NCBI RefSeq assembly: GCF_003014495.1 | Contig: NZ_PYGC01000003.1 | Coordinates: forward strand, 186,001 to 250,000 | Direction: 5' to 3' | Length of the DNA: 64,000 nucleotides | Source: Prolixibacter denitrificans | Lineage (GTDB): Bacteria; Bacteroidota; Bacteroidia; Bacteroidales; Prolixibacteraceae | Notes under the pieces: model-generated | Databases searched by the model: none | Told to the model about the DNA's origin: nothing | What the model saw: the letters and a program-made list of their open reading frames with translations, nothing else | Shown: positions 1 through 64,000 of the stretch, one piece after another | Position numbering within the stretch: the stretch's first letter is position 1 | Layout of the letters: each line of letters opens with the position of its first letter | Made by a program: the position numbers and the translations under genes

Positions 1-1726
1 TTAAACTGATTTGCTCGGAATACAAACCGACGTGATTGGCATATCCCAGCATTTTTTCGAAATAAAGAATGGCTTTGTCCATTTCACCCGATTTGGCCAA
101 ACACTCGATATACCAAAATGAACACATCGAAAATGTTCCCTCTTCGCCGGAAAAACCATCACTTCCTCCGTCCTCCAGTTTGTATCGATACACCAGCGAA
201 TCGGTTACCAGCTCTTCTTCAATAGCCCGTAATGTGGAAATCCAGCGCGGCTCTTTCGGACTAAGCATACGCACCAGTGGAATAAGGAGTGCCGATGCAT
301 CGAGTGTGTCACCCCCCCGATATTGGACAAAGGCTTTTCGCTTCTCACTCCAGAAGTTGTTAAAAACATCATTGAAAATTTCGTTCCGCGTTTTGCGCCA
401 ACGTTCAAGGGGAGCAGGGAACGAACGGTCTTCGGCAATCAAAATTCCCCGATCGAGAGCTACCCATGACATCACTTTTGAAATCAAAAACTCTCTTTTA
501 TCATCCCGTACCTCCCAAATGCCCCGATCTTTTTCTTTCCAGTTTTCACCTACAAAGTCGATAAATTTCATCAAGCTTTTCCAAAATTCATAACTAATCG
601 GTTCGGCATTTTTGTTATAAATGTATATGGTGTCAACCAATTCTCCGTAAATATCGAGTTGAAACTGGCTGAACGCGCCGTTCCCGATGCGAACAGGGGC
701 CGATTTTTTATATCCCTCGAGGTGTTTTAGCTGAATTTCCCGGAGGTCGGTTGAACCGTCGACCCGGTACATCAGTTTAAGATCGCTGGCTGATTCGATT
801 TCGAGACTGCGTTGCTGAATCCACGAAATAAAACGACGTGCTTCTTCGGTGTAGCCCAGTTGCAGGAAACTGTACATGGTAAAAGCAGCATCGCGAATCC
901 AGGTAAACCGGTAGTCCCAGTTTCGTTCACCGCCAATGAGTTCGGGTAATCCAAAAGTAGCCGCTGCCACTGTTGAACCGTATTTCCCCGAGCTAAGCAG
1001 TTTCAACGTAATTGCCGAGCGGTTTACGACATCCTGCCAGCGTCCGCTGTAGGTTGATTTGTTAATCCAGTTTCGCCAAAAACGAACGGTTTTTTCAAAA
1101 CTCTTTTCCGCATAATATTCCAGACTTTTGGTTTTTGCCCTATTATCCGATTCTTCATCCGCTACCAATGCGATATTGAGTTCGTCTTTCGATTCTAACT
1201 CTACTTCGGCCCAGATAAGATTGTTCTCAATATTGAAATTCAATTCACTATGCAGCTGAAAAGCGGATCTTTCTTCGCCTTTGCTTTTAACCACAAGCAC
1301 TCCGTTCTCATTCTCAGCCGTAAAACCATTCTTTCCGTAGTTGAACTGAGGATTTATTTCGATGCGGAACGTATGTTTTCCTTTAATTATTTTAAGTTTT
1401 CGAACCAGAACCAACCGCTTTTCTTCTTCAGCCAGCGGCATAAAATCAGTCAGTTCGGCTATTCCGTCTTTGGTATGGTAACGAGTAAGCAGTACGGCGG
1501 TGTCGGGCAAATACAACTGTTTATGATTCACTTCGCCATCTTTCACCTCAATCGAGAAGAATCCCCCTTTTTCTTTGTCAAGTAACGCGCCAAATACCGT
1601 GGGCGAATCGAACCGGGAAAAGGGCATAAAGTCAATTGAACCTTGTTTGGACACCAGCGCAGTGGTATTCAGGTTTCCGATCAATCCGTAATCTTCAATC
1701 GGAGAATAATTTTTTGTTGTGCTCAT
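1..1726 (-). CDS. Glycoside hydrolase family 15 (glucoamylase/trehalase-like), 3' end outside window
   Basis: The reading frame is open from an ATG at 1726 to the window edge, about 575 codons. GH15 enzymes invert and hydrolyse alpha-glucosides such as maltodextrin or trehalose. The N-terminal beta-sandwich begins with YGLIGN and GSIDFMPFSRFDSP (about 13-42). The alpha/alpha-barrel carries GGERNWDYRFTWIRD (about 265-279), GIWEVR with the likely general acid Glu, and EGTFSMCSFW with the likely base Glu near the C-terminus. The last visible residues (VGLYSEQIS) match the end region of the family, so only about 25-30 residues should be missing. It follows zwf on the same strand after 164 bp and is probably the last gene of the pentose-phosphate operon. 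No signal peptide is seen, so I expect a cytoplasmic enzyme. The substrate is undetermined. Confidence 0.9.
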   Translation of the reverse strand, partial: MSTTKNYSPIEDYGLIGNLNTTALVSKQGSIDFMPFSRFDSPTVFGALLDKEKGGFFSIEVKDGEVNHKQLYLPDTAVLLTRYHTKDGIAELTDFMPLAEEEKRLVLVRKLKIIKGKHTFRIEINPQFNYGKNGFTAENENGVLVVKSKGEERSAFQLHSELNFNIENNLIWAEVELESKDELNIALVADEESDNRAKTKSLEYYAEKSFEKTVRFWRNWINKSTYSGRWQDVVNRSAITLKLLSSGKYGSTVAAATFGLPELIGGERNWDYRFTWIRDAAFTMYSFLQLGYTEEARRFISWIQQRSLEIESASDLKLMYRVDGSTDLREIQLKHLEGYKKSAPVRIGNGAFSQFQLDIYGELVDTIYIYNKNAEPISYEFWKSLMKFIDFVGENWKEKDRGIWEVRDDKREFLISKVMSWVALDRGILIAEDRSFPAPLERWRKTRNEIFNDVFNNFWSEKRKAFVQYRGGDTLDASALLIPLVRMLSPKEPRWISTLRAIEEELVTDSLVYRYKLEDGGSDGFSGEEGTFSMCSFWYIECLAKSGEMDKAILYFEKMLGYANHVGLYSEQISL

Positions 1727-1890
1727 GATGAATCAATTTAATGAGTAGAGAGAAAACGATTGTTTCCGAACCTCGATGTTGCTGATTCCTGCTTACTATT
1801 GATTTTGCAGATCGTTTTGGAAATGCATCACAATCTATTTTACAAAATCTATTGTATTGCCTTTTCGCCAACACGTCACCAAACTTTTTA

Positions 1891-3483
1891 TTAACTCTGC
1901 TTTTTGGCTAGTGATGGTGCATTCGGGTTAATATCCAACGGTTCGGTAAAAGTATGCCAGTAAAAACCATCGTGTGCAATCAGTGCTTCAGCTTCCGGCG
2001 GCCCCCAACTTCCCGATGGATAGTTGGGAAACTTCTGAGGAGGATTACTCGCCCAAACGTCAAGAATAGGCATAATAATACTCCACGATTCTTCTATCTG
2101 ATCGGACCGCATAAAAAGGGTAGCGTCGCCCAACATAACATCGTTGAGCAGTGTTTCGTAAGCATCCGGCGGATCGTTACTATAGGAATCGCTGTAGTTG
2201 AAAATCATATCCACGGGTTTCAGCTGCATATCGAGCCCGGTTTTTTTGGCCTGAAAATGTATCCGAATACCCATTTGCGGTTGAATACTTATCACCATTA
2301 AGTTCGGATGTACCAGTTCCCGAACACCTGACGGAAAAATTTTATGTGGAACTTCCTTAAACTGAATAGTGATGTATGACGTCGTTTCCTGCAGGCGTTT
2401 CCCGGTACGCACAAAGATGGGGACCCCCTGCCAGCGCCAGTTGTCTATAAAAAAACGAAGCGCAGCGAAGGTTTCAGTTAACGACTCCTTATTAATGTTA
2501 TCTTCTTCGCGGTAAGCTTTTACCTTATTGCCTTCAATCCAGCCCTTATCATATTGTCCCCGTACGGCATTTACATATACATTGTCTTCCGAGAAATGAC
2601 GGATGGCATGCAGCACTTCCAGTTTTTTATCACGAACACTGTTGGCCTGCAGATCAACCGGAGGTTCCATTCCGATCAAACAAATAAGCTGAAGTATGTG
2701 GTTTTGAATCATGTCGCGTACCGCACCCGCCTGTTCATAATAAGCAGCCCTGTTTTCGACGCCAACATTTTCAGAAACTGTAATTTGAATCTGTTGAATA
2801 AAATTACGGTTCCAAAGCGGCTCAAAAAGGGCATTGGCGAAACGGAAAGCCATTAAATTCTGCACTGTTTCCTTGCCCAGATAATGGTCGATACGGTAAA
2901 TCTGGCTTTCGCTGAAAATCCCTTGCAACACCTTGTTCAAATTCTTTGCACTTTCCAGGTCGTGTCCAAAAGGTTTTTCAACCACAATGCGGTGTTTCTC
3001 ACTGTTCCCTGCAATACCAGCTTTGTTCAGATGGTTGGCAAGCACTTCAATGAAATTAGGAGAAACCGCCATATAAAAGATTCGGGAAGCCTCAACTTTC
3101 CATTCTTTGTCGATATCGCTAAAAATGCTTTTGAGCTGATTATACGATTTATTGTTTGTTATGTCAGCCTGCACATAGGTGATATATTGCTCAAACTCCT
3201 TCCATTTTTCCTTGTCAGCCTTTCCCCTGCGAGAGAATTGATTAACTCCCTCGTAATGTCTTTTATTATAATCGTCTTGCGATACATCCCTCTGATCAAC
3301 ACTCAGAATTTTGAACTTCCCGGGAAGAAATCCGTCGATGTATAAATTGTACAATGCCGGAATCAGTTTACGCCTGGTCAGATCACCGTCGCCACCAAAA
3401 ATGGTTAAAATAGTGGGTTGAAGTTCTGATATACTTTTCATTTTCGGTTTTTTAAAAGGTCCTGAATAATATTCATTCGTCAT
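1891..3483 (-). CDS. zwf: Glucose-6-phosphate 1-dehydrogenase
   Basis: This enzyme oxidises glucose 6-phosphate to 6-phosphogluconolactone and makes NADPH, the entry step of the oxidative pentose phosphate pathway. At 530 residues it is slightly longer than the usual 480-510. The nucleotide-binding loop reads GGDGDLTRRK (30-39), a variant of the common GASGDL. EKPFG lies at 169-173 and the substrate-binding/catalytic signature RIDHYLGKE at 197-205. The first 15 residues are poorly conserved in type, so a second Met at residue 15 is an alternative start. It lies 77 bp downstream of gnd on the same strand. No 6-phosphogluconolactonase gene is present between them. Confidence 0.96.
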   Translation of the reverse strand: MTNEYYSGPFKKPKMKSISELQPTILTIFGGDGDLTRRKLIPALYNLYIDGFLPGKFKILSVDQRDVSQDDYNKRHYEGVNQFSRRGKADKEKWKEFEQYITYVQADITNNKSYNQLKSIFSDIDKEWKVEASRIFYMAVSPNFIEVLANHLNKAGIAGNSEKHRIVVEKPFGHDLESAKNLNKVLQGIFSESQIYRIDHYLGKETVQNLMAFRFANALFEPLWNRNFIQQIQITVSENVGVENRAAYYEQAGAVRDMIQNHILQLICLIGMEPPVDLQANSVRDKKLEVLHAIRHFSEDNVYVNAVRGQYDKGWIEGNKVKAYREEDNINKESLTETFAALRFFIDNWRWQGVPIFVRTGKRLQETTSYITIQFKEVPHKIFPSGVRELVHPNLMVISIQPQMGIRIHFQAKKTGLDMQLKPVDMIFNYSDSYSNDPPDAYETLLNDVMLGDATLFMRSDQIEESWSIIMPILDVWASNPPQKFPNYPSGSWGPPEAEALIAHDGFYWHTFTEPLDINPNAPSLAKKQS

Positions 3484-3560
3484 TCACTAATCTATCGGCT
3501 TGTTTGCCCCTTTCAGACAAGAACAGCAAAGTAATGGTCTCTTTTAACTGGATTTGAGTG

Positions 3561-4958
3561 CTACCAGTCGGTATGAAAAACACCTTCTTCTCCTTCCCTT
3601 TCGTAGGTGTGCGAACCAAAATAATCGCGTTGTGCCTGAATCAGATTGGCTGCCAGATGTCCGCTTCGGTAGGCATCAAAATATCCCACTGACGACATGA
3701 ATCCAGGAACCGGATGACCAGCTTTTACTGCCTGAATAATCATATCGCGCACTTTATCCTGCTTTTCATTCACTGTAGCAGAAAGCTTTGTATCGAATAA
3801 CAGATTGGGTAACTGGGGATCACTTTCGTAAGCTTTCATAAAATCGTCGAGCATGGCCGAGCGAATAATGCATCCACCTCTCCATATCCGCGCCACTTTG
3901 CTCAAACTAATTCCAAGGCCTTTTTCTTCTGAAGCAATGCGTAAGAGTTCGAATCCCTGGGCATAGGTGATCAACATTCCAAAAAACAGCGCATCTTCCA
4001 GTTTATTAATAAACGTTGCCTGGTCTTCGTCAATTCGCCCAACCGGACCTTTTAGGATGGAATCTGCTTCTAGCCGCTCGGTTTTGAATGCAGAAAGGTG
4101 TCGCATGGATACAGCACTGTCAATGACGGGCACAGGAGCCTGGAAATCCATAGCCAGTTGCGATGTCCATTTTCCGGTTCCTTTTTGTTTGGCACTGTCC
4201 AGAATATGATCGATCAGAAAACCGCCCTCCTTCTTGTCTTCTTTTTCCAGTATATCTGCGGTGATCTCTACCAGGAAGGAAGCCACAGCTCCCTGATTCC
4301 ATTCGCTGAAAATGCCACTCATCTCCGGATTTTCCATAGACAACCCGTGTTTCATCACATCATACACCTCTGAAATCAATTGCATAATTCCGTATTCGAT
4401 TCCATTGTGCACCATCTTTACAAAATGACCGGCAGATCCCTTTCCGAGCCAGGTAACGCAGGCTTCGCCTTTTACATGGGCCGCCGCACCGGTAAAAATA
4501 TCCTTCACCAGGTTATACGACTCCTCGTCTCCTCCGGGCATCATACTGGGGCCGCGCCGGGCACCTTCAGCACCACCGGAGATGCCTACGCCAAGGTATC
4601 TGAACCCCTGGTCTGTAATTTCTTTTTCCCGGCGCTCGGTGTCATTCGGATGCGAATTTCCGCCATCAATAATCAAATCATCTTTTTCGAGCAGGGGAAG
4701 CAAATCAGCCAGCGCTTTATCGACCACCCCCGCCGGAACAAGCAGCATTACTTTTCGGGGTTTTGCCAATCCCGAAATAAAATCTTTCAGGGTATTTACC
4801 CCTTTAACCTTAAATTCTTTGCTCTCTTTGTTTAAGGCATCTACTTTCTCCTCATCCAAATCGTAGCCAAGCGCAGTGTGGCCATTTTCGGCAATGTTCA
4901 GAATAAAATTTCTTCCCATTACGCCTAGTCCGATCAAACCAAAATCATATTTTTCCAT
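3561..4958 (-). CDS. gnd: 6-phosphogluconate dehydrogenase, decarboxylating
   Basis: This enzyme converts 6-phosphogluconate to ribulose 5-phosphate plus CO2 with NADP reduction. Its 465 residues match the long dimeric GntZ/Gnd type. The dinucleotide fold starts with GLIGLGVMGRN (7-17), GGNS is at 99-102, SGGAEGAR at 127-134, and KMVHNGIEYG at 181-190 carries the catalytic Lys and Glu. DSAKQKGTGKW follows in the all-alpha domain. The HAD gene is upstream: its stop lies only 7 bp before this start, so the two are probably translationally coupled. Confidence 0.97.
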   Translation of the reverse strand: MEKYDFGLIGLGVMGRNFILNIAENGHTALGYDLDEEKVDALNKESKEFKVKGVNTLKDFISGLAKPRKVMLLVPAGVVDKALADLLPLLEKDDLIIDGGNSHPNDTERREKEITDQGFRYLGVGISGGAEGARRGPSMMPGGDEESYNLVKDIFTGAAAHVKGEACVTWLGKGSAGHFVKMVHNGIEYGIMQLISEVYDVMKHGLSMENPEMSGIFSEWNQGAVASFLVEITADILEKEDKKEGGFLIDHILDSAKQKGTGKWTSQLAMDFQAPVPVIDSAVSMRHLSAFKTERLEADSILKGPVGRIDEDQATFINKLEDALFFGMLITYAQGFELLRIASEEKGLGISLSKVARIWRGGCIIRSAMLDDFMKAYESDPQLPNLLFDTKLSATVNEKQDKVRDMIIQAVKAGHPVPGFMSSVGYFDAYRSGHLAANLIQAQRDYFGSHTYEREGEEGVFHTDW

Positions 4959-4965
4959 ATCTGCG

Positions 4966-5592
4966 TTAAAACTTTATATTATATTTTTTCAGGCTTTCGC
5001 TGAGTTCGTCCACCTTTGTGAGATGGATGCAATTGATTCCCTCATTGCAGGCGGATTCAATATTTTCAATCCGGTCGTCAATATACAGGCACTCGTTAGG
5101 CTGGAGCTGAGTAATATGAATTACCGTTTTGAAAATCTGTGGTTCGGGTTTTCGCATGTGCAGGTAACACGAACTGAAAAAATTATCGAAATACCGCGTA
5201 AGGCTAAAATTCTTGATTCGAAACTCGTTCAACGCAAAAGATTCATTATTAATGGTCGCGAGCCGGTATTCACCATTTTGTTTTAATTTTTCCAGGATTT
5301 CGAAGGTCGATTGATAACTTTTACTCTGTTCTTTCATAAACCAAATGATGTCCTGTCTTGAAAGTTCCTTCTTCTGTTCCTGCGAAAGATAGACGGAGTC
5401 AATATAATTTTCGAGCGTTATGCCCCCGCGCTCAAAATCCTCAGAAATAGCATCATGAATCTTTTCGGTTTCCTGAAAGTTCAGATCAAAATCCTGCGCC
5501 AGTTTTTCCCTTGAAGACTCATCCCAACCGTTACTAAGGCATACGCCCCCCACATCGAAAAAGATTGCTTTTATCTTATCTCCTGTCTTCAT
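4966..5592 (-). CDS. HAD superfamily hydrolase (subfamily IA, YihX-like)
   Basis: A 208-residue HAD protein, probably a sugar-phosphate phosphatase. I chose the ATG at 5592, giving a start MKTGDKIKAIFFDVGGV. A longer frame to 5679 would run into the transaldolase gene and adds only a Lys/Arg/Asn-rich stretch. Motif I reads DVGGV, so the usual second Asp (DxD, general acid) is Gly. This is known from YihX and epoxide-hydrolase-like HAD proteins. Motif II is the TINNES region, the motif III Lys is in RKPEPQIF, and the motif IV acids are in YIDDRIEN. It is embedded between tal and gnd, which suggests a substrate among pentose or hexose phosphates. Confidence 0.85.
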   Translation of the reverse strand: MKTGDKIKAIFFDVGGVCLSNGWDESSREKLAQDFDLNFQETEKIHDAISEDFERGGITLENYIDSVYLSQEQKKELSRQDIIWFMKEQSKSYQSTFEILEKLKQNGEYRLATINNESFALNEFRIKNFSLTRYFDNFFSSCYLHMRKPEPQIFKTVIHITQLQPNECLYIDDRIENIESACNEGINCIHLTKVDELSESLKKYNIKF

Positions 5593-5659
5593 TTTGCAAC
5601 TCTTTAAAATAACCTGAAACCTGAATGCCATTCCATTAAAAAACCTCTTAGCATTGGTT

Positions 5660-6778
5660 TTATTTAGCTTCCTCTTCAACGGTTTTCAGCAACTCGTCGA
5701 ATGGTTCTACAAATTTCCCGATACCTTCTTCTACCAATTGATCGGTAATGTCTTTTAAGCTGACTCCCAATTCTTTGAGGTCATCAAAAACACGGTGGGC
5801 ATCATCCACATCTTTTTTCACGGTGTTGGGAAACAATCTTCCATGGTCTTTAAAGGCTTCGATTGTTTCACCGGGCATGGTGTTTACGGTGTGCGAACCA
5901 ATGAGAGGCTCCACATAGCGCGTATCGCGGTAAGTATCGGTTTTGTTGCTGGTACTGGCCCAAAGCGGACGTTGTACCCTCGCGCCTTTCGATGCCAGTT
6001 TTTCCCATCTATCGCCACTAAATTTCTTTTCGAAACTTTGGTAGGCAATTTTTGCACTGGCAATAGCGGTTTCACCCAGCAAGTTCCCGGCAACTATTTT
6101 TTTATCACCCTCCACTTGCAGAATAACATCATCGTGCAGAATCTTATCGGCAAGCACATCAATCCGGCTTAGGAAGAAACTGGCAACGGAGGCGATCTTA
6201 TCGATAGGTTTATCTTCTTCAACCCGGCGCTCCAGCGCTTTTAAATAAGCCTCAGTAACTGCTTCGTAGCTTTCAATGGAAAAAAGCAGGGTAATGTTGA
6301 TGTTAATCCCTTCGTACAACATCTCTTCAATGGCCGGAATTCCTTCTTTTGTTCCGGGGATTTTAATGAGGCAATTGGGACGGTTTACTTCTTTATACAA
6401 CCGCCGGGCTTCGGCTTTTGTTTTTTCTGTTTCCCTTGCCAAATAAGGCGAAACTTCCAGACTTACAAAACCATCTTCGCCGTTTGAAGCATCGAAAACG
6501 GGTCGCAACATATCGCAGGCTTTCTGAATGTCTTCAATGGCCAGTGCTTCGTAAATTTCTTCCGGTTTCTTTCCTTCTCCGGCCAATGCTTTTATCTGGT
6601 CGTCATATATATGACCACTGGAAATAGCTTTCATGAAAATTTTTGGATTCGATGTGATTCCCCTTAATCCTTCATTTTTAATTCTGTTTTCCAGTTCTCC
6701 GTTGGTAATGATTTCTCTCGATAAATTATCGAGCCAGTAACTTTGACCATATTCAAGTAGTTTATCAAACTTTTCCAT
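5660..6778 (-). CDS. tal: Transaldolase (long, mycobacterial/cyanobacterial-type)
   Basis: Transaldolase transfers the dihydroxyacetone unit between sedoheptulose 7-phosphate and glyceraldehyde 3-phosphate in the non-oxidative pentose phosphate branch. At 372 residues it belongs to the longer subfamily rather than the about 220-residue or 317-residue types. ITSNPKIF is at 41-48, and LIKIPGT contains the Schiff-base Lys139. NITLLFS and RPLWASTSNK follow, the latter forming the phosphate-binding region. The start is 63 bp downstream of tkt, and the C-terminus is a Glu-rich tail. Together with tkt it supplies the complete carbon-rearrangement branch. Confidence 0.95.
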   Translation of the reverse strand: MEKFDKLLEYGQSYWLDNLSREIITNGELENRIKNEGLRGITSNPKIFMKAISSGHIYDDQIKALAGEGKKPEEIYEALAIEDIQKACDMLRPVFDASNGEDGFVSLEVSPYLARETEKTKAEARRLYKEVNRPNCLIKIPGTKEGIPAIEEMLYEGININITLLFSIESYEAVTEAYLKALERRVEEDKPIDKIASVASFFLSRIDVLADKILHDDVILQVEGDKKIVAGNLLGETAIASAKIAYQSFEKKFSGDRWEKLASKGARVQRPLWASTSNKTDTYRDTRYVEPLIGSHTVNTMPGETIEAFKDHGRLFPNTVKKDVDDAHRVFDDLKELGVSLKDITDQLVEEGIGKFVEPFDELLKTVEEEAK

Positions 6779-6841
6779 ATACTCTGTATATCTTTTTTCG
6801 ACTCAATTATTCTTCTTTTCAGCGTTCGAACAAGCTTGCTT

Positions 6842-8863
6842 TCAAGATTGACTTTGGGCGATTGATTTTTTAAGATGTTCAACCACATTGTCAACCGTGA
6901 AACCATAATGTGCGAAGTTTTCCTGGTAAGGAGCACTCGATCCAAAACGGTCTACAGACACCACGGTACCGTCATCGCCAACCCATTCTTTCCATCCCAG
7001 GGCAGCTCCGGCTTCCACAGCGGTCCTTGCTTTTACTTTTTGGGGAAGTACTTCGTTCCTGTAGTTTTCATCCTGCTCTCTGAATAATTCCCAGCAAGGC
7101 ATACTAACCACCCGGGCATCAACATTCATGTCTCGCAACTTTTCCTGAGCTTCCAGTGCAATTGAAACTTCCGAACCTGTCCCCATAAGAATGGCATCCG
7201 GAGCATCGCCTTTTTCTTTCGAAAGTACGTAGGCCCCCTTTAGAACACCGTCGGCTGAAGCATATTTGCTTCTATCGGCAACCGGAACATTTTGGCGTGT
7301 CAGAACCATCATCGACGGACCCTTTTTTCTTCGGAGCACGGCTCTCCAGGTATAAGCCACCTCGTTGGCATCGGCCGGACGGAACACAAAAATGTTGGGC
7401 ATGGCCCTGAAAGAAGCCAGGTGTTCCACAGGTTGATGGGTAGGTCCATCGCCTCCCAGACCAATTGAATCGTGCGTGAGCACATAAATGGTGGGCAGTT
7501 TCATCAGGGCTGCCAGCCGAATGGCCGGTCGTGCATAATCCGAAAAAATAAAAAACGTAGCGGCAAACGCCCTTAGTCCGCCGTGAAGCGTTATTCCTGA
7601 CGTGGCTGCTGCCATTCCGTGTTCCCTGATCCCCCAGGGGATATTTCGGTTCTGATAATTGCCTTTGCCAAAATAGCCCCAATCTTCCATTAATGTTTTG
7701 GTCGAAGCTGCCAAATCTGCACTTCCCCCCAGAAGGTAAGGAACATGTTGGGCAAATGAATTGATGATTTTTGCCGAGGCTTTACGCGTAGCCACGGGAC
7801 CATCATCCGGTTTAAATTCAGGAATATCTTTATCCCAGTCTTTGTCGGGTTCGAGCGCTTTCCCCTTTTCCAGTAATGCATGCCAATCAGGATGCTTTTG
7901 CTCGTAACGTTCATACATGGCATTCCATTCCTTCTCCAGCTGTTCACCTCTTTCAATGGCCTGTTCCATGTGTCTTTTCACTTCTTCCGGAACATAAAAG
8001 GTTTTATCTTCCGGCATGCCGTAAACCCGCTTCGTGGCTTTTACTTCATCCTCCCCCAGGGCTGAGCCGTGTGCTGCCGCCGTATCCTGTTTGTTAGGCG
8101 CTCCGTGAGCAATGTGTGTGCGCAAAATTATCAGTGAGGGCCTATCTTTTTCCTGCTGAGCAGCCTCGTATGCTTTGGTTATCTTTTCAATATCATTGGC
8201 GCTTTCACCCAAATCCTGCACATGCCAGTTGTATCCTTCGAAGCGTTTTTTTATATCGTCGCTGTAGGTAATTTCAGTATCTCCATCAATGCTGATATGG
8301 TTGTCGTCATACAGAAAAATCAGTTTTCCCAGTCCGAAATGACCGGCCAGAGAAGCTGCCTCGCTGGAAGCCCCCTCCATCAGGTCGCCGTCGCTGCAAA
8401 AGCCATAAACGTAATGATCGACCACCGGAAAGTCAGGTTTATTAAACCGCGAAGCAAGGTGTGCCTCTGCCATGGTCATTCCAACCGCAGTCATAAATCC
8501 CTGCCCCAGCGGTCCGGTTGTGGTTTCAATTCCTTCGGTTAATCCATACTCCGGATGCCCGGGCGTTTTACTTCCCCATTGCCGAAGATTTTTAAGGTCC
8601 TCCATCGACACATGATAGCCGGTTAAGTGTAGCATAATGTATTGAATGATGGAAGCGTGGCCGTTAGATAAAACAAAGCGGTCGCGGTTAAACCAGTGTG
8701 GATTTTTAGGATTGTATTTCATGATGTTGTTCCATAAAACATAGGCTGCCGGTGCCAGAGACATAGCTGTCCCCGGGTGTCCGGAACCCGCTTTCTGTAC
8801 AGCATCCATTGCTAAAGTTCGTATGGTGTTAATCGAAACTTTTCTAATGTTATCGTTATCCAT
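6842..8863 (-). CDS. tkt: Transketolase
   Basis: A thiamine-diphosphate enzyme moving two-carbon ketol units in the pentose phosphate pathway. The 673-residue length is full for the family. GSGHPGTAMS is at 27-36 and SNGHAS near 66-71. The TPP/metal motif GDLMEG at 159-164 is followed by the Asn of YDDNHISIDG. The pyrimidine domain contains REHGM with the catalytic Glu, and SIGLGGDGPTHQPVE follows. It is the first gene of the operon tkt-tal-HAD-gnd-zwf-GH15. An 8-bp inverted repeat lies 40-62 bp upstream of the start. Confidence 0.97.
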   Translation of the reverse strand: MDNDNIRKVSINTIRTLAMDAVQKAGSGHPGTAMSLAPAAYVLWNNIMKYNPKNPHWFNRDRFVLSNGHASIIQYIMLHLTGYHVSMEDLKNLRQWGSKTPGHPEYGLTEGIETTTGPLGQGFMTAVGMTMAEAHLASRFNKPDFPVVDHYVYGFCSDGDLMEGASSEAASLAGHFGLGKLIFLYDDNHISIDGDTEITYSDDIKKRFEGYNWHVQDLGESANDIEKITKAYEAAQQEKDRPSLIILRTHIAHGAPNKQDTAAAHGSALGEDEVKATKRVYGMPEDKTFYVPEEVKRHMEQAIERGEQLEKEWNAMYERYEQKHPDWHALLEKGKALEPDKDWDKDIPEFKPDDGPVATRKASAKIINSFAQHVPYLLGGSADLAASTKTLMEDWGYFGKGNYQNRNIPWGIREHGMAAATSGITLHGGLRAFAATFFIFSDYARPAIRLAALMKLPTIYVLTHDSIGLGGDGPTHQPVEHLASFRAMPNIFVFRPADANEVAYTWRAVLRRKKGPSMMVLTRQNVPVADRSKYASADGVLKGAYVLSKEKGDAPDAILMGTGSEVSIALEAQEKLRDMNVDARVVSMPCWELFREQDENYRNEVLPQKVKARTAVEAGAALGWKEWVGDDGTVVSVDRFGSSAPYQENFAHYGFTVDNVVEHLKKSIAQSQS

Positions 8864-8902
8864 AATATTAGTTTTATGTCGTTGTCTTTGTATTTCAAAC
8901 AG

Positions 8903-8925
8903 AACGAACAGACTTAATGTTCGTT
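8903..8925. promoter_or_regulatory. Perfect inverted repeat upstream of the transketolase operon
   Basis: Two 8-bp arms, AACGAACA (8903-8910) and TGTTCGTT (8918-8925), are separated by 7 bp. The size and spacing suit a dimeric regulator site or a small hairpin in the tkt leader. No T-tract follows on either strand, so it is not a terminator. I could not assign a regulator. Confidence 0.45.
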
Positions 8926-9443
8926 TGCTAACTCCGGGGATGACATTTCTATTCCAATAAATCGAACAAATTCGCCCATTGCATGCTATCCCGAGGCCCC
9001 TTCAAAAACGCCACTCGGCGCCCCATCTTATATCCTCACAATCAACCACTACGCCGTCTACCAACGGGCAAATCTCATCTGTAAATAAAAGTCTGAGGAA
9101 AAGAATCAGGCTTTGTTTCGCTATTCCGATAGAATTACGAATTAACAACTTATAACATTCTACTTACGAATAGCACCATCATGTAGACTGGAGCTAGTTC
9201 AACATCCAGCGTTTGTAGTTATATGTATATAAGTGATTTATTGATATGCTCCCATCAGGTGTGCTACGTTTTTTTACAAATAGGTTCTAACTTAAAAATT
9301 CTGAAAAGAACCCAAAACATATTAAAAGAATTCGAGACAAGTTGGAATTGGCGTAACGAAAAGAAGCAAACATCAGATATTGCGATGACTGCCCAACCAG
9401 GATGACAAAAATTCAAATAATACTACATACATACCGGGTATGG

Positions 9444-9463
9444 AAAAAACCCGTTGGAACGGG
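9444..9463 (-). terminator. Terminator-like or REP-like short hairpin
   Basis: CCCGTTGGAACGGG (9450-9463) is a perfect self-complementary element. It is flanked on the plus strand by six A residues (9444-9449), which read as a T-tract on the minus strand. It lies about 380 bp beyond the end of the DUF488 gene. It may instead be a REP-like extragenic palindrome. Confidence 0.4.
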
Positions 9464-9843
9464 CTATAAATTTGGCTACTTCCGTTAGTGGTGTTTCGAG
9501 TTTACGGAGAAGTATAGCAGAAGCAGCGGACTTCCACTTATTGACACTGACGAAATTCACAAATAATCACAGATGATGGGAAAATTTTAAATGATGAATG
9601 ATGCCCAGAATAGTCGGGGTTGAATTATGCTTCGAGATCGTTGTGGAGAAAGGGTTCACACGTTTCTTTTGCCACCGTTGCGAAAATCTTTGCGCTTTTT
9701 GCGTGAAACTTTTCTAACCACTAAGGCCCCTAAGAATTCCACAACGGGCACAAATAAAAGTCACCTCGAAGCCTAACCATAGTAACAACAGTAACGATAG
9801 GAACCACAGAAAACGCGCGGCGCAACCTGAAATCCTTCCAGAA

Positions 9844-10197
9844 TTAGCTCATTTGCCCTAGAACCGATTTCAACACAAGCGCGTGGTTGTGAATCGGGTC
9901 CTTCGCCGCATAAACCAAGACAAGGTGGCCATATTGAGCCTCCAGCTTTTTCAATCGCTGCAGCTCATCTTCCTTTTGTGACAACTCCCGTGCATAATAC
10001 TGCGAAAATTCGTCCCACCGTCTTTCCTTATCCTGATGAAACCACTGCCGCAATTCCTTCCCCGGGGTAATTTCCTTGTTCCACTCATCCCAGAAGGCTG
10101 CATCCTTCGAAATTCCGCGGGGCCAAAGCCTGTCAACCAAAACACTGTAGGAACAGCCGGGAACTGCTCCTTGGTATACCCTGCGAATCGTAATCAT
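9844..10197 (-). CDS. DUF488 family protein (YeaO-like)
   Basis: A 117-residue cytoplasmic protein with the DUF488 signature: VDRLWPRGISKD (about 22-33), WNKEITPGKELRQWF and RWDEFSQYY. The molecular function of the family is not established. The start is 3 bp downstream of the racemase stop, so the two genes are almost certainly co-transcribed. The combination gives no clear pathway. Confidence 0.88.
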   Translation of the reverse strand: MITIRRVYQGAVPGCSYSVLVDRLWPRGISKDAAFWDEWNKEITPGKELRQWFHQDKERRWDEFSQYYARELSQKEDELQRLKKLEAQYGHLVLVYAAKDPIHNHALVLKSVLGQMS

Positions 10198-10200
10198 GGA

Positions 10201-10902
10201 TTATCCTTTTTCACGACAGTATTTCGCGATGGCTTCCACGTGAACCTTCGTCGTATTCAACACAGGAACACCTGCATAGCGCTCCTCATCCAGAATCAAC
10301 GGTAGTTCGGTACAACCAAGGATGATCGAATCGATGCCCTGTTCCCGAACCATCTTTTCAATGATATTCACCAATAACTGTCGGGTTTCCTCTTTGAAAA
10401 TACCCAGTTCAATCTCGCTGAAGAGCTTGTTGTCGATTACGTTTCGGTCGTTCTCACCGGGCAACACCACTTCGAGGTTTTTTCGACTGAAAACATCCGC
10501 GTAAAAGGTCGCTTTCATTGTTAAGCCGGTACCAAACAGCCCGGGACGCTTCAAGCCTATTCGCTCCACTTCATCGCGGGTCGCCTCCACAATGCTGAGC
10601 AGAGGAATGCCCGACCGTTCCCTCAATGCATCGAATAACTGATGAGGGGTATTGGCACTCAGGGCGGCAAAATCGGCCCCCGCCCTCTCCAGCTTGTCAA
10701 TCTTTTCGGCCAGGTAATCCGTTGCCTCCTCGTACCGCTCCTCACGCATCAGCCCAATGAAAAAAGACATATTCACACTGTAAACAATGATCTCGGGGTA
10801 ATTCAGATCGCCATCGCCTGTCTTAAATGCATCGATGAGTTCTTTGTAATAATCAACCGTTGCTTCCGGTCCCAGTCCTCCGATAATTCCTATTTTCTTC
10901 AT
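10201..10902 (-). CDS. Aspartate/glutamate racemase family protein (YgeA-like)
   Basis: Cofactor-independent amino-acid racemases of this family use two opposed acid/base residues, usually both Cys. I start at ATG 10902, giving MKKIGIIGGLGPEAT. The longer frame to 10980 adds 26 residues without family character. The protein is 233 residues. The first catalytic position is Thr85 in SANTPH and the second is Cys197 in LGCTELP. This is the Thr/Cys arrangement known for E. coli YgeA, rather than Cys/Cys. Substrate specificity cannot be read from the sequence, but broad L-Asp/L-Glu activity is plausible. Confidence 0.88.
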   Translation of the reverse strand: MKKIGIIGGLGPEATVDYYKELIDAFKTGDGDLNYPEIIVYSVNMSFFIGLMREERYEEATDYLAEKIDKLERAGADFAALSANTPHQLFDALRERSGIPLLSIVEATRDEVERIGLKRPGLFGTGLTMKATFYADVFSRKNLEVVLPGENDRNVIDNKLFSEIELGIFKEETRQLLVNIIEKMVREQGIDSIILGCTELPLILDEERYAGVPVLNTTKVHVEAIAKYCREKG

Positions 10903-11298
10903 GAATCGATGATGGTCATATGTTGATTGGCTACCGCCCCCCGGGTATCTTCGGCCGCAGGACTCGGTTTGCAAAATCATTCAATTTTTACCGTAAAGGT
11001 ATCATTTCAGGAATAAAGGACAATAAAGTCTTTTATAAAAAGAACGAAATCCTAAACAATAATCAAACGGTGGATGGTCAAAGGAAAATGGAGAGAGAAA
11101 CGGAGTCCCAAAGTGTTCTGAGCATGATTTCCATAACAGACTTGCCCACGGAGTCAAATAACAGGAACCAAGGATAAAAATGTCAAGGTTAAAGACTTGT
11201 CTCATTTCTGGAATCTCATGTCCGGAGTCTTTTCTTAACCTGCTCCAGCAACATATCATCACCATTGACTGTTAACCTGATATCTGTATGACAAATAA
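10903..11298. other. 396-bp divergent intergenic region
   Basis: This separates the minus-strand racemase pair from the plus-strand Crp/Fnr gene and must hold both promoters. I see no exact TAnnTTTG box, no strong hairpin and no convincing small gene. Confidence 0.5.
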
Positions 11299-11886
11299 AT
11301 GTCCATGAAGGCTTCAACCAACCACAAACTGCTTTACTACCTCAACAATTGGGTGGATATCACCGAACAGGAGGAAGCGATTATCCTTTCGGCCTTCGAA
11401 CCAACTTCGATCAAAAAGAAAAAGGATCTGTTGGTTCCCGGCGAGGTTTGCCGATATGTCTATTTCGTAACGAAAGGTGGTTTGCGGTCTTATTTCGTCG
11501 ATTCGAAAGGGGTAGAACATATCTATCAAATCAGGCTGGACAACAGCTGGATTTCAGACCTCGAAAGTTTCTTTTCCCAACGTCCGTCCAAATACTACAT
11601 CGAGGCGATGGAAGATACGCAAATGCTCCGCATCTCGCATGAGCGCCTGGAACAGCTTTACCACGAAGTGCCCAAACTGGAACGCTACTTCCGCATCCTG
11701 TTTCAGAAAGCCTACATCAATGCCCTGGAACGACTGAACGCCACCATGTGGGAATCGGCTGTTGAGCGGTACAACGATATGCTGAAAGAACATTCCGACA
11801 TCTTCCAGCGCGTACCGCTGACCTACATTGCCTCCTACCTGGGCATCACCCCGGAGAGCCTGAGCCGTATCCGAAAGAAGAAGTAG
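11299..11886 (+). CDS. Crp/Fnr-family transcriptional regulator
   Basis: A 195-residue protein. A cyclic-nucleotide-binding-type beta-barrel spans about residues 15-110, with LVPGEVCRYVYFVTKGGLR in the jelly roll. A long dimer helix follows, then a short winged helix with RVPLTYIASYLGITPESLSR near the C-terminus. The Cys pattern of true Fnr is absent, and I do not see a canonical cAMP phosphate-binding cassette (RGE..A), so the effector is unknown. ATG 11305 (residue 3) is an alternative start. It precedes the LigB dioxygenase and quinone-reductase genes on the same strand and is a reasonable candidate for their regulator. Confidence 0.88.
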   Translation: MSMKASTNHKLLYYLNNWVDITEQEEAIILSAFEPTSIKKKKDLLVPGEVCRYVYFVTKGGLRSYFVDSKGVEHIYQIRLDNSWISDLESFFSQRPSKYYIEAMEDTQMLRISHERLEQLYHEVPKLERYFRILFQKAYINALERLNATMWESAVERYNDMLKEHSDIFQRVPLTYIASYLGITPESLSRIRKKK

Positions 11887-11979
11887 ACCGACAAAAAACG
11901 AGGCCCTCACTCCTTTTTCCTAACCTGCATCAAGTTCATTTCTTATCATAGATCAAGTGTACGAGGCCTGTACCCGCCG

Positions 11980-11987
11980 TACCTTTG
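11980..11987 (+). promoter_or_regulatory. -7 promoter box for the dioxygenase gene
   Basis: TACCTTTG matches TAnnTTTG exactly and lies 73 bp before the ATG at 12060. No clear TTTG -33 box is at the expected distance, which would fit an activator-dependent promoter. Confidence 0.45.
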
Positions 11988-12059
11988 TACCTGATGATTG
12001 ACCATCGGACGATAACATTTTTTAGAAAACGTCACCGTTGGTCAAACCGTAAAGAGAAT

Positions 12060-12944
12060 ATGAACAGGAAAGCATTCGTCAAACGACTTTTGGCAGCAAT
12101 GCCAATAACATTTACAGCAATGAAATTAAATGCACTACATAACATCACCGATTCGTTGGAGAACACGCCCAAAATGCCCGTTCTTTTCGTGGGGCACGGC
12201 AGTCCGATGAATGCGATTGAGGAGAACGAATTTGTCAGCGGATTTCGAAAAGTGTCGACCGGGATCGAAACGCCCAAAGCCATTGTGGTTGTTTCGGCCC
12301 ATTGGGAAACACAGGGAACCCGGGTAACCGCCATGGAACATCCGCCTACCATTCATGATTTTGGCGGCTTCCCGAAAGCGCTCTACGAGGTGCAATATCC
12401 GGCACCGGGGATGCCACAACTGGCAGAGGAAGTAAAAGGGCTGGCCCATACCACCGATGTCCATCTCGACGATAAATGGGGACTCGATCATGGCGCGTGG
12501 TCGGTTATCCGGCACATGTACCCCAAGGCCGACATCCCGGTGATACAAATCAGCCTCGATTATTACAAGAATCCGCAGGAACATTATGCACTGGCCAAAG
12601 AGTTGGCTCAACTGCGGCAAAAGGGTATCCTGGTTGTTGGAAGCGGTAACATCGTGCATAATCTCCGGATGGTCCGTTGGGACAAGCTGAACGAGAACTA
12701 CGGTTACGACTGGGCCCTTGAGGCAAACGAGAAAATGAAACAATGGATTCTGGACGGGAATCACGCCGCGTTGATGGACTTTTCGAAACAGGGTACAGCC
12801 TTCAACCTCTCGATTCCGACACCGGAGCATTTCCTGCCCTTGCTGTATGCGCTGGCCCTTCAGGATAAGAAAGACGACATCACCCTTTTTAACGATGAAC
12901 CCCTTGGCGGTTCGTTATCGATGACCTCGGTAAAAATCGGGTAA
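12060..12944 (+). CDS. ygiD: LigB-family extradiol dioxygenase, 4,5-DOPA dioxygenase-like (YgiD)
   Basis: Members of this family cleave catechol rings such as L-DOPA with a non-haem metal; the E. coli homologue is YgiD. I prefer ATG 12060 (MNRKAFVKRLL) over an in-frame ATG at 11985, because 11985 lies within the promoter box. The product is 294 residues. Metal and catalytic His residues sit in GHGSP (45-49), HWET (81-84), TIHDFGGFP (97-105), GLDHGAW and PEHFLPLLY near the C-terminus. The first about 25 residues are basic then hydrophobic, so a signal or anchor segment is possible. It is followed after 40 bp by the quinone reductase. Confidence 0.88.
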   Translation: MNRKAFVKRLLAAMPITFTAMKLNALHNITDSLENTPKMPVLFVGHGSPMNAIEENEFVSGFRKVSTGIETPKAIVVVSAHWETQGTRVTAMEHPPTIHDFGGFPKALYEVQYPAPGMPQLAEEVKGLAHTTDVHLDDKWGLDHGAWSVIRHMYPKADIPVIQISLDYYKNPQEHYALAKELAQLRQKGILVVGSGNIVHNLRMVRWDKLNENYGYDWALEANEKMKQWILDGNHAALMDFSKQGTAFNLSIPTPEHFLPLLYALALQDKKDDITLFNDEPLGGSLSMTSVKIG

Positions 12945-12984
12945 GAGGGAAACAAATAATAGTAACATTAAAACGTATCAGAAA

Positions 12985-13830
12985 ATGAAAATAGCAGTAA
13001 CAGGAGCAACAGGCCAGTTAGGAAGCCTGGTTGTTGAACAATTGAAGAAAAGAGTAGCAAGTGAGAACCTGGTAGCCTTGGTACGCAGCCCTGAAAAGGC
13101 AGCCAAGCTGGGTATTGAAGCCCGTGCGTTTGACTATAACCAACCGGAAGGTTTGAGTGATGCATTGAACGGCATCGATCGGCTGGTGTTGATTTCAGGT
13201 AGTGAAATCGGGCAACGGGCCCGGCAACATGCCAACGTAATTGAAGCGGCTAAGAAAGCCGGCGTACAATGGATTGTTTATACCAGCCTGCTTCACGCCG
13301 ATACTTCGTCGCTGAACCTGGCGGGAGAACACATCGCCACCGAGAAAGCGCTGAAGGAATCAGGTATTGCACATACGGTTCTTCGCAACGGATGGTATAC
13401 CGAGAACTATACTGCTTCCATCGAAGGAGCACTGGGGGCCGGAGCATTTGTCGGTAGTGCCGGCAATGGTAAAATTGCCTCTGCCACCCGTGCTGACTAT
13501 GCCGAGGCAGCAGCAGTTGCCGTTACCGACGAGCGTCACAAGGGAAAAGTGTACGAACTGGCCGGTGACAAAGCGTACACATTAACCGACCTCGCAGCTG
13601 AAATTTCAAAGCAAAGCGGAAAGGACCTTCCGTACAACAATCTGCCGGAAGCCGAATATGCCAATATCCTGAAGCAAGTGGGCTTACCCGACATGTTTGC
13701 CGGGGCCATCGCCAGCTGGGATACCGGAGCATCGAAAGGTGATTTGTTCGACGACTCCCGTCAGCTTTCCCAATTGATCGGAAGGCCGACCACTCCGCTC
13801 GCTGATGCCGTGAAGGCTGCGCTGAAATAA
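12985..13830 (+). CDS. ytfG: NAD(P)H quinone oxidoreductase-like SDR/NmrA protein (YtfG/QOR2-like)
   Basis: A 281-residue atypical short-chain dehydrogenase. The Rossmann motif GATGQLGS is at 7-14. YTSLLHA and ATEKALKESG follow, and the family stretch LRNGWYTENY is clear. E. coli YtfG (QOR2) reduces quinones with NADPH. The gene lies directly behind the catechol dioxygenase gene. Together the two suggest handling of catechols and the quinones they form on oxidation. This is inference from neighbourhood and family. Confidence 0.88.
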   Translation: MKIAVTGATGQLGSLVVEQLKKRVASENLVALVRSPEKAAKLGIEARAFDYNQPEGLSDALNGIDRLVLISGSEIGQRARQHANVIEAAKKAGVQWIVYTSLLHADTSSLNLAGEHIATEKALKESGIAHTVLRNGWYTENYTASIEGALGAGAFVGSAGNGKIASATRADYAEAAAVAVTDERHKGKVYELAGDKAYTLTDLAAEISKQSGKDLPYNNLPEAEYANILKQVGLPDMFAGAIASWDTGASKGDLFDDSRQLSQLIGRPTTPLADAVKAALK

Positions 13831-13852
13831 TCTTATTCATAAAGTACTTGAT

Positions 13853-13899
13853 CAATTCTGTTTGCCTGATCTGGTTTCCGGGGATGGCAGACAGAATTG
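13853..13899 (+). repeat. Long hairpin downstream of the quinone reductase gene
   Basis: The arms 13853-13866 (CAATTCTGTTTGCC) and 13886-13899 (GGCAGACAGAATTG) pair over 14 bp with one G:U wobble, around a 19-base loop. No T-tract follows, so it is not a standard terminator. It could be an mRNA-stabilising structure or the operator of the next gene. Confidence 0.55.
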
Positions 13900-13967
13900 T
13901 TGTATGAAGCTATCTGAGAGGAAGAAAAATCATCGCTCTTCTCAATCTTACACCAACAGATATTACC

Positions 13968-14468
13968 ATGAAAGACCAGGAACGAATTCAGAAGATTACA
14001 GAGCAATATGCCGGAGCGGTTCGCCTGTTGGCTATCGAAAAGGAGATTCTTCGTTTTCAATTCCTGGTAAATCATTCGTTACAGAAAGAAATCACCCTGG
14101 AAGCGGGATACCAAACCATTGCCAACCGGTTTTTCCAACAAGACATTCCCACCGAGGCCGAAACCGAGTACGCCATTAACTACATCGAAGATGAGTTGAT
14201 GAGCAGCAAAGATTTGTTGAACAGGAATGAGATACTGATTTCTTCCGATGAACACATGGCAGAAGTATTCCGCAAAAACGACTTCGCTCAAAGCAGGTAC
14301 TCCCGCCGGGAAGTGGAAAGTCTTTTCAGCCAATATGCATCCATCATCACGGGGCGACCGTCCTCACTAAACCGCCAGTCTGTTACCCGGGAAGATTTTG
14401 CCACCATTCTCCTGCTGCGCGAAATCACCCATCACCTGGGTTTTGAAGCCATCGATCTGGTTGGTTAA
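13968..14468 (+). CDS. Hypothetical protein
   Basis: 166 residues that I cannot assign to a family. The protein is soluble, mostly helical and charged, without signal peptide or Cys motifs. Acidic helical stretches such as TEAETEYAINYIEDELM lie near the centre. Codon use resembles the neighbouring core genes rather than the AT-rich genes that follow. It is the last core-like plus-strand gene before the cassette-like array. Confidence 0.7.
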   Translation: MKDQERIQKITEQYAGAVRLLAIEKEILRFQFLVNHSLQKEITLEAGYQTIANRFFQQDIPTEAETEYAINYIEDELMSSKDLLNRNEILISSDEHMAEVFRKNDFAQSRYSRREVESLFSQYASIITGRPSSLNRQSVTREDFATILLLREITHHLGFEAIDLVG

Positions 14469-14546
14469 GACAGGAATGCCAGAAAACACTTCTAGCAAAT
14501 TCAGAAAGTTTTTTATTACCTTGAAGTGCCTTAACAAACCAACTAA

Positions 14547-14591
14547 ATGAAAATTGACCGAAGCAAATTGAAAAGATCAAGAAGCCGTTAG
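14547..14591 (+). pseudogene. Possible truncated 5' end of a gene at the array boundary
   Basis: A 14-codon frame, MKIDRSKLKRSRSR, whose stop codon TAG lies inside GTTAGAT (14587-14593). That heptamer matches the integron core GTTRRRY. It looks like the start of a gene cut off where the array begins. It is very short, so this stays tentative. Confidence 0.3.
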
Positions 14592-14606
14592 ATGACATAT
14601 TTAATA

Positions 14607-14972
14607 ATGAAGAAAAGACTTAAAATATATACTTCAATTCTTTTCACCATTGTAACTCTCCTACTAATAATAAGTTGTAGTCACAATAAAAAATTCGATT
14701 CAGCTAAGTGGAAACAAAAGGGATTGGATTGGCAGATGACTGATGTAAGAGAAAATATAGTTGATGACCTAATAAACAGTGACACGATTATTGGAAAGAG
14801 TAAGGAAGCGGTTATTGAACTATTAGGACAACCAGAAACCCAAAGTAAGAATAAATTAAAATACTTGATAAGAGAAAAGTACAGCTCCGATATTGATCCC
14901 GATTACATTTCAAATTTGAAAGTTGAATTTGACAACGATGGACGAGCAACAAAATGTGAAATTGAGAAATAA
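14607..14972 (+). CDS. Small lipoprotein with possible BamE/SmpA-like fold
   Basis: The start at ATG 14607 gives MKKRLKIYTSILF, a hydrophobic run and the lipobox IISC. An in-frame ATG at 14592 only adds MTYLI. The mature part is about 95 residues. IGKSKEAVIELLGQPETQ followed by a beta-rich end resembles the small two-layer BamE/SmpA fold seen in many orphan lipoproteins, but this is fold-level resemblance only. The gene is AT-rich and begins just after a GTTAGAT box. The attC-like site 1 starts 8 bp after its stop. Confidence 0.75.
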   Translation: MKKRLKIYTSILFTIVTLLLIISCSHNKKFDSAKWKQKGLDWQMTDVRENIVDDLINSDTIIGKSKEAVIELLGQPETQSKNKLKYLIREKYSSDIDPDYISNLKVEFDNDGRATKCEIEK

Positions 14973-14979
14973 AAACGAG

Positions 14980-15056
14980 ACCTAACAATTTTATCATATG
15001 CAGGCTGGGCCTTTAAATCTTAGGGCCGAACGAACGCATACAAGTGATCGTTAGGG
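14980..15056 (+). repeat. attC-like site 1
   Basis: The left box ACCTAAC (14980-14986) fits RYYYAAC. The right box GTTAGGG (15050-15056) fits GTTRRR with the last base off. The inner pair is TATGC (14997-15001) with GCATA (15036-15040). The right end, CATACAAGTGATCGTTA, recurs in later sites. The internal section GGGCCTTTAAATCTTAGGGCC can fold. Confidence 0.6.
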
Positions 15057-15089
15057 TGAATAAGCACTAAACCACTAGCAATAAATTAA

Positions 15090-15659
15090 ATGAAAAACAT
15101 TTTCTTTATATCAACTTTTCTTCTATTGACTTCATTTCAAGGTGAACGTAGAATGTCGATCGCAAAATTTGTAACGAGTCAATTTGATCAATATGAACTA
15201 GAAGAAAGCTATATGTCAGATAATTTTGTGAAATCAATTGAAAAACAGAATCTACACTTATATAGCGACAGAATTTTATTAAAAGCTAAAGAGTCTCACA
15301 AGAATAAAAATAGTTATGACAAGCCAATTTTTACACGTATTCAATTGTGGCAATTTTACTTTGAAAGTAAAGAAAAATGCAATCAAGCATTTGACTCTTT
15401 ATTGAAATGTTTTCCCAATGATTGTGCTGAAATCGAAAAGGGAAAAAACCAATCGATAAAAGTGACTCCATCTATATGGGTATTTTGTGACAGCGAAATT
15501 TACGTTGCAAGAACATCGTGCGAACATGTAGATGAAAAATGGGAAGCATTTAAAAAAGACTTTGCATTCACATTCGCAGAAGAAAATTCTAAGATAATAG
15601 TAACTGAATGTGGAAAACTCAAATGGACAACAAAAGAAGAAATTAAAAACGCACCCTAA
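15090..15659 (+). CDS. Exported hypothetical protein (array gene 2)
   Basis: 189 residues with a signal-like N-terminus (MKNIFFISTFLLLTSFQG). The rest is charged and AT-rich in codon use, with four Cys in the second half (KCNQ, KCFPNDC, FCDS), suggesting disulfides in the periplasm. No family is recognised. The stop codon TAA (15657-15659) is embedded in the left box of site 2, the compact gene-site arrangement typical of gene cassettes. Confidence 0.75.
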   Translation: MKNIFFISTFLLLTSFQGERRMSIAKFVTSQFDQYELEESYMSDNFVKSIEKQNLHLYSDRILLKAKESHKNKNSYDKPIFTRIQLWQFYFESKEKCNQAFDSLLKCFPNDCAEIEKGKNQSIKVTPSIWVFCDSEIYVARTSCEHVDEKWEAFKKDFAFTFAEENSKIIVTECGKLKWTTKEEIKNAP

Positions 15660-15793
15660 CAAATTTATATGATAGGCGGGACCCCGAAGTCTCGGGGCGG
15701 TTTGACAAGTCAAATCAATGTTGCCACCTCCTGCGGGTCTGACTGGATTTCTGTTGGAAATCCCGCACGACCACATACAAGTGACCGTTACCA
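15654..15793 (+). repeat. attC-like site 2
   Basis: The left box CCCTAAC (15654-15660) pairs through TAAC with GTTA (15787-15790). The inner pair is TATATG (15666-15671) with CATA (15774-15777). The interior holds perfect hairpins: CCCCGA/TCGGGG (15682-15697), TTTGAC/GTCAAA (15701-15714) and GATTTC/GAAATC within GCGGG/CCCGC. A block TGTTGCCACCTCCTGCGGG and the right end CATACAAGTGACCGTTA are shared with other sites. Confidence 0.6.
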
Positions 15794-15804
15794 ACACTTT
15801 AAAT

Positions 15805-16356
15805 ATGGACAAACTACTACAAATAAAACCAGGAAAATTACTTCTATTGTATTTTGCAATAATCTTTATCTCGATTTTACTATTTATCGCTTGGGGGACA
15901 ATCGTTCCAGAGAAATTAATCTCATTTGGATTTACTCTTGTTGTTTTAAGCTGTATTGGAGGATACTTGTTTTGGATATATTTGATTTTATACGGATTTA
16001 AAACTATTGATAATAAAAATGGAATTGATAATAATCTGAAAACGTCCATTATAACTTTGCTGACAATTCTATTGAGTTTTATTGCATTTACGGTAATAAA
16101 TATGATTGATTTTGGAGAGAAGAATAAAGATATTCCTACTCTGATCAGTCTGATTATATCTCCAATATTGACGATGGCATTTATTCATATTATTACCAAA
16201 TTGACAAAAGGCTTTAAATTTTACGACAAAAATTCAAAACCAAATCTGTGGGACTATTTTGGAATAATATTTACATTAGGCTTCGGCCCACTTGGACTTT
16301 TAATGATGCACTCACATTTGAGGTTGATATTGAAAGACCAATACATGTTAAGATAA
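15805..16356 (+). CDS. Integral membrane hypothetical protein (array gene 3)
   Basis: 183 residues from ATG 15805. The in-frame extension to 15718 would read through repeat site 2 and is rejected. Four or five hydrophobic segments are visible: about 12-30, 37-60, 78-95, 108-127 and a short C-terminal one with FGPLGLLMM. The loops are Lys/Asn-rich. No family is recognised. The gene starts 15 bp after the GTTA box of site 2 and is markedly AT-rich. Confidence 0.75.
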   Translation: MDKLLQIKPGKLLLLYFAIIFISILLFIAWGTIVPEKLISFGFTLVVLSCIGGYLFWIYLILYGFKTIDNKNGIDNNLKTSIITLLTILLSFIAFTVINMIDFGEKNKDIPTLISLIISPILTMAFIHIITKLTKGFKFYDKNSKPNLWDYFGIIFTLGFGPLGLLMMHSHLRLILKDQYMLR

Positions 16357-16398
16357 AAACAGATTTAAATATTTGATGAGAAAAAAGCCAAAAACTAT

Positions 16399-16473
16399 TG
16401 GCAACAAATTGTAAATGGCAGGCGGGCCTCCGAACTCTCGGGATCGGTTTGACAAGCCAAACCAGTGTTGCCA
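16399..16473 (+). repeat. attC-like site 3 (short form)
   Basis: The outer pair TGGCAAC (16399-16405) and GTTGCCA (16467-16473) is perfect. The internal hairpins CCGA/TCGG (16430-16441) and GGTTTG/CAAACC (16446-16463) match those of sites 2 and 4. The later CTGCGGG block and the CATACAAGTGACCG end are absent, so this is a shorter or partly deleted copy. Confidence 0.55.
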
Positions 16474-16530
16474 CTAAAAACGACATACATTTATGACAAT
16501 AATTTTGACTAATCTAAACTGACAAATAAA

Positions 16531-17088
16531 ATGGAAATAGAATATACACTAAGTCGGACAGACTATATAGAATTTCAATTATTTGCTGCGACAAAATCAG
16601 AAACAATAAGAAAAAGCAGGAGAAAAGCAAGAAGCCGATTACCAATTATCTATTTGATACTTGGGACTATTCTGTTAGTGCTTGCAGACAAAGTCTTCTC
16701 AATATTATTCTATTTGATTGGAGTTTTATGGTATTTGTTATATCCAACTTTGTCAAAGAAAAGATATCTGAGATACTATGAAAAATATGCTGATGAAAAT
16801 TTTAAAAACCGATTTGATACATTGATAAAAGTGAGTTTTCCAGATGATCAAGAACTAATTGAGACTGTAGACCTTGAAGGTGAATCGAAGTTTAAAACTT
16901 CACAGATTGAAAAAATATTTGAGATAAATCGATTTTTCTACATCAAAATGAAATCTGGCTCTCACCTTATAATTCCAAAATACAAAATCGAGAATATTGA
17001 CAAGCTCAGAGAAGAACTGACAATGATTTCAGAGACAAAGAATCTTAAATTAGAAACAAATTTGGAAATTGATTTTTCTGATAATTAA
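16531..17088 (+). CDS. YcxB-like membrane protein (array gene 4)
   Basis: 185 residues with the YcxB-like layout. The N-terminal YTLSRTDYIEFQLF is followed by a basic stretch RKSRRKARSR, two transmembrane segments (about 37-70), and a C-terminal domain with FEINRFFYIKMKSG and LIIPKYKIEN, the family's C-terminal signature. Function is unknown. Such proteins occur widely as orphan membrane proteins. The gene is AT-rich and lies between sites 3 and 4. Confidence 0.8.
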   Translation: MEIEYTLSRTDYIEFQLFAATKSETIRKSRRKARSRLPIIYLILGTILLVLADKVFSILFYLIGVLWYLLYPTLSKKRYLRYYEKYADENFKNRFDTLIKVSFPDDQELIETVDLEGESKFKTSQIEKIFEINRFFYIKMKSGSHLIIPKYKIENIDKLREELTMISETKNLKLETNLEIDFSDN

Positions 17089-17094
17089 GAAATA

Positions 17095-17240
17095 GTTGCA
17101 AATACGCAGTATTAGGCATGGCGAAGCCCCGAAGTCTCGGGGCGGTTTGACAAGTCAAACCAATGTTGCCAACTTCCTGCAGGTCTGACAGCCCCGATGC
17201 CTACCAGGATCACCCGACCATATTCAGGTGACCGTTGACG
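17095..17240 (+). repeat. attC-like site 4
   Basis: This carries the perfect hairpins GCCCCGA/TCGGGGC (17126-17143) and GGTTTGAC/GTCAAACC with an AA loop (17144-17161). The TGTTGCCAACTTCCTGC block follows, then the right end CAGGTGACCGTTG with GTTG at 17234-17237. The left end (GTTGCAAATACG) diverges from the YAACAAATTTATATG form of sites 1 and 2. Confidence 0.55.
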
Positions 17241-17269
17241 TTAATTTTCTGAATACAACAAAAGCTTTC

Positions 17270-17845
17270 ATGATAAAAAAAACAATCATATCAATAATCA
17301 CACTCTTAATTGGACTTATATCTTTTGGTCAGAATACAACATCTATCCAGAAAAAACAAGCATTAGTTTTTACAGATCATAAACACGATAGAGAATTGAA
17401 AATCTTTCTGGATATAAATAGACAGATTATTAGCATGAGTTGTAATCCTAAAATAAATGAAAATCTTATTGATTCATTGAATTCAAAGACGAGCCAGATT
17501 ATTGATTCAAGTAATGTTCATATTTATCTAAAGTCCGATAGTACCTGGATTTACTTAAAAAACAGTTATAGTTGGAATATTCACAATGAGCTTCCCAAAG
17601 TTCCCAAAACATCAGTGATTAAATACATTTTCAAAAATCAAGAAAAACTAACAGAAAAGGAGAAAAAATTACTGCATTACATGATTTTTTACTCCAATAG
17701 GAATTACGAGGATATAGATAAATTTACCTATTACCAGAATTACGAGGTTGAATCGAGACTTTTTCAATTCAGATTTGATTGTCATTTTGATGATATGAAT
17801 AAACCAATAATTAAATTAACTGGGTTTAAAGAAATAAAAAACTAA
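17270..17845 (+). CDS. Exported hypothetical protein (array gene 5)
   Basis: 191 residues from ATG 17270, with a clear signal peptide (MIKKTIISIITLLIGLISFG, cleavage before QN). An in-frame ATG at 17228 lies inside repeat site 4 and is rejected. The mature protein is charged and probably alpha/beta, without recognised domains. Codons are AT-rich. The stop TAA (17843-17845) lies inside the left box of site 5. Confidence 0.75.
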   Translation: MIKKTIISIITLLIGLISFGQNTTSIQKKQALVFTDHKHDRELKIFLDINRQIISMSCNPKINENLIDSLNSKTSQIIDSSNVHIYLKSDSTWIYLKNSYSWNIHNELPKVPKTSVIKYIFKNQEKLTEKEKKLLHYMIFYSNRNYEDIDKFTYYQNYEVESRLFQFRFDCHFDDMNKPIIKLTGFKEIKN

Positions 17846-17909
17846 CGCGAACAAGTTGTTACCTCCTGTGGGTCTGACAGCCCCGACCGCATACAAGTGA
17901 CCATTATAG
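17840..17909 (+). repeat. attC-like site 5 (short form)
   Basis: The left box AACTAAC (17840-17846) overlaps the preceding stop codon. It continues with TTGTTACCTCCTGTGGG and CTGACAGCCCCGACCG, then CATACAAGTGACCATTA. It lacks the CCCCGAAGTCTCGGGG and GGTTTGAC hairpins. The right box is ATTATAG rather than GTTR, so the copy may be decayed. Confidence 0.5.
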
Positions 17910-17917
17910 CACTCAAA

Positions 17918-17983
17918 ATGAAAAAGCTACTTACATATGCAGTGATAGTCCTGGTTGTTTTGCATTCCTTACCTCATTTTTGA
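17918..17983 (+). pseudogene. Remnant of a secreted-protein gene start
   Basis: A 21-codon frame starts 8 bp after site 5 at the normal array distance. It encodes MKKLLTYAVIVLVVLHSLPHF and then stops with TGA. It looks like a signal peptide or membrane segment whose gene has been cut. About 145 bp without clear coding content follow before the CPBP gene. It could also be a real small membrane peptide. Confidence 0.35.
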
Positions 17984-18128
17984 CAGTCTTAAGCAATTTG
18001 CTACTTTAGGGGCTTTTGCGACGGAATGGTGCTGTTTGATTGGCTTAGGCGTGACAACACCATATTTAAAAACGCTGGTACATGTACATAAAAGATACTG
18101 CTACCGCAAAATAAATATTATAAGACGT

Positions 18129-18926
18129 ATGATGAGGAAAATAGTCAAAGTTTATTTTTTGTTCTTAGCTTTTATGATTCTGACAACCGGATTGAGATAT
18201 TTCCAAATGGATATTTTCAATTTGAAAAACGTTGGAGAAATTTCGCCCATATTAATCTCAGTGATATTTATTTTGTTGATCAAGAAGGATTCATTCAAAA
18301 TGCTAGCCTTCAACAAATTTGAACTTAAACCTTTATTTCTGCCCATTGTGGCAATCATTTTTGTCATTGCCATAGATTTCATTGTTCAGTTTAGATTTCA
18401 TCTTATTCAGCCACCAGTATTCAACATGTCATTTCTGGTTAGCTTGCTGATTTATTCCGTCCTGTTTACTATTATGCTTGGAGGATTCGAGGAAATTGGT
18501 TGGAGAGGATATCTAACCAGTAAAATCATTCAGTATAAACTATCGTGGAGTCAATTGATAATTATTACAAGCGTAATTTGGTCAATTTGGCACTTACCAA
18601 CCCATTTCGCAAAATTTGAGCATCACTTTTATATCCAGTATTCAATCTTTGTCATAAGCTGTTTCGAATTTAGTATCATCATGGCTTATTTGAGAATTCG
18701 AACCAACTCAGTAATTCCGGCAATTATTATGCATTCATTGATCGCTTTATTATATGCGAGTTTTTTCAAGCCAACCTCCAATCATATGGACTTATATTTC
18801 CTGACGTTTCCAAGTATTGTCATGATTCTGATTTTATTGCCGGTTTCAATATATTACTATAGAAAAGGTCATAAGATATATTCAGATAATTATTTGAAAA
18901 CGCCTGCACCCGAATATGTAGGATAG
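18129..18926 (+). CDS. CPBP family intramembrane metalloprotease (CAAX/Abi type)
   Basis: 265 residues from ATG 18129 (ATG 18132 is equally possible). The longer frame to 17955 lacks family character. Six to eight hydrophobic segments surround the motifs GFEEIGWRG (EExxxR), IWHLPTH and IPAIIMHSL, which supply the Glu and His residues of the active site. Bacterial members include bacteriocin self-immunity and Abi proteins as well as prenyl-protein-type proteases. The role here is unknown. The gene is AT-rich, and a palindrome overlaps its stop codon. Confidence 0.85.
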   Translation: MMRKIVKVYFLFLAFMILTTGLRYFQMDIFNLKNVGEISPILISVIFILLIKKDSFKMLAFNKFELKPLFLPIVAIIFVIAIDFIVQFRFHLIQPPVFNMSFLVSLLIYSVLFTIMLGGFEEIGWRGYLTSKIIQYKLSWSQLIIITSVIWSIWHLPTHFAKFEHHFYIQYSIFVISCFEFSIIMAYLRIRTNSVIPAIIMHSLIALLYASFFKPTSNHMDLYFLTFPSIVMILILLPVSIYYYRKGHKIYSDNYLKTPAPEYVG

Positions 18927-18943
18927 CTCATAAAATATGAGCT
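18925..18943 (+). terminator. Hairpin overlapping the CPBP stop codon
   Basis: AGCTCATA (18925-18932) and TATGAGCT (18936-18943) form a perfect 8-bp stem with a 3-base loop. There is no strong T-tract, so termination is uncertain. Confidence 0.35.
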
Positions 18944-19058
18944 TTAGCGCACTATTTGGGGAATTCAGGTTTAAATTGATTCTGACTTTTGCAATTGGTG
19001 CATACCAATACGTTTAACCATGTAATTGACAATAAAAAAAGACAAAGACTGGCCACAG

Positions 19059-19085
19059 CATATTGCCACCTTCTACGGGTCTGAC
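19059..19085 (+). repeat. Partial array repeat (site 6)
   Basis: CATATTGCCACC, TTCTACGGG and TCTGAC match the TGTTGCCACCTCCTGCGGGTCTGAC block of sites 2, 4 and 5 with a few changes. Both ends of the full site are missing. It marks the right edge of the array, next to the end of the convergent ATP-grasp gene. Confidence 0.5.
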
Positions 19086-19108
19086 GGGACCATTTAACCA
19101 CCGGATTC

Positions 19109-21064
19109 TTATTTGCTCGTCACATACCGCTTCAGGTTTTTGGCGATTTCAATCCGGTCCAGGAATGAATCGATGACCATATCGTAGAGTTTCTCTTTTA
19201 GTATCTCATCCTCGATGCCAAAATCGATGTTCGGGTTATCGTTCACCTCCATTACATACACTTTTCCGGCAATCTCCTTCAGGTCGACACCGTAGAGGCC
19301 GTCACCAATCAGGGCAGCAGCTTTCAATGCCGTTTCGAGCACATGGGCGGGTACCTCACTTACCGGCAACGTTTCCGAATCGCCCGACTGCTCCTCGGCT
19401 TCTCCCTGCCAGTTATAAATCTGCCAGTGGTCCCGGGTCATGTAGTATTTGCAGGCAAACAGCGGCGTGTTGTCGATAATACCTATACGCCAGTCGAACT
19501 CCGAGTAGGTAAACTCCTGGCAAATCACCATGTCCGATTTCCGGAACAGCGTATTCAGCACCTCAAGAGCTTCCTCTTCATTGTTCACTTTCGTGATACC
19601 TAACGAAAAGGCGCTGTCGGGTTGTTTAATCACAGCCGGGTAGCTCACTCCGTCGAGGTCTTTGGGATGGAACAGGTTCTTGGTAAACACCGTGGTCTGA
19701 GGTGTTAGAATTTTATTATTCCGGAACAGCTCGTTCTGGTATATCTTGTTGGAGCAACGCAGAATCGACCACGGGTCGTCAATCACCACCAAACCTTCGG
19801 CGTAAGCCAGTCGCGACAATTCATACGTATGGTTGTTCACGCTGGTGGTTTCGCGGATAAAGAGCGCATCGAACTCGTTGATTTTATCGAAATCGTTCTT
19901 CGTGATAAACTCGGTATAAATTCCTTTCCGGTTAGCCGCCTGTTTGAATAGTTTCAACGCCGTGTTGCACGACGGTGGCGTCGTTTCCTGCGGGTTTACC
20001 AGTATAGCTAAATCATACTTATAAGCGGTTAGCCTCGATTTGTTGAAGCGTTTCTTATCGAAATATTCCCGTGCAAATTCATTGACCACCATCAGCTCAT
20101 CATCGCTGATTCTGTTCAGGTTCAGTGGCTGTATCTTTTTGATCATCCACTCCCCGTTCCGGATGAAGTATACCTTGAACAATGGCGTTTCAAACAGCTG
20201 GTATAGTTTCGGTGCGAGCCTCTTCATACCCCGCACGTTGGTGTGTCCGAAGTATACGTTCATGCTGAACTCTTTCTCCTTCACGTTTCTCAGCGCTACT
20301 TGCAACAACTCATTTATCTCAGTGGTGATGGAACGAATCACGCCCGTGCTGCTAAAATCACGAATGGTGGTCACGTTGGGAATAACCCGCTGTCCGCGGG
20401 CCGATGCCAGCAGCGACACATAGTAACCGTAGCTCTGGTACTGATACGAGCTGCACAGGTTAAAAACGCGCAAGCTGTTGTCGGTATGGTACTCCGAATT
20501 GTTGATGTATTCCTTCACTGAAATGATTTTGGCATTCACATCGGTAAAGTGCCAGGTACGCGGCTGGTTCACCACGATGATATTCTTCATCCGGTTTTGA
20601 TAGAGAGAAGCGGGTAACAGATACTCCAGCTTCAAACAATCATATCCTTCCGCGTAGTAATCCTTCACGGTCTTAACAGGTTGAAAACCCCATTGCTGAT
20701 ACCATTCCAGCAACTTCTCATTCGACGCGTCCGCTTCCAGTATCAGCTTTTCCTGCTTCCGCGAAGTCGCCAAATTCAGCGCGTGAGTCAACAGAAAACG
20801 CCCCACCCCTTTACTCTGGAACTCAGGTAAAGTAGCAATAGAATAAATACGCAGTGATTTCTTGTGCAGATGCAGGACCATCGCTCCCACCGGCCGACGC
20901 CGGGATTTTCCTTTTTCGGCTATCCAAACCTCCTGGAACGGGCTGGAGAGGCTTAGTGCCAAACTCCGACGGTTGTTTCGCTGGAAAGCAGGAAATGATT
21001 CTTTCTCCAGTTTTTCCAGGAAAATCAAGTCTTCCGGCGAAGACTTTCTAATGTGCAACGTCAT
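19109..21064 (-). CDS. GNAT acetyltransferase fused to RLAN and RimK-like ATP-grasp domains
   Basis: 651 residues in three parts. Residues 1-150 are a GNAT domain, with SIATLPEFQSKGVGRFLL as the acetyl-CoA loop. About 160-350 match the RimK-like ATP-grasp N-terminal region (RLAN), and about 370-640 are an ATP-grasp ligase with PAVIKQPDSAFSLGITKV, VICQEFTYSEFDWRIG and the metal-binding VMEVNDNPNIDFG. RimK-like ligases join amino acids to peptides, proteins or small molecules. The GNAT could acetylate a substrate or form a second amide bond. This architecture suggests a peptide-type amide product of unknown identity. It is a single-gene unit, convergent with the cassette-like array. Confidence 0.85.
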   Translation of the reverse strand: MTLHIRKSSPEDLIFLEKLEKESFPAFQRNNRRSLALSLSSPFQEVWIAEKGKSRRRPVGAMVLHLHKKSLRIYSIATLPEFQSKGVGRFLLTHALNLATSRKQEKLILEADASNEKLLEWYQQWGFQPVKTVKDYYAEGYDCLKLEYLLPASLYQNRMKNIIVVNQPRTWHFTDVNAKIISVKEYINNSEYHTDNSLRVFNLCSSYQYQSYGYYVSLLASARGQRVIPNVTTIRDFSSTGVIRSITTEINELLQVALRNVKEKEFSMNVYFGHTNVRGMKRLAPKLYQLFETPLFKVYFIRNGEWMIKKIQPLNLNRISDDELMVVNEFAREYFDKKRFNKSRLTAYKYDLAILVNPQETTPPSCNTALKLFKQAANRKGIYTEFITKNDFDKINEFDALFIRETTSVNNHTYELSRLAYAEGLVVIDDPWSILRCSNKIYQNELFRNNKILTPQTTVFTKNLFHPKDLDGVSYPAVIKQPDSAFSLGITKVNNEEEALEVLNTLFRKSDMVICQEFTYSEFDWRIGIIDNTPLFACKYYMTRDHWQIYNWQGEAEEQSGDSETLPVSEVPAHVLETALKAAALIGDGLYGVDLKEIAGKVYVMEVNDNPNIDFGIEDEILKEKLYDMVIDSFLDRIEIAKNLKRYVTSK

Positions 21065-21224
21065 GTTGGTTCATCAAGATATTTTGCCAAATAAACTAAT
21101 TTTTCAAACAGGTTATTCAGCTGCCACCAACGAAATACAGTATTTTGCCAATAAAAATCGACACGAAGCACACATGCACTGATATACTGCTATTTAAAAC
21201 TAAGACAAGACGCGAATTTATCCA

Positions 21225-21923
21225 TTAATTCGTACTCATCAGGGTTGAGATATGCTCCGCGCTCACCTCATCAAAATCTTTGATAGTTAACGATGCTCCT
21301 ATTGCATTTAATTCCTCAGCCGAATGACTGGTGGTTACCCCAATAACTCTTAAGCCCGCCCCTACAGCCGATTTTACTCCTGCAAGAGAATCTTCAAATA
21401 CGACACAACGGTAATCAGGAATAGCTATTTGCTCCAATGTCTTCAGATAAATTTCCGGATGTGGTTTACCATGAGTTACCCGGGTCCGGTCGATTATGAA
21501 TTCAAAATACTCTCTTAGTTGAAGCTTGTTCATCACCATATCGACATTCTTAGTCGGTGCCGACGTAGCCACAACGATTCTGTGACCAGCAGAACGCATT
21601 CGTTCCAGGAAATTACGTAATCCTTTCACCGGGCCTACATTCATCTCAGTTAACATACGGCGAAATTCAGCATCAACTGCCTCATTGAAATTATTTACCT
21701 CATCCTGTGTCAGCTCCCTTTTTAGTAAGGTACGAATTGCTGTGTCACCTGTTGTGCCTGAAACAATATTGGAGAAGTCGTCATCGCTAATAAAAACATT
21801 CTCTTTCTCAAAAACAGATCGCCAAGCCTTTATATGTAATGGATTGCTGTCGATAATCACACCGTCCATGTCAAATATAATCCCCATCTGCTCAACGTTT
21901 TCTCTGCTTTCCATAATCATCAA
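21225..21923 (-). CDS. HAD family phosphatase, beta-phosphoglucomutase-like
   Basis: 232 residues. Motif I DMDGVIIDS with both Asp is followed by a helical cap domain, then motif II VATSAP, the motif III Lys in HGKPHPEIY and motif IV FEDSLAGV. This is the subfamily IA pattern of beta-phosphoglucomutases and sugar-phosphate phosphatases. Several starts are possible (21923, 21914 or 21887); the last gives MGIIFDMDGV directly. An exact -7 box lies upstream at 21945-21952, so starts at or after 21923 all fit. The substrate is unknown. Confidence 0.88.
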   Translation of the reverse strand: MMIMESRENVEQMGIIFDMDGVIIDSNPLHIKAWRSVFEKENVFISDDDFSNIVSGTTGDTAIRTLLKRELTQDEVNNFNEAVDAEFRRMLTEMNVGPVKGLRNFLERMRSAGHRIVVATSAPTKNVDMVMNKLQLREYFEFIIDRTRVTHGKPHPEIYLKTLEQIAIPDYRCVVFEDSLAGVKSAVGAGLRVIGVTTSHSAEELNAIGASLTIKDFDEVSAEHISTLMSTN

Positions 21924-21944
21924 ATTGACAAGTTTCTAGAGGAG

Positions 21945-21952
21945 CAAAATTA
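21945..21952 (-). promoter_or_regulatory. -7 promoter box for the HAD phosphatase gene
   Basis: The minus strand reads TAATTTTG, an exact TAnnTTTG, 22 bp before the first possible start at 21923. No TTTG is at the expected -33 distance. Confidence 0.4.
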
Positions 21953-22121
21953 CGGTTTTAACTGACCGATTGAAATTATTCAAATTAAGAAAAAATGAAT
22001 TCTTCGCCCGGCTATCTGATTACTGAAGACTTCTCATAATGAGAATGATAAAGAGCCCAAAAATTTTCATTCTACTGAGTCTTATCGAACTAATATCTAT
22101 TTCTCTCGCTAGTCGATATAC

Positions 22122-22154
22122 AAAAAAAGAGACCCGGAGCATTACCGGGTCTCT
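22122..22154 (-). terminator. Intrinsic terminator of the M16 peptidase gene
   Basis: A perfect 10-bp stem, AGAGACCCGG (22128-22137) with CCGGGTCTCT (22145-22154). On the minus strand it runs into seven T residues. It lies about 60 bp past the stop of the peptidase gene. Confidence 0.85.
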
Positions 22155-22216
22155 TCCGCAATTCACCTATTAAAACGGGCTTATGTATTCCGGAGGCAGC
22201 TCCGGCACAAGCCAAA

Positions 22217-25153
22217 TCAATATCCAAAAATATCTTCGAGCGCCAGCTCTTCAACCGGCCCGACTGTTTTCAGTGCATTCAAATCGGCATCATTCCGGTT
22301 ACCCAGTACCAGGTATGTAAAGTGCTGGTTCTTCATATGGTCGTTAAAGAAATTCTGCACATCGGCAATGTCCGATTTCCCGACCTTGTTGTAAACATCC
22401 TCGCGGATATCCTTGTCGATACCCAACCGCTGGTTCCGCAACCAAGTCCAGAAAATGTTCGTTTTGTTGATGCGTTCCGTCTGGATATTCTTCATCACGC
22501 TCTCGCGGGCGATTCCAAACAGACGATTATCGGAAATCATGTTATCCAACAAACCGTTCATGGCACCAATCGCATCCATCATTTTATCGGCTTGCGTGTA
22601 AACAGCTCCGTTGATGTAGAAAGGTTCTTCTTTCTTCGATGGCGCACTGTAACCAGCCCAGGCAGAATAAGCCAATGCTCTCGATTCACGGATTTCCTGG
22701 AATACAACCGAACTCATCGAGTTGCCGTAATATTCATTGAACAGCTGCGAGTTAACGTACGTATCGGGCGAGAACGGCAGACTTTGCGACATCATCCGGA
22801 TATCGACCTGCGATTTGTCGTAGTTCACGAAGAAAACCTTATTCTCATTTGTCGGCTGCATCACAAATTCTTTTTCTGCCGGGATCGATTTCAACTCGGC
22901 CGGAATCTGGTGCCCTTCCTTCACCATCTGGAAAACCTGATCGGAAGTCGTCGGACCATAATAGAACACGCGATGTGGGTAATGACTGAACTCGTGCAGT
23001 TTGGCAACCAAAACAGCCGGATCAACTTTGTGGAGTTCCTCTTCCGGAATCACATTCGTGAACGGATTCTCCTTGCCGTACTGTCCATAATACTGCAGAG
23101 CACGACGAATCTGATATTGATTCAGTTTGGCATCGGCACGCTCTTTCAAAAGACCATCCACCATTTTATCATAGGCTTCCTGATCGGGTTGGGCATTGGC
23201 CAGCAAATGCTCCAGCAATTCCATTCCCTTCTTCGCATTCTTATCCAAACCGGAAATGAATACATACGAACGGTCGTTACCGGTGTTCACATTCAAATCG
23301 ACTCCCAGCTTATAGAATTCCTTTTTCAGGGCAGCAGCCGGATATTTATCGGTTCCCAGGTAAGGCAAATATTTAACCGCCAGTTCGAGTAACGGATCGT
23401 GATTCCGTCCCATGTCGACTACATAATCCAACTGGAAGAGCTCATTGGTTTCATTGGGAATATAGTCCATCTTCACTCCTTCTGCCAACGGCTTCTCATC
23501 GATAGCCTCCTCAAAGTTGACAAACCGGGGCTCCAGGGGCTCGACTTTCTGAGCCGTAAAATCAGTGAAGAACTTCGACTGATCCTGACGGTTGATGGAG
23601 ATAGGCGTGATTTCCGGCTTCTCTACCTTCACCAGCCCTTTCGCTTCTCCTGTTCGTTTATAGGCCAACACATAGTTATCTTTATAATGCTCGCGGGCAA
23701 AAGCCACCAATTCATCTTTGGTGATTTTCTCCATCTCATCGTAGAAAGCCAGTTCGTCGGCCCAGTTGGTTTTCTTGATAAAGGAATTCAGATAATTGAA
23801 GACTCTCCATTTACCTTCGTTCTGACGGATGGCATTTAAACGCAATTGATTGACGGTAGCCTGAATCAGCCAATCGTCAAACTCTCCGTTCTTCACTTTT
23901 CCAACTTCTCCCAGCAACAGGTCACGAACCTCGTCAAGCGATTGTCCCTGTCGTGGTGTTCCATACAGCCGATGTTCGCCATACTCGTTGTGGAAGTCAC
24001 TGTAGCTACCCGCTTTCAATACTTTCTGGCTTTGATTCAAATCGAGGTCGATCAAACCAGCCGTAGAGTTCGTCAGGATATAATCAATCATCGTCACAAA
24101 TTTCCTATCGGGCGAATGATAGCCATCAAAACGGTATGCCAGCATCACTCTTTCCGCATCAGGACCATATACATCCTTCACAATCGGCTTCTCAATCGGT
24201 TCCAGTTTGGCGTGTTTTACTTCCGGAAGAGGTTTCGATTTATACTTACCGAAGGTAGCGTCGACCATTTGAATTGTTTTATCGTAATCGAGATCTCCAC
24301 TAAGAATAACGGCCATGTTGTTCGGAACATACCAGGTATGATAGAAATTCATGATGTTAACCATCGAAGGATTTTTCAGGTCTTCGGGCCTTCCTATCAC
24401 ATCGGTTCCCAGCGGATGTCCGGGATAGAGGTTACTAATGATAGCCCGGTTCAAACGGCGTCCGTCATTGTCCTGCGACATGTTGAATTCTTCGTACACT
24501 GTTTCCAACTCGGTGTGGAACAAGCGAAGAACCGGGTCGCTGAAACGCTCGTATTCCATGTTGATCCACTTATTTAGTTCGTTGGATGGAATATCGTTCA
24601 TATAAACAGTAAACTCATATGATGTACCGGCATTGGTATATTTCGCACCAATCGTGGAAACCATTTTGTCGTACTCGTTTGGAATCGCATATTTCGAAGC
24701 CTCCTGCGATACCTCGTCAATCTGTTTGTAAATGGCTTTCTTCACTTCCGGATCGGTCGCGGCTTTGTGCGCTTCGAATAAGCCGGATATGGAGTCGAGC
24801 AATACCTTTTCTTTTCCCCAGTCATTGGTACCGAATTCGTCGGTTCCCTTGAACATCATGTGCTCGAAATAGTGAGCCAGTCCGGTTGTTTCTCTCGGGT
24901 CATTCAATGAACCGGCACGCACGCCGATAAAAGTAAAAATACGGGGTTCGTCGGTGTTCTGCGACAAATAAACCTTCAATCCATTATCCAGCGTGTAAAT
25001 GCGGGTTTTCAACGGATCGTTGGTTACTTCTTCGTACTTATAACCGTTGGAATCGGTTTTCTGAAGGGTTACATACTTCGATTTCTTCTCACTACAAGAG
25101 AAGAACAGGCTAATGACGGTCATCACCATCAGCACTTGGAAAAGCTTTTTCAT
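22217..25153 (-). CDS. M16 family zinc metallopeptidase, lipoprotein
   Basis: 978 residues, two tandem M16 halves as in pitrilysin-type enzymes. The N-terminus is a lipoprotein signal with lipobox LFFSC (Cys20), so the enzyme is probably membrane-anchored in the periplasm or outer membrane. The inverted zinc motif HYFEH lies near residue 91 in GLAHYFEHMMFKG, with the third ligand Glu downstream in ETVYEEFN. The second half (from about 550) lacks the zinc motif, as usual, and has the Arg/Tyr-rich substrate region around RALAYSAWAGY. It is a single-gene transcription unit with its own terminator. Confidence 0.93.
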   Translation of the reverse strand: MKKLFQVLMVMTVISLFFSCSEKKSKYVTLQKTDSNGYKYEEVTNDPLKTRIYTLDNGLKVYLSQNTDEPRIFTFIGVRAGSLNDPRETTGLAHYFEHMMFKGTDEFGTNDWGKEKVLLDSISGLFEAHKAATDPEVKKAIYKQIDEVSQEASKYAIPNEYDKMVSTIGAKYTNAGTSYEFTVYMNDIPSNELNKWINMEYERFSDPVLRLFHTELETVYEEFNMSQDNDGRRLNRAIISNLYPGHPLGTDVIGRPEDLKNPSMVNIMNFYHTWYVPNNMAVILSGDLDYDKTIQMVDATFGKYKSKPLPEVKHAKLEPIEKPIVKDVYGPDAERVMLAYRFDGYHSPDRKFVTMIDYILTNSTAGLIDLDLNQSQKVLKAGSYSDFHNEYGEHRLYGTPRQGQSLDEVRDLLLGEVGKVKNGEFDDWLIQATVNQLRLNAIRQNEGKWRVFNYLNSFIKKTNWADELAFYDEMEKITKDELVAFAREHYKDNYVLAYKRTGEAKGLVKVEKPEITPISINRQDQSKFFTDFTAQKVEPLEPRFVNFEEAIDEKPLAEGVKMDYIPNETNELFQLDYVVDMGRNHDPLLELAVKYLPYLGTDKYPAAALKKEFYKLGVDLNVNTGNDRSYVFISGLDKNAKKGMELLEHLLANAQPDQEAYDKMVDGLLKERADAKLNQYQIRRALQYYGQYGKENPFTNVIPEEELHKVDPAVLVAKLHEFSHYPHRVFYYGPTTSDQVFQMVKEGHQIPAELKSIPAEKEFVMQPTNENKVFFVNYDKSQVDIRMMSQSLPFSPDTYVNSQLFNEYYGNSMSSVVFQEIRESRALAYSAWAGYSAPSKKEEPFYINGAVYTQADKMMDAIGAMNGLLDNMISDNRLFGIARESVMKNIQTERINKTNIFWTWLRNQRLGIDKDIREDVYNKVGKSDIADVQNFFNDHMKNQHFTYLVLGNRNDADLNALKTVGPVEELALEDIFGY

Positions 25154-25708
25154 AAGTAGGTTAATTTAAATATTGATGAAACATTTAGCTGTCTGGTTTA
25201 ATTGGATATCAAGTTACTAAAAAAACCATACAATTCAATTGAGCTATCTTTAAGACGAGTAAAACGAGCTGATAAGTTGCGTGATAACTTTCGCTTTATA
25301 CAACCTGCTTTCGCTGTATTTACAAATCCTCCCCAACCATCCGGCGTCTGTTTATCCCGACAATCGCTCCTAATAAATATGTTGAATAGCAGAATTATGT
25401 TACTGTATTTTTTAAGATTTTAACTCCAGGTTGATGAAAAAGAGGGTAACATTTTATAGGCCATCGGTTACAAACCGTAAGAAAAGAGCCAAATGAAAAT
25501 GGAAGTTGATGAAGAGAATCTTCAATATGGAGGACAATTGAGATCATATCTACATCGTCTAAAACCAGCTTTGATGCCGGAAACGGCGTCCGAGGACATA
25601 AAAAAACTGCCGGGTGGCGGCCCGGCAGTTAGGAGTTAACGTGCGTAGTTATGAAGAAACTACAGCGTGGACAAAAAACAAGTTTGGGCAACTTGTGCGT
25701 TAAATATC
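25154..25708. other. 555-bp intergenic region
   Basis: AT-rich and without a convincing gene. A 47-codon frame near 25494-25640 runs through the terminator at 25600 and is not credible. The M16 gene promoter must lie near the left end, but I see no exact TAnnTTTG box. Confidence 0.5.
25600..25630 (-). terminator. Intrinsic terminator of the small exported protein gene
   Basis: A perfect 10-bp stem AACTGCCGGG (25605-25614) with CCCGGCAGTT (25621-25630). On the minus strand it is followed by a run of T. It sits about 80 bp past the stop at 25709. Confidence 0.85.
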
Positions 25709-26188
25709 TTACATCAGAAATTTTACATCTTTAGCTAAAGCCGGGAAATAGGCTGCAATCAAACCAAGCGCTTCTTCTTCGCTCAACTGGTTTGTCGAAA
25801 GTTTTCCCTGACCTTCCAGTGCCTTTTCATTCAGATAATATCCGTTAACCGTCGGGTCAAAACGTTGGAATTTAGCATTCACCAACTTAGCGCCAAAACC
25901 GCGTTTATTGCAGACATACCTCACTTCAAGATTTTTGGAGCGAACAATGTAGTTACGGCATTTCGAGGTCTTATCAACCAAAATGGTAATCGGATTCTCT
26001 GAATTTTCGTAAGATAACTGATAGGCTTGCAGTTCCTCACCGCCTGCTTTAACCGGAGCGATTTGTTTTATTTGGTAAGTTCCCAAAGTACTATTCGACT
26101 GCCCCTGGATGGTCTTCGCAGAAAGCGGTCCTACAAACAGAATACTCACAATAAAAAGCAAAGTTGTTGCGATAGATAATTTTTTCAT
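25709..26188 (-). CDS. Small exported hypothetical protein
   Basis: 159 residues with a signal peptide (MKKLSIATTLLFIVSILFVG, likely cleavage after PLSA). The mature part is beta-rich and has two Cys (SKCRNY, VRYVCNKR) that could form a disulfide in the periplasm. LSEEEALGLIAAYFPAL ends the protein as a helix. No known family is recognised. Codon use is like that of the neighbours, and the gene has its own terminator. Confidence 0.75.
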   Translation of the reverse strand: MKKLSIATTLLFIVSILFVGPLSAKTIQGQSNSTLGTYQIKQIAPVKAGGEELQAYQLSYENSENPITILVDKTSKCRNYIVRSKNLEVRYVCNKRGFGAKLVNAKFQRFDPTVNGYYLNEKALEGQGKLSTNQLSEEEALGLIAAYFPALAKDVKFLM

Positions 26189-26390
26189 GGCTTAACAATT
26201 TTTATTTCCTGTTACAGTTATACCATTCAGTTATCAATCCACATGCCAAAGAACTCAACAACCTGATAACCTACACCAATAGCAAGAACCAAGCCATACC
26301 TGAGGAAATCATTTCTGTTCGTTTTCGGAAAGAGAATTGAACGGATACGAACAAAACAAAAATATATGTTAAGCTAATCTATCTTCACAT

Positions 26391-26421
26391 AAAAAGCCCG
26401 CTCAATCGGCATGAGCAGGCT
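26391..26421 (-). terminator. Intrinsic terminator of the M49-like peptidase gene
   Basis: The minus strand reads AGCCTGCTCA, a 7-base loop, TGAGCGGGCT and then five T. The stem is 10 bp with one G:U pair. It lies 22 bp past the stop. Confidence 0.8.
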
Positions 26422-26443
26422 CCTATTTCTTCAAAAGTCGGGC

Positions 26444-28108
26444 TTACTTCAGTCCCAGAACAGCTTTTCCCTGCTCAAACACAATGTCTTTGGGAATACC
26501 GGCTGCTGAAATCCGATCCAAATCGCTTTGTAGTTCCGGACGGATGTAACCGTTTTCTTTTATCAATTTGGCAGCAGCGTTATAATCACCGTCGCCCTGA
26601 ATCTTCAGCAAATCATCCGATAATGCAGTCATTGCCTTCTTCATCTTCTCAAAATCGACGCGGTACGTTCCGGTTTCAGTATCACGGGTAAAAGCACCTT
26701 GCTGCTCAAAATAATAGAAACGAATCATGTTGGCTTTGCCATGTGCACTGGCTGCTCCAAAACGCACAGAACGGAAAATTCCAGCCATAAACGTCACATA
26801 ATTGTCCATTAGGTCTTCACCGGACAACTCGCCCATGTCGTGCAATTTGGTGATTACCCACAGTCCAAGGATGTCAGCTTTGCCTTCTTCAATAGAAGTA
26901 TAGGTATCTTTCAATGCTTCCCGAACTGTTTGTTTTCCGTCGATGGTTTTTCCAAGCCCCAATCCGTGAGCTACTTCGTGGAACATGGTATTTTCGAAGA
27001 AAGCGTCGAACTTGATGTGTGAACGCTGGTCGGGAGCAATCAACAGATCGGAAATCGGTACCAGAATCTTGTCAAACTTGGCACGCATGGCATTTTTCAA
27101 CTGCAGTTTCCGGCTGCCTTTGGCGGCACGAACCCGCTCGTCATTCGGCAGGTTGATAGCAATGGTTTTGGAACCGGCATTGCAATCGCCTGCGTAATAT
27201 AACACGTCGTAAGCATTCAAGTCGGAATCGGATCCCGGCATCTCTGCTTTGTACTCGGGAGGACAAGGCAATGCCCGCTGCAAATCTGGCAAAAGAGCGG
27301 CAAATTTAGCCAACCGCCGACTCCATACTTTGTCTTTTACCAGGATAAACGCTTCGTGCGACGTTTTGTATCCGAAAAGCTGATCTTCATAATTCTCGAT
27401 AGGTCCCACTACAAAATCGATGGAGTTGTTCTTCATATCGAGCCACGCCATATCGCTGTCGTAATAGTCATCCGTCAGCAACGCATCGGCACGCAGTTCC
27501 AGGTATTTTTTCAGTCCCGGGTCTTCAGCGAATTCGGCAGCTTGACGAATCAACGAAGCAGCTTTCTCAATTTGGGCTTTAAAATATTCATGGTAAGGAA
27601 TTGATATCAGCTTACCATCTTTATCCCGACGAATCATGGTGTACTGACTGGTTTTTGTCGAATCCTTCCAGTCGTTAAACTCCTGTTCCGTCATGTCCTT
27701 AGGATAAAAGTTGGCTCCTTTGGGTTTGGGACCTACTCCTTCGACAAACGGCTTATTATTATTCAGACGTTCCCACGGGCCATAGTTAATCATGGCGAAA
27801 TCTCTCTCAGCCTGTGTTTTCAGACTGGTCAACAAAGCTTCTTTGTCGCCGTAGGCTTCCTGCCAGAAAATGCCATCCATGATATCCGCCGCATCAAACA
27901 TCAACGACAACATTTTCTTCTGGTTCTCGTCGAGCTGGCTCATATCGGTAGTCAGTTTAACCTTCGCAAACTCTTTTACTTTTTGCGCGACAACATCCTC
28001 CTGCTCAGACTCGCTTTTGGAGGAATTCTTGCATCCTCCCGCCATTAATAATACAATCATCAGTGAAAACAAAGAGATTAGTTTCATACTTATTAGTTTT
28101 TTGGTCAT
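26444..28108 (-). CDS. M49-like (dipeptidyl peptidase III family) metallopeptidase, lipoprotein
   Basis: 554 residues with a lipoprotein signal ending at MAGGC; a start at ATG 28087 (residue 8) is also possible. The zinc site is HEVAHGLG, a five-residue HExxH, followed about 30 residues later by EEGKADILGLW. Classical DPP III has the six-residue HELLGH with EECRAE. The short form is known from plant NUDT3 C-terminal domains and a few bacterial DPP III proteins. The expected role is removal of dipeptides from peptide N-termini outside the cytoplasm. An exact -7 box lies upstream at 28164. Confidence 0.82.
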   Translation of the reverse strand: MTKKLISMKLISLFSLMIVLLMAGGCKNSSKSESEQEDVVAQKVKEFAKVKLTTDMSQLDENQKKMLSLMFDAADIMDGIFWQEAYGDKEALLTSLKTQAERDFAMINYGPWERLNNNKPFVEGVGPKPKGANFYPKDMTEQEFNDWKDSTKTSQYTMIRRDKDGKLISIPYHEYFKAQIEKAASLIRQAAEFAEDPGLKKYLELRADALLTDDYYDSDMAWLDMKNNSIDFVVGPIENYEDQLFGYKTSHEAFILVKDKVWSRRLAKFAALLPDLQRALPCPPEYKAEMPGSDSDLNAYDVLYYAGDCNAGSKTIAINLPNDERVRAAKGSRKLQLKNAMRAKFDKILVPISDLLIAPDQRSHIKFDAFFENTMFHEVAHGLGLGKTIDGKQTVREALKDTYTSIEEGKADILGLWVITKLHDMGELSGEDLMDNYVTFMAGIFRSVRFGAASAHGKANMIRFYYFEQQGAFTRDTETGTYRVDFEKMKKAMTALSDDLLKIQGDGDYNAAAKLIKENGYIRPELQSDLDRISAAGIPKDIVFEQGKAVLGLK

Positions 28109-28163
28109 ATAAATTTCTGTTATTCAATCATTCAAACACTTTTCTCATTTCATTCAGGCGTAC

Positions 28164-28171
28164 CAAAGCTA
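28164..28171 (-). promoter_or_regulatory. -7 promoter box for the M49-like gene
   Basis: The minus strand reads TAGCTTTG, an exact TAnnTTTG, 56 bp upstream of the 28108 start. No clear -33 box is visible. Confidence 0.4.
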
Positions 28172-28251
28172 TGAAAAGTAAAATAAAAAACCCTTGACAT
28201 TCCACCATGTTAATCAGTGGGATTTTATTACTTTGCCCCAAATCGACGGAT

Positions 28252-28731
28252 ATGAAGTTCAATCTACTTTTTTATATCGCTGTTTTGTTCCTGATGAGCT
28301 CCTGCGCTTCCACCCGGCTCCCCTGCCCTTGCGAAGCCTCCAGTGTCATTCTTCTGGATGATACAGAACTTCATATTCATTCGGAAGTCATTCTGGAAAC
28401 TGACTCGGATTCAACCAGTGAGGGAATCAAAATTATTGCGCAGATAATTGCTTCGGGAGGCAAACCACTGCCCAAAGGACTCCACGCCGAAATATATGCC
28501 ATCCGCCCCAGCGACATGAGTTTTGATGGATATGAAGGCAAATTCGATAAGCAGTTAACCGACGTGCCGGGTGGTTTTATGGAGCTCACCGCTCTGAACG
28601 GCCCGGATTGGAAAGTCGGAACACAGGTCGACGTGGCCGTAAGACTTGCTGACGATGCGGGCGACCGGAAATATATCAAAGAGGATAAAGTGGTCATTCG
28701 GAAAGAACAGTCTTCCCATGCCAATCAGTAA
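28252..28731 (+). CDS. Small lipoprotein of unknown function
   Basis: 159 residues from ATG 28252, which places the lipobox LMSSC at residue 18. A frame to 28207 adds 15 residues ahead of a normal signal and is rejected. A CPC pair follows close to the N-terminus (LPCPCEAS). The remainder is beta-rich with GGFMELTAL and VDVAVRLADDAG, like a small immunoglobulin-type domain, but no family is assigned. The tRNA-Ser promoter begins 34 bp after its stop. Confidence 0.72.
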   Translation: MKFNLLFYIAVLFLMSSCASTRLPCPCEASSVILLDDTELHIHSEVILETDSDSTSEGIKIIAQIIASGGKPLPKGLHAEIYAIRPSDMSFDGYEGKFDKQLTDVPGGFMELTALNGPDWKVGTQVDVAVRLADDAGDRKYIKEDKVVIRKEQSSHANQ

Positions 28732-28765
28732 ACTATCGGGACCGGGCTTTCTTTCAGGAAAAATG

Positions 28766-28796
28766 TTTTGGGAATAAAAAAAATCTCCTACTTTTG
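28766..28796 (+). promoter_or_regulatory. Promoter of the tRNA-Ser gene
   Basis: TTTTG (28766-28770) and an exact -7 box TACTTTTG (28789-28796) are separated by 18 bp, close to the Bacteroidota consensus spacing. Transcription would begin about 35 bp before the tRNA. The leader contains a GAAGC/GCTTC stem that may help processing. Confidence 0.7.
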
Positions 28797-28836
28797 TGCC
28801 CCGAAGCCTCGCTATGCGGCGTGCTTCAAACCATAC

Positions 28837-28927
28837 GGAGAGGTGCAGGAGTGGCTGAACTGGCACGCCTGGAAAGCGTGTGAACCCCTAAAGGGTTCCG
28901 AGGGTTCGAATCCCTCTCTCTCCGCCA
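28837..28927 (+). tRNA. tRNA-Ser (anticodon GGA)
   Basis: A class II tRNA. The acceptor GGAGAGG pairs with TCTCTCC (one wobble), the discriminator is G, and CCA is encoded. The anticodon stem CACGC/GCGTG holds the loop CTGGAAA, giving anticodon GGA for UCC and UCU codons. The long variable arm ACCCCTAAAGGGT is typical of tRNA-Ser. The T-arm GAGGG/CCCTC encloses TTCGAAT. Confidence 0.95.
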
Positions 28928-28930
28928 CCC

Positions 28931-28963
28931 AAGCGTAATCAAAAAAATGATTACGCTTTTTTT
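28931..28963 (+). terminator. Terminator of the tRNA-Ser gene
   Basis: The stem AAGCGTAATC (28931-28940) with GATTACGCTT (28949-28958) is perfect over 10 bp and runs into T residues. Confidence 0.85.
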
Positions 28964-29201
28964 ATGCTCCTAAACGGATAATTAATTTCGCCGAAACATC
29001 TATCGTTACTGCAATTTCTATTTCCTATAATAATTCACAAATCATACCAATTACCCTATCCTATTGTTATAAAACAGTTCAGCAAAAGCTTGCTAAAAAC
29101 CAATTTTAATGTAACTTATATATAGGAAAAGAGAAAGCCGACAAACGTTCTGACCAAGACAACAAAACATTATTAACCTAAAAACCAAAACCTTTTATAT
29201 C

Positions 29202-32200
29202 ATGAAAAATATCTTTACACCTCTTTTCCTGATCCTATTAATTACTATCTTCTCAAACAAATCATTCGCACAAACCGGTCCGCCAACGCCGCCTGATCCG
29301 GATAGTAATGATACGGAGAATGCACTTTTTGATAACGACCCAATCCCCGAATTTGGAAGCGTGACGTTCTCTCCTTCTCCGATGACGGATACCGAAGTTA
29401 CCGGAAATAATACCATTTCTGCTTCCATCTCCGATGATGGCGAAGTTATTTCTGCCCTCGTACTTTATGGAACAACATCCGGTGATTTGACGAAATCATT
29501 TGCATTGAGTTATTCGTCGGGTACTACCTGGAAGGCTGATTTGCCTGTTCTGGAAGATGGCACTTACTATTACCAAATCAAAGCAGCTGACAATTCGCAA
29601 CAAGAAGTGGTTAGTACTGAAGCCTCATTTGAAATTACGGCCGGGACACCCGTTGCCCCGGCAGATTTACAGGCCAGTGCTATCGATTACAACCGGTTTA
29701 CCCTGGAATGGCAACCCAGTTACCAGGCTACATCCTACTACCTGATCATTAGCACAGAAGAAGATTATTCAAATCCGATTGTGGATGGAGACATCGGAAA
29801 TGTCACTTCATACGAAGCAACGTCCGTTCAATTCTCAACAACCTACTATTATCAACTGAAGGCTATACGTTTGATGGACGATGACGCGGTGATGGAAAGT
29901 GAAATCTCCAGTGGGGAAGTGACTACGTTGGACCAACCTGCACCTGAAGTAACGGTTTCAGTCGAAAGTCTTCCGGATTTTGGTGACGTGGTTTCAGGTG
30001 AGAATTCTGCGACATCATCTTATACCGTAACAGCTCAATATTTGAGGGACAACCTCGTTGTTACGCCTCCTACCGGATTCGAAGTTTCCACCGATGAAAC
30101 CAACTGGCAGGGAAATGCATCTCCACTTTCACTCGCCGGAACAGACGGCGAATTATCCACAACCATCTATGTCCGCTTTGCTCCGGACACTCCCGGGGCT
30201 ACCAGTGGAGACATCACGCACGAAACAACCGAGCTACCGGAAACTGTTTTGGTCGCACTTAGTGGAACTGCCCTGGAAACAGAACCGGCTAACCATGTAA
30301 GTAACTTCCGACTCGCGGGACAAAACGGTAATACTTTTCATCTATCGTGGGATGAAAACAATGGAGAGGAAGCAGCCGAAGGCTATCTGCTGCTCTTCAC
30401 GCAAACAACAGTTCAAACGCCGGTAGACGGAGAGACTCCGATAGAAGACATCGACTTCAGCGACGGTGAGGCTTTGATTGTCATCGATAAGGATACGACC
30501 GCGGCTGAAGTCTATATTCCGGGAAGTGAAACGCGATGGTATACGCAGATCATTCCCTATCGGGGAAGTGATGAAACCACCAATGTAAAAACGGATGGAA
30601 CCGTTCCGGAAATAACACTCATCACACCATTGGATGACCTACCTAATGCCTGGATTAATGAGTTTCATTATAGTGACGATGGCGATGACCATGCTCAGGT
30701 TGAAATTGTCTTAGAGAATGCCGACAATTATTCCCTCGAAGATTTTATTCTTATTCACTACAACGGAGCAGGAGGTACCATAATCGATGAATTTAATTTT
30801 GCAGATAATGCATCGGTTTCGGTTCAAGGTGCTTTCTCTATCATTCTTATTGATTGCGGAACATTGCAGAAGGGGCCAGATGGACTAGCAATCTCATATC
30901 AACATAGGATTGTGCAGTTTATCAGCTATGAAGATTCATTTATAGCCACCGAAGGTGATGCTACAGGAATTACATCAATCGAAATTGCTCCCCAAGAGAC
31001 CACTACAACCCCACCAAATTTTTCTATTCAACTGACTGGCTCAGGCTCTTACTATGAAGACTTCACCTGGCAGGATCCTGCAGAATCGTCATTTGGTGCG
31101 GTGAACGCCGGGCAAATATTAACGGCATCTCCCAACCTGGAAACAACTTGGTTAGGAACACAGGACAATGATTGGAACAATGCAGCCAATTGGAACAACG
31201 GAGTTCCGGATGAAACGATGAAAGGCATCATTCCCGCCGGCGTTGACCATTATCCAGTGCTTACCGCAGGAGTGACTCCCAAAACACTGGTACTCGAATC
31301 GGATGCTTCACTGAGTGGTCAGCAATATCTTCCGGAAAGCTGCATTCTATACGCCAAGCGAGCGTTGACCGCAGAAAAGTGGCTCTTCCTAACTCCGCCG
31401 GTAGAGGATAACATAGCTGCTATGTTCGAACCGGTCTACGGCATGGTCTACCTGATAACTTACGACAACTCTCAAGCGGCTGATGAAAGTGCCTGGAATT
31501 ATGTGTCGGACCAAACACTGCCGCTGTCCCCCATGACTGGTTACGGCTTTTACAGTACTCGCGAAGAACTCGAGCTCGTTTTCAATGGCAGTCCTATTTC
31601 CGGAACTCAGTCCGTTCTCCTGAGTTTTGAAGATGCCGGCAATAACTTCAACTTTGTTGGCAATCCCGGACTGGGAGCCATCGATTGGTCGACTTCGAAT
31701 CAGGCCAATACAACCGGAACGGCTTATATGTTCGACCCGAATGCCAAAACATACCTGACAATCGCTTCCGACGGAACCGTCACCAATCCCGAGTTTACGG
31801 ATATGATTCCTCCCATGCAGGGATTTTTTGTGGAAGCAACCAATGCCGGTAACTATTCAGTGAATCTGGACGATTGCGTTCCAACCGACCAGTATTTTCT
31901 GAAACAGGGAGTACCCGAAGATTATATTGTCCGGCTGAAAGTGACCGGTCCTAATGGACATGATTTCGCTTTAGTTCGATTCGATCAAACAAACAACGAT
32001 GAACTGGATTTTAATGAAGACTCGCGAAAGCTGGTTTATTACGATATCGGAGTACCACAACTTTGGTTCAGTCAGGAGGGTGAGAAACTGGCCATCAACC
32101 AGGCACGTACCTATCCGGCAAGCTTCCCGTTAGGACTATACATTTCCGATGATAGTGAACTGAGCATTACCGGCACGGTTTCCGGGTCATTCAGCGATGG

Positions 32201-32567
32201 AATCACCATGTCACTGGAAAATACAATCACCGGAGAAACACTCGATTTGAGAAGTAGTGATACATTGCGATACGATGCTTCGGCAGGAGAAAACAACAGC
32301 TTAATCCTGCACCTGAAAAACGGCACCGGCTTCGATGAGTTCACCAACGAGAAGGTTCGTATCTACAGCTCCGGCGAAATCCTTCATGTCACGGCATCAC
32401 AGATTCTGAAAGGAAAGCTCGAAGTGTTCAATTTTATTGGGCAAAAAATAACTGAATACTCAATCAACCACACCAATCACGCCCGGGTGCAACCCGGGAC
32501 CGGAATCTATCTTGTTCGTTGGACTGACGACGAACAAGCTGTCGTTCAAAAAGTCAGTTTGCGGTAA
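29202..32567 (+). CDS. Large secreted multidomain protein with type IX (type A) sorting domain
   Basis: 1121 residues. A signal peptide (cleavage after KSFAQ, about residue 24) is followed by Ig/FN3-like modules: one near 60-145, one near 150-240 (LEWQPSYQATSYYL), and one near 250-360 with FEVSTDETNWQ, a common T9SS-protein repeat. A lamin-tail-like region near 480-620 contains NAWINEFHY. The C-terminal about 75 residues (LEVFNFIGQKI, GIYLVRW, VQKVSLR) form a type A sorting domain, so the protein is predicted to be exported by T9SS and attached to the cell surface. No catalytic domain is recognised. An adhesin or matrix role is possible. Confidence 0.9.
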   Translation: MKNIFTPLFLILLITIFSNKSFAQTGPPTPPDPDSNDTENALFDNDPIPEFGSVTFSPSPMTDTEVTGNNTISASISDDGEVISALVLYGTTSGDLTKSFALSYSSGTTWKADLPVLEDGTYYYQIKAADNSQQEVVSTEASFEITAGTPVAPADLQASAIDYNRFTLEWQPSYQATSYYLIISTEEDYSNPIVDGDIGNVTSYEATSVQFSTTYYYQLKAIRLMDDDAVMESEISSGEVTTLDQPAPEVTVSVESLPDFGDVVSGENSATSSYTVTAQYLRDNLVVTPPTGFEVSTDETNWQGNASPLSLAGTDGELSTTIYVRFAPDTPGATSGDITHETTELPETVLVALSGTALETEPANHVSNFRLAGQNGNTFHLSWDENNGEEAAEGYLLLFTQTTVQTPVDGETPIEDIDFSDGEALIVIDKDTTAAEVYIPGSETRWYTQIIPYRGSDETTNVKTDGTVPEITLITPLDDLPNAWINEFHYSDDGDDHAQVEIVLENADNYSLEDFILIHYNGAGGTIIDEFNFADNASVSVQGAFSIILIDCGTLQKGPDGLAISYQHRIVQFISYEDSFIATEGDATGITSIEIAPQETTTTPPNFSIQLTGSGSYYEDFTWQDPAESSFGAVNAGQILTASPNLETTWLGTQDNDWNNAANWNNGVPDETMKGIIPAGVDHYPVLTAGVTPKTLVLESDASLSGQQYLPESCILYAKRALTAEKWLFLTPPVEDNIAAMFEPVYGMVYLITYDNSQAADESAWNYVSDQTLPLSPMTGYGFYSTREELELVFNGSPISGTQSVLLSFEDAGNNFNFVGNPGLGAIDWSTSNQANTTGTAYMFDPNAKTYLTIASDGTVTNPEFTDMIPPMQGFFVEATNAGNYSVNLDDCVPTDQYFLKQGVPEDYIVRLKVTGPNGHDFALVRFDQTNNDELDFNEDSRKLVYYDIGVPQLWFSQEGEKLAINQARTYPASFPLGLYISDDSELSITGTVSGSFSDGITMSLENTITGETLDLRSSDTLRYDASAGENNSLILHLKNGTGFDEFTNEKVRIYSSGEILHVTASQILKGKLEVFNFIGQKITEYSINHTNHARVQPGTGIYLVRWTDDEQAVVQKVSLR

Positions 32568-32572
32568 AAACC

Positions 32573-32612
32573 AAAAAAATCCCCCGGCGTCTCTCAACCG
32601 GGGGATTTAATT
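32573..32612. terminator. Bidirectional terminator between convergent genes
   Basis: A perfect 11-bp stem AAATCCCCCGG / CCGGGGGATTT (32577-32587, 32598-32608) is flanked by A residues on the left and T-rich sequence on the right. It can end both the T9SS protein gene and clpB. Confidence 0.85.
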
Positions 32613-32615
32613 TAT

Positions 32616-35204
32616 TTAGTTTCTGAATACCAGGGTATCATTTTCCACATCCACCAGGATGGGTTTGTCTTCTGAAATGCTCCCTGCCAGCAACTGTTTC
32701 GACAGGTCATTCAGAACGAACCGCTGCAACGTCCGTTTGATCGGGCGGGCACCAAACTGCGGGTCGAAGCCCGAAGCAGCCACCCATTCCACTGCCGCGT
32801 CGCTGATGGAGATTTCGTGATTGCTTTTCTTCAATCGCTCCATAATCAGGTTGAACTGCAGACGCACAATCTCCTTGATCTCTTCATGATTCAACGGCGT
32901 AAACACAATCGTTTCATCAATACGGTTCAGGAATTCCGGACGAATGCTCTTCCGCAAGAGATTCAACATCTCGTAACGAGTCTCCTCCAACACCTCTTCA
33001 CGGTTTTCATCTTTCAGATTCTCAAACCGCTCCTGAATAATGTGTGACCCGATATTCGAGGTCATAATGATGATGGTGTTCTTGAAATTGACCAGACGTC
33101 CTTTGTTGTCCGTCAACCGGCCATCATCGAGTACCTGGAGCAACACGTTGAAAACATCGGGATGTGCTTTTTCGATCTCGTCGAACAACACCACCGAATA
33201 AGGCTTCCGCCGAACCGCTTCGGTCAACTGGCCACCTTCGTCGTAACCAACGTAGCCCGGAGGCGAACCAATCAAACGTGTTACCGAGAATTTCTCCTGA
33301 TATTCCGACATATCGATTCGAGTCATCATATTCTCATCATCGAAAAGATATTCAGCCAGCGCTTTCGCCAATTCGGTTTTTCCAACACCTGTGGTTCCCA
33401 GGAAAATAAACGAACCAATGGGCCGCTTTTCATCCTGCAAGCCGGCACGCGACCGGCGAACTGCATCCGACACGGCTGCAATTGCCTCATCCTGACCAAC
33501 AACCCGCTTGTGCAACTCATCTTCCAGCTGCAGCAGTTTTTCGCGTTCACTTTGCATCATCCGGGAAACCGGTATTCCGGTCCACCGGGCAACGACTTCA
33601 GCAATGTCCTCTGCTCCCACTTCCTCTTTAATCATGGAAGATTCGCCCTGAAGCTTGGTCAATTCCGTCTGCAAACGCTGAATTTCTTCTTCGGCACCTT
33701 TGACTTTACCGTAACGGATTTCGGCAACACGACCGTAATCGCCTTGCCGTTCGGCCTGTTCAGCTTCCAGTTTCATTTCCTCAATTTCAGACTTGTTGCG
33801 CTGAATAGCATCAATGACATCTTTCTCGGCTTGCCAGGAAGCACGATACTTCGTCTGCTCTGCTTTTAAGTTGGCAATTTCCTCATCGAGGTTGGCCAGC
33901 TTTCGGGTATCGTTTTCCCGACGAATGGCCGCCCGCTCAATTTCCAACTGCTTCAGCTTCCTCTCGATTTCATCCAGCTCTTCCGGAAGAGAATCCATCT
34001 CCATCCGCAGTTTAGCTGCGGCTTCATCCATCAGGTCAATGGCTTTATCCGGCAGGAAACGTTCGGTGATGTAACGCTGCGACAGCTCAACGGCCGAGAT
34101 AATCGCATCGTCCTTGATACGAACCTTGTGGTGACTTTCGTAGCGCTCCTTCAATCCACGAAGGATGGAAATCGCACTCAAAGTATCCGGCTCATTCACC
34201 ATCACAATCTGGAAACGACGCTCCAACGCTTTATCTTTCTCGAAGTATTTCTGGTACTCATTTAAAGTTGTTGCACCAACCGCACGCAAATCGCCACGGG
34301 CCAACGCCGGTTTCAAGATATTGGCAGCATCCATCGCACCTTCGCCTTTACCGGCACCAACCAGCGTATGAATCTCATCTATGAAAAGAATGATCTCTCC
34401 ATTCGCTTTCACGACCTCATTTACCACAGCTTTCAAACGTTCCTCGAACTCACCTTTATACTTAGCTCCAGCCACCAAAGCGCCCATATCGAGCGAGAAA
34501 ATTTGCTTGGTCTTCAGGTTTTCGGGTACATCCCCACGAACGATACGATGAGCCAAACCTTCAGCAATTGCCGTTTTTCCTGTACCCGGTTCACCAATCA
34601 AAATCGGGTTGTTTTTGGTACGGCGCGAAAGAATCTGCAAAATCCGGCGAATCTCTTCATCCCGGCCAATCACCGGATCAAGCTTACCGGAACGGGCACG
34701 CTCATTCAGGTTGATCGCAAAACGGTTCAGCGAATTGAATGTATCCTCGGCTGTCTGACTGTCCACCTTCGACCCTTTGCGCAAGTCCGCGATAGCAGCT
34801 TCCAGTTCCTTCTTGTTGATACCGCTGTCTTTCATCATCTTGCTCACAGAATCACCGGCATCGAGCAAACCAAGCAGCAAGTGTTCTACCGAAACAAACT
34901 GATCGCCCATATTTTGCGAATAACCGGTCGCTTTTTGAATAACCGTATTCGCTGCCGGCGACAAATAGGGCTCGCCGCCCGACACTTTCGGGTAACCAGC
35001 GACAATCTGATCGAGTGCTTGTTGCAAAGTAGAACTATTGACTCCCAGTTTCTTCAAAAGAAAACCGGTGACATTTTCAGCTTTGCTAAACAAACCTTTG
35101 AACAGGTGCCCGGTGTCGATTACCTGTTGGTTGTTTCCCTGCGCCACCTGAATGGCATGCTGCACAACCTCCTGCGCTTTAATGGTAAAATTGTTAAAGT
35201 TCAT
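32616..35204 (-). CDS. clpB: ATP-dependent disaggregase ClpB
   Basis: 862 residues, the full length for ClpB. The Clp N-domain repeats cover about 1-150. AAA+ module 1 has Walker A GEPGTGKT (about 200) and pore loop [11 protein letters not shown]. The coiled-coil middle domain (about 400-530) distinguishes ClpB from ClpA/ClpC. AAA+ module 2 has GTTGVGKTE and GYVGYDEGG, then a C-terminal domain with FGARPIKR. With DnaK it resolubilises aggregated proteins after heat stress. I see no CIRCE element or sigma-32-like promoter upstream. Confidence 0.97.
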
Positions 35205-35763
35205 GTCTGTATTTTTAATTTTTTATTGTTGCCCAAATCCAACTTGCCCCGTTGTAGCATTTATCCAATAGAAAGAAACCGACCGGGACCACTTCAGGTC
35301 TCTCCCATTTTTCTCCTCACGAATATCAAACTTATTGCCAAAAGACAACAACAGACAAAATGTCTTCAACCATCTGTTTATCAGGAATTTTTGACATGCA
35401 AATCTTTAAAAATGATGAAAATATGTCAGTCAATTCACTACTAATCCAATATCCAATTATTTTCAACCAATAATTACCCCAAACTATTTACCATAGTGTA
35501 AACGTTTGTTCGCAATCGTTCACAGAAGCTTTCATATGCGGACACTAGCCCGTGGTCATTCGTCCCTACAAAAATCACCAAACATCTATCATTCTGACAT
35601 TTACAAAACGTGGCACCGTCGTTGTACTTTGTTAGGCGGAATCGAAGAGGATTGTTAAGCATTAATACTGTTAACAGAAGTTTAGTCCATATCACTGGTT
35701 TATACAGTGAACGAAATATTTACGCATCAAACAGTATTATGTCTAATTTAAAAACAAGAAGCC
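35205..35763. other. 559-bp divergent intergenic region
   Basis: This lies between clpB (minus) and the TonB-C/TPR gene (plus). A minus frame at 35474-35695 has no supporting features. GTACTTTG near 35624-35631 is one base short of the -7 consensus for the plus gene. No RNA gene is recognised. Confidence 0.5.
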
Positions 35764-36486
35764 ATGAAAACAAAACTCTTCTTACTATTCGCAGGATTAC
35801 TTCTTTCAGTAGTTGCATTCAGTCAGGAAAACATTGAAGAAGTAAGAGTTTCTCCACCGGAATTTGCCGGATTCAAAGGCGCCGCTCTTTTGATAAACGA
35901 AGCTAACGTTGAACTGCAATCACTCAATGACTACGTAATTAAACGATTGGAATATCCGACAACCGATGCCCAGGATTTTCGGGAAGGAAAAGAAGTCATT
36001 CAGTTTACCGTTCAACCCGATGGAACATTGAGCAACTTTGTTGTTATCAATAGTGTTTCTTCCGCTATGGACGAAGAAGTTATTCGTGTTCTAAGAACAA
36101 CCAGTGGTCTATGGAAACCGGGATGTAATAACCGGGAAGCTGTCGCTATGGACAAAGAATTTGCTGTTACCTTTAAACTGGCAGAGTCATCTGATTTGAA
36201 ATCCCAGGCTACGAATTACTTTATCAAGGGGAACAAACAGCTCTTGTTAAAACAAAATCCCAAGCGTGCCATCCGCCATTTCAATCGTGGAATCGTGTTA
36301 TTGCCTAACGAAAAATGTCTGTTGCTGGCACGAGGCATGAGCCGCTATGAAGTCGGTGACAAAGAAGGTGCCTGCCGTGACTGGAACCGTATTAAAGCTT
36401 TAGGAGGCTTCGAATCCGACGAGCTGCTTGACAACTATTGTGAAATGTCGGGTTACGCCGATATGCTGAAAACAGTGAAAGAATGA
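35764..36486 (+). CDS. Periplasmic TonB C-terminal-domain protein with TPR-like tail
   Basis: 240 residues. A signal peptide (MKTKLFLLFAGLLLSVVAFS, before QEN) is followed by a TonB C-terminal-type domain (about 70-155; FTVQPDGTLSNFVVINSVS and LWKPGCNN). A tetratricopeptide-like pair follows (about 165-225; PKRAIRHFNRGIVLLPNE and GDKEGACRDWNRIKALGG). No membrane anchor or Pro-rich linker is present, so it is not a classical energy transducer. A role in binding envelope proteins is more likely. It is a single gene with its own terminator. Confidence 0.8.
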   Translation: MKTKLFLLFAGLLLSVVAFSQENIEEVRVSPPEFAGFKGAALLINEANVELQSLNDYVIKRLEYPTTDAQDFREGKEVIQFTVQPDGTLSNFVVINSVSSAMDEEVIRVLRTTSGLWKPGCNNREAVAMDKEFAVTFKLAESSDLKSQATNYFIKGNKQLLLKQNPKRAIRHFNRGIVLLPNEKCLLLARGMSRYEVGDKEGACRDWNRIKALGGFESDELLDNYCEMSGYADMLKTVKE

Positions 36487-36493
36487 AAACAAA

Positions 36494-36510
36494 GCTAACA
36501 TCACGTTAGC
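36494..36510 (+). repeat. Short perfect inverted repeat after the TonB-C/TPR gene
   Basis: GCTAAC (36494-36499) and GTTAGC (36505-36510) enclose ATCAC. It sits just before the terminator hairpin and may add to it. Confidence 0.4.
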
Positions 36511-36512
36511 TC

Positions 36513-36548
36513 AAAAAGGAACCGGTTCTCTTCCCGGTTCCTTTTTTT
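36513..36548 (+). terminator. Intrinsic terminator of the TonB-C/TPR gene
   Basis: AAAAAGGAACCGG (36513-36525) pairs with CCGGTTCCTTTTT (36534-36546), with the stem running into seven T residues. Confidence 0.85.
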
Positions 36549-36962
36549 GCATCAAGTTTACCCCCCATTTTTACTTCCCCCTATATATCAATCAACTTTT
36601 CCTATCCCGATTGCTGCTGTAATCATTTTCTCCTTTACGAAGAATTGAACTTTCTATCGGGCACTTCGTTATGCCTCAATGATAATCAACCTTTTCTTAA
36701 AGAAAATAAAGAGTGACAACCTGAGAGCAGATAATCATCGTTGCTAAAAAACACTTATTGATTGATAATAAACCACTTATACAATTCGGTTTACTTCAGG
36801 AGTTCGCTTTTAAGAAATTCTGACACTCCGGCAAATAAGCCTTAAAGCAAAAAATTGTTGTATAAATTGCTTTAACACTTTAATTTAGATTTACTCTATT
36901 AGAATATAGCGATATGATATCGTCCGGTTCAAACTCGATTAACATGACTAAAAGACAAAAAA
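36549..36962. other. About 410-bp AT-rich region upstream of mscS
   Basis: No gene is seen. The only structured element is the palindrome CGATAT-G-ATATCG (36910-36922), 41 bp before the mscS start, which could be a regulator site. Confidence 0.45.
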
Positions 36963-37781
36963 ATGGAAAACCTGAATGATTACTCCTATGCAGCATGGGG
37001 CCTGATTCAAACCTGGGGCCTGAAACTCGTTTATGCTGTTGTTATTTTGATTATCGGTCTGTGGATTATTAAACGGATTGATAAACTGGTAAGAAAAACA
37101 CTGGGGAAAAGAGAAATAGAGCCTTCCCTTTCTTCGTTCCTGATTAGCCTTCTCGATATCACTCTGAAAATCCTGTTGGTGATTACCATTGCCAGTATGC
37201 TTGGAATTCAGATGACCTCGTTTATTGCTATTTTGGGTGCCGCTGGTTTGGCTGTCGGCATGGCCTTGTCGGGAACGCTGCAAAACTTCGCCGGAAGCGT
37301 TATCATCCTCATATTTAAACCATTTAAAGTAGGCGATTTTATTGAGGCCCAGGGACACATGGGAACCGTTAAAGAAATTCAGATATTCAACACAATTCTG
37401 AATACACCCGATAATAAACAGGTTATCATTCCCAACGGAGGACTGGCAACCGGAAGCATGACCAACTACTCAGCTATGCCCACACGTCGTGTCGATATGA
37501 AGTTTGGTATTGGCTATTCCGACGACATAGACAAAGCCCGTGATATACTGAAAAGGTTACTGGAAGAAGACGAGCGGGTACTCAAAGATCCGGCTCCTTT
37601 TGTTGCCGTACAGGAATTGGGTGACAGCTCGGTGAATTTTGTCGTCAGACCATGGGTCGAAGCAGCCAATTACTGGGGCTTATATTTTGACTATACCGAA
37701 AAAGTAAAAAAATCATTCGATGCAGAAGGTATCTCTATCCCATTTCCACAAAGGGATGTACACCTTTTCAATGAAAAATAA
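36963..37781 (+). CDS. mscS: Small-conductance mechanosensitive channel (MscS family)
   Basis: 272 residues, near the length of E. coli MscS (286). Three transmembrane helices are at about 18-38, 62-84 and 88-115. The pore-lining TM3 carries GAAGLAVGMALSGTLQNFAGS, rich in Gly and Ala as needed for gating. The beta domain follows (FKVGDFIEAQGHMGTVKEI, IPNGGLATGSMTNYS), then the alpha/beta cytoplasmic vestibule ending in GISIPFPQRDVHL. It releases solutes on hypo-osmotic shock. The stop overlaps the next start (TAATG), so translation is probably coupled. Confidence 0.94.
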   Translation: MENLNDYSYAAWGLIQTWGLKLVYAVVILIIGLWIIKRIDKLVRKTLGKREIEPSLSSFLISLLDITLKILLVITIASMLGIQMTSFIAILGAAGLAVGMALSGTLQNFAGSVIILIFKPFKVGDFIEAQGHMGTVKEIQIFNTILNTPDNKQVIIPNGGLATGSMTNYSAMPTRRVDMKFGIGYSDDIDKARDILKRLLEEDERVLKDPAPFVAVQELGDSSVNFVVRPWVEAANYWGLYFDYTEKVKKSFDAEGISIPFPQRDVHLFNEK

Positions 37782-38689
37782 TGGATAACCAAACGAAATT
37801 TGACAACATGCTGAAAAAATTATCTTTCCTCATCATTATTTCAACAGGAACATTGGCTCTTCAGGCTCAAACGCCGGCTGATACCACTAAATACTGGACC
37901 ATTAACGGAAATAGTTCACTCAACTTTTCCCAGGTTTCGCTTACCAACTGGGCCGAAGGTGGTGACGGATCTGTTTCCGGGACTTTTCTTTTTAACATCA
38001 ATGCCAATAAGAAGAAAAATAAACACATCTGGGATAACTCCTTTGACGTACAATATGGTTTAGTCAAGAACGCCAGTGAGAGCCTACGCAAGAGTGTCGA
38101 TAAACTGAGCTTCTCGTCGAAGTATGGCTATAAAATCAACGGTAAATGGTACTTGTCGGCCCTGTACGATTTCAGAACGCAGCTGGCCAAGGGGTATAAT
38201 TACCCGAACAAGGCTACATACATTTCCAACTTTATGGCTCCGGGCTACATGAATTTCGCGCTCGGTTTCGACTACAAGCCCAGCGATAATTTTTCGGCGT
38301 TTTTGTCACCGATCAGTACCAAGTTTACCTTTCTTGCTGATGACTCACTATCCACTGTTGGAGCATTCGGCGTAAGTCCGGGCGATAAGTTCCGCGCTGA
38401 ATTCGGTGCTTATGTCAAGCTTGCATACACCCAGGAAGATTTGTTGAAAAATGTAGATCTGGAAACAAAACTCGATCTCTTTTCCAACTATTTAGACAAA
38501 CCACAAAACATCGATGTTAACTGGGATGTCCGATTCAACATGCAGGTTAATAAATATCTGACGGCCAACTTCGGTACCACATTAAAATATGACGACAACA
38601 TCAAATATGTCGATTCCAGCGGTGTGGAACACGGGCCCAGGGTGCAGTTAAAACAACTCCTCGGTGTCGGACTCACTTACAATTTTTAA
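37781..38689 (+). CDS. DUF3078 outer-membrane-type protein
   Basis: 302 residues if started at the ATG overlapping the mscS stop. ATG 37808 gives a cleaner signal peptide (MLKKLSFLIIISTGTLALQA, before QTPAD) and may be the true start. The family hallmarks WTINGNSSLNFSQVSLTNWAEGG and the final Phe (VGLTYNF) indicate a small outer-membrane beta-barrel with alternating aromatic strands. Function is unknown. Coupling to mscS suggests an envelope or osmotic-stress link. Confidence 0.85.
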   Translation: MDNQTKFDNMLKKLSFLIIISTGTLALQAQTPADTTKYWTINGNSSLNFSQVSLTNWAEGGDGSVSGTFLFNINANKKKNKHIWDNSFDVQYGLVKNASESLRKSVDKLSFSSKYGYKINGKWYLSALYDFRTQLAKGYNYPNKATYISNFMAPGYMNFALGFDYKPSDNFSAFLSPISTKFTFLADDSLSTVGAFGVSPGDKFRAEFGAYVKLAYTQEDLLKNVDLETKLDLFSNYLDKPQNIDVNWDVRFNMQVNKYLTANFGTTLKYDDNIKYVDSSGVEHGPRVQLKQLLGVGLTYNF

Positions 38690-38721
38690 ATGCTTTAATT
38701 GTTAAAAAAAGGAATAAACAC

Positions 38722-38764
38722 ACAACCCGTTCGAATCGGCTTTGTCATTCGGACGGGTTTTTTA
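38722..38764 (+). terminator. Terminator of the mscS-DUF3078 unit
   Basis: AACCCGTTCGAAT (38724-38736) pairs with ATTCGGACGGGTT (38747-38759), with one G:U pair, and is followed by T residues. Confidence 0.8.
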
Positions 38765-38793
38765 TACTTTGCACCCTGTTAGAGAATTCATCG

Positions 38794-39582
38794 ATGGAAA
38801 TATTAAGCTTTCAAGAGTACACTCAGCCGCAGCACAAAGAATGGATTGTTTTCATTCACGGTGCCGGAGGAAGTTCTAAAACATTTGGCCGCCAGATTGC
38901 TGCTTTCCGCAGCCATTTCAATCTGCTCCTTCCAGATTTGCGGGATCATGGTAACTCGAAAGAGCTGACCAAACCGGAAGATGATGAATTTTCTTTCCGG
39001 ATGGTTGCCCACGATGTGCTTACGCTAATGCGTGAAAAAGGAATCGAACGGGCACACTTCATCGGGATATCAATGGGTTCCATCGTCATTCGGATTATTG
39101 AAGATATTGCACCGAAAGTAGTCTCATCAGTCATTATTGGTGGTGGCGTGATGAAACTAAATCGCCGGACGCATCTGCTGTTTAAAACCGGAGTTTTCTT
39201 GTCAAGCTTTATCCCCTATCACAAACTTTACCAGTTGGTTGCCTGGATTTTGATGCCCTACCGGAATCATAAAGTGGCCCGGCGGCTTTTCGTTAGGGAA
39301 GCGGCTCAGATTAAATCGGAAGCCTTTAAGGTTTGGCTGGGTTTGCTGGCTGACCTGAAGAAGAACCTGGATAGCTATTTCAATAAGCCATTTAAATCGC
39401 CGATGCTAATGATCATGGGCAGCCAGGATTTCAACTTCCTCGATGAATCAATCGACTATTGGAAGAAATTCCCCTTTACCAACCTCGATATTTTGCCCAA
39501 ATGCGGGCATGTTTGTAACATCGAGCAGGCGGATGAATTCAACCAACGCAGCCTGAATTTTCTGCTCAAACTCTCCAAATAG
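38794..39582 (+). CDS. Alpha/beta hydrolase
   Basis: 262 residues with the hydrolase fold. The oxyanion loop is FIHGAGGSS (about 20-28), the nucleophile elbow GISMGS holds Ser near residue 93, the acid is probably Asp in MGSQDFNFLDES, and the catalytic His is in KCGHVCNIEQ. A lid-like helical region lies at about 130-190. No signal peptide is seen. The substrate (ester, lactone or acyl-CoA) is unknown. A TATACTTTG promoter-like box overlaps the preceding terminator. Confidence 0.88.
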   Translation: MEILSFQEYTQPQHKEWIVFIHGAGGSSKTFGRQIAAFRSHFNLLLPDLRDHGNSKELTKPEDDEFSFRMVAHDVLTLMREKGIERAHFIGISMGSIVIRIIEDIAPKVVSSVIIGGGVMKLNRRTHLLFKTGVFLSSFIPYHKLYQLVAWILMPYRNHKVARRLFVREAAQIKSEAFKVWLGLLADLKKNLDSYFNKPFKSPMLMIMGSQDFNFLDESIDYWKKFPFTNLDILPKCGHVCNIEQADEFNQRSLNFLLKLSK

Positions 39583-39660
39583 GTTTTCTACCGAATAATG
39601 GGTTTTTGTGGTTAAACTTTGTATCTTAAGCGAAGTACATTAACCAGCAAAGCTATCATT

Positions 39661-40653
39661 ATGCCAGATCTATCGACGAAGTTCATGGGACTTTCTTTGA
39701 ATAATCCCATTATCATTGCCAGCTCAGGGCTTACCGATTCAGTTGAAAAAATAAAAGAACTGGAAGCGAACGGAGCGGCTGCCGTTGTTTTGAAATCGCT
39801 CTTCGAAGAAGAGATTATCCTGGAAATGAAGGAAACCGAACACCGTATGACCGGCCGGCCTTTCCTCTTTCCCGAAACCATCGATTTTACAGAGGAAGAG
39901 TTATACGAAGACTCCGTCCGGAAATATATTCGACTCATCAAAGAAGCAAAAGAAGCCGTTGAGATTCCGGTCATCGCTTCCATCAACTGTGTCTCCAGTC
40001 AAAAATGGATGTACCTCGCCAAAGAGATTCAGGATGCCGGTGCTGACGCACTTGAACTCAATCTTTTTTTCCTTCCATCGGATGACGATAGGGAACAACT
40101 GGACAACCTCGTTATCACCGATGCAATTATTCACCAGGTAAAAGAAATTGTTTCTCTTCCAGTTTCCCTGAAAATAGGCTATTACTGTTCCAATCTCGCA
40201 TCCTATATCAGTAGGATTTCAGAGGCTGGAGTGCAGGGCCTTGTGCTCTTCAACCGTTCATGGATGCCAGATATCGATACCGAAAATCTGACGGTCACCT
40301 CCGGCCCCATTCTTTCTTCACCGGGCGATTACAACCAAACACTTCGCTGGGTATCGTTGATGTCGGGAAAAGTAAAATGCGATTTAGCTGCCTCAACTGG
40401 TATTCACTCAGCCGACGCCATCGTAAAACAGTTGCTGGCCGGTGCCAAAGCGGTTGAGATTGCTTCAGTAGTATACAAACACGGTCCGAAGCACATTAAA
40501 GTTTTGCTTGAAGAGCTGAAGAAATGGATGGCTGAAAAAGAATTTGAATCAGTCGAAGATTTCGTTGGCATGCTGAAGCATTCATCGACCGGAAATCCCG
40601 CAGCCTGGGAACGGGTTCAGTTCATGAAGAACTTCAGCCAGTTTGTATCGTAA
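39661..40653 (+). CDS. Dihydroorotate dehydrogenase-like flavoprotein
   Basis: 330 residues from ATG 39661; a longer frame from 39619 has an unconserved N-terminus. A PyrD-type TIM barrel with LNNPIIIASSGLTDS (about 12-26), the Lys of VLKSLF, SINCVSS, LELNLFF, SLKIGYY and a C-terminal phosphate-binding region SADAIVKQLLAGAKAVEIASV. It lacks the clear Cys/Ser active-site loop of a PyrD committed to pyrimidine synthesis and is usually annotated as dihydroorotate dehydrogenase-like. A role with another dihydropyrimidine-type or quinone-linked substrate is possible. Confidence 0.85.
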   Translation: MPDLSTKFMGLSLNNPIIIASSGLTDSVEKIKELEANGAAAVVLKSLFEEEIILEMKETEHRMTGRPFLFPETIDFTEEELYEDSVRKYIRLIKEAKEAVEIPVIASINCVSSQKWMYLAKEIQDAGADALELNLFFLPSDDDREQLDNLVITDAIIHQVKEIVSLPVSLKIGYYCSNLASYISRISEAGVQGLVLFNRSWMPDIDTENLTVTSGPILSSPGDYNQTLRWVSLMSGKVKCDLAASTGIHSADAIVKQLLAGAKAVEIASVVYKHGPKHIKVLLEELKKWMAEKEFESVEDFVGMLKHSSTGNPAAWERVQFMKNFSQFVS

Positions 40654-40674
40654 AACCGGCTGACGAACAATATG

Positions 40675-41406
40675 CTATTGGGGAACGAAATTATAGGTAA
40701 TCGTTCCCCTTTGTTTTTCTGGAGCATTGGGGGCGACATTGAACTCGGTATTCTCGGCCGCTTTCTTCGCATATGCGTACAACATGGTATCGGTGACATT
40801 GGGATTGGGACGAGGTGTAGCGCTCAGTACCCGGCCATTTCGGTCCACCACAATATCCACTGTTATTTCGCCACCGCCCTGCGCAAGGTAAATGGGAATC
40901 GGCAACCGAACATGATACCGGTCCTTGAGTGAGTAATGAATATTGCTTTTCCCCTTGTAAATGGTATTCTTAATATCCTCCGGCTTCATGCCTTCAGTCG
41001 TTTCCTCGGGCATTTTCACATCACCTATTTCCGGTATTTTCTGCGAAAGCGTTTTATTCACATCATTCACCAGGGCCTTGGCTTTTGCAATCTCATCCCG
41101 GTAGGATTTATCGAAAAACTGATCTTTCGTCTGCTTTTTCTTCGATGCATCGTTTACGGCGCGATTCGATCCCCGATCAGCGGATTCGGTCGGCGAAGTA
41201 TTCGCTTTTTTCTCTTTCTTCACTTCCGGCTCCGGCAATTTCGGTGGTGGTTGTTCCGTAAAATCGAGAATAATGCCTTCGTCTTTCGGCATTTTCGAAG
41301 TTTTTAATTCAGCCAGCAAGAAAATAGTCAATAAGATGAGGTGAAAGGCAAGCGTGCCAATCACTCCATAAATATGCCGCCGATATAATTCCTTTAATTT
41401 CTTCAT
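40675..41406 (-). CDS. tonB: Energy transducer TonB
   Basis: 243 residues with the classical order. A cytoplasmic basic N-terminus is followed by one transmembrane helix (about 15-34; GTLAFHLILLTIFLL with the His expected in TonB), a Pro/Lys/Glu linker (QPPPKLPEPEVKKEKK), a charged helical section, and a C-terminal TonB domain (about 170-243; GGEITVDIVVDRNGRVLSA, ending GTITYNFVPQ). It transmits proton-motive force to outer-membrane receptors with ExbB/ExbD, which are not in this window. Its last codons overlap a plus-strand terminator hairpin. Confidence 0.9.
   Translation of the reverse strand: MKKLKELYRRHIYGVIGTLAFHLILLTIFLLAELKTSKMPKDEGIILDFTEQPPPKLPEPEVKKEKKANTSPTESADRGSNRAVNDASKKKQTKDQFFDKSYRDEIAKAKALVNDVNKTLSQKIPEIGDVKMPEETTEGMKPEDIKNTIYKGKSNIHYSLKDRYHVRLPIPIYLAQGGGEITVDIVVDRNGRVLSATPRPNPNVTDTMLYAYAKKAAENTEFNVAPNAPEKQRGTITYNFVPQ
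40680..40718 (+). terminator. Plus-strand terminator inside the 3' end of tonB
   Basis: GGGGAACGA (40680-40688) and TCGTTCCCC (40701-40709) form a 9-bp stem followed by TTTGTTTTT. It lies 27 bp past the stop of the dihydroorotate-dehydrogenase-like gene and within the coding sequence of convergent tonB. Confidence 0.7.
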
Positions 41407-41419
41407 TTACGAACGTGAG

Positions 41420-41427
41420 CAAAATTA
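41420..41427 (-). promoter_or_regulatory. -7 promoter box for tonB
   Basis: The minus strand reads TAATTTTG, an exact TAnnTTTG, 14 bp before the start codon at 41406. This implies a very short leader. Confidence 0.45.
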
Positions 41428-41517
41428 AGAATTTTATTGGCGCTGCGAATAGTGGGAAAGCTTTGTTAACACCTTTGGGAAAATAATCGGGAGGGACTTC
41501 TTCAGAAAAGTATGGGC

Positions 41518-41542
41518 AAAAAAAATGTCCCTTGAAGGGACA
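41518..41542 (-). terminator. Terminator of the small helical protein gene
   Basis: TGTCCC-TTGAA-GGGACA (41526-41542), with eight A residues to its left that read as a T-tract on the minus strand. Confidence 0.75.
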
Positions 41543-41561
41543 GTCTCAACTTACGTTTCTC

Positions 41562-41732
41562 TTAATCTCTTTCCACGATTTCTTTCAATTCATGAAGGCG
41601 CTTATCAATCTCGCGCATCATATCATCTTTCGATTGTTTTCTGAAAAGAGGATCATCATTTTCTTTAATTAAAAGTGATTCTCTGAGCAAACGCAAATCT
41701 TCCAAACTTTCAAAATATTCTTTTCTTCCCAT
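41562..41732 (-). CDS. Small charged helical protein
   Basis: 56 residues from ATG 41732; an in-frame ATG at 41774 adds 14 residues of weak character. The whole protein looks alpha-helical and charged (YFESLEDLRLLRESLL, DKRLHELKEIVERD) with heptad-like Leu spacing, so it may form a coiled coil. No family is recognised. Its own hairpin terminator 20 bp downstream supports it as a real gene. Confidence 0.6.
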   Translation of the reverse strand: MGRKEYFESLEDLRLLRESLLIKENDDPLFRKQSKDDMMREIDKRLHELKEIVERD

Positions 41733-41868
41733 AAATCTCTCGTTTTTGTGATTTGCACTTTTACACAACGTCAAAAATGCTAAATTAATTCCACAATTAT
41801 ATTAAGCATATTTTAAAACGACGTTAATAAAACAATTATTGTACCGTATTACTTTTTTATGGAAAGAT

Positions 41869-43281
41869 TTATTCAATCACGATGGCTTCGAAGACAAACA
41901 GCTCGGCTGTCCGCCAGCCATCCCATCCCAAATGGGCCTTATTTTTAGAGCAGTAGCCCAAAAATTCTTCGACTGTCCAATTGTGTTCTGTGGCTACTTG
42001 CGGTAGAAATGTACCTGTGTTTAAACCGTTACGAATGTAAATACCATGCATCCCCAGAATGATTTCCGACGGATCGTGTATCCGCCGAAGTGGTGTTAGC
42101 ACAGAAATTTGTACTCTCATATCTGGTAGTTCGCTCGCATCCAACGGTTCAAAACGGGTATCCTTCGTTGCAGAGGCAATAGCCAAATCACGGACACGTT
42201 CATACAACGGCTCTCGCTCATCGAAACGCCCAAGGCATCCCCGTAATTTATTCCTGACATAAACGGTGACAAATGCGCCCATTTTCGCCCGTAAAGCAGG
42301 AGGAAGATATGCCGGGTCAATATCATCGCGGCCTCCCCTTTCAAAATATTGCCAGATGGCTTCTTCCGCCAGTTTTTTCAATTGCAATTGCTCCTCTTCG
42401 CTCAGGTATTTTTTTTTGTCTCCTTTCATCACGGCTTCCAGCCCGCCATAGCCAACAACTCGGTCATGACCACCGTAAACGGAATCACCGGAATTCGAAT
42501 AATCGACTTTCCGAATAGTGACATTTCCCATCTGTTCCGTCAGGTACAGAAATGTAAGCACCGAAGTCCATCCACAGCATGAGGTATGCAGGTTCGAAAT
42601 ATGCTTGTCATTGTTCCGGTCCAGACCGTCAAGAAATCTTTCCGGATCGCCGGAAATGATGCCTTCAATGGTTTCCGCATCAGCTGTGCGGGCATCTTCG
42701 TAATTGGGGTAATGTGACAAATCGGAGCTAATGATAAACAGCGTCTGTTCATTTGCCAGAGACAAGAGCTCGTCAGCAATCCGTTTGGATTCATTCGGAC
42801 GAACGTGACCTAACAAAATGGGGATAATCCGAAAATCTGACTTCAGTTTTTCCTGTAAAAAGGGCAATTGAACTTCGAGACTATGCTCCTCGGTATGTGC
42901 CGCCGGGTGAAAACTGAACAAATCATTATTGGCAATGAGGCTTTCGCATATTTCTAAATCAACAGGAACAATTCCCAGTGGCGTTTCATAGTTGCCAATG
43001 TTGTACACCGAAGCTCCCTGAAACGATGCATAATGCGAGGAACCAAGCAAGATAACTCTTTCAATATTGTTCTCCTCAGGAATACGTGCGTAGCATTTCC
43101 CGGCGGTTCCACCAGAAAAAACATATCCGGCATGTGGGACTATCAGTCCGAGTAGTCGTTCGGATTCGGGTAAGGGAGTTCCGGCCTGAAGGAACTCGTG
43201 AATTTCTCTTTGTAGCGTGTTCGGTGAACCGGAGTAGAAGCGCCCGGCCGCTACCGGAACACGGTTAACCGTTTCAGCCAT
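41869..43281 (-). CDS. Fused AmmeMemoRadiSam system protein B (Memo) and A (AMMECR1)
   Basis: 470 residues. The N-terminal Memo domain (about 5-275) shows PVAAGRFYSGSP, VPHAGYVFSGG, LGSSHYASF and ISSDLSHYP, with His and Asp residues like those of LigB-type dioxygenases. The AMMECR1 domain (about 300-468) has LRGCLGRFDEREPLYERV and TRFEPLDASELPDMRVQISVL. These two proteins normally occur with a radical SAM enzyme (AmrS). No radical SAM gene lies next to this one or elsewhere in the window. The biochemical product of the system is not established. The gene lies downstream of the GH3 gene, from which a terminator separates it. Confidence 0.9.
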   Translation of the reverse strand: MAETVNRVPVAAGRFYSGSPNTLQREIHEFLQAGTPLPESERLLGLIVPHAGYVFSGGTAGKCYARIPEENNIERVILLGSSHYASFQGASVYNIGNYETPLGIVPVDLEICESLIANNDLFSFHPAAHTEEHSLEVQLPFLQEKLKSDFRIIPILLGHVRPNESKRIADELLSLANEQTLFIISSDLSHYPNYEDARTADAETIEGIISGDPERFLDGLDRNNDKHISNLHTSCCGWTSVLTFLYLTEQMGNVTIRKVDYSNSGDSVYGGHDRVVGYGGLEAVMKGDKKKYLSEEEQLQLKKLAEEAIWQYFERGGRDDIDPAYLPPALRAKMGAFVTVYVRNKLRGCLGRFDEREPLYERVRDLAIASATKDTRFEPLDASELPDMRVQISVLTPLRRIHDPSEIILGMHGIYIRNGLNTGTFLPQVATEHNWTVEEFLGYCSKNKAHLGWDGWRTAELFVFEAIVIE

Positions 43282-43303
43282 GTCCTTTTTCTTTTAAAGG
43301 TAT

Positions 43304-43326
43304 AAAAAACGGGGCGCAAGGCCCCG
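43304..43326 (-). terminator. Terminator of the GH3 gene
   Basis: CGGGGC (43310-43315) and GCCCCG (43321-43326) enclose a 5-base loop. On the minus strand the stem is followed by six T. It lies 23 bp past the GH3 stop and before the Memo-AMMECR1 start. Confidence 0.8.
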
Positions 43327-43348
43327 CTTTCATCTGATAATCTTTTGC

Positions 43349-45994
43349 TTATTTCTTTAGTTCAAACAGCTTTCCAGTCACTTTAAATCGTCCGGTTACC
43401 ACTGATGTTGTTGCAGCATCGGCTCTACCCTTAAATCCAGGTTGCTTACCTCCTACCGAGATGGTAAACCAGCCGGGTTCTATCACCAGATTGTCCTTTT
43501 TGTTAATCATCGATAGTTCACGTGGGCCGAGTTTGAAATTCACGACTTTGCTCTCTCCTGCTTTCAGGTTGATACGGTTGAATCCTTCCAGTTGCCTGAT
43601 AGGACGCGGCGTAGATGCTTTTTCATCCGTAATGTACAATTCGACCACTTCATCACCGTCGCGACTTCCAGTATTGGTCACTTTTACGGAAACCGGAATC
43701 GAATCGCCGGAAGCGACCGTTTGGGGAACCTGCAAATCAGAATAACCAAACGTGGTGTAGCTTAATCCGTAACCAAAAGGGAATAGCGGTTCACCGGTAA
43801 AATAACGGTATGTCCGGCCTTTCATATCGTAATCCCCAAAAGGTGGCAACTGATCAACCGACTTGTAATAAGTAATCGGTAATCTTCCGGCCGGGTTGTA
43901 ATCGCCGAATAAAACATCAGCAACGGCATTACCACCTTCCTGGCCTGCATAACCTGCCGAAACAATGGCATCCAGGTTATCAGTAGCCCAATTGATGGCC
44001 AGTGCACTTCCGTTAAGTAACACCAATACAACCGGTTTGCCGGTCGCCTGAATCGCTTTCATCAAATCGCGCTGAGGTCTGGGAAGCAACAGGTTGGTGC
44101 GATCACCACCTTTAAATCCATCGACTTTGATGGGCATCTCCTCTCCTTCCAGGCGTTGAGACAATCCTAGTACTAGCACGACGGCATCAGCTTTTTCGGC
44201 AGTAACAACTGCATCTTTTAACATGTTTGGATTTGGCACAGCCCATACCAGTTTGGCATCTCCATCACCGTACCAGTTCTTGTACTCGTATACCACTTTA
44301 TAGCGCTTACCAGCTTCCATTTGCACGTCGGATTCATGGTAGAATGCATGATGTTCCGAATTATGGCTTAATATCTTCTTCCCCTCGAAATAAACATCCA
44401 GCGTAGGCATTCCCCAGCAGCCCAAATGGTAAGTTCCGGTTACCGGCGGAACAATGTATCCGGTCCAACGTACAGAGAAATCATCATCGGGCAATTGAGG
44501 AGATGGCGAATCGGCTCCCCAGTAAAAATTGATTTGATCGTCCACACGAGTGAACTCCGGCTTACCTTTTAATTCTGCATTCGCAAAATACTCACCGGTT
44601 ACGCCCTGGTGACCATCTTCAGTTTGTAGATAAATGGATGGAACCGGGGTCAGGTCATGAATGCCATCAGCCAAATCGCTTCCCTGGGCGTAGGTAATCT
44701 TCACCTGTGGTTCCAGCTTGTTCTCAATTCCCTTCAATACCGTTACCGGATGTTTCGGGATGCCATTGTAATTTCCGATTAACGCTTCCCAGTTGTTGGC
44801 ATTAGGCCCGATAACAGCTATTGTCTTCAGCTTTTTGCTCAACGGAAGTGTTTGGTTTTCGTTCTTCAACAGAATGATGCTTTTGCGTGCCGCTTCACGG
44901 GCCAGTTGGTCATTCACATCGGAGCAATTAGCACTGTACGGTATTTTTGAATAGGGAACCCGATTAGGCGGATCGAACATTCCCAGTTTGAACCGGGCAC
45001 GAAACAATCGTTTCACTGCTTTGTCAATATCGGCTTCCGTAACCAAGCCGCGTTTGATAGCTGTATCCAACCGGGAAAAAGCAACACCACAGTTCAAGTC
45101 GGTGCCGGCCTTGATAGCAATCGCAGCTGCTTCAGCAGCATCTTTCGCCGTTTTCTGGAATTGGAAAAAGTCACTGATAGCCCAACAATCGGAGACCACA
45201 TAACCGTCGAACCCCCAATCATCTCTCAATATATTCTGCAACAGAAACGGATTTCCACAGCAAGGTAATCCACGGAAGAGGTTGTAAGCTCCCATCACCG
45301 AGTAGGCCTTTCCATCGACGACCAGCTTACGGAAAGCAGGAAGGTACGTTTCGTAGAGATTGCGATCGGAAACTTCCGCATCGAACTTATGACGCAATGG
45401 CTCGGGTCCGGAGTGAACAGCAAAGTGTTTGGCTGTTGCCACCGTTTTCAGATAATGAGGATTATTTCCCTGCATTCCCTCTACGAACTCCGTCCCCATC
45501 ATTCCGGTGAGGTACGGATCTTCGCCATACGTTTCGTGACCTCTTCCCCATCGCGGATCACGAAAGATGTTGATGTTGGGGGACCAGAAAGTCAATCCCT
45601 CGTATATACCGTGTTTTCCACGACGAATCCATTCGTTGTACTTTGCACGGGCCTCGGTGGAAATAGCTGTTGCTTCACGATACATCAGATCTTTATCCCA
45701 CGAACCGGCGATGGTAATGGACTGTGGAAAAACAGTGGCATAACCGGCGCGTGCAACGCCATGCAATGCTTCGTTCCACCAGTTGTATGCCGGTATTCCC
45801 AGGCGGTCGATAGCCGGAGCCTGATATACCAGCTGACTAATCTTTTCCTCGAGAGTCATGTGCGAGACCAGATCATTAACCCTGTCTTCCAAAGGCAAAT
45901 CCGGATCACGAAAAAGAAAATGTGTTTGGTTCTTTTGCGCCAGAATAGAAACCGGCAACAATAACAAGATGAGTGCGATTCTCAGTTTTCTCAT
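43349..45994 (-). CDS. Glycoside hydrolase family 3, beta-glucosidase/xylosidase-like, with PA14 insert
   Basis: 881 residues with a signal peptide (cleavage near LPVSILAQ). The GH3 barrel carries the His/Lys pair ATAKHF (about 187-192) and the nucleophile Asp269 in GYVVSDCW. The second domain is interrupted by a PA14 carbohydrate-binding module (about 465-600; GVTGEYFANAEL, GYIVPPVTGTYHLG). It continues with FPFGYGLSYTTF and a fibronectin-III-like C-terminal domain. This layout is common in secreted xylosidases and glucosidases acting on plant oligosaccharides. Exact specificity is open. It is divergent from the GH2 gene. Confidence 0.93.
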   Translation of the reverse strand: MRKLRIALILLLLPVSILAQKNQTHFLFRDPDLPLEDRVNDLVSHMTLEEKISQLVYQAPAIDRLGIPAYNWWNEALHGVARAGYATVFPQSITIAGSWDKDLMYREATAISTEARAKYNEWIRRGKHGIYEGLTFWSPNINIFRDPRWGRGHETYGEDPYLTGMMGTEFVEGMQGNNPHYLKTVATAKHFAVHSGPEPLRHKFDAEVSDRNLYETYLPAFRKLVVDGKAYSVMGAYNLFRGLPCCGNPFLLQNILRDDWGFDGYVVSDCWAISDFFQFQKTAKDAAEAAAIAIKAGTDLNCGVAFSRLDTAIKRGLVTEADIDKAVKRLFRARFKLGMFDPPNRVPYSKIPYSANCSDVNDQLAREAARKSIILLKNENQTLPLSKKLKTIAVIGPNANNWEALIGNYNGIPKHPVTVLKGIENKLEPQVKITYAQGSDLADGIHDLTPVPSIYLQTEDGHQGVTGEYFANAELKGKPEFTRVDDQINFYWGADSPSPQLPDDDFSVRWTGYIVPPVTGTYHLGCWGMPTLDVYFEGKKILSHNSEHHAFYHESDVQMEAGKRYKVVYEYKNWYGDGDAKLVWAVPNPNMLKDAVVTAEKADAVVLVLGLSQRLEGEEMPIKVDGFKGGDRTNLLLPRPQRDLMKAIQATGKPVVLVLLNGSALAINWATDNLDAIVSAGYAGQEGGNAVADVLFGDYNPAGRLPITYYKSVDQLPPFGDYDMKGRTYRYFTGEPLFPFGYGLSYTTFGYSDLQVPQTVASGDSIPVSVKVTNTGSRDGDEVVELYITDEKASTPRPIRQLEGFNRINLKAGESKVVNFKLGPRELSMINKKDNLVIEPGWFTISVGGKQPGFKGRADAATTSVVTGRFKVTGKLFELKK

Positions 45995-46140
45995 TGATTA
46001 GAATTAAATTGGTTAAATCGTTCCCCCTAAATTAAACAAAACATCTAAAAAGGCTGTGTCTTCCGGAATTCAATCCAACTGGTTTTCTGTAATTTCTCGT
46101 ATAAGTGTTACTTTTACAATCCTGACTTTTTTAAAAACCA

Positions 46141-48939
46141 ATGTTCCAAACCATGAATTGCTTTTCTACCCAGTGGAAATACGCCATACAATTAATGCTG
46201 GTAGCCCTATTTGCTGCTACAACAGCCAATGCACAGGAAACCATTGTCAAATACCTTTCGGGAACGGATAAGGAACATACGGTCAACTGGAATTTCTATT
46301 GCACTGATGGACGAAACAGCGGTCAGTGGACAACTATTCCTGTCCCGTCTAACTGGGAACTTCAGGGATTTGGAACCTACAATTATGGTTTGGACCCGGA
46401 TTCTATTCGGGGAAAAGAAAAAGGAATCTACCGGTATAGCTTTAATGTTCCAAAAGATTGGAAGAAGAAGCAAATCAACATTGTCTTCGAAGGTTCCATG
46501 ACGGACACAGAAGTTAAAATAAACGGTCAGAGTGCCGGCCCCGTGCATCAGGGAGCTTTTTATCAGTTCAAATACAACATTACCCGGTTGCTGAAATTCG
46601 GTTCGGAGAACCAGCTGGAAGTAACTGTCTCCAAACATTCAACGAACGAATCGGTGAATGAAGCCGAGCGCCACGCCGACTATTGGATTTTCGGAGGAAT
46701 TTTTCGTCCCGTTTATCTCGAAGCTTTACCACAACAGCATATTGTTCGCACTACCATTGACGCCAAACAAAATGGCAATTTTACGGCAAACGTGTATCTG
46801 AGCGATGTGAAGAATGGAGACGAAATAACAGCGCAGATTCTCAATTCGGCAAATCAGCCGGTCGATGAGGCGTTTTCTGTTCCGGTAACCAAAGGAAAAT
46901 CTGATGTCCGGCTGACAACTCATCTTGAAAACCCAAAGCCCTGGACCCCCGAATTTCCCAACCTGTACAAAGTGGTTTTCGAGCTAAATAAAAACCAGGA
47001 AGTCATTCATCGGGTCGAACAAAAATTTGGATTCCGAACAGTGGAACTTCGCCCGCATGACGGGATTTATGTCAACGGTATCAAAGTAAAGTTCAAGGGA
47101 GTGAACCGGCATAGTTTCTGGCCAAATTCCGGCCGGACAACCAGCAAAAAGCTGAGCATCCGCGATGTGAAACTGATGAAGCAGATGAATATGAATGCAG
47201 TCCGTATGTCTCACTATCCGCCGGATCCTCATTTTCTGGATGTGTGCGACTCGTTGGGGCTGTTTGTTCTGGACGAACTGGCTGGTTGGCAATCGGCTTA
47301 TGACACACAAGTTGGAACAAAACTCGTTGAAGAAATGGTGAACCGTGATGTGAACCATCCGTCCATCGTTATTTGGGACAACGGCAACGAAGGAGGCTGG
47401 AATACGGCTCTTGACAATTTGTTTCTGATATTCGACCCGCAACATCGCCCGGTGATTCATCCGGGACAACTGTTTCAACACACCGATAACCGGCATTACA
47501 TTGATTACGACTACGGAGCCGGAACTTTCTTCCATGGCAATGAAATCTTTTTCCCAACCGAATTTCTGCACGGATTGTATGATGGTGGCGCCGGAGCTGG
47601 TCTCGAAGATTACTGGAACCTGCTGTGGCATAATCCGCTCTCAGCGGGAGGATTCATATGGGATTTCTCCGATGAAGCAGTGGTTCGAACCGATAAAGAC
47701 AACGAGCTAGATACCGATGGTAGCCATGCTGCCGATGGAATTCTCGGCCCCTACCGGGAAAAAGAAGCTAGTTTCTATAGCATTCGGGAAATTTGGTCAC
47801 CAGTCTTTTTTGAGAAGCGAATCATTACGCCGCAATTCAATGGACAGTTTCATATCGAAAACCGATATTCCTATACCAATCTCTCACAATGCAAAGTCGA
47901 TTGGAAATGGGTGAAACTGCCGCCGGTAACAGGCGGAATGCAGGAGACAATTGCGTCTGGCGAAAAGGAAATGCCTGCAATTTCGCCCGGAAACAATGGA
48001 GTTTTATCAATCGATGTTCCGGGAAACTTCCATAAAGCAGACGTTTTATACCTGACCGTTATCGATCCGCACGGGAAGAAGATCAATACGTGGAGTTGGC
48101 CGGTGAAAACACCCGCCGAAATTACCGCAGCGATGTTGCCGCCAGAAGGAAAACAACTCATTAACGTAGATGAAAAAGATACGATCCTCGAAGTCACATC
48201 CGGAAAAATGGAATTCGAATTCTCCAAAACCACCGGCTACCTCGGAAAAGTGATTTCCGATGGAACCGAGATTCCGTTTAATGATGGTCCCATATTATCC
48301 GGTCCGAAACCGACCTTCAAGTCGGTGAGCTATCATCCAACCGAAGATGGAATGGTGATTGAAGCGAAATATGCCAACCGTTTCCGGGAACTAAAATGGA
48401 CTGTTATGAAAAATGGTTTGCTCAAACTGGAATCCAGTTTTTATCCGCCTCACGAAAGCAATTTCATGGGAATCAGCTTCTATTTTCCAGAAGACCGCGT
48501 AACCGGAATGACCTGGATGGGCTACGGTCCTTACCGTGTTTGGAAAAACAGGATGAAAGGTAATACGCTCGCAGTATGGCATTCGTCGTATAATAATACG
48601 ATAACGGGTGAAACATATCAGTATCCTGAATTCAAAGGTTATCACAAAGACTTTTACTGGGCATCCATCGAAACGACGAACAAGGATTTCAGCATTTTGT
48701 GTGCTTCGCCGGACATTTTCCTCAGAATGTTTACACCTGAGCCACCGCATGGAGCGTTCAACGATAACACGGCACCGGCTTTCCCGAAAGGGAATATATC
48801 CTTCATGCATGCCATCAGTCCTATCGGGACCAAATTTAAAAAGCCCGAACAGTTAGGCCCTATGGGACAGCCCTCAAAATTTGACAACCAGCGTCATGAA
48901 TATTTTAAAAGCCTGATTCTTTACTTCGATTTCAGGTAA
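46141..48939 (+). CDS. Glycoside hydrolase family 2, beta-galactosidase-like
   Basis: 932 residues with a signal peptide ending near TTANA-QE; ATG 46153 is an alternative start. The domains are a galactose-binding-like N-terminal sandwich (FWGG-like YWIFGGIFRPVYLEAL at about 181-196), an Ig-like domain and the TIM barrel from about 300 (VNRHSFWPNSG). The acid/base Glu417 is in WDNGNEGG, and the likely nucleophile is Glu474 in FPTEFLHG. A C-terminal beta-sandwich like domain 5 of LacZ follows (about 680-930). Substrate could be a beta-galactoside or another plant or algal oligosaccharide. No SusC/SusD pair is nearby. Confidence 0.9.
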   Translation: MFQTMNCFSTQWKYAIQLMLVALFAATTANAQETIVKYLSGTDKEHTVNWNFYCTDGRNSGQWTTIPVPSNWELQGFGTYNYGLDPDSIRGKEKGIYRYSFNVPKDWKKKQINIVFEGSMTDTEVKINGQSAGPVHQGAFYQFKYNITRLLKFGSENQLEVTVSKHSTNESVNEAERHADYWIFGGIFRPVYLEALPQQHIVRTTIDAKQNGNFTANVYLSDVKNGDEITAQILNSANQPVDEAFSVPVTKGKSDVRLTTHLENPKPWTPEFPNLYKVVFELNKNQEVIHRVEQKFGFRTVELRPHDGIYVNGIKVKFKGVNRHSFWPNSGRTTSKKLSIRDVKLMKQMNMNAVRMSHYPPDPHFLDVCDSLGLFVLDELAGWQSAYDTQVGTKLVEEMVNRDVNHPSIVIWDNGNEGGWNTALDNLFLIFDPQHRPVIHPGQLFQHTDNRHYIDYDYGAGTFFHGNEIFFPTEFLHGLYDGGAGAGLEDYWNLLWHNPLSAGGFIWDFSDEAVVRTDKDNELDTDGSHAADGILGPYREKEASFYSIREIWSPVFFEKRIITPQFNGQFHIENRYSYTNLSQCKVDWKWVKLPPVTGGMQETIASGEKEMPAISPGNNGVLSIDVPGNFHKADVLYLTVIDPHGKKINTWSWPVKTPAEITAAMLPPEGKQLINVDEKDTILEVTSGKMEFEFSKTTGYLGKVISDGTEIPFNDGPILSGPKPTFKSVSYHPTEDGMVIEAKYANRFRELKWTVMKNGLLKLESSFYPPHESNFMGISFYFPEDRVTGMTWMGYGPYRVWKNRMKGNTLAVWHSSYNNTITGETYQYPEFKGYHKDFYWASIETTNKDFSILCASPDIFLRMFTPEPPHGAFNDNTAPAFPKGNISFMHAISPIGTKFKKPEQLGPMGQPSKFDNQRHEYFKSLILYFDFR

Positions 48940-49011
48940 TTATTTCGGGAGCGAAATACCCATCGTTGAAAACTTCGTCGTCGATTTGTCGTCGAATTAG
49001 GTTGAGCTGAC

Positions 49012-49019
49012 TATTTTTG
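49012..49019 (+). promoter_or_regulatory. -7 promoter box for topB
   Basis: TATTTTTG is an exact TAnnTTTG, 19 bp before the GTG start. TTTG at 48985-48988 lies 23 bp upstream, slightly long for a -33 box. Confidence 0.45.
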
Positions 49020-49038
49020 GTGACAAATCTATAAACGC

Positions 49039-51393
49039 GTGAAAGTCTGCATTGCCGAAAAACCAAGTGTTGCCCGTGAAATAGCGGAAATCCTGGGCGC
49101 CAAAAGCCGCCGTGATGGCTATTTCGAAGGAAACGGATACCAGGTCACCTGGACGTTCGGCCATTTGTGCACGCTGAAAGAACCCCACGATTATACTTCC
49201 CGTTGGAAATGGTGGGATCTGCGCACGCTTCCCATGCTTCCGCGGAAATTCGGTATCAAACTCATTGATGACGACGGCGTGAAGAAGCAATTCGATACCA
49301 TCGAAAAACTGGTAACTGAAGCAGAGGAAGTCATCAACTGCGGTGATGCCGGCCAGGAAGGAGAAGTTATTCAGCGCTGGGTATTGACGAAAGCAAAATG
49401 CCAAAAGCCCGTCAAGCGGCTCTGGATTTCTTCGCTAACCGAAGAAGCGCTGAAAGAGGGGTTCGAGAAGCTTTACAACGGAACCGATTTCGACCTGCTC
49501 TATGCCGCCGGAAGTGCACGGGCCATCGGCGACTGGCTGCTGGGCCTCAATGCAACGCGACTGTACACCCTGAAATACGGACAAAACAAACAGGTACTTT
49601 CCATCGGGCGTGTGCAAACGCCAACCCTGGCACTTGTGGTTCAGCGGCAGCTGGAAATCGACAACTTCAAGCCGGAACCATACTGGGAACTGAAAACGAC
49701 CTATCGGGAAACGGTTTTTAGCGCTACCAGCGGAAGGTTTGCGGTAAAGGAAGAAGCGGAAAAGAAACTGGAAGAAATAAAAGGGCACGACCTTTTCATC
49801 TCTTCCGTGGAAACAAAAAAAGGAACCGAGCAACCGCCAAAGCTGTTTGACCTGACTTCGTTGCAGGTAGAAGCCAACCGCAAATTCAGCCTTTCAGCAG
49901 ACGAAACCCTGCGTGTCATCCAAAGTTTGTACGAGAAAAAAGTAACAACTTATCCGCGAGTCGATACCACGTTTCTCCCCAATGATATCTATACCAAAGT
50001 TCCGGGTATCCTGAAAAAGCTGAAGCCATACGAACAACTTACGGAACCGCTGCTGAAGGATAAAATCCGGAAATCGAAAAAGGTTTTCGACGATAAAAAG
50101 ATTACCGACCACCACGCCATTATTCCCACAGGTGTTTTTACTTACAACCTGACGCCGGATGAAAAGCGGGTGTTCGATTTGGTAGCCCGGCGTTTTATCA
50201 GTGTTTTCTACCCCGATTGTAAAGTGTCCAACACCACCGTGCTGGCTACCGTCAACAAGGTGGATTTCAAAGCGACCGGAAAACAAATACTTCATCCGGG
50301 GTGGCGGGTTGTGTACCAAAGCGATGGAGGCAAAGCTCAAGCAGACGAAAACATTTTACCAGCGTTTGAGAAAGGTGAAAACGGCCCACACGAACCGGAT
50401 TTAGCAGAGAAAATGACGCAACCACCGCGCTACTACTCGGAGGCGACGTTGCTACGCGCCATGGAAACAGCCGGCAAGCAGGTGGACGATGACGAACTTC
50501 GCGATTTGATGAAAGAGAACGGTATTGGCCGGCCATCCACCCGGGCGAATATCATTGAAACGTTGTTCCGGCGCCGCTACATCCGGCGGGAAAAGAAACG
50601 CATCCTTGCTACACAGACGGGAATCGACCTGATTAGCAGCATCGAAAATGAGCTGCTGAAATCGGCTGAACTGACCGGTCAGTGGGAGAAAAAACTTCGG
50701 CAGATTGAGAACGGCGAATACGAAGTAGCTCAATTCATGGAGGAGATGAAGCAGATGGTGTCGGAGATTGTGGACCAGGTAAAACGCTCGCCCAAGAAAG
50801 AAATTGCCATCATTGAAGACGAAAAAGAGGAAAAACCTTCCGGGAAAACCGATAAAAAGGAAAAGTCGGATGACCCAGACCTGACTTGTCCAAAATGCGG
50901 AAAAGGAACGATACTGAAAGGAAAATCCGCATGGGGTTGCAGCGCTTTCCGAGATGGCTGTGATTTCCGACTTCCATTCGAATTGCTGGAAAAGAAACTG
51001 ACTGACAACCAAATCAAGCAGTTGATTGAAAAGAAAAAAACCGGTGTCATCAAAGGATTCACCCGGAGTGGTGAAAAAGTAGACGGTAAGTTGGTGTTGA
51101 CAGACGATTTTAATATCGAACTGGAAGAAAAAGAAGAAGAGAAACTTATTTGCCCAAAGTGCAAACAGGGAACCATTGTGAAAGGAAAAACGGCCTGGGG
51201 ATGTACCAACTTCCAGAACTGCTCTTTTCGAATTCCTTTTTCTTTCATGAACAAGGATGTAACCGAGAACCAGGTGAAACAACTCGTTTTAAAAGGAAAA
51301 ACGCCGAAAATTAAAGGTTTCGAAACACCAAACGGTTCCAAAGCCGACGGAAACCTTCAATTCGACGAGAATTTCGAATTGAAACTGGTGTAA
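49039..51393 (+). CDS. topB: DNA topoisomerase III
   Basis: 784 residues, started at GTG 49039 (MKVCIAEKPSVAREIA), the only start that keeps the conserved Toprim beginning. The Toprim domain (1-150) has CGDAGQEGEV. The type IA core has the active-site Tyr in TTYPRVDTTF (about 310), plus GIGRPSTRANIIETL. Two C-terminal zinc-ribbon-like units are visible: CPKCGKGT with GCSAFRDGC, and CPKCKQGT with GCTNFQNC. It decatenates and resolves DNA intermediates, usually with RecQ. It is followed after 50 bp by yaaA. Confidence 0.95.
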   Translation: MKVCIAEKPSVAREIAEILGAKSRRDGYFEGNGYQVTWTFGHLCTLKEPHDYTSRWKWWDLRTLPMLPRKFGIKLIDDDGVKKQFDTIEKLVTEAEEVINCGDAGQEGEVIQRWVLTKAKCQKPVKRLWISSLTEEALKEGFEKLYNGTDFDLLYAAGSARAIGDWLLGLNATRLYTLKYGQNKQVLSIGRVQTPTLALVVQRQLEIDNFKPEPYWELKTTYRETVFSATSGRFAVKEEAEKKLEEIKGHDLFISSVETKKGTEQPPKLFDLTSLQVEANRKFSLSADETLRVIQSLYEKKVTTYPRVDTTFLPNDIYTKVPGILKKLKPYEQLTEPLLKDKIRKSKKVFDDKKITDHHAIIPTGVFTYNLTPDEKRVFDLVARRFISVFYPDCKVSNTTVLATVNKVDFKATGKQILHPGWRVVYQSDGGKAQADENILPAFEKGENGPHEPDLAEKMTQPPRYYSEATLLRAMETAGKQVDDDELRDLMKENGIGRPSTRANIIETLFRRRYIRREKKRILATQTGIDLISSIENELLKSAELTGQWEKKLRQIENGEYEVAQFMEEMKQMVSEIVDQVKRSPKKEIAIIEDEKEEKPSGKTDKKEKSDDPDLTCPKCGKGTILKGKSAWGCSAFRDGCDFRLPFELLEKKLTDNQIKQLIEKKKTGVIKGFTRSGEKVDGKLVLTDDFNIELEEKEEEKLICPKCKQGTIVKGKTAWGCTNFQNCSFRIPFSFMNKDVTENQVKQLVLKGKTPKIKGFETPNGSKADGNLQFDENFELKLV

Positions 51394-51443
51394 GTAAGAA
51401 AACCTTTCGGGCAAAAGGCTGTTTATCAATAAAAAAGTCATTT

Positions 51444-52214
51444 ATGCTAATTGTTATATCCCCCGCAAAAACCCTTGATTTTGAGGCACCGCTGGCAACG
51501 AAGAAAAACACCCAGCCGCGCTTTCCACGTAAATCGGAAGAACTCGTGCAACATCTGCGCAAGCTCAGCTCCGACCAGATTTCAGAGCTCATGCACATCA
51601 GTCCCAAGTTAGGACAATTGAACTATGAGCGGTTTCAACTATGGCAAGCCAAATTTGAATTTCCGGAAGCAAGACAAGCGATATTGGCTTTCCGCGGTGA
51701 TGTGTATACCGGGCTGGATGCCGACACGTTAAACGAGAAAGATTTTGAAAAGGCACAAAAACATCTCCGGATTTTGTCGGGCCTGTATGGCGTTTTGCGC
51801 CCGTTGGATATGATGCGCCCCTACCGGTTGGAAATGGGAACCAAATATTCATTCGACGATTTCGAAAATCTTTACGATTTCTGGAAAGATACCATTACCA
51901 AAACCATCCGGAAGGATTTGGACGAAAGTGGCTCGAATGTGTTGGTCAACCTAGCATCGAACGAGTATTTCAAATCCATCGATACGAAGAAACTGAAGGC
52001 GGATATTGTTACCCCTGAATTTAAAGACTGGAAAAACGGTCAGTATAAAATGATTTCCTTCTGGGCGAAAAAAGCCCGCGGCATGATGACCCGCTTTATT
52101 CTTCAGCATAATATTACCAAAGCCGAAGACTTACATGCTTTCGATATGGATGGGTACTATTTCAATCCCGATTTATCGAAGCCCAATAAACCGGTGTTCA
52201 CACGCGATCATTAA
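51444..52214 (+). CDS. yaaA: Peroxide stress protein YaaA
   Basis: 256 residues with the YaaA/DUF328 signature: MLIVISPAKTLDFEAPL at the start, FRGDVYTGLDADTL, LSGLYGVLRPLDMMRPYRLEMGT (shown in parts here), and VNLASNEYFKSI. E. coli YaaA lowers free iron and limits oxidative DNA damage. It lies 50 bp after topB on the same strand and may be read from the topB promoter. Confidence 0.94.
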   Translation: MLIVISPAKTLDFEAPLATKKNTQPRFPRKSEELVQHLRKLSSDQISELMHISPKLGQLNYERFQLWQAKFEFPEARQAILAFRGDVYTGLDADTLNEKDFEKAQKHLRILSGLYGVLRPLDMMRPYRLEMGTKYSFDDFENLYDFWKDTITKTIRKDLDESGSNVLVNLASNEYFKSIDTKKLKADIVTPEFKDWKNGQYKMISFWAKKARGMMTRFILQHNITKAEDLHAFDMDGYYFNPDLSKPNKPVFTRDH

Positions 52215-52231
52215 AAAACGACACTCGTCAT

Positions 52232-52270
52232 AAAAAAACCGGAGCCTTTGGGTTCCGGTTTTATATTTTT
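52232..52270. terminator. Bidirectional terminator between yaaA and mqnD
   Basis: AACCGGA (52237-52243) and TCCGGTT (52254-52260) lie around an inner GCCTTTGGG section. The stem is flanked by A residues on the left and TTATATTTTT on the right. Confidence 0.75.
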
Positions 52271-52277
52271 AATCCGA

Positions 52278-53108
52278 TTAATCGAGAAATATCGAGCGTT
52301 CCATTTTCGGAATGATGCCCAACTCTTCAGCTTTCCTATAAAGCGTCCGAACAGCCTGTTTCCCTTCTTCACCCAGATTCCGGGTAAATTCGTTCACATA
52401 CAAATCAATGTGGCTACGCATGACCGATTCCTCCATTTCCTGCGCATACAGTTTTACGAATGGATAGGAAGCATCGGGCTGTTCATATGCATATTCTACG
52501 CTTCGTTTCATCACCCGGTTGACTTTCTCCTGCACTTCACGTGGAAGGTTGCGGTTCACCACAATTCCACCCAGAGGGATCGGAGATCCGGTAGTTTCTT
52601 CCCAATATTCACCCAAATCGAGAATCTTCTTCAAGCCTCTCTTCTGGTAGGTAAAACGGTTTTCATGAATAATTAAGCCGGCATCCATTTCTCCCGAAAG
52701 GACCACTTCTTCAATATCCGAGAAGAGATATTCCTTTTTCTCTTTCACGTTAGGATATGCCACGCTAAGCAGCAAATTAGCCGTAGTATGTTCGCCGGGA
52801 ATAGCGATCCGTAAATTGGGAACCTCGTCTGGATAAATCTTTGTTTTGCTAATCAGCAACGGGCCGTTATTCCGCCCCAGCGCGCTTCCGGCATCCAGCA
52901 AAACGTATTGGGAAGTCAACTGCGCATAAGCCGCGTAACTTAACTTGGTGATATCAATTTCGCCGGCAAATGCCAGTCGGTTCAACTCCTCAACATCCGC
53001 CATAACCGTCTCAAAAGTCAACCCTTCGGTATCAACCCGGTTATGGACCATCGCATCAAAAATAAACGTGTCGTTCGGACACGTCGAAAATCCAAGTGTT
53101 AAGTTCAT
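52278..53108 (-). CDS. mqnD: 1,4-dihydroxy-6-naphthoate synthase
   Basis: 276 residues. MqnD converts cyclic de-hypoxanthine futalosine to 1,4-dihydroxy-6-naphthoate in the futalosine route to menaquinone. It has a periplasmic-binding-protein-like fold without signal peptide: GFSTCPNDTFIFDAM (6-20), KLSYAAYAQL, ALGRNNGPLL, IPGEHTTANLLL and IIHENRFTY with the catalytic-site His. The start lies 3 bp past the stop of mqnB, giving a tight two-gene operon mqnB-mqnD. The other pathway genes (mqnA, mqnC) are not in the window. Confidence 0.92.
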   Translation of the reverse strand: MNLTLGFSTCPNDTFIFDAMVHNRVDTEGLTFETVMADVEELNRLAFAGEIDITKLSYAAYAQLTSQYVLLDAGSALGRNNGPLLISKTKIYPDEVPNLRIAIPGEHTTANLLLSVAYPNVKEKKEYLFSDIEEVVLSGEMDAGLIIHENRFTYQKRGLKKILDLGEYWEETTGSPIPLGGIVVNRNLPREVQEKVNRVMKRSVEYAYEQPDASYPFVKLYAQEMEESVMRSHIDLYVNEFTRNLGEEGKQAVRTLYRKAEELGIIPKMERSIFLD

Positions 53109-53111
53109 GAT

Positions 53112-53804
53112 TTATGAAATCTGTGGTACGGTAGCAAAGTTGCGAAGAATTTTCAACAATTCGTCCGTCAGATTCTCCAAAGCCGTTGGAATGTCCCATT
53201 TGGTGGTATCGCGCGACTCGACAAAATTAGAAATGGCTCGTATCTCGAGGAAAGGCACATCTTCCATCAGGCAGACATAAAAAACGGCAGCACCTTCCAT
53301 CGATTCCACATCGGCATCAAAATTAATCTTGAGCTGGTCGATGGTCTTGTCGCAACCGTGACTCACGTTCACACTCAAACCATTCACATTCGGAAGTTCG
53401 ATACTTTCGTTGAAATGTGGGTTTAACAGCTTTCCTCCCCGAAACGGAAATTGATCTTCCTTCAGGAAACCGGCCTGAAACAAGGTCTTGAAACCGCCCG
53501 GTTCTTCGATACCCAAATCGCCAAACTGCTCAGAAGTAATATTGACAACCGTCCCAATGGAGAGTTCGTCGTAAAAACTTCCGGCAATACCGGCATTAAT
53601 CACCAAATCGTATTTCTCTTTCTGAAGGAGACGGGTTAATTGATAAGTGGTGAAGGAGAGTCCAACTCCGGAAACGATTAGGTCTATCTCCAAATCATGC
53701 CAGCGGTAATGCGACACCGGGGAATTTTTACCTTCTATTTCCTCCAGATTTTCCAGGAAAAGCTTGAGTTCAAAACAAGTCGCTGCTACAAAAAGAATCT
53801 TCAT
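53112..53804 (-). CDS. mqnB: Futalosine hydrolase
   Basis: 230 residues of the nucleoside phosphorylase/hydrolase fold (MTA/SAH nucleosidase relatives). It splits futalosine, or 6-amino-deoxyfutalosine after deamination, releasing the base. Key stretches are SGVGLSFTTYQL, INAGIAGSF, GTVVNITSEQFGDLG, and the ribose-binding and catalytic VESMEGAAVF with AISNFVESRD. Co-transcription with mqnD fixes the assignment over generic nucleosidases. An exact -7 box lies upstream. Confidence 0.9.
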   Translation of the reverse strand: MKILFVAATCFELKLFLENLEEIEGKNSPVSHYRWHDLEIDLIVSGVGLSFTTYQLTRLLQKEKYDLVINAGIAGSFYDELSIGTVVNITSEQFGDLGIEEPGGFKTLFQAGFLKEDQFPFRGGKLLNPHFNESIELPNVNGLSVNVSHGCDKTIDQLKINFDADVESMEGAAVFYVCLMEDVPFLEIRAISNFVESRDTTKWDIPTALENLTDELLKILRNFATVPQIS

Positions 53805-54146
53805 CCGATTATTTCGTTGGATTATGCCAAATTAATCAATCGACAAAGGTAATGATCCCATCCATTTTGGAAATTACCTTTTACACATTCTTACTCACTT
53901 TTGCCGAAAAGGTTAAAATTTGTCTTTAATTTGTACTCAGTTTAATTAAAGATGCTGTAAATCAGGAGATGGATCACTGTTTTTGAAGCCTGTTTTTCTT
54001 TCTTTTGCACGAAATCTAATAAACATAAATTGTGCAAAGACGGAAAGTTTACAAACAATCGAAGACGTGAACGGTTATATATCTCCGCCACACAATAAAT
54101 AAACAGAGTCAGAAATCAGTAACAGAAATACCGAAAGGAACACTAT
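53805..54146. other. 342-bp divergent intergenic region
   Basis: This lies between mqnB (minus) and folE (plus). Apart from the mqnB promoter box it shows T-rich tracts and no gene or riboswitch that I recognise. Confidence 0.45.
53844..53851 (-). promoter_or_regulatory. -7 promoter box for mqnB-mqnD
   Basis: The minus strand reads TACCTTTG, an exact TAnnTTTG, 40 bp before the mqnB start. No clear -33 box is seen. Confidence 0.45.
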
Positions 54147-54773
54147 ATGAAGTTTTCGCTTAATAAATTAGACAACGGAGGATACAGCAAAGTAGAACAC
54201 TACAATACCGAGAATGTAGAAAAACTGGCTACAAACTACCAGGATATTTTGGGCTTGCTGGGCGAAGATCCAAGTCGTGAAGGTTTGGAGAAAACCCCCG
54301 TGCGAGTGGCCAAAGCCATGCAATTTCTGACCCAGGGTTACAACATGAATCCGGAAGAAATTCTGAGTTCGGCCAAATTCAAGGAAGATTATCGCCAGAT
54401 GGTAATTGTGAAGGACATTGAACTGTATTCACTCTGCGAGCATCACATGCTCCCGTTTTTCGGGAAAGCGCACGTGGCATACATTCCCAATGGATACATT
54501 ACCGGACTGAGCAAAATCGCTCGTGTGGTAGAAGCATTTTCACGCCGGTTGCAGGTCCAGGAACGCCTGACACTTCAGATTAAAGAGTGTATTCAGAACA
54601 CATTGAATCCGCTGGGAGTAGCAGTAGTCATCGAAGCAACCCACATGTGCATGGTGATGCGCGGCATTGAAAAACAGAATTCTGTAACGACTACCTCCGA
54701 CTTTACCGGAGCATTCGAAAAGGTAGCCACCCGCGAGGAGTTTATTCGACTTATTAGTTCTGATCTTTCATAA
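54147..54773 (+). CDS. folE: GTP cyclohydrolase I
   Basis: 208 residues. It forms dihydroneopterin triphosphate from GTP for folate and related pterins. The conserved core has [18 protein letters not shown] (about 39-56) and the zinc ligands Cys and His in [13 protein letters not shown] plus Cys in [27 protein letters not shown] and RLQVQERLT are also present. The first about 20 residues are variable in the family. It is a single gene with a hairpin terminator at 54804. Confidence 0.96.
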
Positions 54774-54803
54774 ATTGGAGCTTTTTTAACGCTTCATGAC
54801 CAG

Positions 54804-54831
54804 AAACCAGATGAACTTTCGTCTGGTTTTT
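54804..54831 (+). terminator. Terminator of folE
   Basis: AACCAGA (54805-54811) pairs with TCTGGTT (54822-54828) and runs into TTT. Confidence 0.75.
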
Positions 54832-54852
54832 CTCTTTCGGAGACACAATGTT

Positions 54853-54860
54853 TATCTTTG
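54853..54860 (+). promoter_or_regulatory. -7 promoter box for fabD
   Basis: TATCTTTG is an exact TAnnTTTG. It lies 171 bp before the fabD ATG, which would give a leader of about 165 nt. Confidence 0.45.
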
Positions 54861-55031
54861 CCACGCATTTAATTTTTAACAAACTGTATTGTAACCACCC
54901 TGCCAATTGATGCCAAAAAGGCATATTTAAAAGGGTTGTGTTCTGTCAGAAAATTGAAGAACCAAGATTGAGCAGATGAAACAAGTCTCGAAGCTTCGGG
55001 GCGCGTTCCATGTGGCAATTGAAAAACAAAA

Positions 55032-55931
55032 ATGAAACACATGAAAGCATTCGTTTTTCCCGGACAGGGAGCCCAGTTTGTTGGAATGGGAAAAGACCTG
55101 TACGACAATTCGGATTTGGCCCGCGAACTTTTCGAAAAGGCCAATGATATTCTCGGTTTCCGCATTACCGATCTGATGTTTGAAGGTACTGACGAAGATC
55201 TCAAGCAAACCAAAGTTACTCAACCGGCCATCTTCCTGCATTCGGTATTGCTGGCCAAAACGTTGGGCAACGACTTCAAACCTGATATGGTTGCCGGTCA
55301 CTCATTGGGAGAATTTTCGGCGTTGGTTGCTAACGGAACATTGTCTTTCGAAGATGGACTGGAACTCGTTTCAAAACGCGCCATGGCCATGCAGAAAGCT
55401 TGCGAAGTGGAGCCGTCGACCATGGCGGCTATCGTGGGTTTGGAAGACGATGTTGTGGAAAAAGTTTGTGCTGAAATCGACGATGTAGTGGTTCCGGCCA
55501 ATTACAACTGCCCTGGTCAGCTGGTTATTTCCGGTTCGAACGAAGGCATTGATAAAGCTTGTGCCAAGTTAACCGAGTTGGGCGCCAAGCGTGCTCTCAA
55601 GTTGATGGTTGGCGGCGCTTTCCACTCTCCGCTGATGGAACCGGCCCGCACCGAACTGGCTGAAGCGATTGAAGCAACGACCTTCAACCAACCGAATTGT
55701 CCTGTTTACCAGAATGTAACTGCCTCTGCCGTTACCGATCCAGACGAAATCCGCAAGAACCTGGTTGCACAGCTAACCGCTCCGGTACGCTGGACACAAA
55801 CGGTGAAAACCATGATAGCAGACGGAGCTACTTCATTCACCGAAATTGGCCCGGGTAAAGTTCTTCAAGGACTGGTTAAAAAAGTGGACCGTGCAATGGA
55901 AACCAACGGCATAAACGCCTACCAGGGATAA
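55032..55931 (+). CDS. fabD: Malonyl-CoA:ACP transacylase
   Basis: 299 residues. FabD loads malonyl groups on ACP for fatty-acid synthesis. FPGQGAQFVGMG is at about 8-19. The nucleophile Ser is in GHSLGEFSALV (about 94), and the His partner is in GGAFHSPLMEPA. The Arg that binds the malonate carboxylate is expected in the SKRAMAMQ region, and VYQNVTA and IGPGKVLQGL follow. ATG 55041 (MKAFVFPGQG) is an equally good start. No other fab genes are adjacent. Confidence 0.95.
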   Translation: MKHMKAFVFPGQGAQFVGMGKDLYDNSDLARELFEKANDILGFRITDLMFEGTDEDLKQTKVTQPAIFLHSVLLAKTLGNDFKPDMVAGHSLGEFSALVANGTLSFEDGLELVSKRAMAMQKACEVEPSTMAAIVGLEDDVVEKVCAEIDDVVVPANYNCPGQLVISGSNEGIDKACAKLTELGAKRALKLMVGGAFHSPLMEPARTELAEAIEATTFNQPNCPVYQNVTASAVTDPDEIRKNLVAQLTAPVRWTQTVKTMIADGATSFTEIGPGKVLQGLVKKVDRAMETNGINAYQG

Positions 55932-55955
55932 GAAACAAGAACATCTAAAAATAGA

Positions 55956-55990
55956 AGAGACAACCGAATTTCTCAGTTGTCTCTTTTTTT
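55956..55990. terminator. Terminator between fabD and the AraD-like gene
   Basis: AGAGACAAC (55956-55964) and GTTGTCTCT (55976-55984) form a 9-bp stem followed by seven T. The other strand is also T-rich after the stem, so it can serve both convergent genes. Confidence 0.85.
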
Positions 55991-56018
55991 ATGATTAAAA
56001 ATTAAATTATCGTGGTTC

Positions 56019-56678
56019 CTAATCAAAGAAGTGACGGTCGAGAAATTGCTTCTCCACGGGCGAAACATTCTTCAAAGCCAACGTGTGATGTGCCATTCGG
56101 GCTACCGTTTCCAAAACTACTGTATGATCTAAAGCCCTGATGACATCTTCGCCCCAACAGAAAGGACCATGTCCGTACACCAAAACACCAGGAATACGCG
56201 AAGGATCCAAATTCATCCTGTCAAATGTCTCTACAATCACACTACCGGTTGCCAGCTCTGGATTGGCATCTTCGGGCCTTTGTTCTACCGGCGGCGTGCA
56301 GGGAATCTCTCCGTTAAAATAATTGGCATGCGTAATGCCCAATGGAGGAATACCCAAGCCTGCCTGAGCCCAGGCTGTTGCATATTCGGAATGTGAGTGA
56401 ACAATCGCTCCGATTTCGGGGAAACTCCGGTATAAAGTCAAATGAGTTTCCGTATCTGAAGAAGGCTTCAACTCACCTTCAATGACGTTTCCATCAATAT
56501 CCACTACAACCATATCTGCGGGAATCATTTCGTCATAAGAAATCCCGGAGGGCTTAATCACCATGAGCCCACTTTCCCTGTCAATGGCGCTAACATTTCC
56601 CCAGGTAAAAATAACCAGTCCCTGCTCAACCAATCGCAGACTCGCTTTGTAAACCTGGTGTTTTAAACTTTCAAGCAT
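56019..56678 (-). CDS. AraD-like L-ribulose-5-phosphate 4-epimerase / class II aldolase
   Basis: 219 residues, closest in pattern to AraD. FTWGNVSAIDRESG (about 24-37) and KPSSDTETHLTLY are followed by the zinc His residues in HSHSEYATAWAQAG and YGHGPFCWG. AraD epimerises L-ribulose 5-phosphate to D-xylulose 5-phosphate. The chain ends at FLDRHFFD and lacks the usual tail RKHGxxAYYGQ, which holds the catalytic Tyr of E. coli AraD (Tyr229). No shifted frame restores it. The gene may therefore act as an aldolase or on another sugar phosphate. No arabinose genes are adjacent. Confidence 0.82.
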   Translation of the reverse strand: MLESLKHQVYKASLRLVEQGLVIFTWGNVSAIDRESGLMVIKPSGISYDEMIPADMVVVDIDGNVIEGELKPSSDTETHLTLYRSFPEIGAIVHSHSEYATAWAQAGLGIPPLGITHANYFNGEIPCTPPVEQRPEDANPELATGSVIVETFDRMNLDPSRIPGVLVYGHGPFCWGEDVIRALDHTVVLETVARMAHHTLALKNVSPVEKQFLDRHFFD

Positions 56679-56854
56679 ACTTGAAAACCAATAAGTTAAA
56701 TATTTACAATTTATAATTCAATTAACAAATAAAATTTCAATTCTGTCATATTCACCATGTGTTTTTAATCATTATAAATTATTTAGAGGTTTTTGCTTTA
56801 ACTATATCCGCAAAGCGGAAATTATTCTGCAGACACATGAAACCTGTTTACAAC

Positions 56855-56889
56855 AAAAAAATCCTACCTCAATGAAGAAGTAGGATTTT
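56855..56889 (-). terminator. Terminator of the M13 peptidase gene
   Basis: ATCCTAC (56861-56867) pairs with GTAGGAT (56880-56886), extended by A/T pairs. It runs into T residues on the minus strand. Confidence 0.8.
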
Positions 56890-56911
56890 CAATATATCCT
56901 ATGTCTGTTAC

Positions 56912-58957
56912 TTACCAGATAACAGCTCTTTTATCTTCAGGCAAATACATGTAATCGCCTGGTTTTACATTGAAGGCTGCATAGAAAGCCGGTAAATTCC
57001 GCAACGGGCCAATCACCCGGTAACGACCAAGAGAGTGTACATCTTCTTTGGTACGACGCAGTGCTTCTTTGTCGCGAATATTCTGTGCCCAAACGTGTGC
57101 ATAGGCCAGATAGAAACGCTGGTCAGGAGTGAAACCATCGATCTTGCCGGTTTCTTTACTTCCCATTTTGAAAGCGTCGTGAGCAATATTCAAACCACCC
57201 AAATCGGCGATGTTCTCACCCAAACACAGACGACCATTGGCGTGAACGGTATCAGTGTCCACAACCAGGAACTGGTCGAATTGATGAACCAATACATCTG
57301 CACGTTTATTGAAACGCTTGGCGTCATCGTCTGTCCACCAGTCGTTCAGGTTACCGTTCTTATCGAACTTACGTCCCTGATCATCGAAACCGTGGGTCAT
57401 TTCATGACCTATAACCACACCGATAGCACCATAATTCACAGCATCATCACCATTCATGAAGAAGAACGGAGGCTGCAGAATTGCTGCCGGGAATACGATC
57501 TCGTTCATGCTTGGACTGTAATAAGCATTTACCATCTGAGGCGGCATGTGCCATTCTGATTTGTCAACCGGCTTGTTTACTTTGTCACGGTTATATTCGA
57601 AACCAAATTTCCGTGCCCGCAGAACGTTCTGTACATACGAGTCGTCTTTGATTTGCAAACCTGAATAATCACGCCATTTGTCAGGATAACCAACTTTTAC
57701 GCCAATAGCTGCCAGTTTTTCTTCGGCTTTCTCTTTGGTTTCGTCGCCCATCCACTTCAGGTTCTTGATGCGGTTTGCCAACGATTTGCGCAGATTTTCT
57801 ACCAGGTTCTCCATCCGCTGTTTTGCTTCCGGAGGGAAATATTTCTGTACATACAGCTGACCGATAGCCATGCTCATCGCACCACTAACCGAACGCTGAA
57901 CACGCTTCCAACGTGGACGCATAACCTCTACCCCACTCATGGTTTTTCCGAAGAAATCGAAATTCTGTTTTACGAAAGCGTCGGTAAGATAAGGAGCAGT
58001 TCCATCAATCAACGACCAACGGAAATAAGTCTTCCAGTCGTTAACCGGAACATCTTTAATCATGGCGTCAACCTCTTTCATAAAGGCAGGCTGTTCCACG
58101 TTAATGTCTTCCGGTTTTACGCCAATACGCTGGAAATAATCAGCCCAGTCAATATCAGGGGCCATTTCAACCAAACCTTTCAAATTGGTTTTGTTGTAGG
58201 TTTTATCCGGATCACGCTGCTCCAAGCGAGTCATAGCAGCGTCAGCCATCCGGGTTTCCATGCGCATTACCGTTGCAGCATTTTTCTTTGCCGTTGCCTC
58301 ATCGTCACCCATCAATTCGAACATTTTGGCAACATGGTCAACGTATTCAGCACGGAGCTTTTTCGCATGGTCGTTGTCATCAGTATAGTATGAACGATCG
58401 GGCAATCCCAAGCCTGACTGATAGATTTGAGAAATCACCAAATCGCTGTTTTTAGCATCGGGTGCAGCATAGAAACCAAACGGAGTAGTAAAACCGTAAG
58501 TTTCGAATGTTGCCAGTGTTTTCTGAACATCTGCCGGAGTTTTGATGGCAGCAATGTCATCGAAATAAGGTTTCAGCGGTTTCAACCCCTGCTCTTCGAT
58601 TTTTGCTGTATCCATACCCAGATTGTACATGGTACCAATCTTGTAAGCCACGGTTCCGGGCTCATTGGTTTTGTTCGCAGCCTCTTGTACAACTGTTTTT
58701 ACCTGCTCTTCGGTTTTGTCACCCAACTGATCGAACGAACCGTAGCGGCTCTTTTCGGCCGGAATCGGGTGTGATTTTTTCCAACCACCGTTGGCATACT
58801 CATTAAAATTCTGAGTCGGACTGACTGTCGTGTCAAGATCAGCCAGATTAATTGCCGGTTCAGCTGTCTCCGTCTTACTTTTTTCGTTGCATGAAGTCAT
58901 AGAAAAAAGCAAGCCGGCACAAAGTGCGCATGAAAGCACAACCAGTTTGTTTTTCAT
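56912..58957 (-). CDS. M13 family (neprilysin-like) zinc endopeptidase, lipoprotein
   Basis: 681 residues with a lipoprotein signal ending SMTSC (Cys23). The N-terminal helical region has PTQNFNEYANGGWKKSHPIP, typical of PepO-like enzymes. The zinc site is GHEMTHGFDDQGR (HExxH), with the third ligand in GENIADLGGL. NAYYSPSMNEIVFPAAILQPP, given here in part, lines the substrate cleft. The protein ends AVIW, matching the conserved terminal Trp. It is expected to degrade small peptides in the periplasm. It is a single gene with its own terminator. Confidence 0.94.
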   Translation of the reverse strand: MKNKLVVLSCALCAGLLFSMTSCNEKSKTETAEPAINLADLDTTVSPTQNFNEYANGGWKKSHPIPAEKSRYGSFDQLGDKTEEQVKTVVQEAANKTNEPGTVAYKIGTMYNLGMDTAKIEEQGLKPLKPYFDDIAAIKTPADVQKTLATFETYGFTTPFGFYAAPDAKNSDLVISQIYQSGLGLPDRSYYTDDNDHAKKLRAEYVDHVAKMFELMGDDEATAKKNAATVMRMETRMADAAMTRLEQRDPDKTYNKTNLKGLVEMAPDIDWADYFQRIGVKPEDINVEQPAFMKEVDAMIKDVPVNDWKTYFRWSLIDGTAPYLTDAFVKQNFDFFGKTMSGVEVMRPRWKRVQRSVSGAMSMAIGQLYVQKYFPPEAKQRMENLVENLRKSLANRIKNLKWMGDETKEKAEEKLAAIGVKVGYPDKWRDYSGLQIKDDSYVQNVLRARKFGFEYNRDKVNKPVDKSEWHMPPQMVNAYYSPSMNEIVFPAAILQPPFFFMNGDDAVNYGAIGVVIGHEMTHGFDDQGRKFDKNGNLNDWWTDDDAKRFNKRADVLVHQFDQFLVVDTDTVHANGRLCLGENIADLGGLNIAHDAFKMGSKETGKIDGFTPDQRFYLAYAHVWAQNIRDKEALRRTKEDVHSLGRYRVIGPLRNLPAFYAAFNVKPGDYMYLPEDKRAVIW

Positions 58958-59158
58958 CTTTTTGATATTGTTAAAGTTAACACTTGAATTGTATGTTTTC
59001 CGTCTGGTTCATAAACGTAATCAATGGTAATAGGTATAAACAGGACCTTTATCATTACAGACTACATTTAATATTTTTCGCAATATGAAATTTATGCATT
59101 GACAATACAAACACCATTCTAACTAAATTGTTGACTGACAACAACTCGCTTCCGGACA

Positions 59159-59189
59159 CGAAAAAAGCCGGCTCAATAAGACCGGCTTT
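59159..59189 (-). terminator. Terminator of the aminopeptidase P gene
   Basis: AAAGCCGG (59164-59171) pairs with CCGGCTTT (59182-59189). On the minus strand it is followed by a T run. It lies 28 bp past the stop. Confidence 0.85.
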
Positions 59190-59216
59190 CTTAAGATGAT
59201 TTCTGCGCTAATTTTT

Positions 59217-60605
59217 TCAACCACGCATTGTTTCTTCCACCTCATCGGGTGTAATGGGAAGACGTTTCCCCAGAATCCGGGCGCCTTCGGCTGTTACCAG
59301 CAGGTCGTCTTCCAGGCGGATGCCACCAAAATCAGCATATTCCATCACTTTGTCGAAGTTGATGTACTGGGTATTGATGTAATCTTTCTTCCACTTTTCA
59401 ATCAGAGCAGGGATGAAATAGATACCCGGTTCGTTGGTTAATACAAAGCCTTCCTGCAAGCGACGGCCCAAACGTAAACCGGCCGCTCCTAAACGTTCCA
59501 TTGGGCGGGTTTCATCGTCGTAACCAACATAAACCTGCCCGTAATCTTCCATATCATGAACATCGAGTCCCATCATATGACCCAGACCGTGTGGCATAAA
59601 CAAGGCGTGCGCTCCATGACGAACGGCTTCGTCCACATCGCCTTTTATTAAACCCAAATCTTTCAAGCCGGAGGTAATCACACGAGCTGCATTCAGATGC
59701 ACATCGAGGTACCGAATGCCCGGTTTTACCATAGCAGTTGACTCGTTGTTGGCTGCTAAAACGATTTCGTAAATATCTTTCTGCTTTTGCGTGAATTTTC
59801 CACCTACCGGGACCGTGCGGGTAAAGTCAGACGCATATCCCATTCCGGTTTCAGCTCCCGCATCGGTGAGCATCAGCATGCCTTTTTTCAACTTAAGCGA
59901 GTGGTCGTGGTTGTGCAGTGTTTCCCCGTGCTGAGATAAAATAACGGGAAACGAAACTCCGCCTCCGCCTCCCAGGGCAATACCTTCGATGATACCGGCA
60001 ATCTTCTGTTCGCTTTCTCCTTCTTTTGCCATCTTCATTGCCGTCACGTGCATTTCGTAACCGGTAGCACACGCTTTTTCAATTTCAGCAATCTCATACT
60101 GATCTTTTACCGAACGCATATCGACAACGTGCTTAATCAGTTCGAGCGATACATAATCCGGCAGTTTGGCGGTATGAATACCTAACAATTCTTTCAGCAA
60201 CAGCCGGTTGTTCGCCCGGTACGGAGGCACAAAGTGCACCCTGCGGCCCTGCCACAAAGCCTTGTTCACATACGCATACACTTCATTGAACGAATCGGTG
60301 CATTTAACCCCCACTTGAGCAGCTTGTTCCCTAAGTGTCGGCTGCGGGCCCATCCAGATGATATCGTCGATGTCAACATCGTTGCCAAAGAGCATATCGG
60401 TTCCTTCATCTACATCGATGACCCCGAACAGGCCGGGCTTATTAATGCCAAAGAAATAAAGGAAAGTACTGTCCTGCCGAAAATGGTAGGTATTGTCCGG
60501 ATAATTCATGGGTGCATCCACGTTTCCGGGGAGCAAAACCAATCCCCCGCTCATTTTCTCGCGAAGGCGATTTCTCCGCTCTATGTAAACGTCCTTTTTG
60601 AACAT
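59217..60605 (-). CDS. pepP: Xaa-Pro aminopeptidase (aminopeptidase P family)
   Basis: 462 residues. It removes the N-terminal residue before a proline. The N-terminal aminopeptidase P domain (about 1-170) contains FRQDSTFLYFFGI. The pita-bread domain holds the metal ligands: Asp in LTDAGAE, Asp in YASDFTRTVPV, His in PHGLGHMMGLDVHD, Glu in LTNEPGIYF and Glu in GIRLEDDLLVT. No signal peptide is seen, so a cytoplasmic enzyme is expected. It is the first minus-strand gene after ung, with about 200 bp between them. Confidence 0.95.
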   Translation of the reverse strand: MFKKDVYIERRNRLREKMSGGLVLLPGNVDAPMNYPDNTYHFRQDSTFLYFFGINKPGLFGVIDVDEGTDMLFGNDVDIDDIIWMGPQPTLREQAAQVGVKCTDSFNEVYAYVNKALWQGRRVHFVPPYRANNRLLLKELLGIHTAKLPDYVSLELIKHVVDMRSVKDQYEIAEIEKACATGYEMHVTAMKMAKEGESEQKIAGIIEGIALGGGGGVSFPVILSQHGETLHNHDHSLKLKKGMLMLTDAGAETGMGYASDFTRTVPVGGKFTQKQKDIYEIVLAANNESTAMVKPGIRYLDVHLNAARVITSGLKDLGLIKGDVDEAVRHGAHALFMPHGLGHMMGLDVHDMEDYGQVYVGYDDETRPMERLGAAGLRLGRRLQEGFVLTNEPGIYFIPALIEKWKKDYINTQYINFDKVMEYADFGGIRLEDDLLVTAEGARILGKRLPITPDEVEETMRG

Positions 60606-60803
60606 ATTTATATGATTTTTATGGATAATTCTTCTTCATGCAAGTTACGAATTATTAACCGCCATGACAGGATTTTCAGGCAGTTTCCTGCGCATCGGCA
60701 GCCGAATATCAATTGTAACATTTTACATATTACAAGAGTTCAGACAGATATCTCATCCCACCCCGATTGACCTTACCGGGATGTTGTTTGGCATATTCTG
60801 TCT

Positions 60804-61580
60804 TTATTCTGAAAACAATTTAGGCCGCTCAGGCTTTTTCGGCGAGTTGACGTATCCCGTCCAGTCGATATCTTTTTTTAAAGCCTCGAATGGATTGACT
60901 TTACCAAATAAGAAGTCACTGTCCCGGCCGGGTTTGTCGTAACACATCATGGGATGTTGGGTGTGATAAGCGTGTTTCAAGTCGAGTCCGGCAACTGCTT
61001 TTTCGGCGTGATTTCCCCAAATGAACCAGCTGACCGAAGGCTGTGCCGCAGCCAGAAATGCCAACAACCGCTCGGTGAATGGTTTCCAGTAAGCACTGTG
61101 ACTTCCCGGTTTTCCAACCTCGCAGGTGAAGGCGGTATTCAGCAACAAAACGCCCTGACTTTCCCAATGCTGAAACAGTTTTCCCGGAGGAAGTACCTGA
61201 AAGTCTTGACCTAATTGTTCTTTCAGTTCATTGAACTTAACGACCTGGCCATTGTAGGTTTTATACAGTAACCGAAGAATATTCTTCAGGGAAACATTCC
61301 GGAAAGGTTCCGACCATAATTTCAACGTGCCCACTTCGAATGCCCTTCCGGTTGCCACTCCTTCCTGCGGATATGGATCCTGTCCCAGGATAATCACCTT
61401 GATTTCGTTCAGCGGAAGCGTTAAAAAGCGCAAGACATTTTCCGACAACGGTGTATAATGTGAGGAAGCTATTTTCTCCTCAATTTCTTTCAGAATGCCG
61501 GTTATTTCGTCAGTTAGAAAAGGACTCCACGAAGGATGAATATCACCGGGAAGTCGATTGAGTAATTCAAGGTTTTCCAT
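60804..61580 (-). CDS. ung: Uracil-DNA glycosylase, divergent family 1 type
   Basis: 258 residues. It removes uracil from DNA to start base-excision repair. The catalytic Asp lies in ILGQDPYP (family form GQDPYH) and is followed by EGVATGRAFE. The uracil-contact Asn is in LLLNTAFTCEVG. The catalytic His is in HPMMCYDKPGRD, where the usual minor-groove loop is HPSPLS. His is kept, but the Leu used to push out the base is not clearly present. The fold and length fit family 1. Codon use is like that of the neighbours. The repair role is likely; the loop change may alter substrate preference. Confidence 0.85.
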   Translation of the reverse strand: MENLELLNRLPGDIHPSWSPFLTDEITGILKEIEEKIASSHYTPLSENVLRFLTLPLNEIKVIILGQDPYPQEGVATGRAFEVGTLKLWSEPFRNVSLKNILRLLYKTYNGQVVKFNELKEQLGQDFQVLPPGKLFQHWESQGVLLLNTAFTCEVGKPGSHSAYWKPFTERLLAFLAAAQPSVSWFIWGNHAEKAVAGLDLKHAYHTQHPMMCYDKPGRDSDFLFGKVNPFEALKKDIDWTGYVNSPKKPERPKLFSE

Positions 61581-61646
61581 GGATTCAAAAATACGAAGAG
61601 ATTGAAAAGTGTGCCATTTTACAAAATATAATTACGTTCCACAAAG

Positions 61647-61674
61647 AAAAGAGGGACAAAAGTCCCTCTTTTTC
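61647..61674 (-). terminator. Terminator upstream of ung, ending the DUF1080-PHP gene
   Basis: AAAAGAGGGAC (61647-61657) and GTCCCTCTTTT (61662-61672) form an 11-bp stem with a 4-base loop. The minus strand continues with TTTTCTTTG. It lies about 70 bp past the stop at 61744. Confidence 0.75.
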
Positions 61675-61743
61675 AGAAATGTAACCAATCTTTGCACATG
61701 TGATAAATTAATGAAAAAATTCTCGTAGTTGACTGTAATACAG

Positions 61744-63204
61744 TTAACCCGTAATTTTTTCAGGTAATCCGTTTAATTGTACCTTCTTCTTTCCGGCTGG
61801 CCGGGGTACAAACATATCTTTGGGTGTTAAATCTAACGAATCTGCGACTTCTAAACAATACTCCAGCCGCCCTAAATCGTTGGCTGCATTGTTTGTCCCG
61901 AAAGTGAACTTCAATCCCGCGTCTTTAGCCCGCTTGATAAATGCCATGTTCGGAATACGATAACGCGCATTGATTTCCAGTGCCACTTCATTATCTTTCA
62001 ACACCTTGATGACCCGATCCATCCGTTCAGGTGTCCATAGTTCATCATACCGGGTAGCCAATTCATCCGGCAGGAACGTCGGATTGACATAAATATCTAC
62101 CGGCTCCTGGCTCATGATTGACTCAATGCGACTGACGAGCATTTCCATAAACTGCTGATCGTTATCGACAAAAGTTTCTTCCGGAATCCACAAGCGCATC
62201 CGCCGTCCTTTATCATCGGTCCACGTCATCGCGTCGGTGAAAATATAGTCGAACTTTGCCACAGCTTCCGGCGAGAAGAGCGTTACCCATTCACGTCCCT
62301 CACATTGCATGGCTTTGATTACCGGCTCATCTTTGATGCTTTCCAGGTATTCGTTTAACGTCTTATCATCCGTTACCGGGAATTTCAATCCGCAATTGGC
62401 GGCCACTCCGTAATTGATGCCCAAGTCGCGACCGTGACTGCGAAGCTCATCCATCGTCAGTCCGCCTTTCAAGTGCGAATGATAATCGATGACCGGAAAT
62501 CCTTGCTGGTTCAGCAACGTAAGCTGACGCGTAACAGCATCCTCATGTTCAGGCTCCGTTGCTGTTTCCTCGCTCTTATTCAATGGCATCACCCGAACTT
62601 CACTGACAGCAATATCTCCATCAACGGAAGTTTTATAGAGCGCCAATGTGCCTTCAGAAAAAACCATATTAGAACACTGCTTACTGCGCATGGGCAATGC
62701 CGGCTCATTGTACTCAGTTACTTTTTTTCCGTTCACACTAACGACAATATGATGTCCTTCGACCTCAACGCCTAGCTTGAACCACTGGTCATCATCCGCT
62801 GTGCGAACAAAGTTGTTCCGGATATGACTCAGACTTCCGGTTTTCTCCTGGTTACCGATTCTGTAGTCGCTGTTATTAATGAAAATATGGTATCCCGAAT
62901 GCTCGGGAATATTGGCATCCTGTGGAAAATGAACGCAAAAAATTCCTTCAGCCCCGGCGCTTGTTCTTACATTCGCCTCAACTTTGAAATCCTTCAGGGA
63001 AAACTTACTGTGTATTCCGGAATTATTATCGGCCAGCACATAATTCGAGTCGTTGTGCTGAACATCTTTCAGTGTCCAATATTTTTCGAAGTTACCGGAA
63101 TTCGTGACCAGCCACTCCCCTGTTCTTGGCTTTTGCTGACAGGAGAATGTGATTAGAGCAATTAGGGAAAGTCCCAATCCCAAGGGGAATGAATATCTTT
63201 TCAT
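61744..63204 (-). CDS. Lipoprotein with DUF1080 (3-keto-disaccharide hydrolase-type) and PHP-like domains
   Basis: 486 residues with a lipobox ITFSC (about residue 22). The N-terminal domain (about 30-215) is a concanavalin-like DUF1080 sandwich, with SGIHSKFSLKDFKVEANVR (in part), EHSGYHIFIN and VSVNGKKVTEYNEPA. The C-terminal half (about 235-470) resembles a PHP/amidohydrolase-type metal domain: DYHSHLKGGLTMDEL, a Glu in ALEINARYRI, and a late FGTNNAANDLGRLEYCLEVA. The DUF1080 family includes enzymes acting on glycosides and 3-keto-glycosides. The PHP-like part could hydrolyse a phosphate ester or amide. The substrate is unknown. Confidence 0.78.
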   Translation of the reverse strand: MKRYSFPLGLGLSLIALITFSCQQKPRTGEWLVTNSGNFEKYWTLKDVQHNDSNYVLADNNSGIHSKFSLKDFKVEANVRTSAGAEGIFCVHFPQDANIPEHSGYHIFINNSDYRIGNQEKTGSLSHIRNNFVRTADDDQWFKLGVEVEGHHIVVSVNGKKVTEYNEPALPMRSKQCSNMVFSEGTLALYKTSVDGDIAVSEVRVMPLNKSEETATEPEHEDAVTRQLTLLNQQGFPVIDYHSHLKGGLTMDELRSHGRDLGINYGVAANCGLKFPVTDDKTLNEYLESIKDEPVIKAMQCEGREWVTLFSPEAVAKFDYIFTDAMTWTDDKGRRMRLWIPEETFVDNDQQFMEMLVSRIESIMSQEPVDIYVNPTFLPDELATRYDELWTPERMDRVIKVLKDNEVALEINARYRIPNMAFIKRAKDAGLKFTFGTNNAANDLGRLEYCLEVADSLDLTPKDMFVPRPAGKKKVQLNGLPEKITG

Positions 63205-63296
63205 GAAAACAAGCAGGTTTAATTCGGTTTTGTTAGTATCAACGGAATGAGCAGCAATTTAGCAAAAATGTTCTTTTTCGCCACAAGGCACGCCAT

Positions 63297-63321
63297 AAAA
63301 AAGGCGCTGATTATTAGCGCC
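63297..63321 (-). terminator. Terminator of the cytidylate-kinase-like gene
   Basis: GGCGCT (63303-63308) pairs with AGCGCC (63316-63321). On the minus strand six T follow. It lies 27 bp past the stop. Confidence 0.8.
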
Positions 63322-63347
63322 TAAGTTTATTCATCTTTTGTCTTATC

Positions 63348-64000
63348 CTAAATAATGTGCCTGTTTTTCAGAACACTCACAATGGCATCCACAATGTGGT
63401 CGTCCAACATGGTAGAGTAATTGAAAATCAGATCGAAATCGGAATTATTTACCTTGCGGCCGGCGATGTGCTCAACAAACAAATCGCGCTGCCGATCGAT
63501 TTCAATCACATAATCGCGGGCATCGGAATGCGACAAACTACTGATTTGCATGATGCGGTTCACCCGCCAGTCAAGCGGCGCTTCAAGCCGAATCGCCAAC
63601 CGATCGGTAATTCCGTGACTCAGAATTTCACCCCCGCGACCAACAATGATATGATGTCCGGCAACGGCAAATGAACGAATGACCGTTCCAACCGTTTCAA
63701 TCACCTTTTGGTCGTCCGCGTCGTACACCTTCTCGGTAGAGAAGGCACTGGTTACCTCTTCGAGCGGCACCTTTTTCTCACTCAGAAATACATTCTTCAC
63801 ATGATTGGGGTCCATTTCCAGTTCATGAGAAGCCTCCTCGAGGATTTCTTTACTAATCCAACGCCACTCTACATCCGTTTTCGTTTCGGACAGGTAACTG
63901 TACCCCGTCAGTATTTTCGACAACTTAGTAGCAATGCGCTTAGCCGAACATCCGCATTCGCGCGAAATAGTGATGACGGGCCCCGGGGAAATATGTCCTT
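63348..64000 (-). CDS. Cytidylate kinase-like protein, 5' end outside window
   Basis: At least 217 codons are open to the right edge. A possible internal TTG start at 63923 would remove conserved sequence. Reading to the edge gives PGPVITISRECGCSAKRIATKLSK, quoted here only in part as ISRECGCSAKRIA. This is the nucleotide-binding start of the cytidylate-kinase-like family (ISREYGSGG-type). HHIIVGRGGEIL, IRLEAPLDWRVNRIM, DRQRDLFVEHIAGR and DFDLIFNYS follow. True Cmk has a standard P-loop; this family has the modified form, and its substrate is not established. Confidence 0.85.
   Translation of the reverse strand, partial: GHISPGPVITISRECGCSAKRIATKLSKILTGYSYLSETKTDVEWRWISKEILEEASHELEMDPNHVKNVFLSEKKVPLEEVTSAFSTEKVYDADDQKVIETVGTVIRSFAVAGHHIIVGRGGEILSHGITDRLAIRLEAPLDWRVNRIMQISSLSHSDARDYVIEIDRQRDLFVEHIAGRKVNNSDFDLIFNYSTMLDDHIVDAIVSVLKNRHII

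What the first reader, a model, noticed from the sequence alone, without database searches (positions are those of the whole stretch)
19109..21064. Three-part enzyme: GNAT + RLAN + RimK-like ATP-grasp
One polypeptide combines an acetyltransferase with a peptide-ligase-type ATP-grasp and its characteristic N-terminal region. ATP-grasp amidoligases joined to GNAT partners are known from comparative genomics as likely makers of peptide-like metabolites or protein modifications. The product here is unknown, and no obvious substrate gene or peptidase partner flanks it.
Basis: partly seen in the sequence, partly recalled or inferred. Interest (0 to 1): 0.6.

Follow-up and report, generated by a model that had tools for sequence, protein, structure and literature searches.

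The report
Acetyltransferase fused to peptide-bond-forming ligase
One bacterial enzyme carries an acetyltransferase, a shrunken ligase-like middle part and an intact-looking ligase that makes amide bonds, and comparisons suggest it makes a small acetylated peptide alone, where most of the relatives examined sit with a set of partner enzymes.

Summary
In detail: window 19109-21064 (-) encodes 651 aa, GNAT - RLAN (PF14401) - RimK/LysX-type ATP-grasp, catalytic residues intact. I recall this fusion from Iyer et al. 2009 and Pfam text; the paper is not held, so this is unchecked. The survey adds: (1) Of 110 dereplicated loci, 32 have GNAT fused to or abutting the ligase; 0 of 32 have the usual partners (C39-like peptidase, GCS2 ligase, FGase-like hydrolase) within 3.5 kb, against 75 of the other 78. 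Azospirillum, outside that count, has a GNAT-C39 fusion beside the ligase. (2) 25 fused proteins form one group (100/99), next to a Verrucomicrobia locus with GNAT and ligase as overlapping genes in the same order: a likely pre-fusion state. (3) RLAN folded alone resembles ATP-grasp ligases end to end without about a third of the fold (ArgX, Z 11.3): probably a degenerate ATP-grasp; sequence comparison does not confirm it. Best reading: a bifunctional synthetase of an N-acetylated, probably glutamate-type peptide, working like NAGGN synthetase but outside that family. The product is unproven.

The parts
19109..21064 (-). whole gene, GNAT-RLAN-ATP-grasp protein, 651 aa
   Evidence: relatives
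20615..21064 (-). GNAT domain, residues 1-150; acetyl-CoA loop Q83-S-K-G-V-G88; E110 and Y122 in 26 of 26 fused proteins
   Evidence: Pfam; fold Z 22.0 to Ard1 (4pv6) and 21.9 to RimI (2cnm); residues
20045..20596 (-). RLAN domain, residues about 157-340 (PF14401 match 184-326); probable degenerate ATP-grasp fold
   Evidence: Pfam; model of residues 157-347, mean pLDDT 90.5; fold matches
19757..20017 (-). pre-ATP-grasp subdomain, residues 350-436, with invariant R404
   Evidence: fold alignments to ArgX/LysX/RimK start near residue 350; R404 109 of 109
19223..19756 (-). ATP-grasp catalytic part, residues 437-614; K480, R526, D594, E606, N608
   Evidence: Pfam; Z 27.8 to ArgX 3vpb; residues

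Best explanation
A bifunctional cytoplasmic synthetase that makes an N-acetylated short peptide (or N-acetyl-aminoacyl amide). The C-terminal ATP-grasp domain activates a carboxylate as acyl phosphate and joins it to an amine, most likely with glutamate or a glutamyl compound on one side. The N-terminal GNAT acetylates the alpha-amino group of the substrate or product. RLAN, a degenerate ATP-grasp with a conserved motif (N202, Y209, G213-Y214-Y215, R223) but lacking part of the fold, holds or positions the acceptor. SHOWN by computation: domain order, intact catalytic residues, repeated physical linkage of GNAT and this ligase, absence of the usual partner genes nearby. INFERRED: that both domains act on one substrate, that the substrate is glutamate-like, that the product is a small molecule, and the role of RLAN.
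For: Domains and residues intact. The ligase fold is nearest ArgX, LysX and RimK (Z 26-28), which join glutamate-type substrates (established knowledge). Three RimK residues reported to touch poly-glutamate (R64, R189, N262; PMC10092738, passages) align with R404, R526 and N608, kept in 109, 108 and 108 of 109. GNAT sits with this ligase in several arrangements: fused; upstream overlapping (L090) and downstream separate in 4 loci (L021, L022, L026, L027); as a GNAT-C39 fusion beside it (L171); divergent next to it in Aeromonas (L170); and before an RLAN-less ligase in 4 of 8 viral loci. Own genome has no GCS2, FGase or DUF3335 match at E 0.001. Precedents: Ngg acetylates one glutamine and forms the peptide bond to a second (PMC8070244, passages); for R2K ATP-grasps linked to GNAT genes, Burroughs et al. 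proposed an acyl cap on the ligated peptide (PMC4431377, passages).
Against: No substrate, product or phenotype is known. The GNAT resembles protein N-alpha-acetyltransferases (RimI, Ard1) and RimK itself modifies a protein, so a protein target fits too. The protein is far below the RimK-family cut-off (59 of 143.4 bits), and NAGGN synthetase is not among the 25 families shown there. The glutamate preference rests on three residues, of which R526 and N608 may simply serve general ATP-grasp chemistry; the other four RimK contact residues were not mapped.
Confidence: 0.42

Rival explanations
1. Protein modifier: GNAT and ligase act on a protein terminus, like RimI (N-terminal acetylation) and RimK (C-terminal glutamylation) combined in one chain.
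For: Sequence matches of the GNAT in solved structures are led by annotated N-terminal or N-alpha acetyltransferases and RimI, and its fold matches listed are Ard1 and RimI. The ligase is nearest LysX, ArgX and RimK, which act on a carrier or ribosomal protein. For jumbo phages, GNATs and R2K ATP-grasps were predicted to modify host proteins (PMC7824862, passages).
Against: No gene or short segment recurs beside the fused gene in more than two loci outside the window's genus, so no linked target is seen; scores for RimI (53.3 of 86.4 bits) and the RimK family (59 of 143.4) are below cut-offs. A target encoded elsewhere is not excluded.
Confidence: 0.28
2. The GNAT is a regulator: it acetylates a lysine of the ligase, or of another enzyme, and takes no part in the product.
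For: 78 of 110 loci are not GNAT-linked, so GNAT is not needed for ligation as such.
Against: In the surveyed loci GNAT-linked ligases have no GCS2 or FGase beside them (0 of 32), which fits a substitute chemical step better than an added regulator. E110 and Y122 align with RimI positions that I recall as catalytic for alpha-amine acetylation and are kept in 26 of 26.
Confidence: 0.12
3. Maturation enzyme of a ribosomal peptide (graspetide-like).
For: ATP-grasp macrocyclases appear among the fold matches (7drp, rank 40).
Against: Among 2610 short segments within 1.5 kb of fused genes, none recurs in more than two loci outside the genus; nearest folds are RimK, LysX and ArgX.
Confidence: 0.06

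Closest known systems
RLAN-containing ligases (PF14401; recalled: Iyer et al. 2009, PMC3268129, not held)
   Same: Same RLAN plus RimK-like ATP-grasp; I recall GNAT fusions being noted for this family in Pfam text
   Different: 75 of 78 surveyed ligases without linked GNAT have a C39-like peptidase, GCS2 ligase or FGase-like hydrolase nearby; the window gene does not
N-acetylglutaminylglutamine synthetase, Ngg/PA3460 (TIGR03103)
   Same: Acetylation and peptide-bond formation by one protein making an acetylated dipeptide (PMC8070244, passages; that Ngg is a GNAT-ATP-grasp fusion is recalled)
   Different: TIGR03103 not among the 25 families shown for the window protein; its only match seen was a weak one to the separate GNAT of L021 (16.9 of 569 bits); partner amidotransferase TIGR03104 only below cut-off in the genome (122 of 570.1 bits)
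RimK, LysX and ArgX
   Same: Fold of the C-terminal domain (Z 26-28), catalytic residues, three Glu-contact residues of RimK
   Different: 16-20% identity; extra RLAN and GNAT; below RimK-family cut-off
R2K-clade ATP-grasps linked to GNAT genes (PMC4431377, passages)
   Same: ATP-grasp ligase with an associated GNAT, for which an acyl cap was proposed
   Different: Different ATP-grasp clade by profile: the window protein had no R2K match at E up to 1, while the fused relative L075 had a weak one (24.6 of 26.3 bits)
RimI and Ard1 N-alpha-acetyltransferases
   Same: Fold of the GNAT domain (Z about 22)
   Different: Below rimI cut-off (53.3 of 86.4 bits); fused to a ligase

Membership tests
RLAN family PF14401 | profile match over curated cut-off | tested here: met
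   154.3 bits against 25
GNAT superfamily | acetyl-CoA loop Q/R-x-x-G-x-G/A | tested here: met
   window Q83, G86, G88; in 26 fused proteins Q or R 26, G86 24, G88 26
GNAT superfamily | GNAT fold | tested here: met
   Z 22.0, 145 residues, rmsd 1.5 to 4pv6
RimI | TIGR01575 over cut-off | tested here: not met
   53.3 of 86.4 bits
RimK-like ATP-grasp PF08443 | profile over cut-off, and fold | tested here: met
   26.1 against 21 bits; Z 26-28 to RimK, LysX, ArgX
RimK family alpha-L-glutamate ligase TIGR00768 | profile over cut-off | tested here: not met
   59 of 143.4 bits
RimK family alpha-L-glutamate ligase TIGR00768 | glutamate ligation activity | not testable with these tools
   needs enzyme assay
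NAGGN synthetase TIGR03103 | profile over its cut-off (569 bits, as printed) | tested here: not met
   43 families at E up to 1, best 25 shown, the last at E 0.0013 and 17.8 bits; TIGR03103 is not among them
NAGGN system | partner amidotransferase TIGR03104 in genome | tested here: not met
   best match 122 of 570.1 bits; all 14 control genomes also match, 0 over the cut-off
C39 - RLAN ligase - GCS2 - FGase operon | partner genes beside the ligase | tested here: not met
   none within 3.5 kb
C39 - RLAN ligase - GCS2 - FGase operon | partner families elsewhere in the genome | tested here: not met
   no match at E 0.001 for PF04107, PF05013, PF11814; the operon's own C39-like family (PF13529) was not searched genome-wide
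ATP-grasp fold (for RLAN) | fold similarity | tested here: met
   the 22 Foldseek matches at E up to 0.001 are, by my knowledge of the entries, all ATP-grasp-fold proteins; the 50 VIA rows likewise, Z 8.1-11.3, a range that itself calls middling
ATP-grasp fold (for RLAN) | significant sequence-profile similarity to the protein's own ATP-grasp domain | tested here: inconclusive
   hhalign probability 6%, E 0.0063, 145 columns

The most novel reading that the evidence does not exclude
RLAN is a degenerate, ATP-site-less copy of a LysX/RimK-type ATP-grasp, so the ligase is a tandem of a dead and a live ATP-grasp in which the dead copy became the acceptor-binding part; and RLAN pathways exist in two exchangeable versions, one finishing its peptide with a GCS2 ligase plus hydrolases, the other with an acetyl cap from GNAT, the second having been compressed into one gene and spread between phyla, with a minimal RLAN-less GNAT plus ligase pair carried by phages.
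Probability: 0.45. Interest if true: 0.6.

Novelty: new member of a known kind. Interest (0 to 1): 0.45.

Why it matters
It reduces an uncharacterised multi-gene peptide pathway, seen here in records of many phyla, to one purifiable protein, so what RLAN ligases make can be tested with one enzyme, ATP, acetyl-CoA and amino acids. If RLAN is a dead ATP-grasp, a domain that Pfam text calls uncharacterised (recalled) gains a structural explanation.

Tried and rejected
Chance ORF: rejected. Stop or frame artefact: no stops inside. DUF3335 (C39) in the own genome: no match. RiPP precursor near fused genes: of 2610 short segments, only 7 pairs of loci share any (3 pairs within the window's genus; L076/L084, L080/L089, L075/L087, L017/L020), none in three loci outside the genus. 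NAGGN synthetase: not supported. Neighbouring peptidases of the window as partners: not supported. Promoter upstream: inconclusive; no TAnnTTTG site in 161 bases; sigma-70-like sites 3 found against 4.0 expected, terminator-like 3 against 2.8. Sequence-level proof that RLAN is an ATP-grasp: weak. Single origin of the GNAT linkage: not supported; the four loci with downstream GNAT do not group with the fused clade and fused L075 lies apart on a long branch beside them, a join the program warns may be false. A class-wide survey of Gammaproteobacteria was not done (one search failed). Literature: searches for RLAN with ATP-grasp, the full domain name, PF14401, and 'RLAN domain' or degenerate ATP-grasp phrases gave no paper on the domain; the one listing did not hold the term in its main text. 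Iyer et al. 2009 is outside the library.

Limits of the count: the genome-contig loci are the best 80 of at least 584 by similarity to the window protein, which favours the fused form; 13 of 13 other relatives' loci and 20 of 34 other phylum loci were extended; partner profiles were built from these same loci with Pfam confirmation on two loci. Of 114 loci, 4 near-copies were dropped (L016, L079, L092, L106). L018, cut by its contig end, is counted as fused although the script labelled it otherwise, and was left out of alignments and trees. Three rows (L082, L084, L086) were cut to their last 488 residues for the trees. L075 and 37 of 75 operon rows were left out of the careful tree. Viral and plasmid loci (L157-L164, L169-L171) are not in the count. 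Fisher's p ignores shared ancestry.

Full report
OBSERVATION. The gene is as described: one 651-aa ORF on the minus strand at 19109-21064. [quoted passage not shown] AlphaFold gives mean pLDDT 87.7 (pTM 0.66), with stretches under 50 at 341-349 and 646-651. The catalytic part folds like ArgX, LysX and RimK (Z 26-28) and the GNAT part like Ard1 and RimI (Z about 22).

ACTIVE SITES. Across 26 fused proteins the acetyl-CoA loop is kept (Q or R at 83 in 26, G86 in 24, G88 in 26), and E110 and Y122 in 26 of 26. Across 109 aligned proteins, fused and stand-alone, K480 is in 109 and D594, E606 and N608 in 108 with one gap each. Three RimK residues that contact poly-glutamate in a crystal (PMC10092738, passages read) align with R404, R526 and N608, kept in 109, 108 and 108 of 109. 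The other reported contacts (S7, R8, S14, S68) were not mapped.

CONTEXT IN THE WINDOW. The downstream neighbour is convergent (Rce1-like protease); upstream on the same strand are a HAD hydrolase, an M16 peptidase, a 159-aa protein and an M49-like peptidase. The upstream genes are shared with the two same-genus loci L015 and L016. Outside the genus, the six other full-length fused loci of the family share only isolated neighbours of 90 aa or more: one between L017 and L020 (30% identity) and a distant one between L024 and L015 (28%). Among fused loci elsewhere in the phylum, L069 and L075 share one (42%). No neighbour recurs widely, so the fused gene largely travels alone.

CONTEXT ELSEWHERE. 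RLAN occurs in 14 of 61 genomes (relatives, own included) and in 35 of 296 sampled in the phylum (own included). Stand-alone RLAN ligases in the phylum sit in a conserved operon: C39-like peptidase, RLAN ligase, GCS2-type carboxylate-amine ligase, N-formylglutamate-amidohydrolase-like hydrolase (FGase) (Pfam names from L058 and L061). I joined these loci with 80 from a collection scan and scored neighbours with profiles. After 4 near-copies were removed, 110 loci remain. GNAT is fused or abutting in 32 (26 fused, L018 fused but cut by its contig end, 5 abutting). None of the 32 has any of the three partner families within 3.5 kb; 75 of the other 78 have at least one (73 GCS2 or FGase, 56 C39; Fisher p about 1e-24, ignoring ancestry). 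With complete 3.5 kb flanks the counts are 0 of 26 and 59 of 61; L090 is among the six with short flanks. Two operon loci (L118, L156) also have a GNAT within 3.5 kb, but these score only 24 and 37 bits against the fused-GNAT profile.

GENOME-WIDE CHECK. I searched 47 genomes: 20 fused, 4 with downstream GNAT, 23 operon-type (10 of these 47 were assigned by reading-frame length without a neighbourhood: G121, G149, G299 as fused; G091, G109, G126, G263, G271, G295, G326 as stand-alone). All 23 operon genomes have a GCS2 of 60-105 bits beside the RLAN gene; 0 of 20 fused genomes do. Three fused genomes carry another GCS2 elsewhere (over 200 bits: G008, G030, G283), eight only weak matches (about 20-30 bits), nine none; three of the four downstream-GNAT genomes also carry a strong GCS2 elsewhere. 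FGase: none in 19 of 20 fused genomes and one weak match in G145 (22 bits, 42.6 with its neighbours, so over the cut-off); present in 16 of 23 operon genomes and, elsewhere in the genome, in 2 of 4 downstream-GNAT genomes. The window's own genome has no match to either, nor to DUF3335.

EXCEPTIONS. The separation is between GNAT and GCS2/FGase, not between GNAT and C39 everywhere: in Azospirillum brasilense (L171, outside the count) a GNAT-DUF3335 (C39-like) gene overlaps the RLAN ligase gene. In Aeromonas caviae (L170) a GNAT gene lies divergently next to the ligase. A P. aeruginosa plasmid copy (L169) has none of the partners. Three stand-alone loci (L113, L117, L137) have neither an abutting GNAT nor an operon partner; L113 has a related GNAT 2.3 kb upstream (77.7 bits), and L117 has little downstream flank.

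EVOLUTION. In a tree of RLAN plus ATP-grasp, 25 fused proteins from records of Bacteroidota, Balneolota, Delongbacteria, Bacillota and Mycoplasmatota form one group (100/99); adding Verrucomicrobia L090, with GNAT and ligase as separate overlapping genes in the same order, gives the next group (100/98). The L090 GNAT scores 161 bits against a profile of fused GNATs, inside the range of the fused proteins (67-249), against 78 for L113, 60-72 for the downstream GNATs and at most 37 for the remaining GNATs. This looks like a pre-fusion state. Four relatives in the window's own family with downstream GNAT form a separate group; with L075 they suggest that GNAT joined the ligase at least twice, though long branches make their place unsure. 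The root is not known, so gain and loss cannot be told apart.

RLAN. Folded alone (residues 157-347, pLDDT 90.5), its 22 Foldseek matches at E up to 0.001 are, by my knowledge of the entries, all ATP-grasp-fold proteins, led by ArgX and LysX; one of the 50 listed (8fw5, rank 42, probability 0.15) is not. In the second alignment all 50 listed entries are ATP-grasp fold; the best, ArgX, has Z 11.3, 174 residues, rmsd 4.5, spanning ArgX residues 1-282 while about 100 of 275 have no counterpart. Fully invariant RLAN residues include no lysine, aspartate or glutamate, though D80 of the segment is nearly invariant, so a usual ATP/Mg site is unlikely. Against this: Z 8-11 is middling by the tool's own note, and the profile comparison with the protein's own ATP-grasp gives 6% probability. 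Probable, not shown.

PHAGES. Of 8 viral-contig loci, 4 (L157, L159, L162, L163) have a GNAT gene overlapping the start of a ligase gene that lacks RLAN; in 3 (L158, L160, L161; the last two look alike) the RLAN-less ligase had no GNAT match; L164 has a ligase with a truncated RLAN. GNAT plus ligase is thus a minimal recurring unit. A jumbo-phage survey predicted that phage GNATs and R2K ATP-grasps modify host proteins (PMC7824862, passages), which speaks for the protein-modifier rival.

MECHANISM. The nearest functional precedent is Ngg, which acetylates one glutamine and forms the peptide bond to a second (PMC8070244, passages); an acyl cap from a linked GNAT was also proposed for R2K ATP-grasps (PMC4431377, passages). 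I propose the same type of reaction here, with RLAN as acceptor-binding part and a glutamate-type substrate. It would work like Ngg but is not in its family by profile.

KNOWN AND NEW. I recall the GNAT-RLAN-RimK architecture from Iyer et al. 2009 and Pfam text, neither read here, so the finding is filed as a new member of a known kind. The partner exchange, the pre-fusion locus, the RLAN fold and the phage pairs may be new; no paper in the searched library was found on the domain, but the key paper is outside it.

Noticed in passing
L157, L159, L162, L163 (viral contigs): Phage-like contigs carry GNAT plus an RLAN-less version of the same ATP-grasp ligase as overlapping genes; function in phages unknown.
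   Followed up: partly
L171 2793-5470: Azospirillum brasilense has a GNAT-DUF3335 (C39-like peptidase) fusion gene overlapping an RLAN ligase gene.
   Followed up: partly
L057 3273-6160: The RLAN ligase gene of genome G239, and the GCS2 gene next to it, each match in two reading frames: a frameshift or a sequence error.
   Followed up: no
window 21225-28108 (-): HAD hydrolase, M16 peptidase, a 159-aa protein and an M49-like peptidase upstream, in the same order in the two same-genus loci L015 and L016.
   Followed up: partly
L164 4998-6155: Viral-contig ligase with most of RLAN missing (profile 2-83, then 181-485), as if by an internal deletion that keeps the ATP-grasp part.
   Followed up: no
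window 25709-26188 (-): 159-aa protein, conserved in the genus, with only a weak match to the PanZ GNAT domain (19.7 bits against a cut-off of 22).
   Followed up: no
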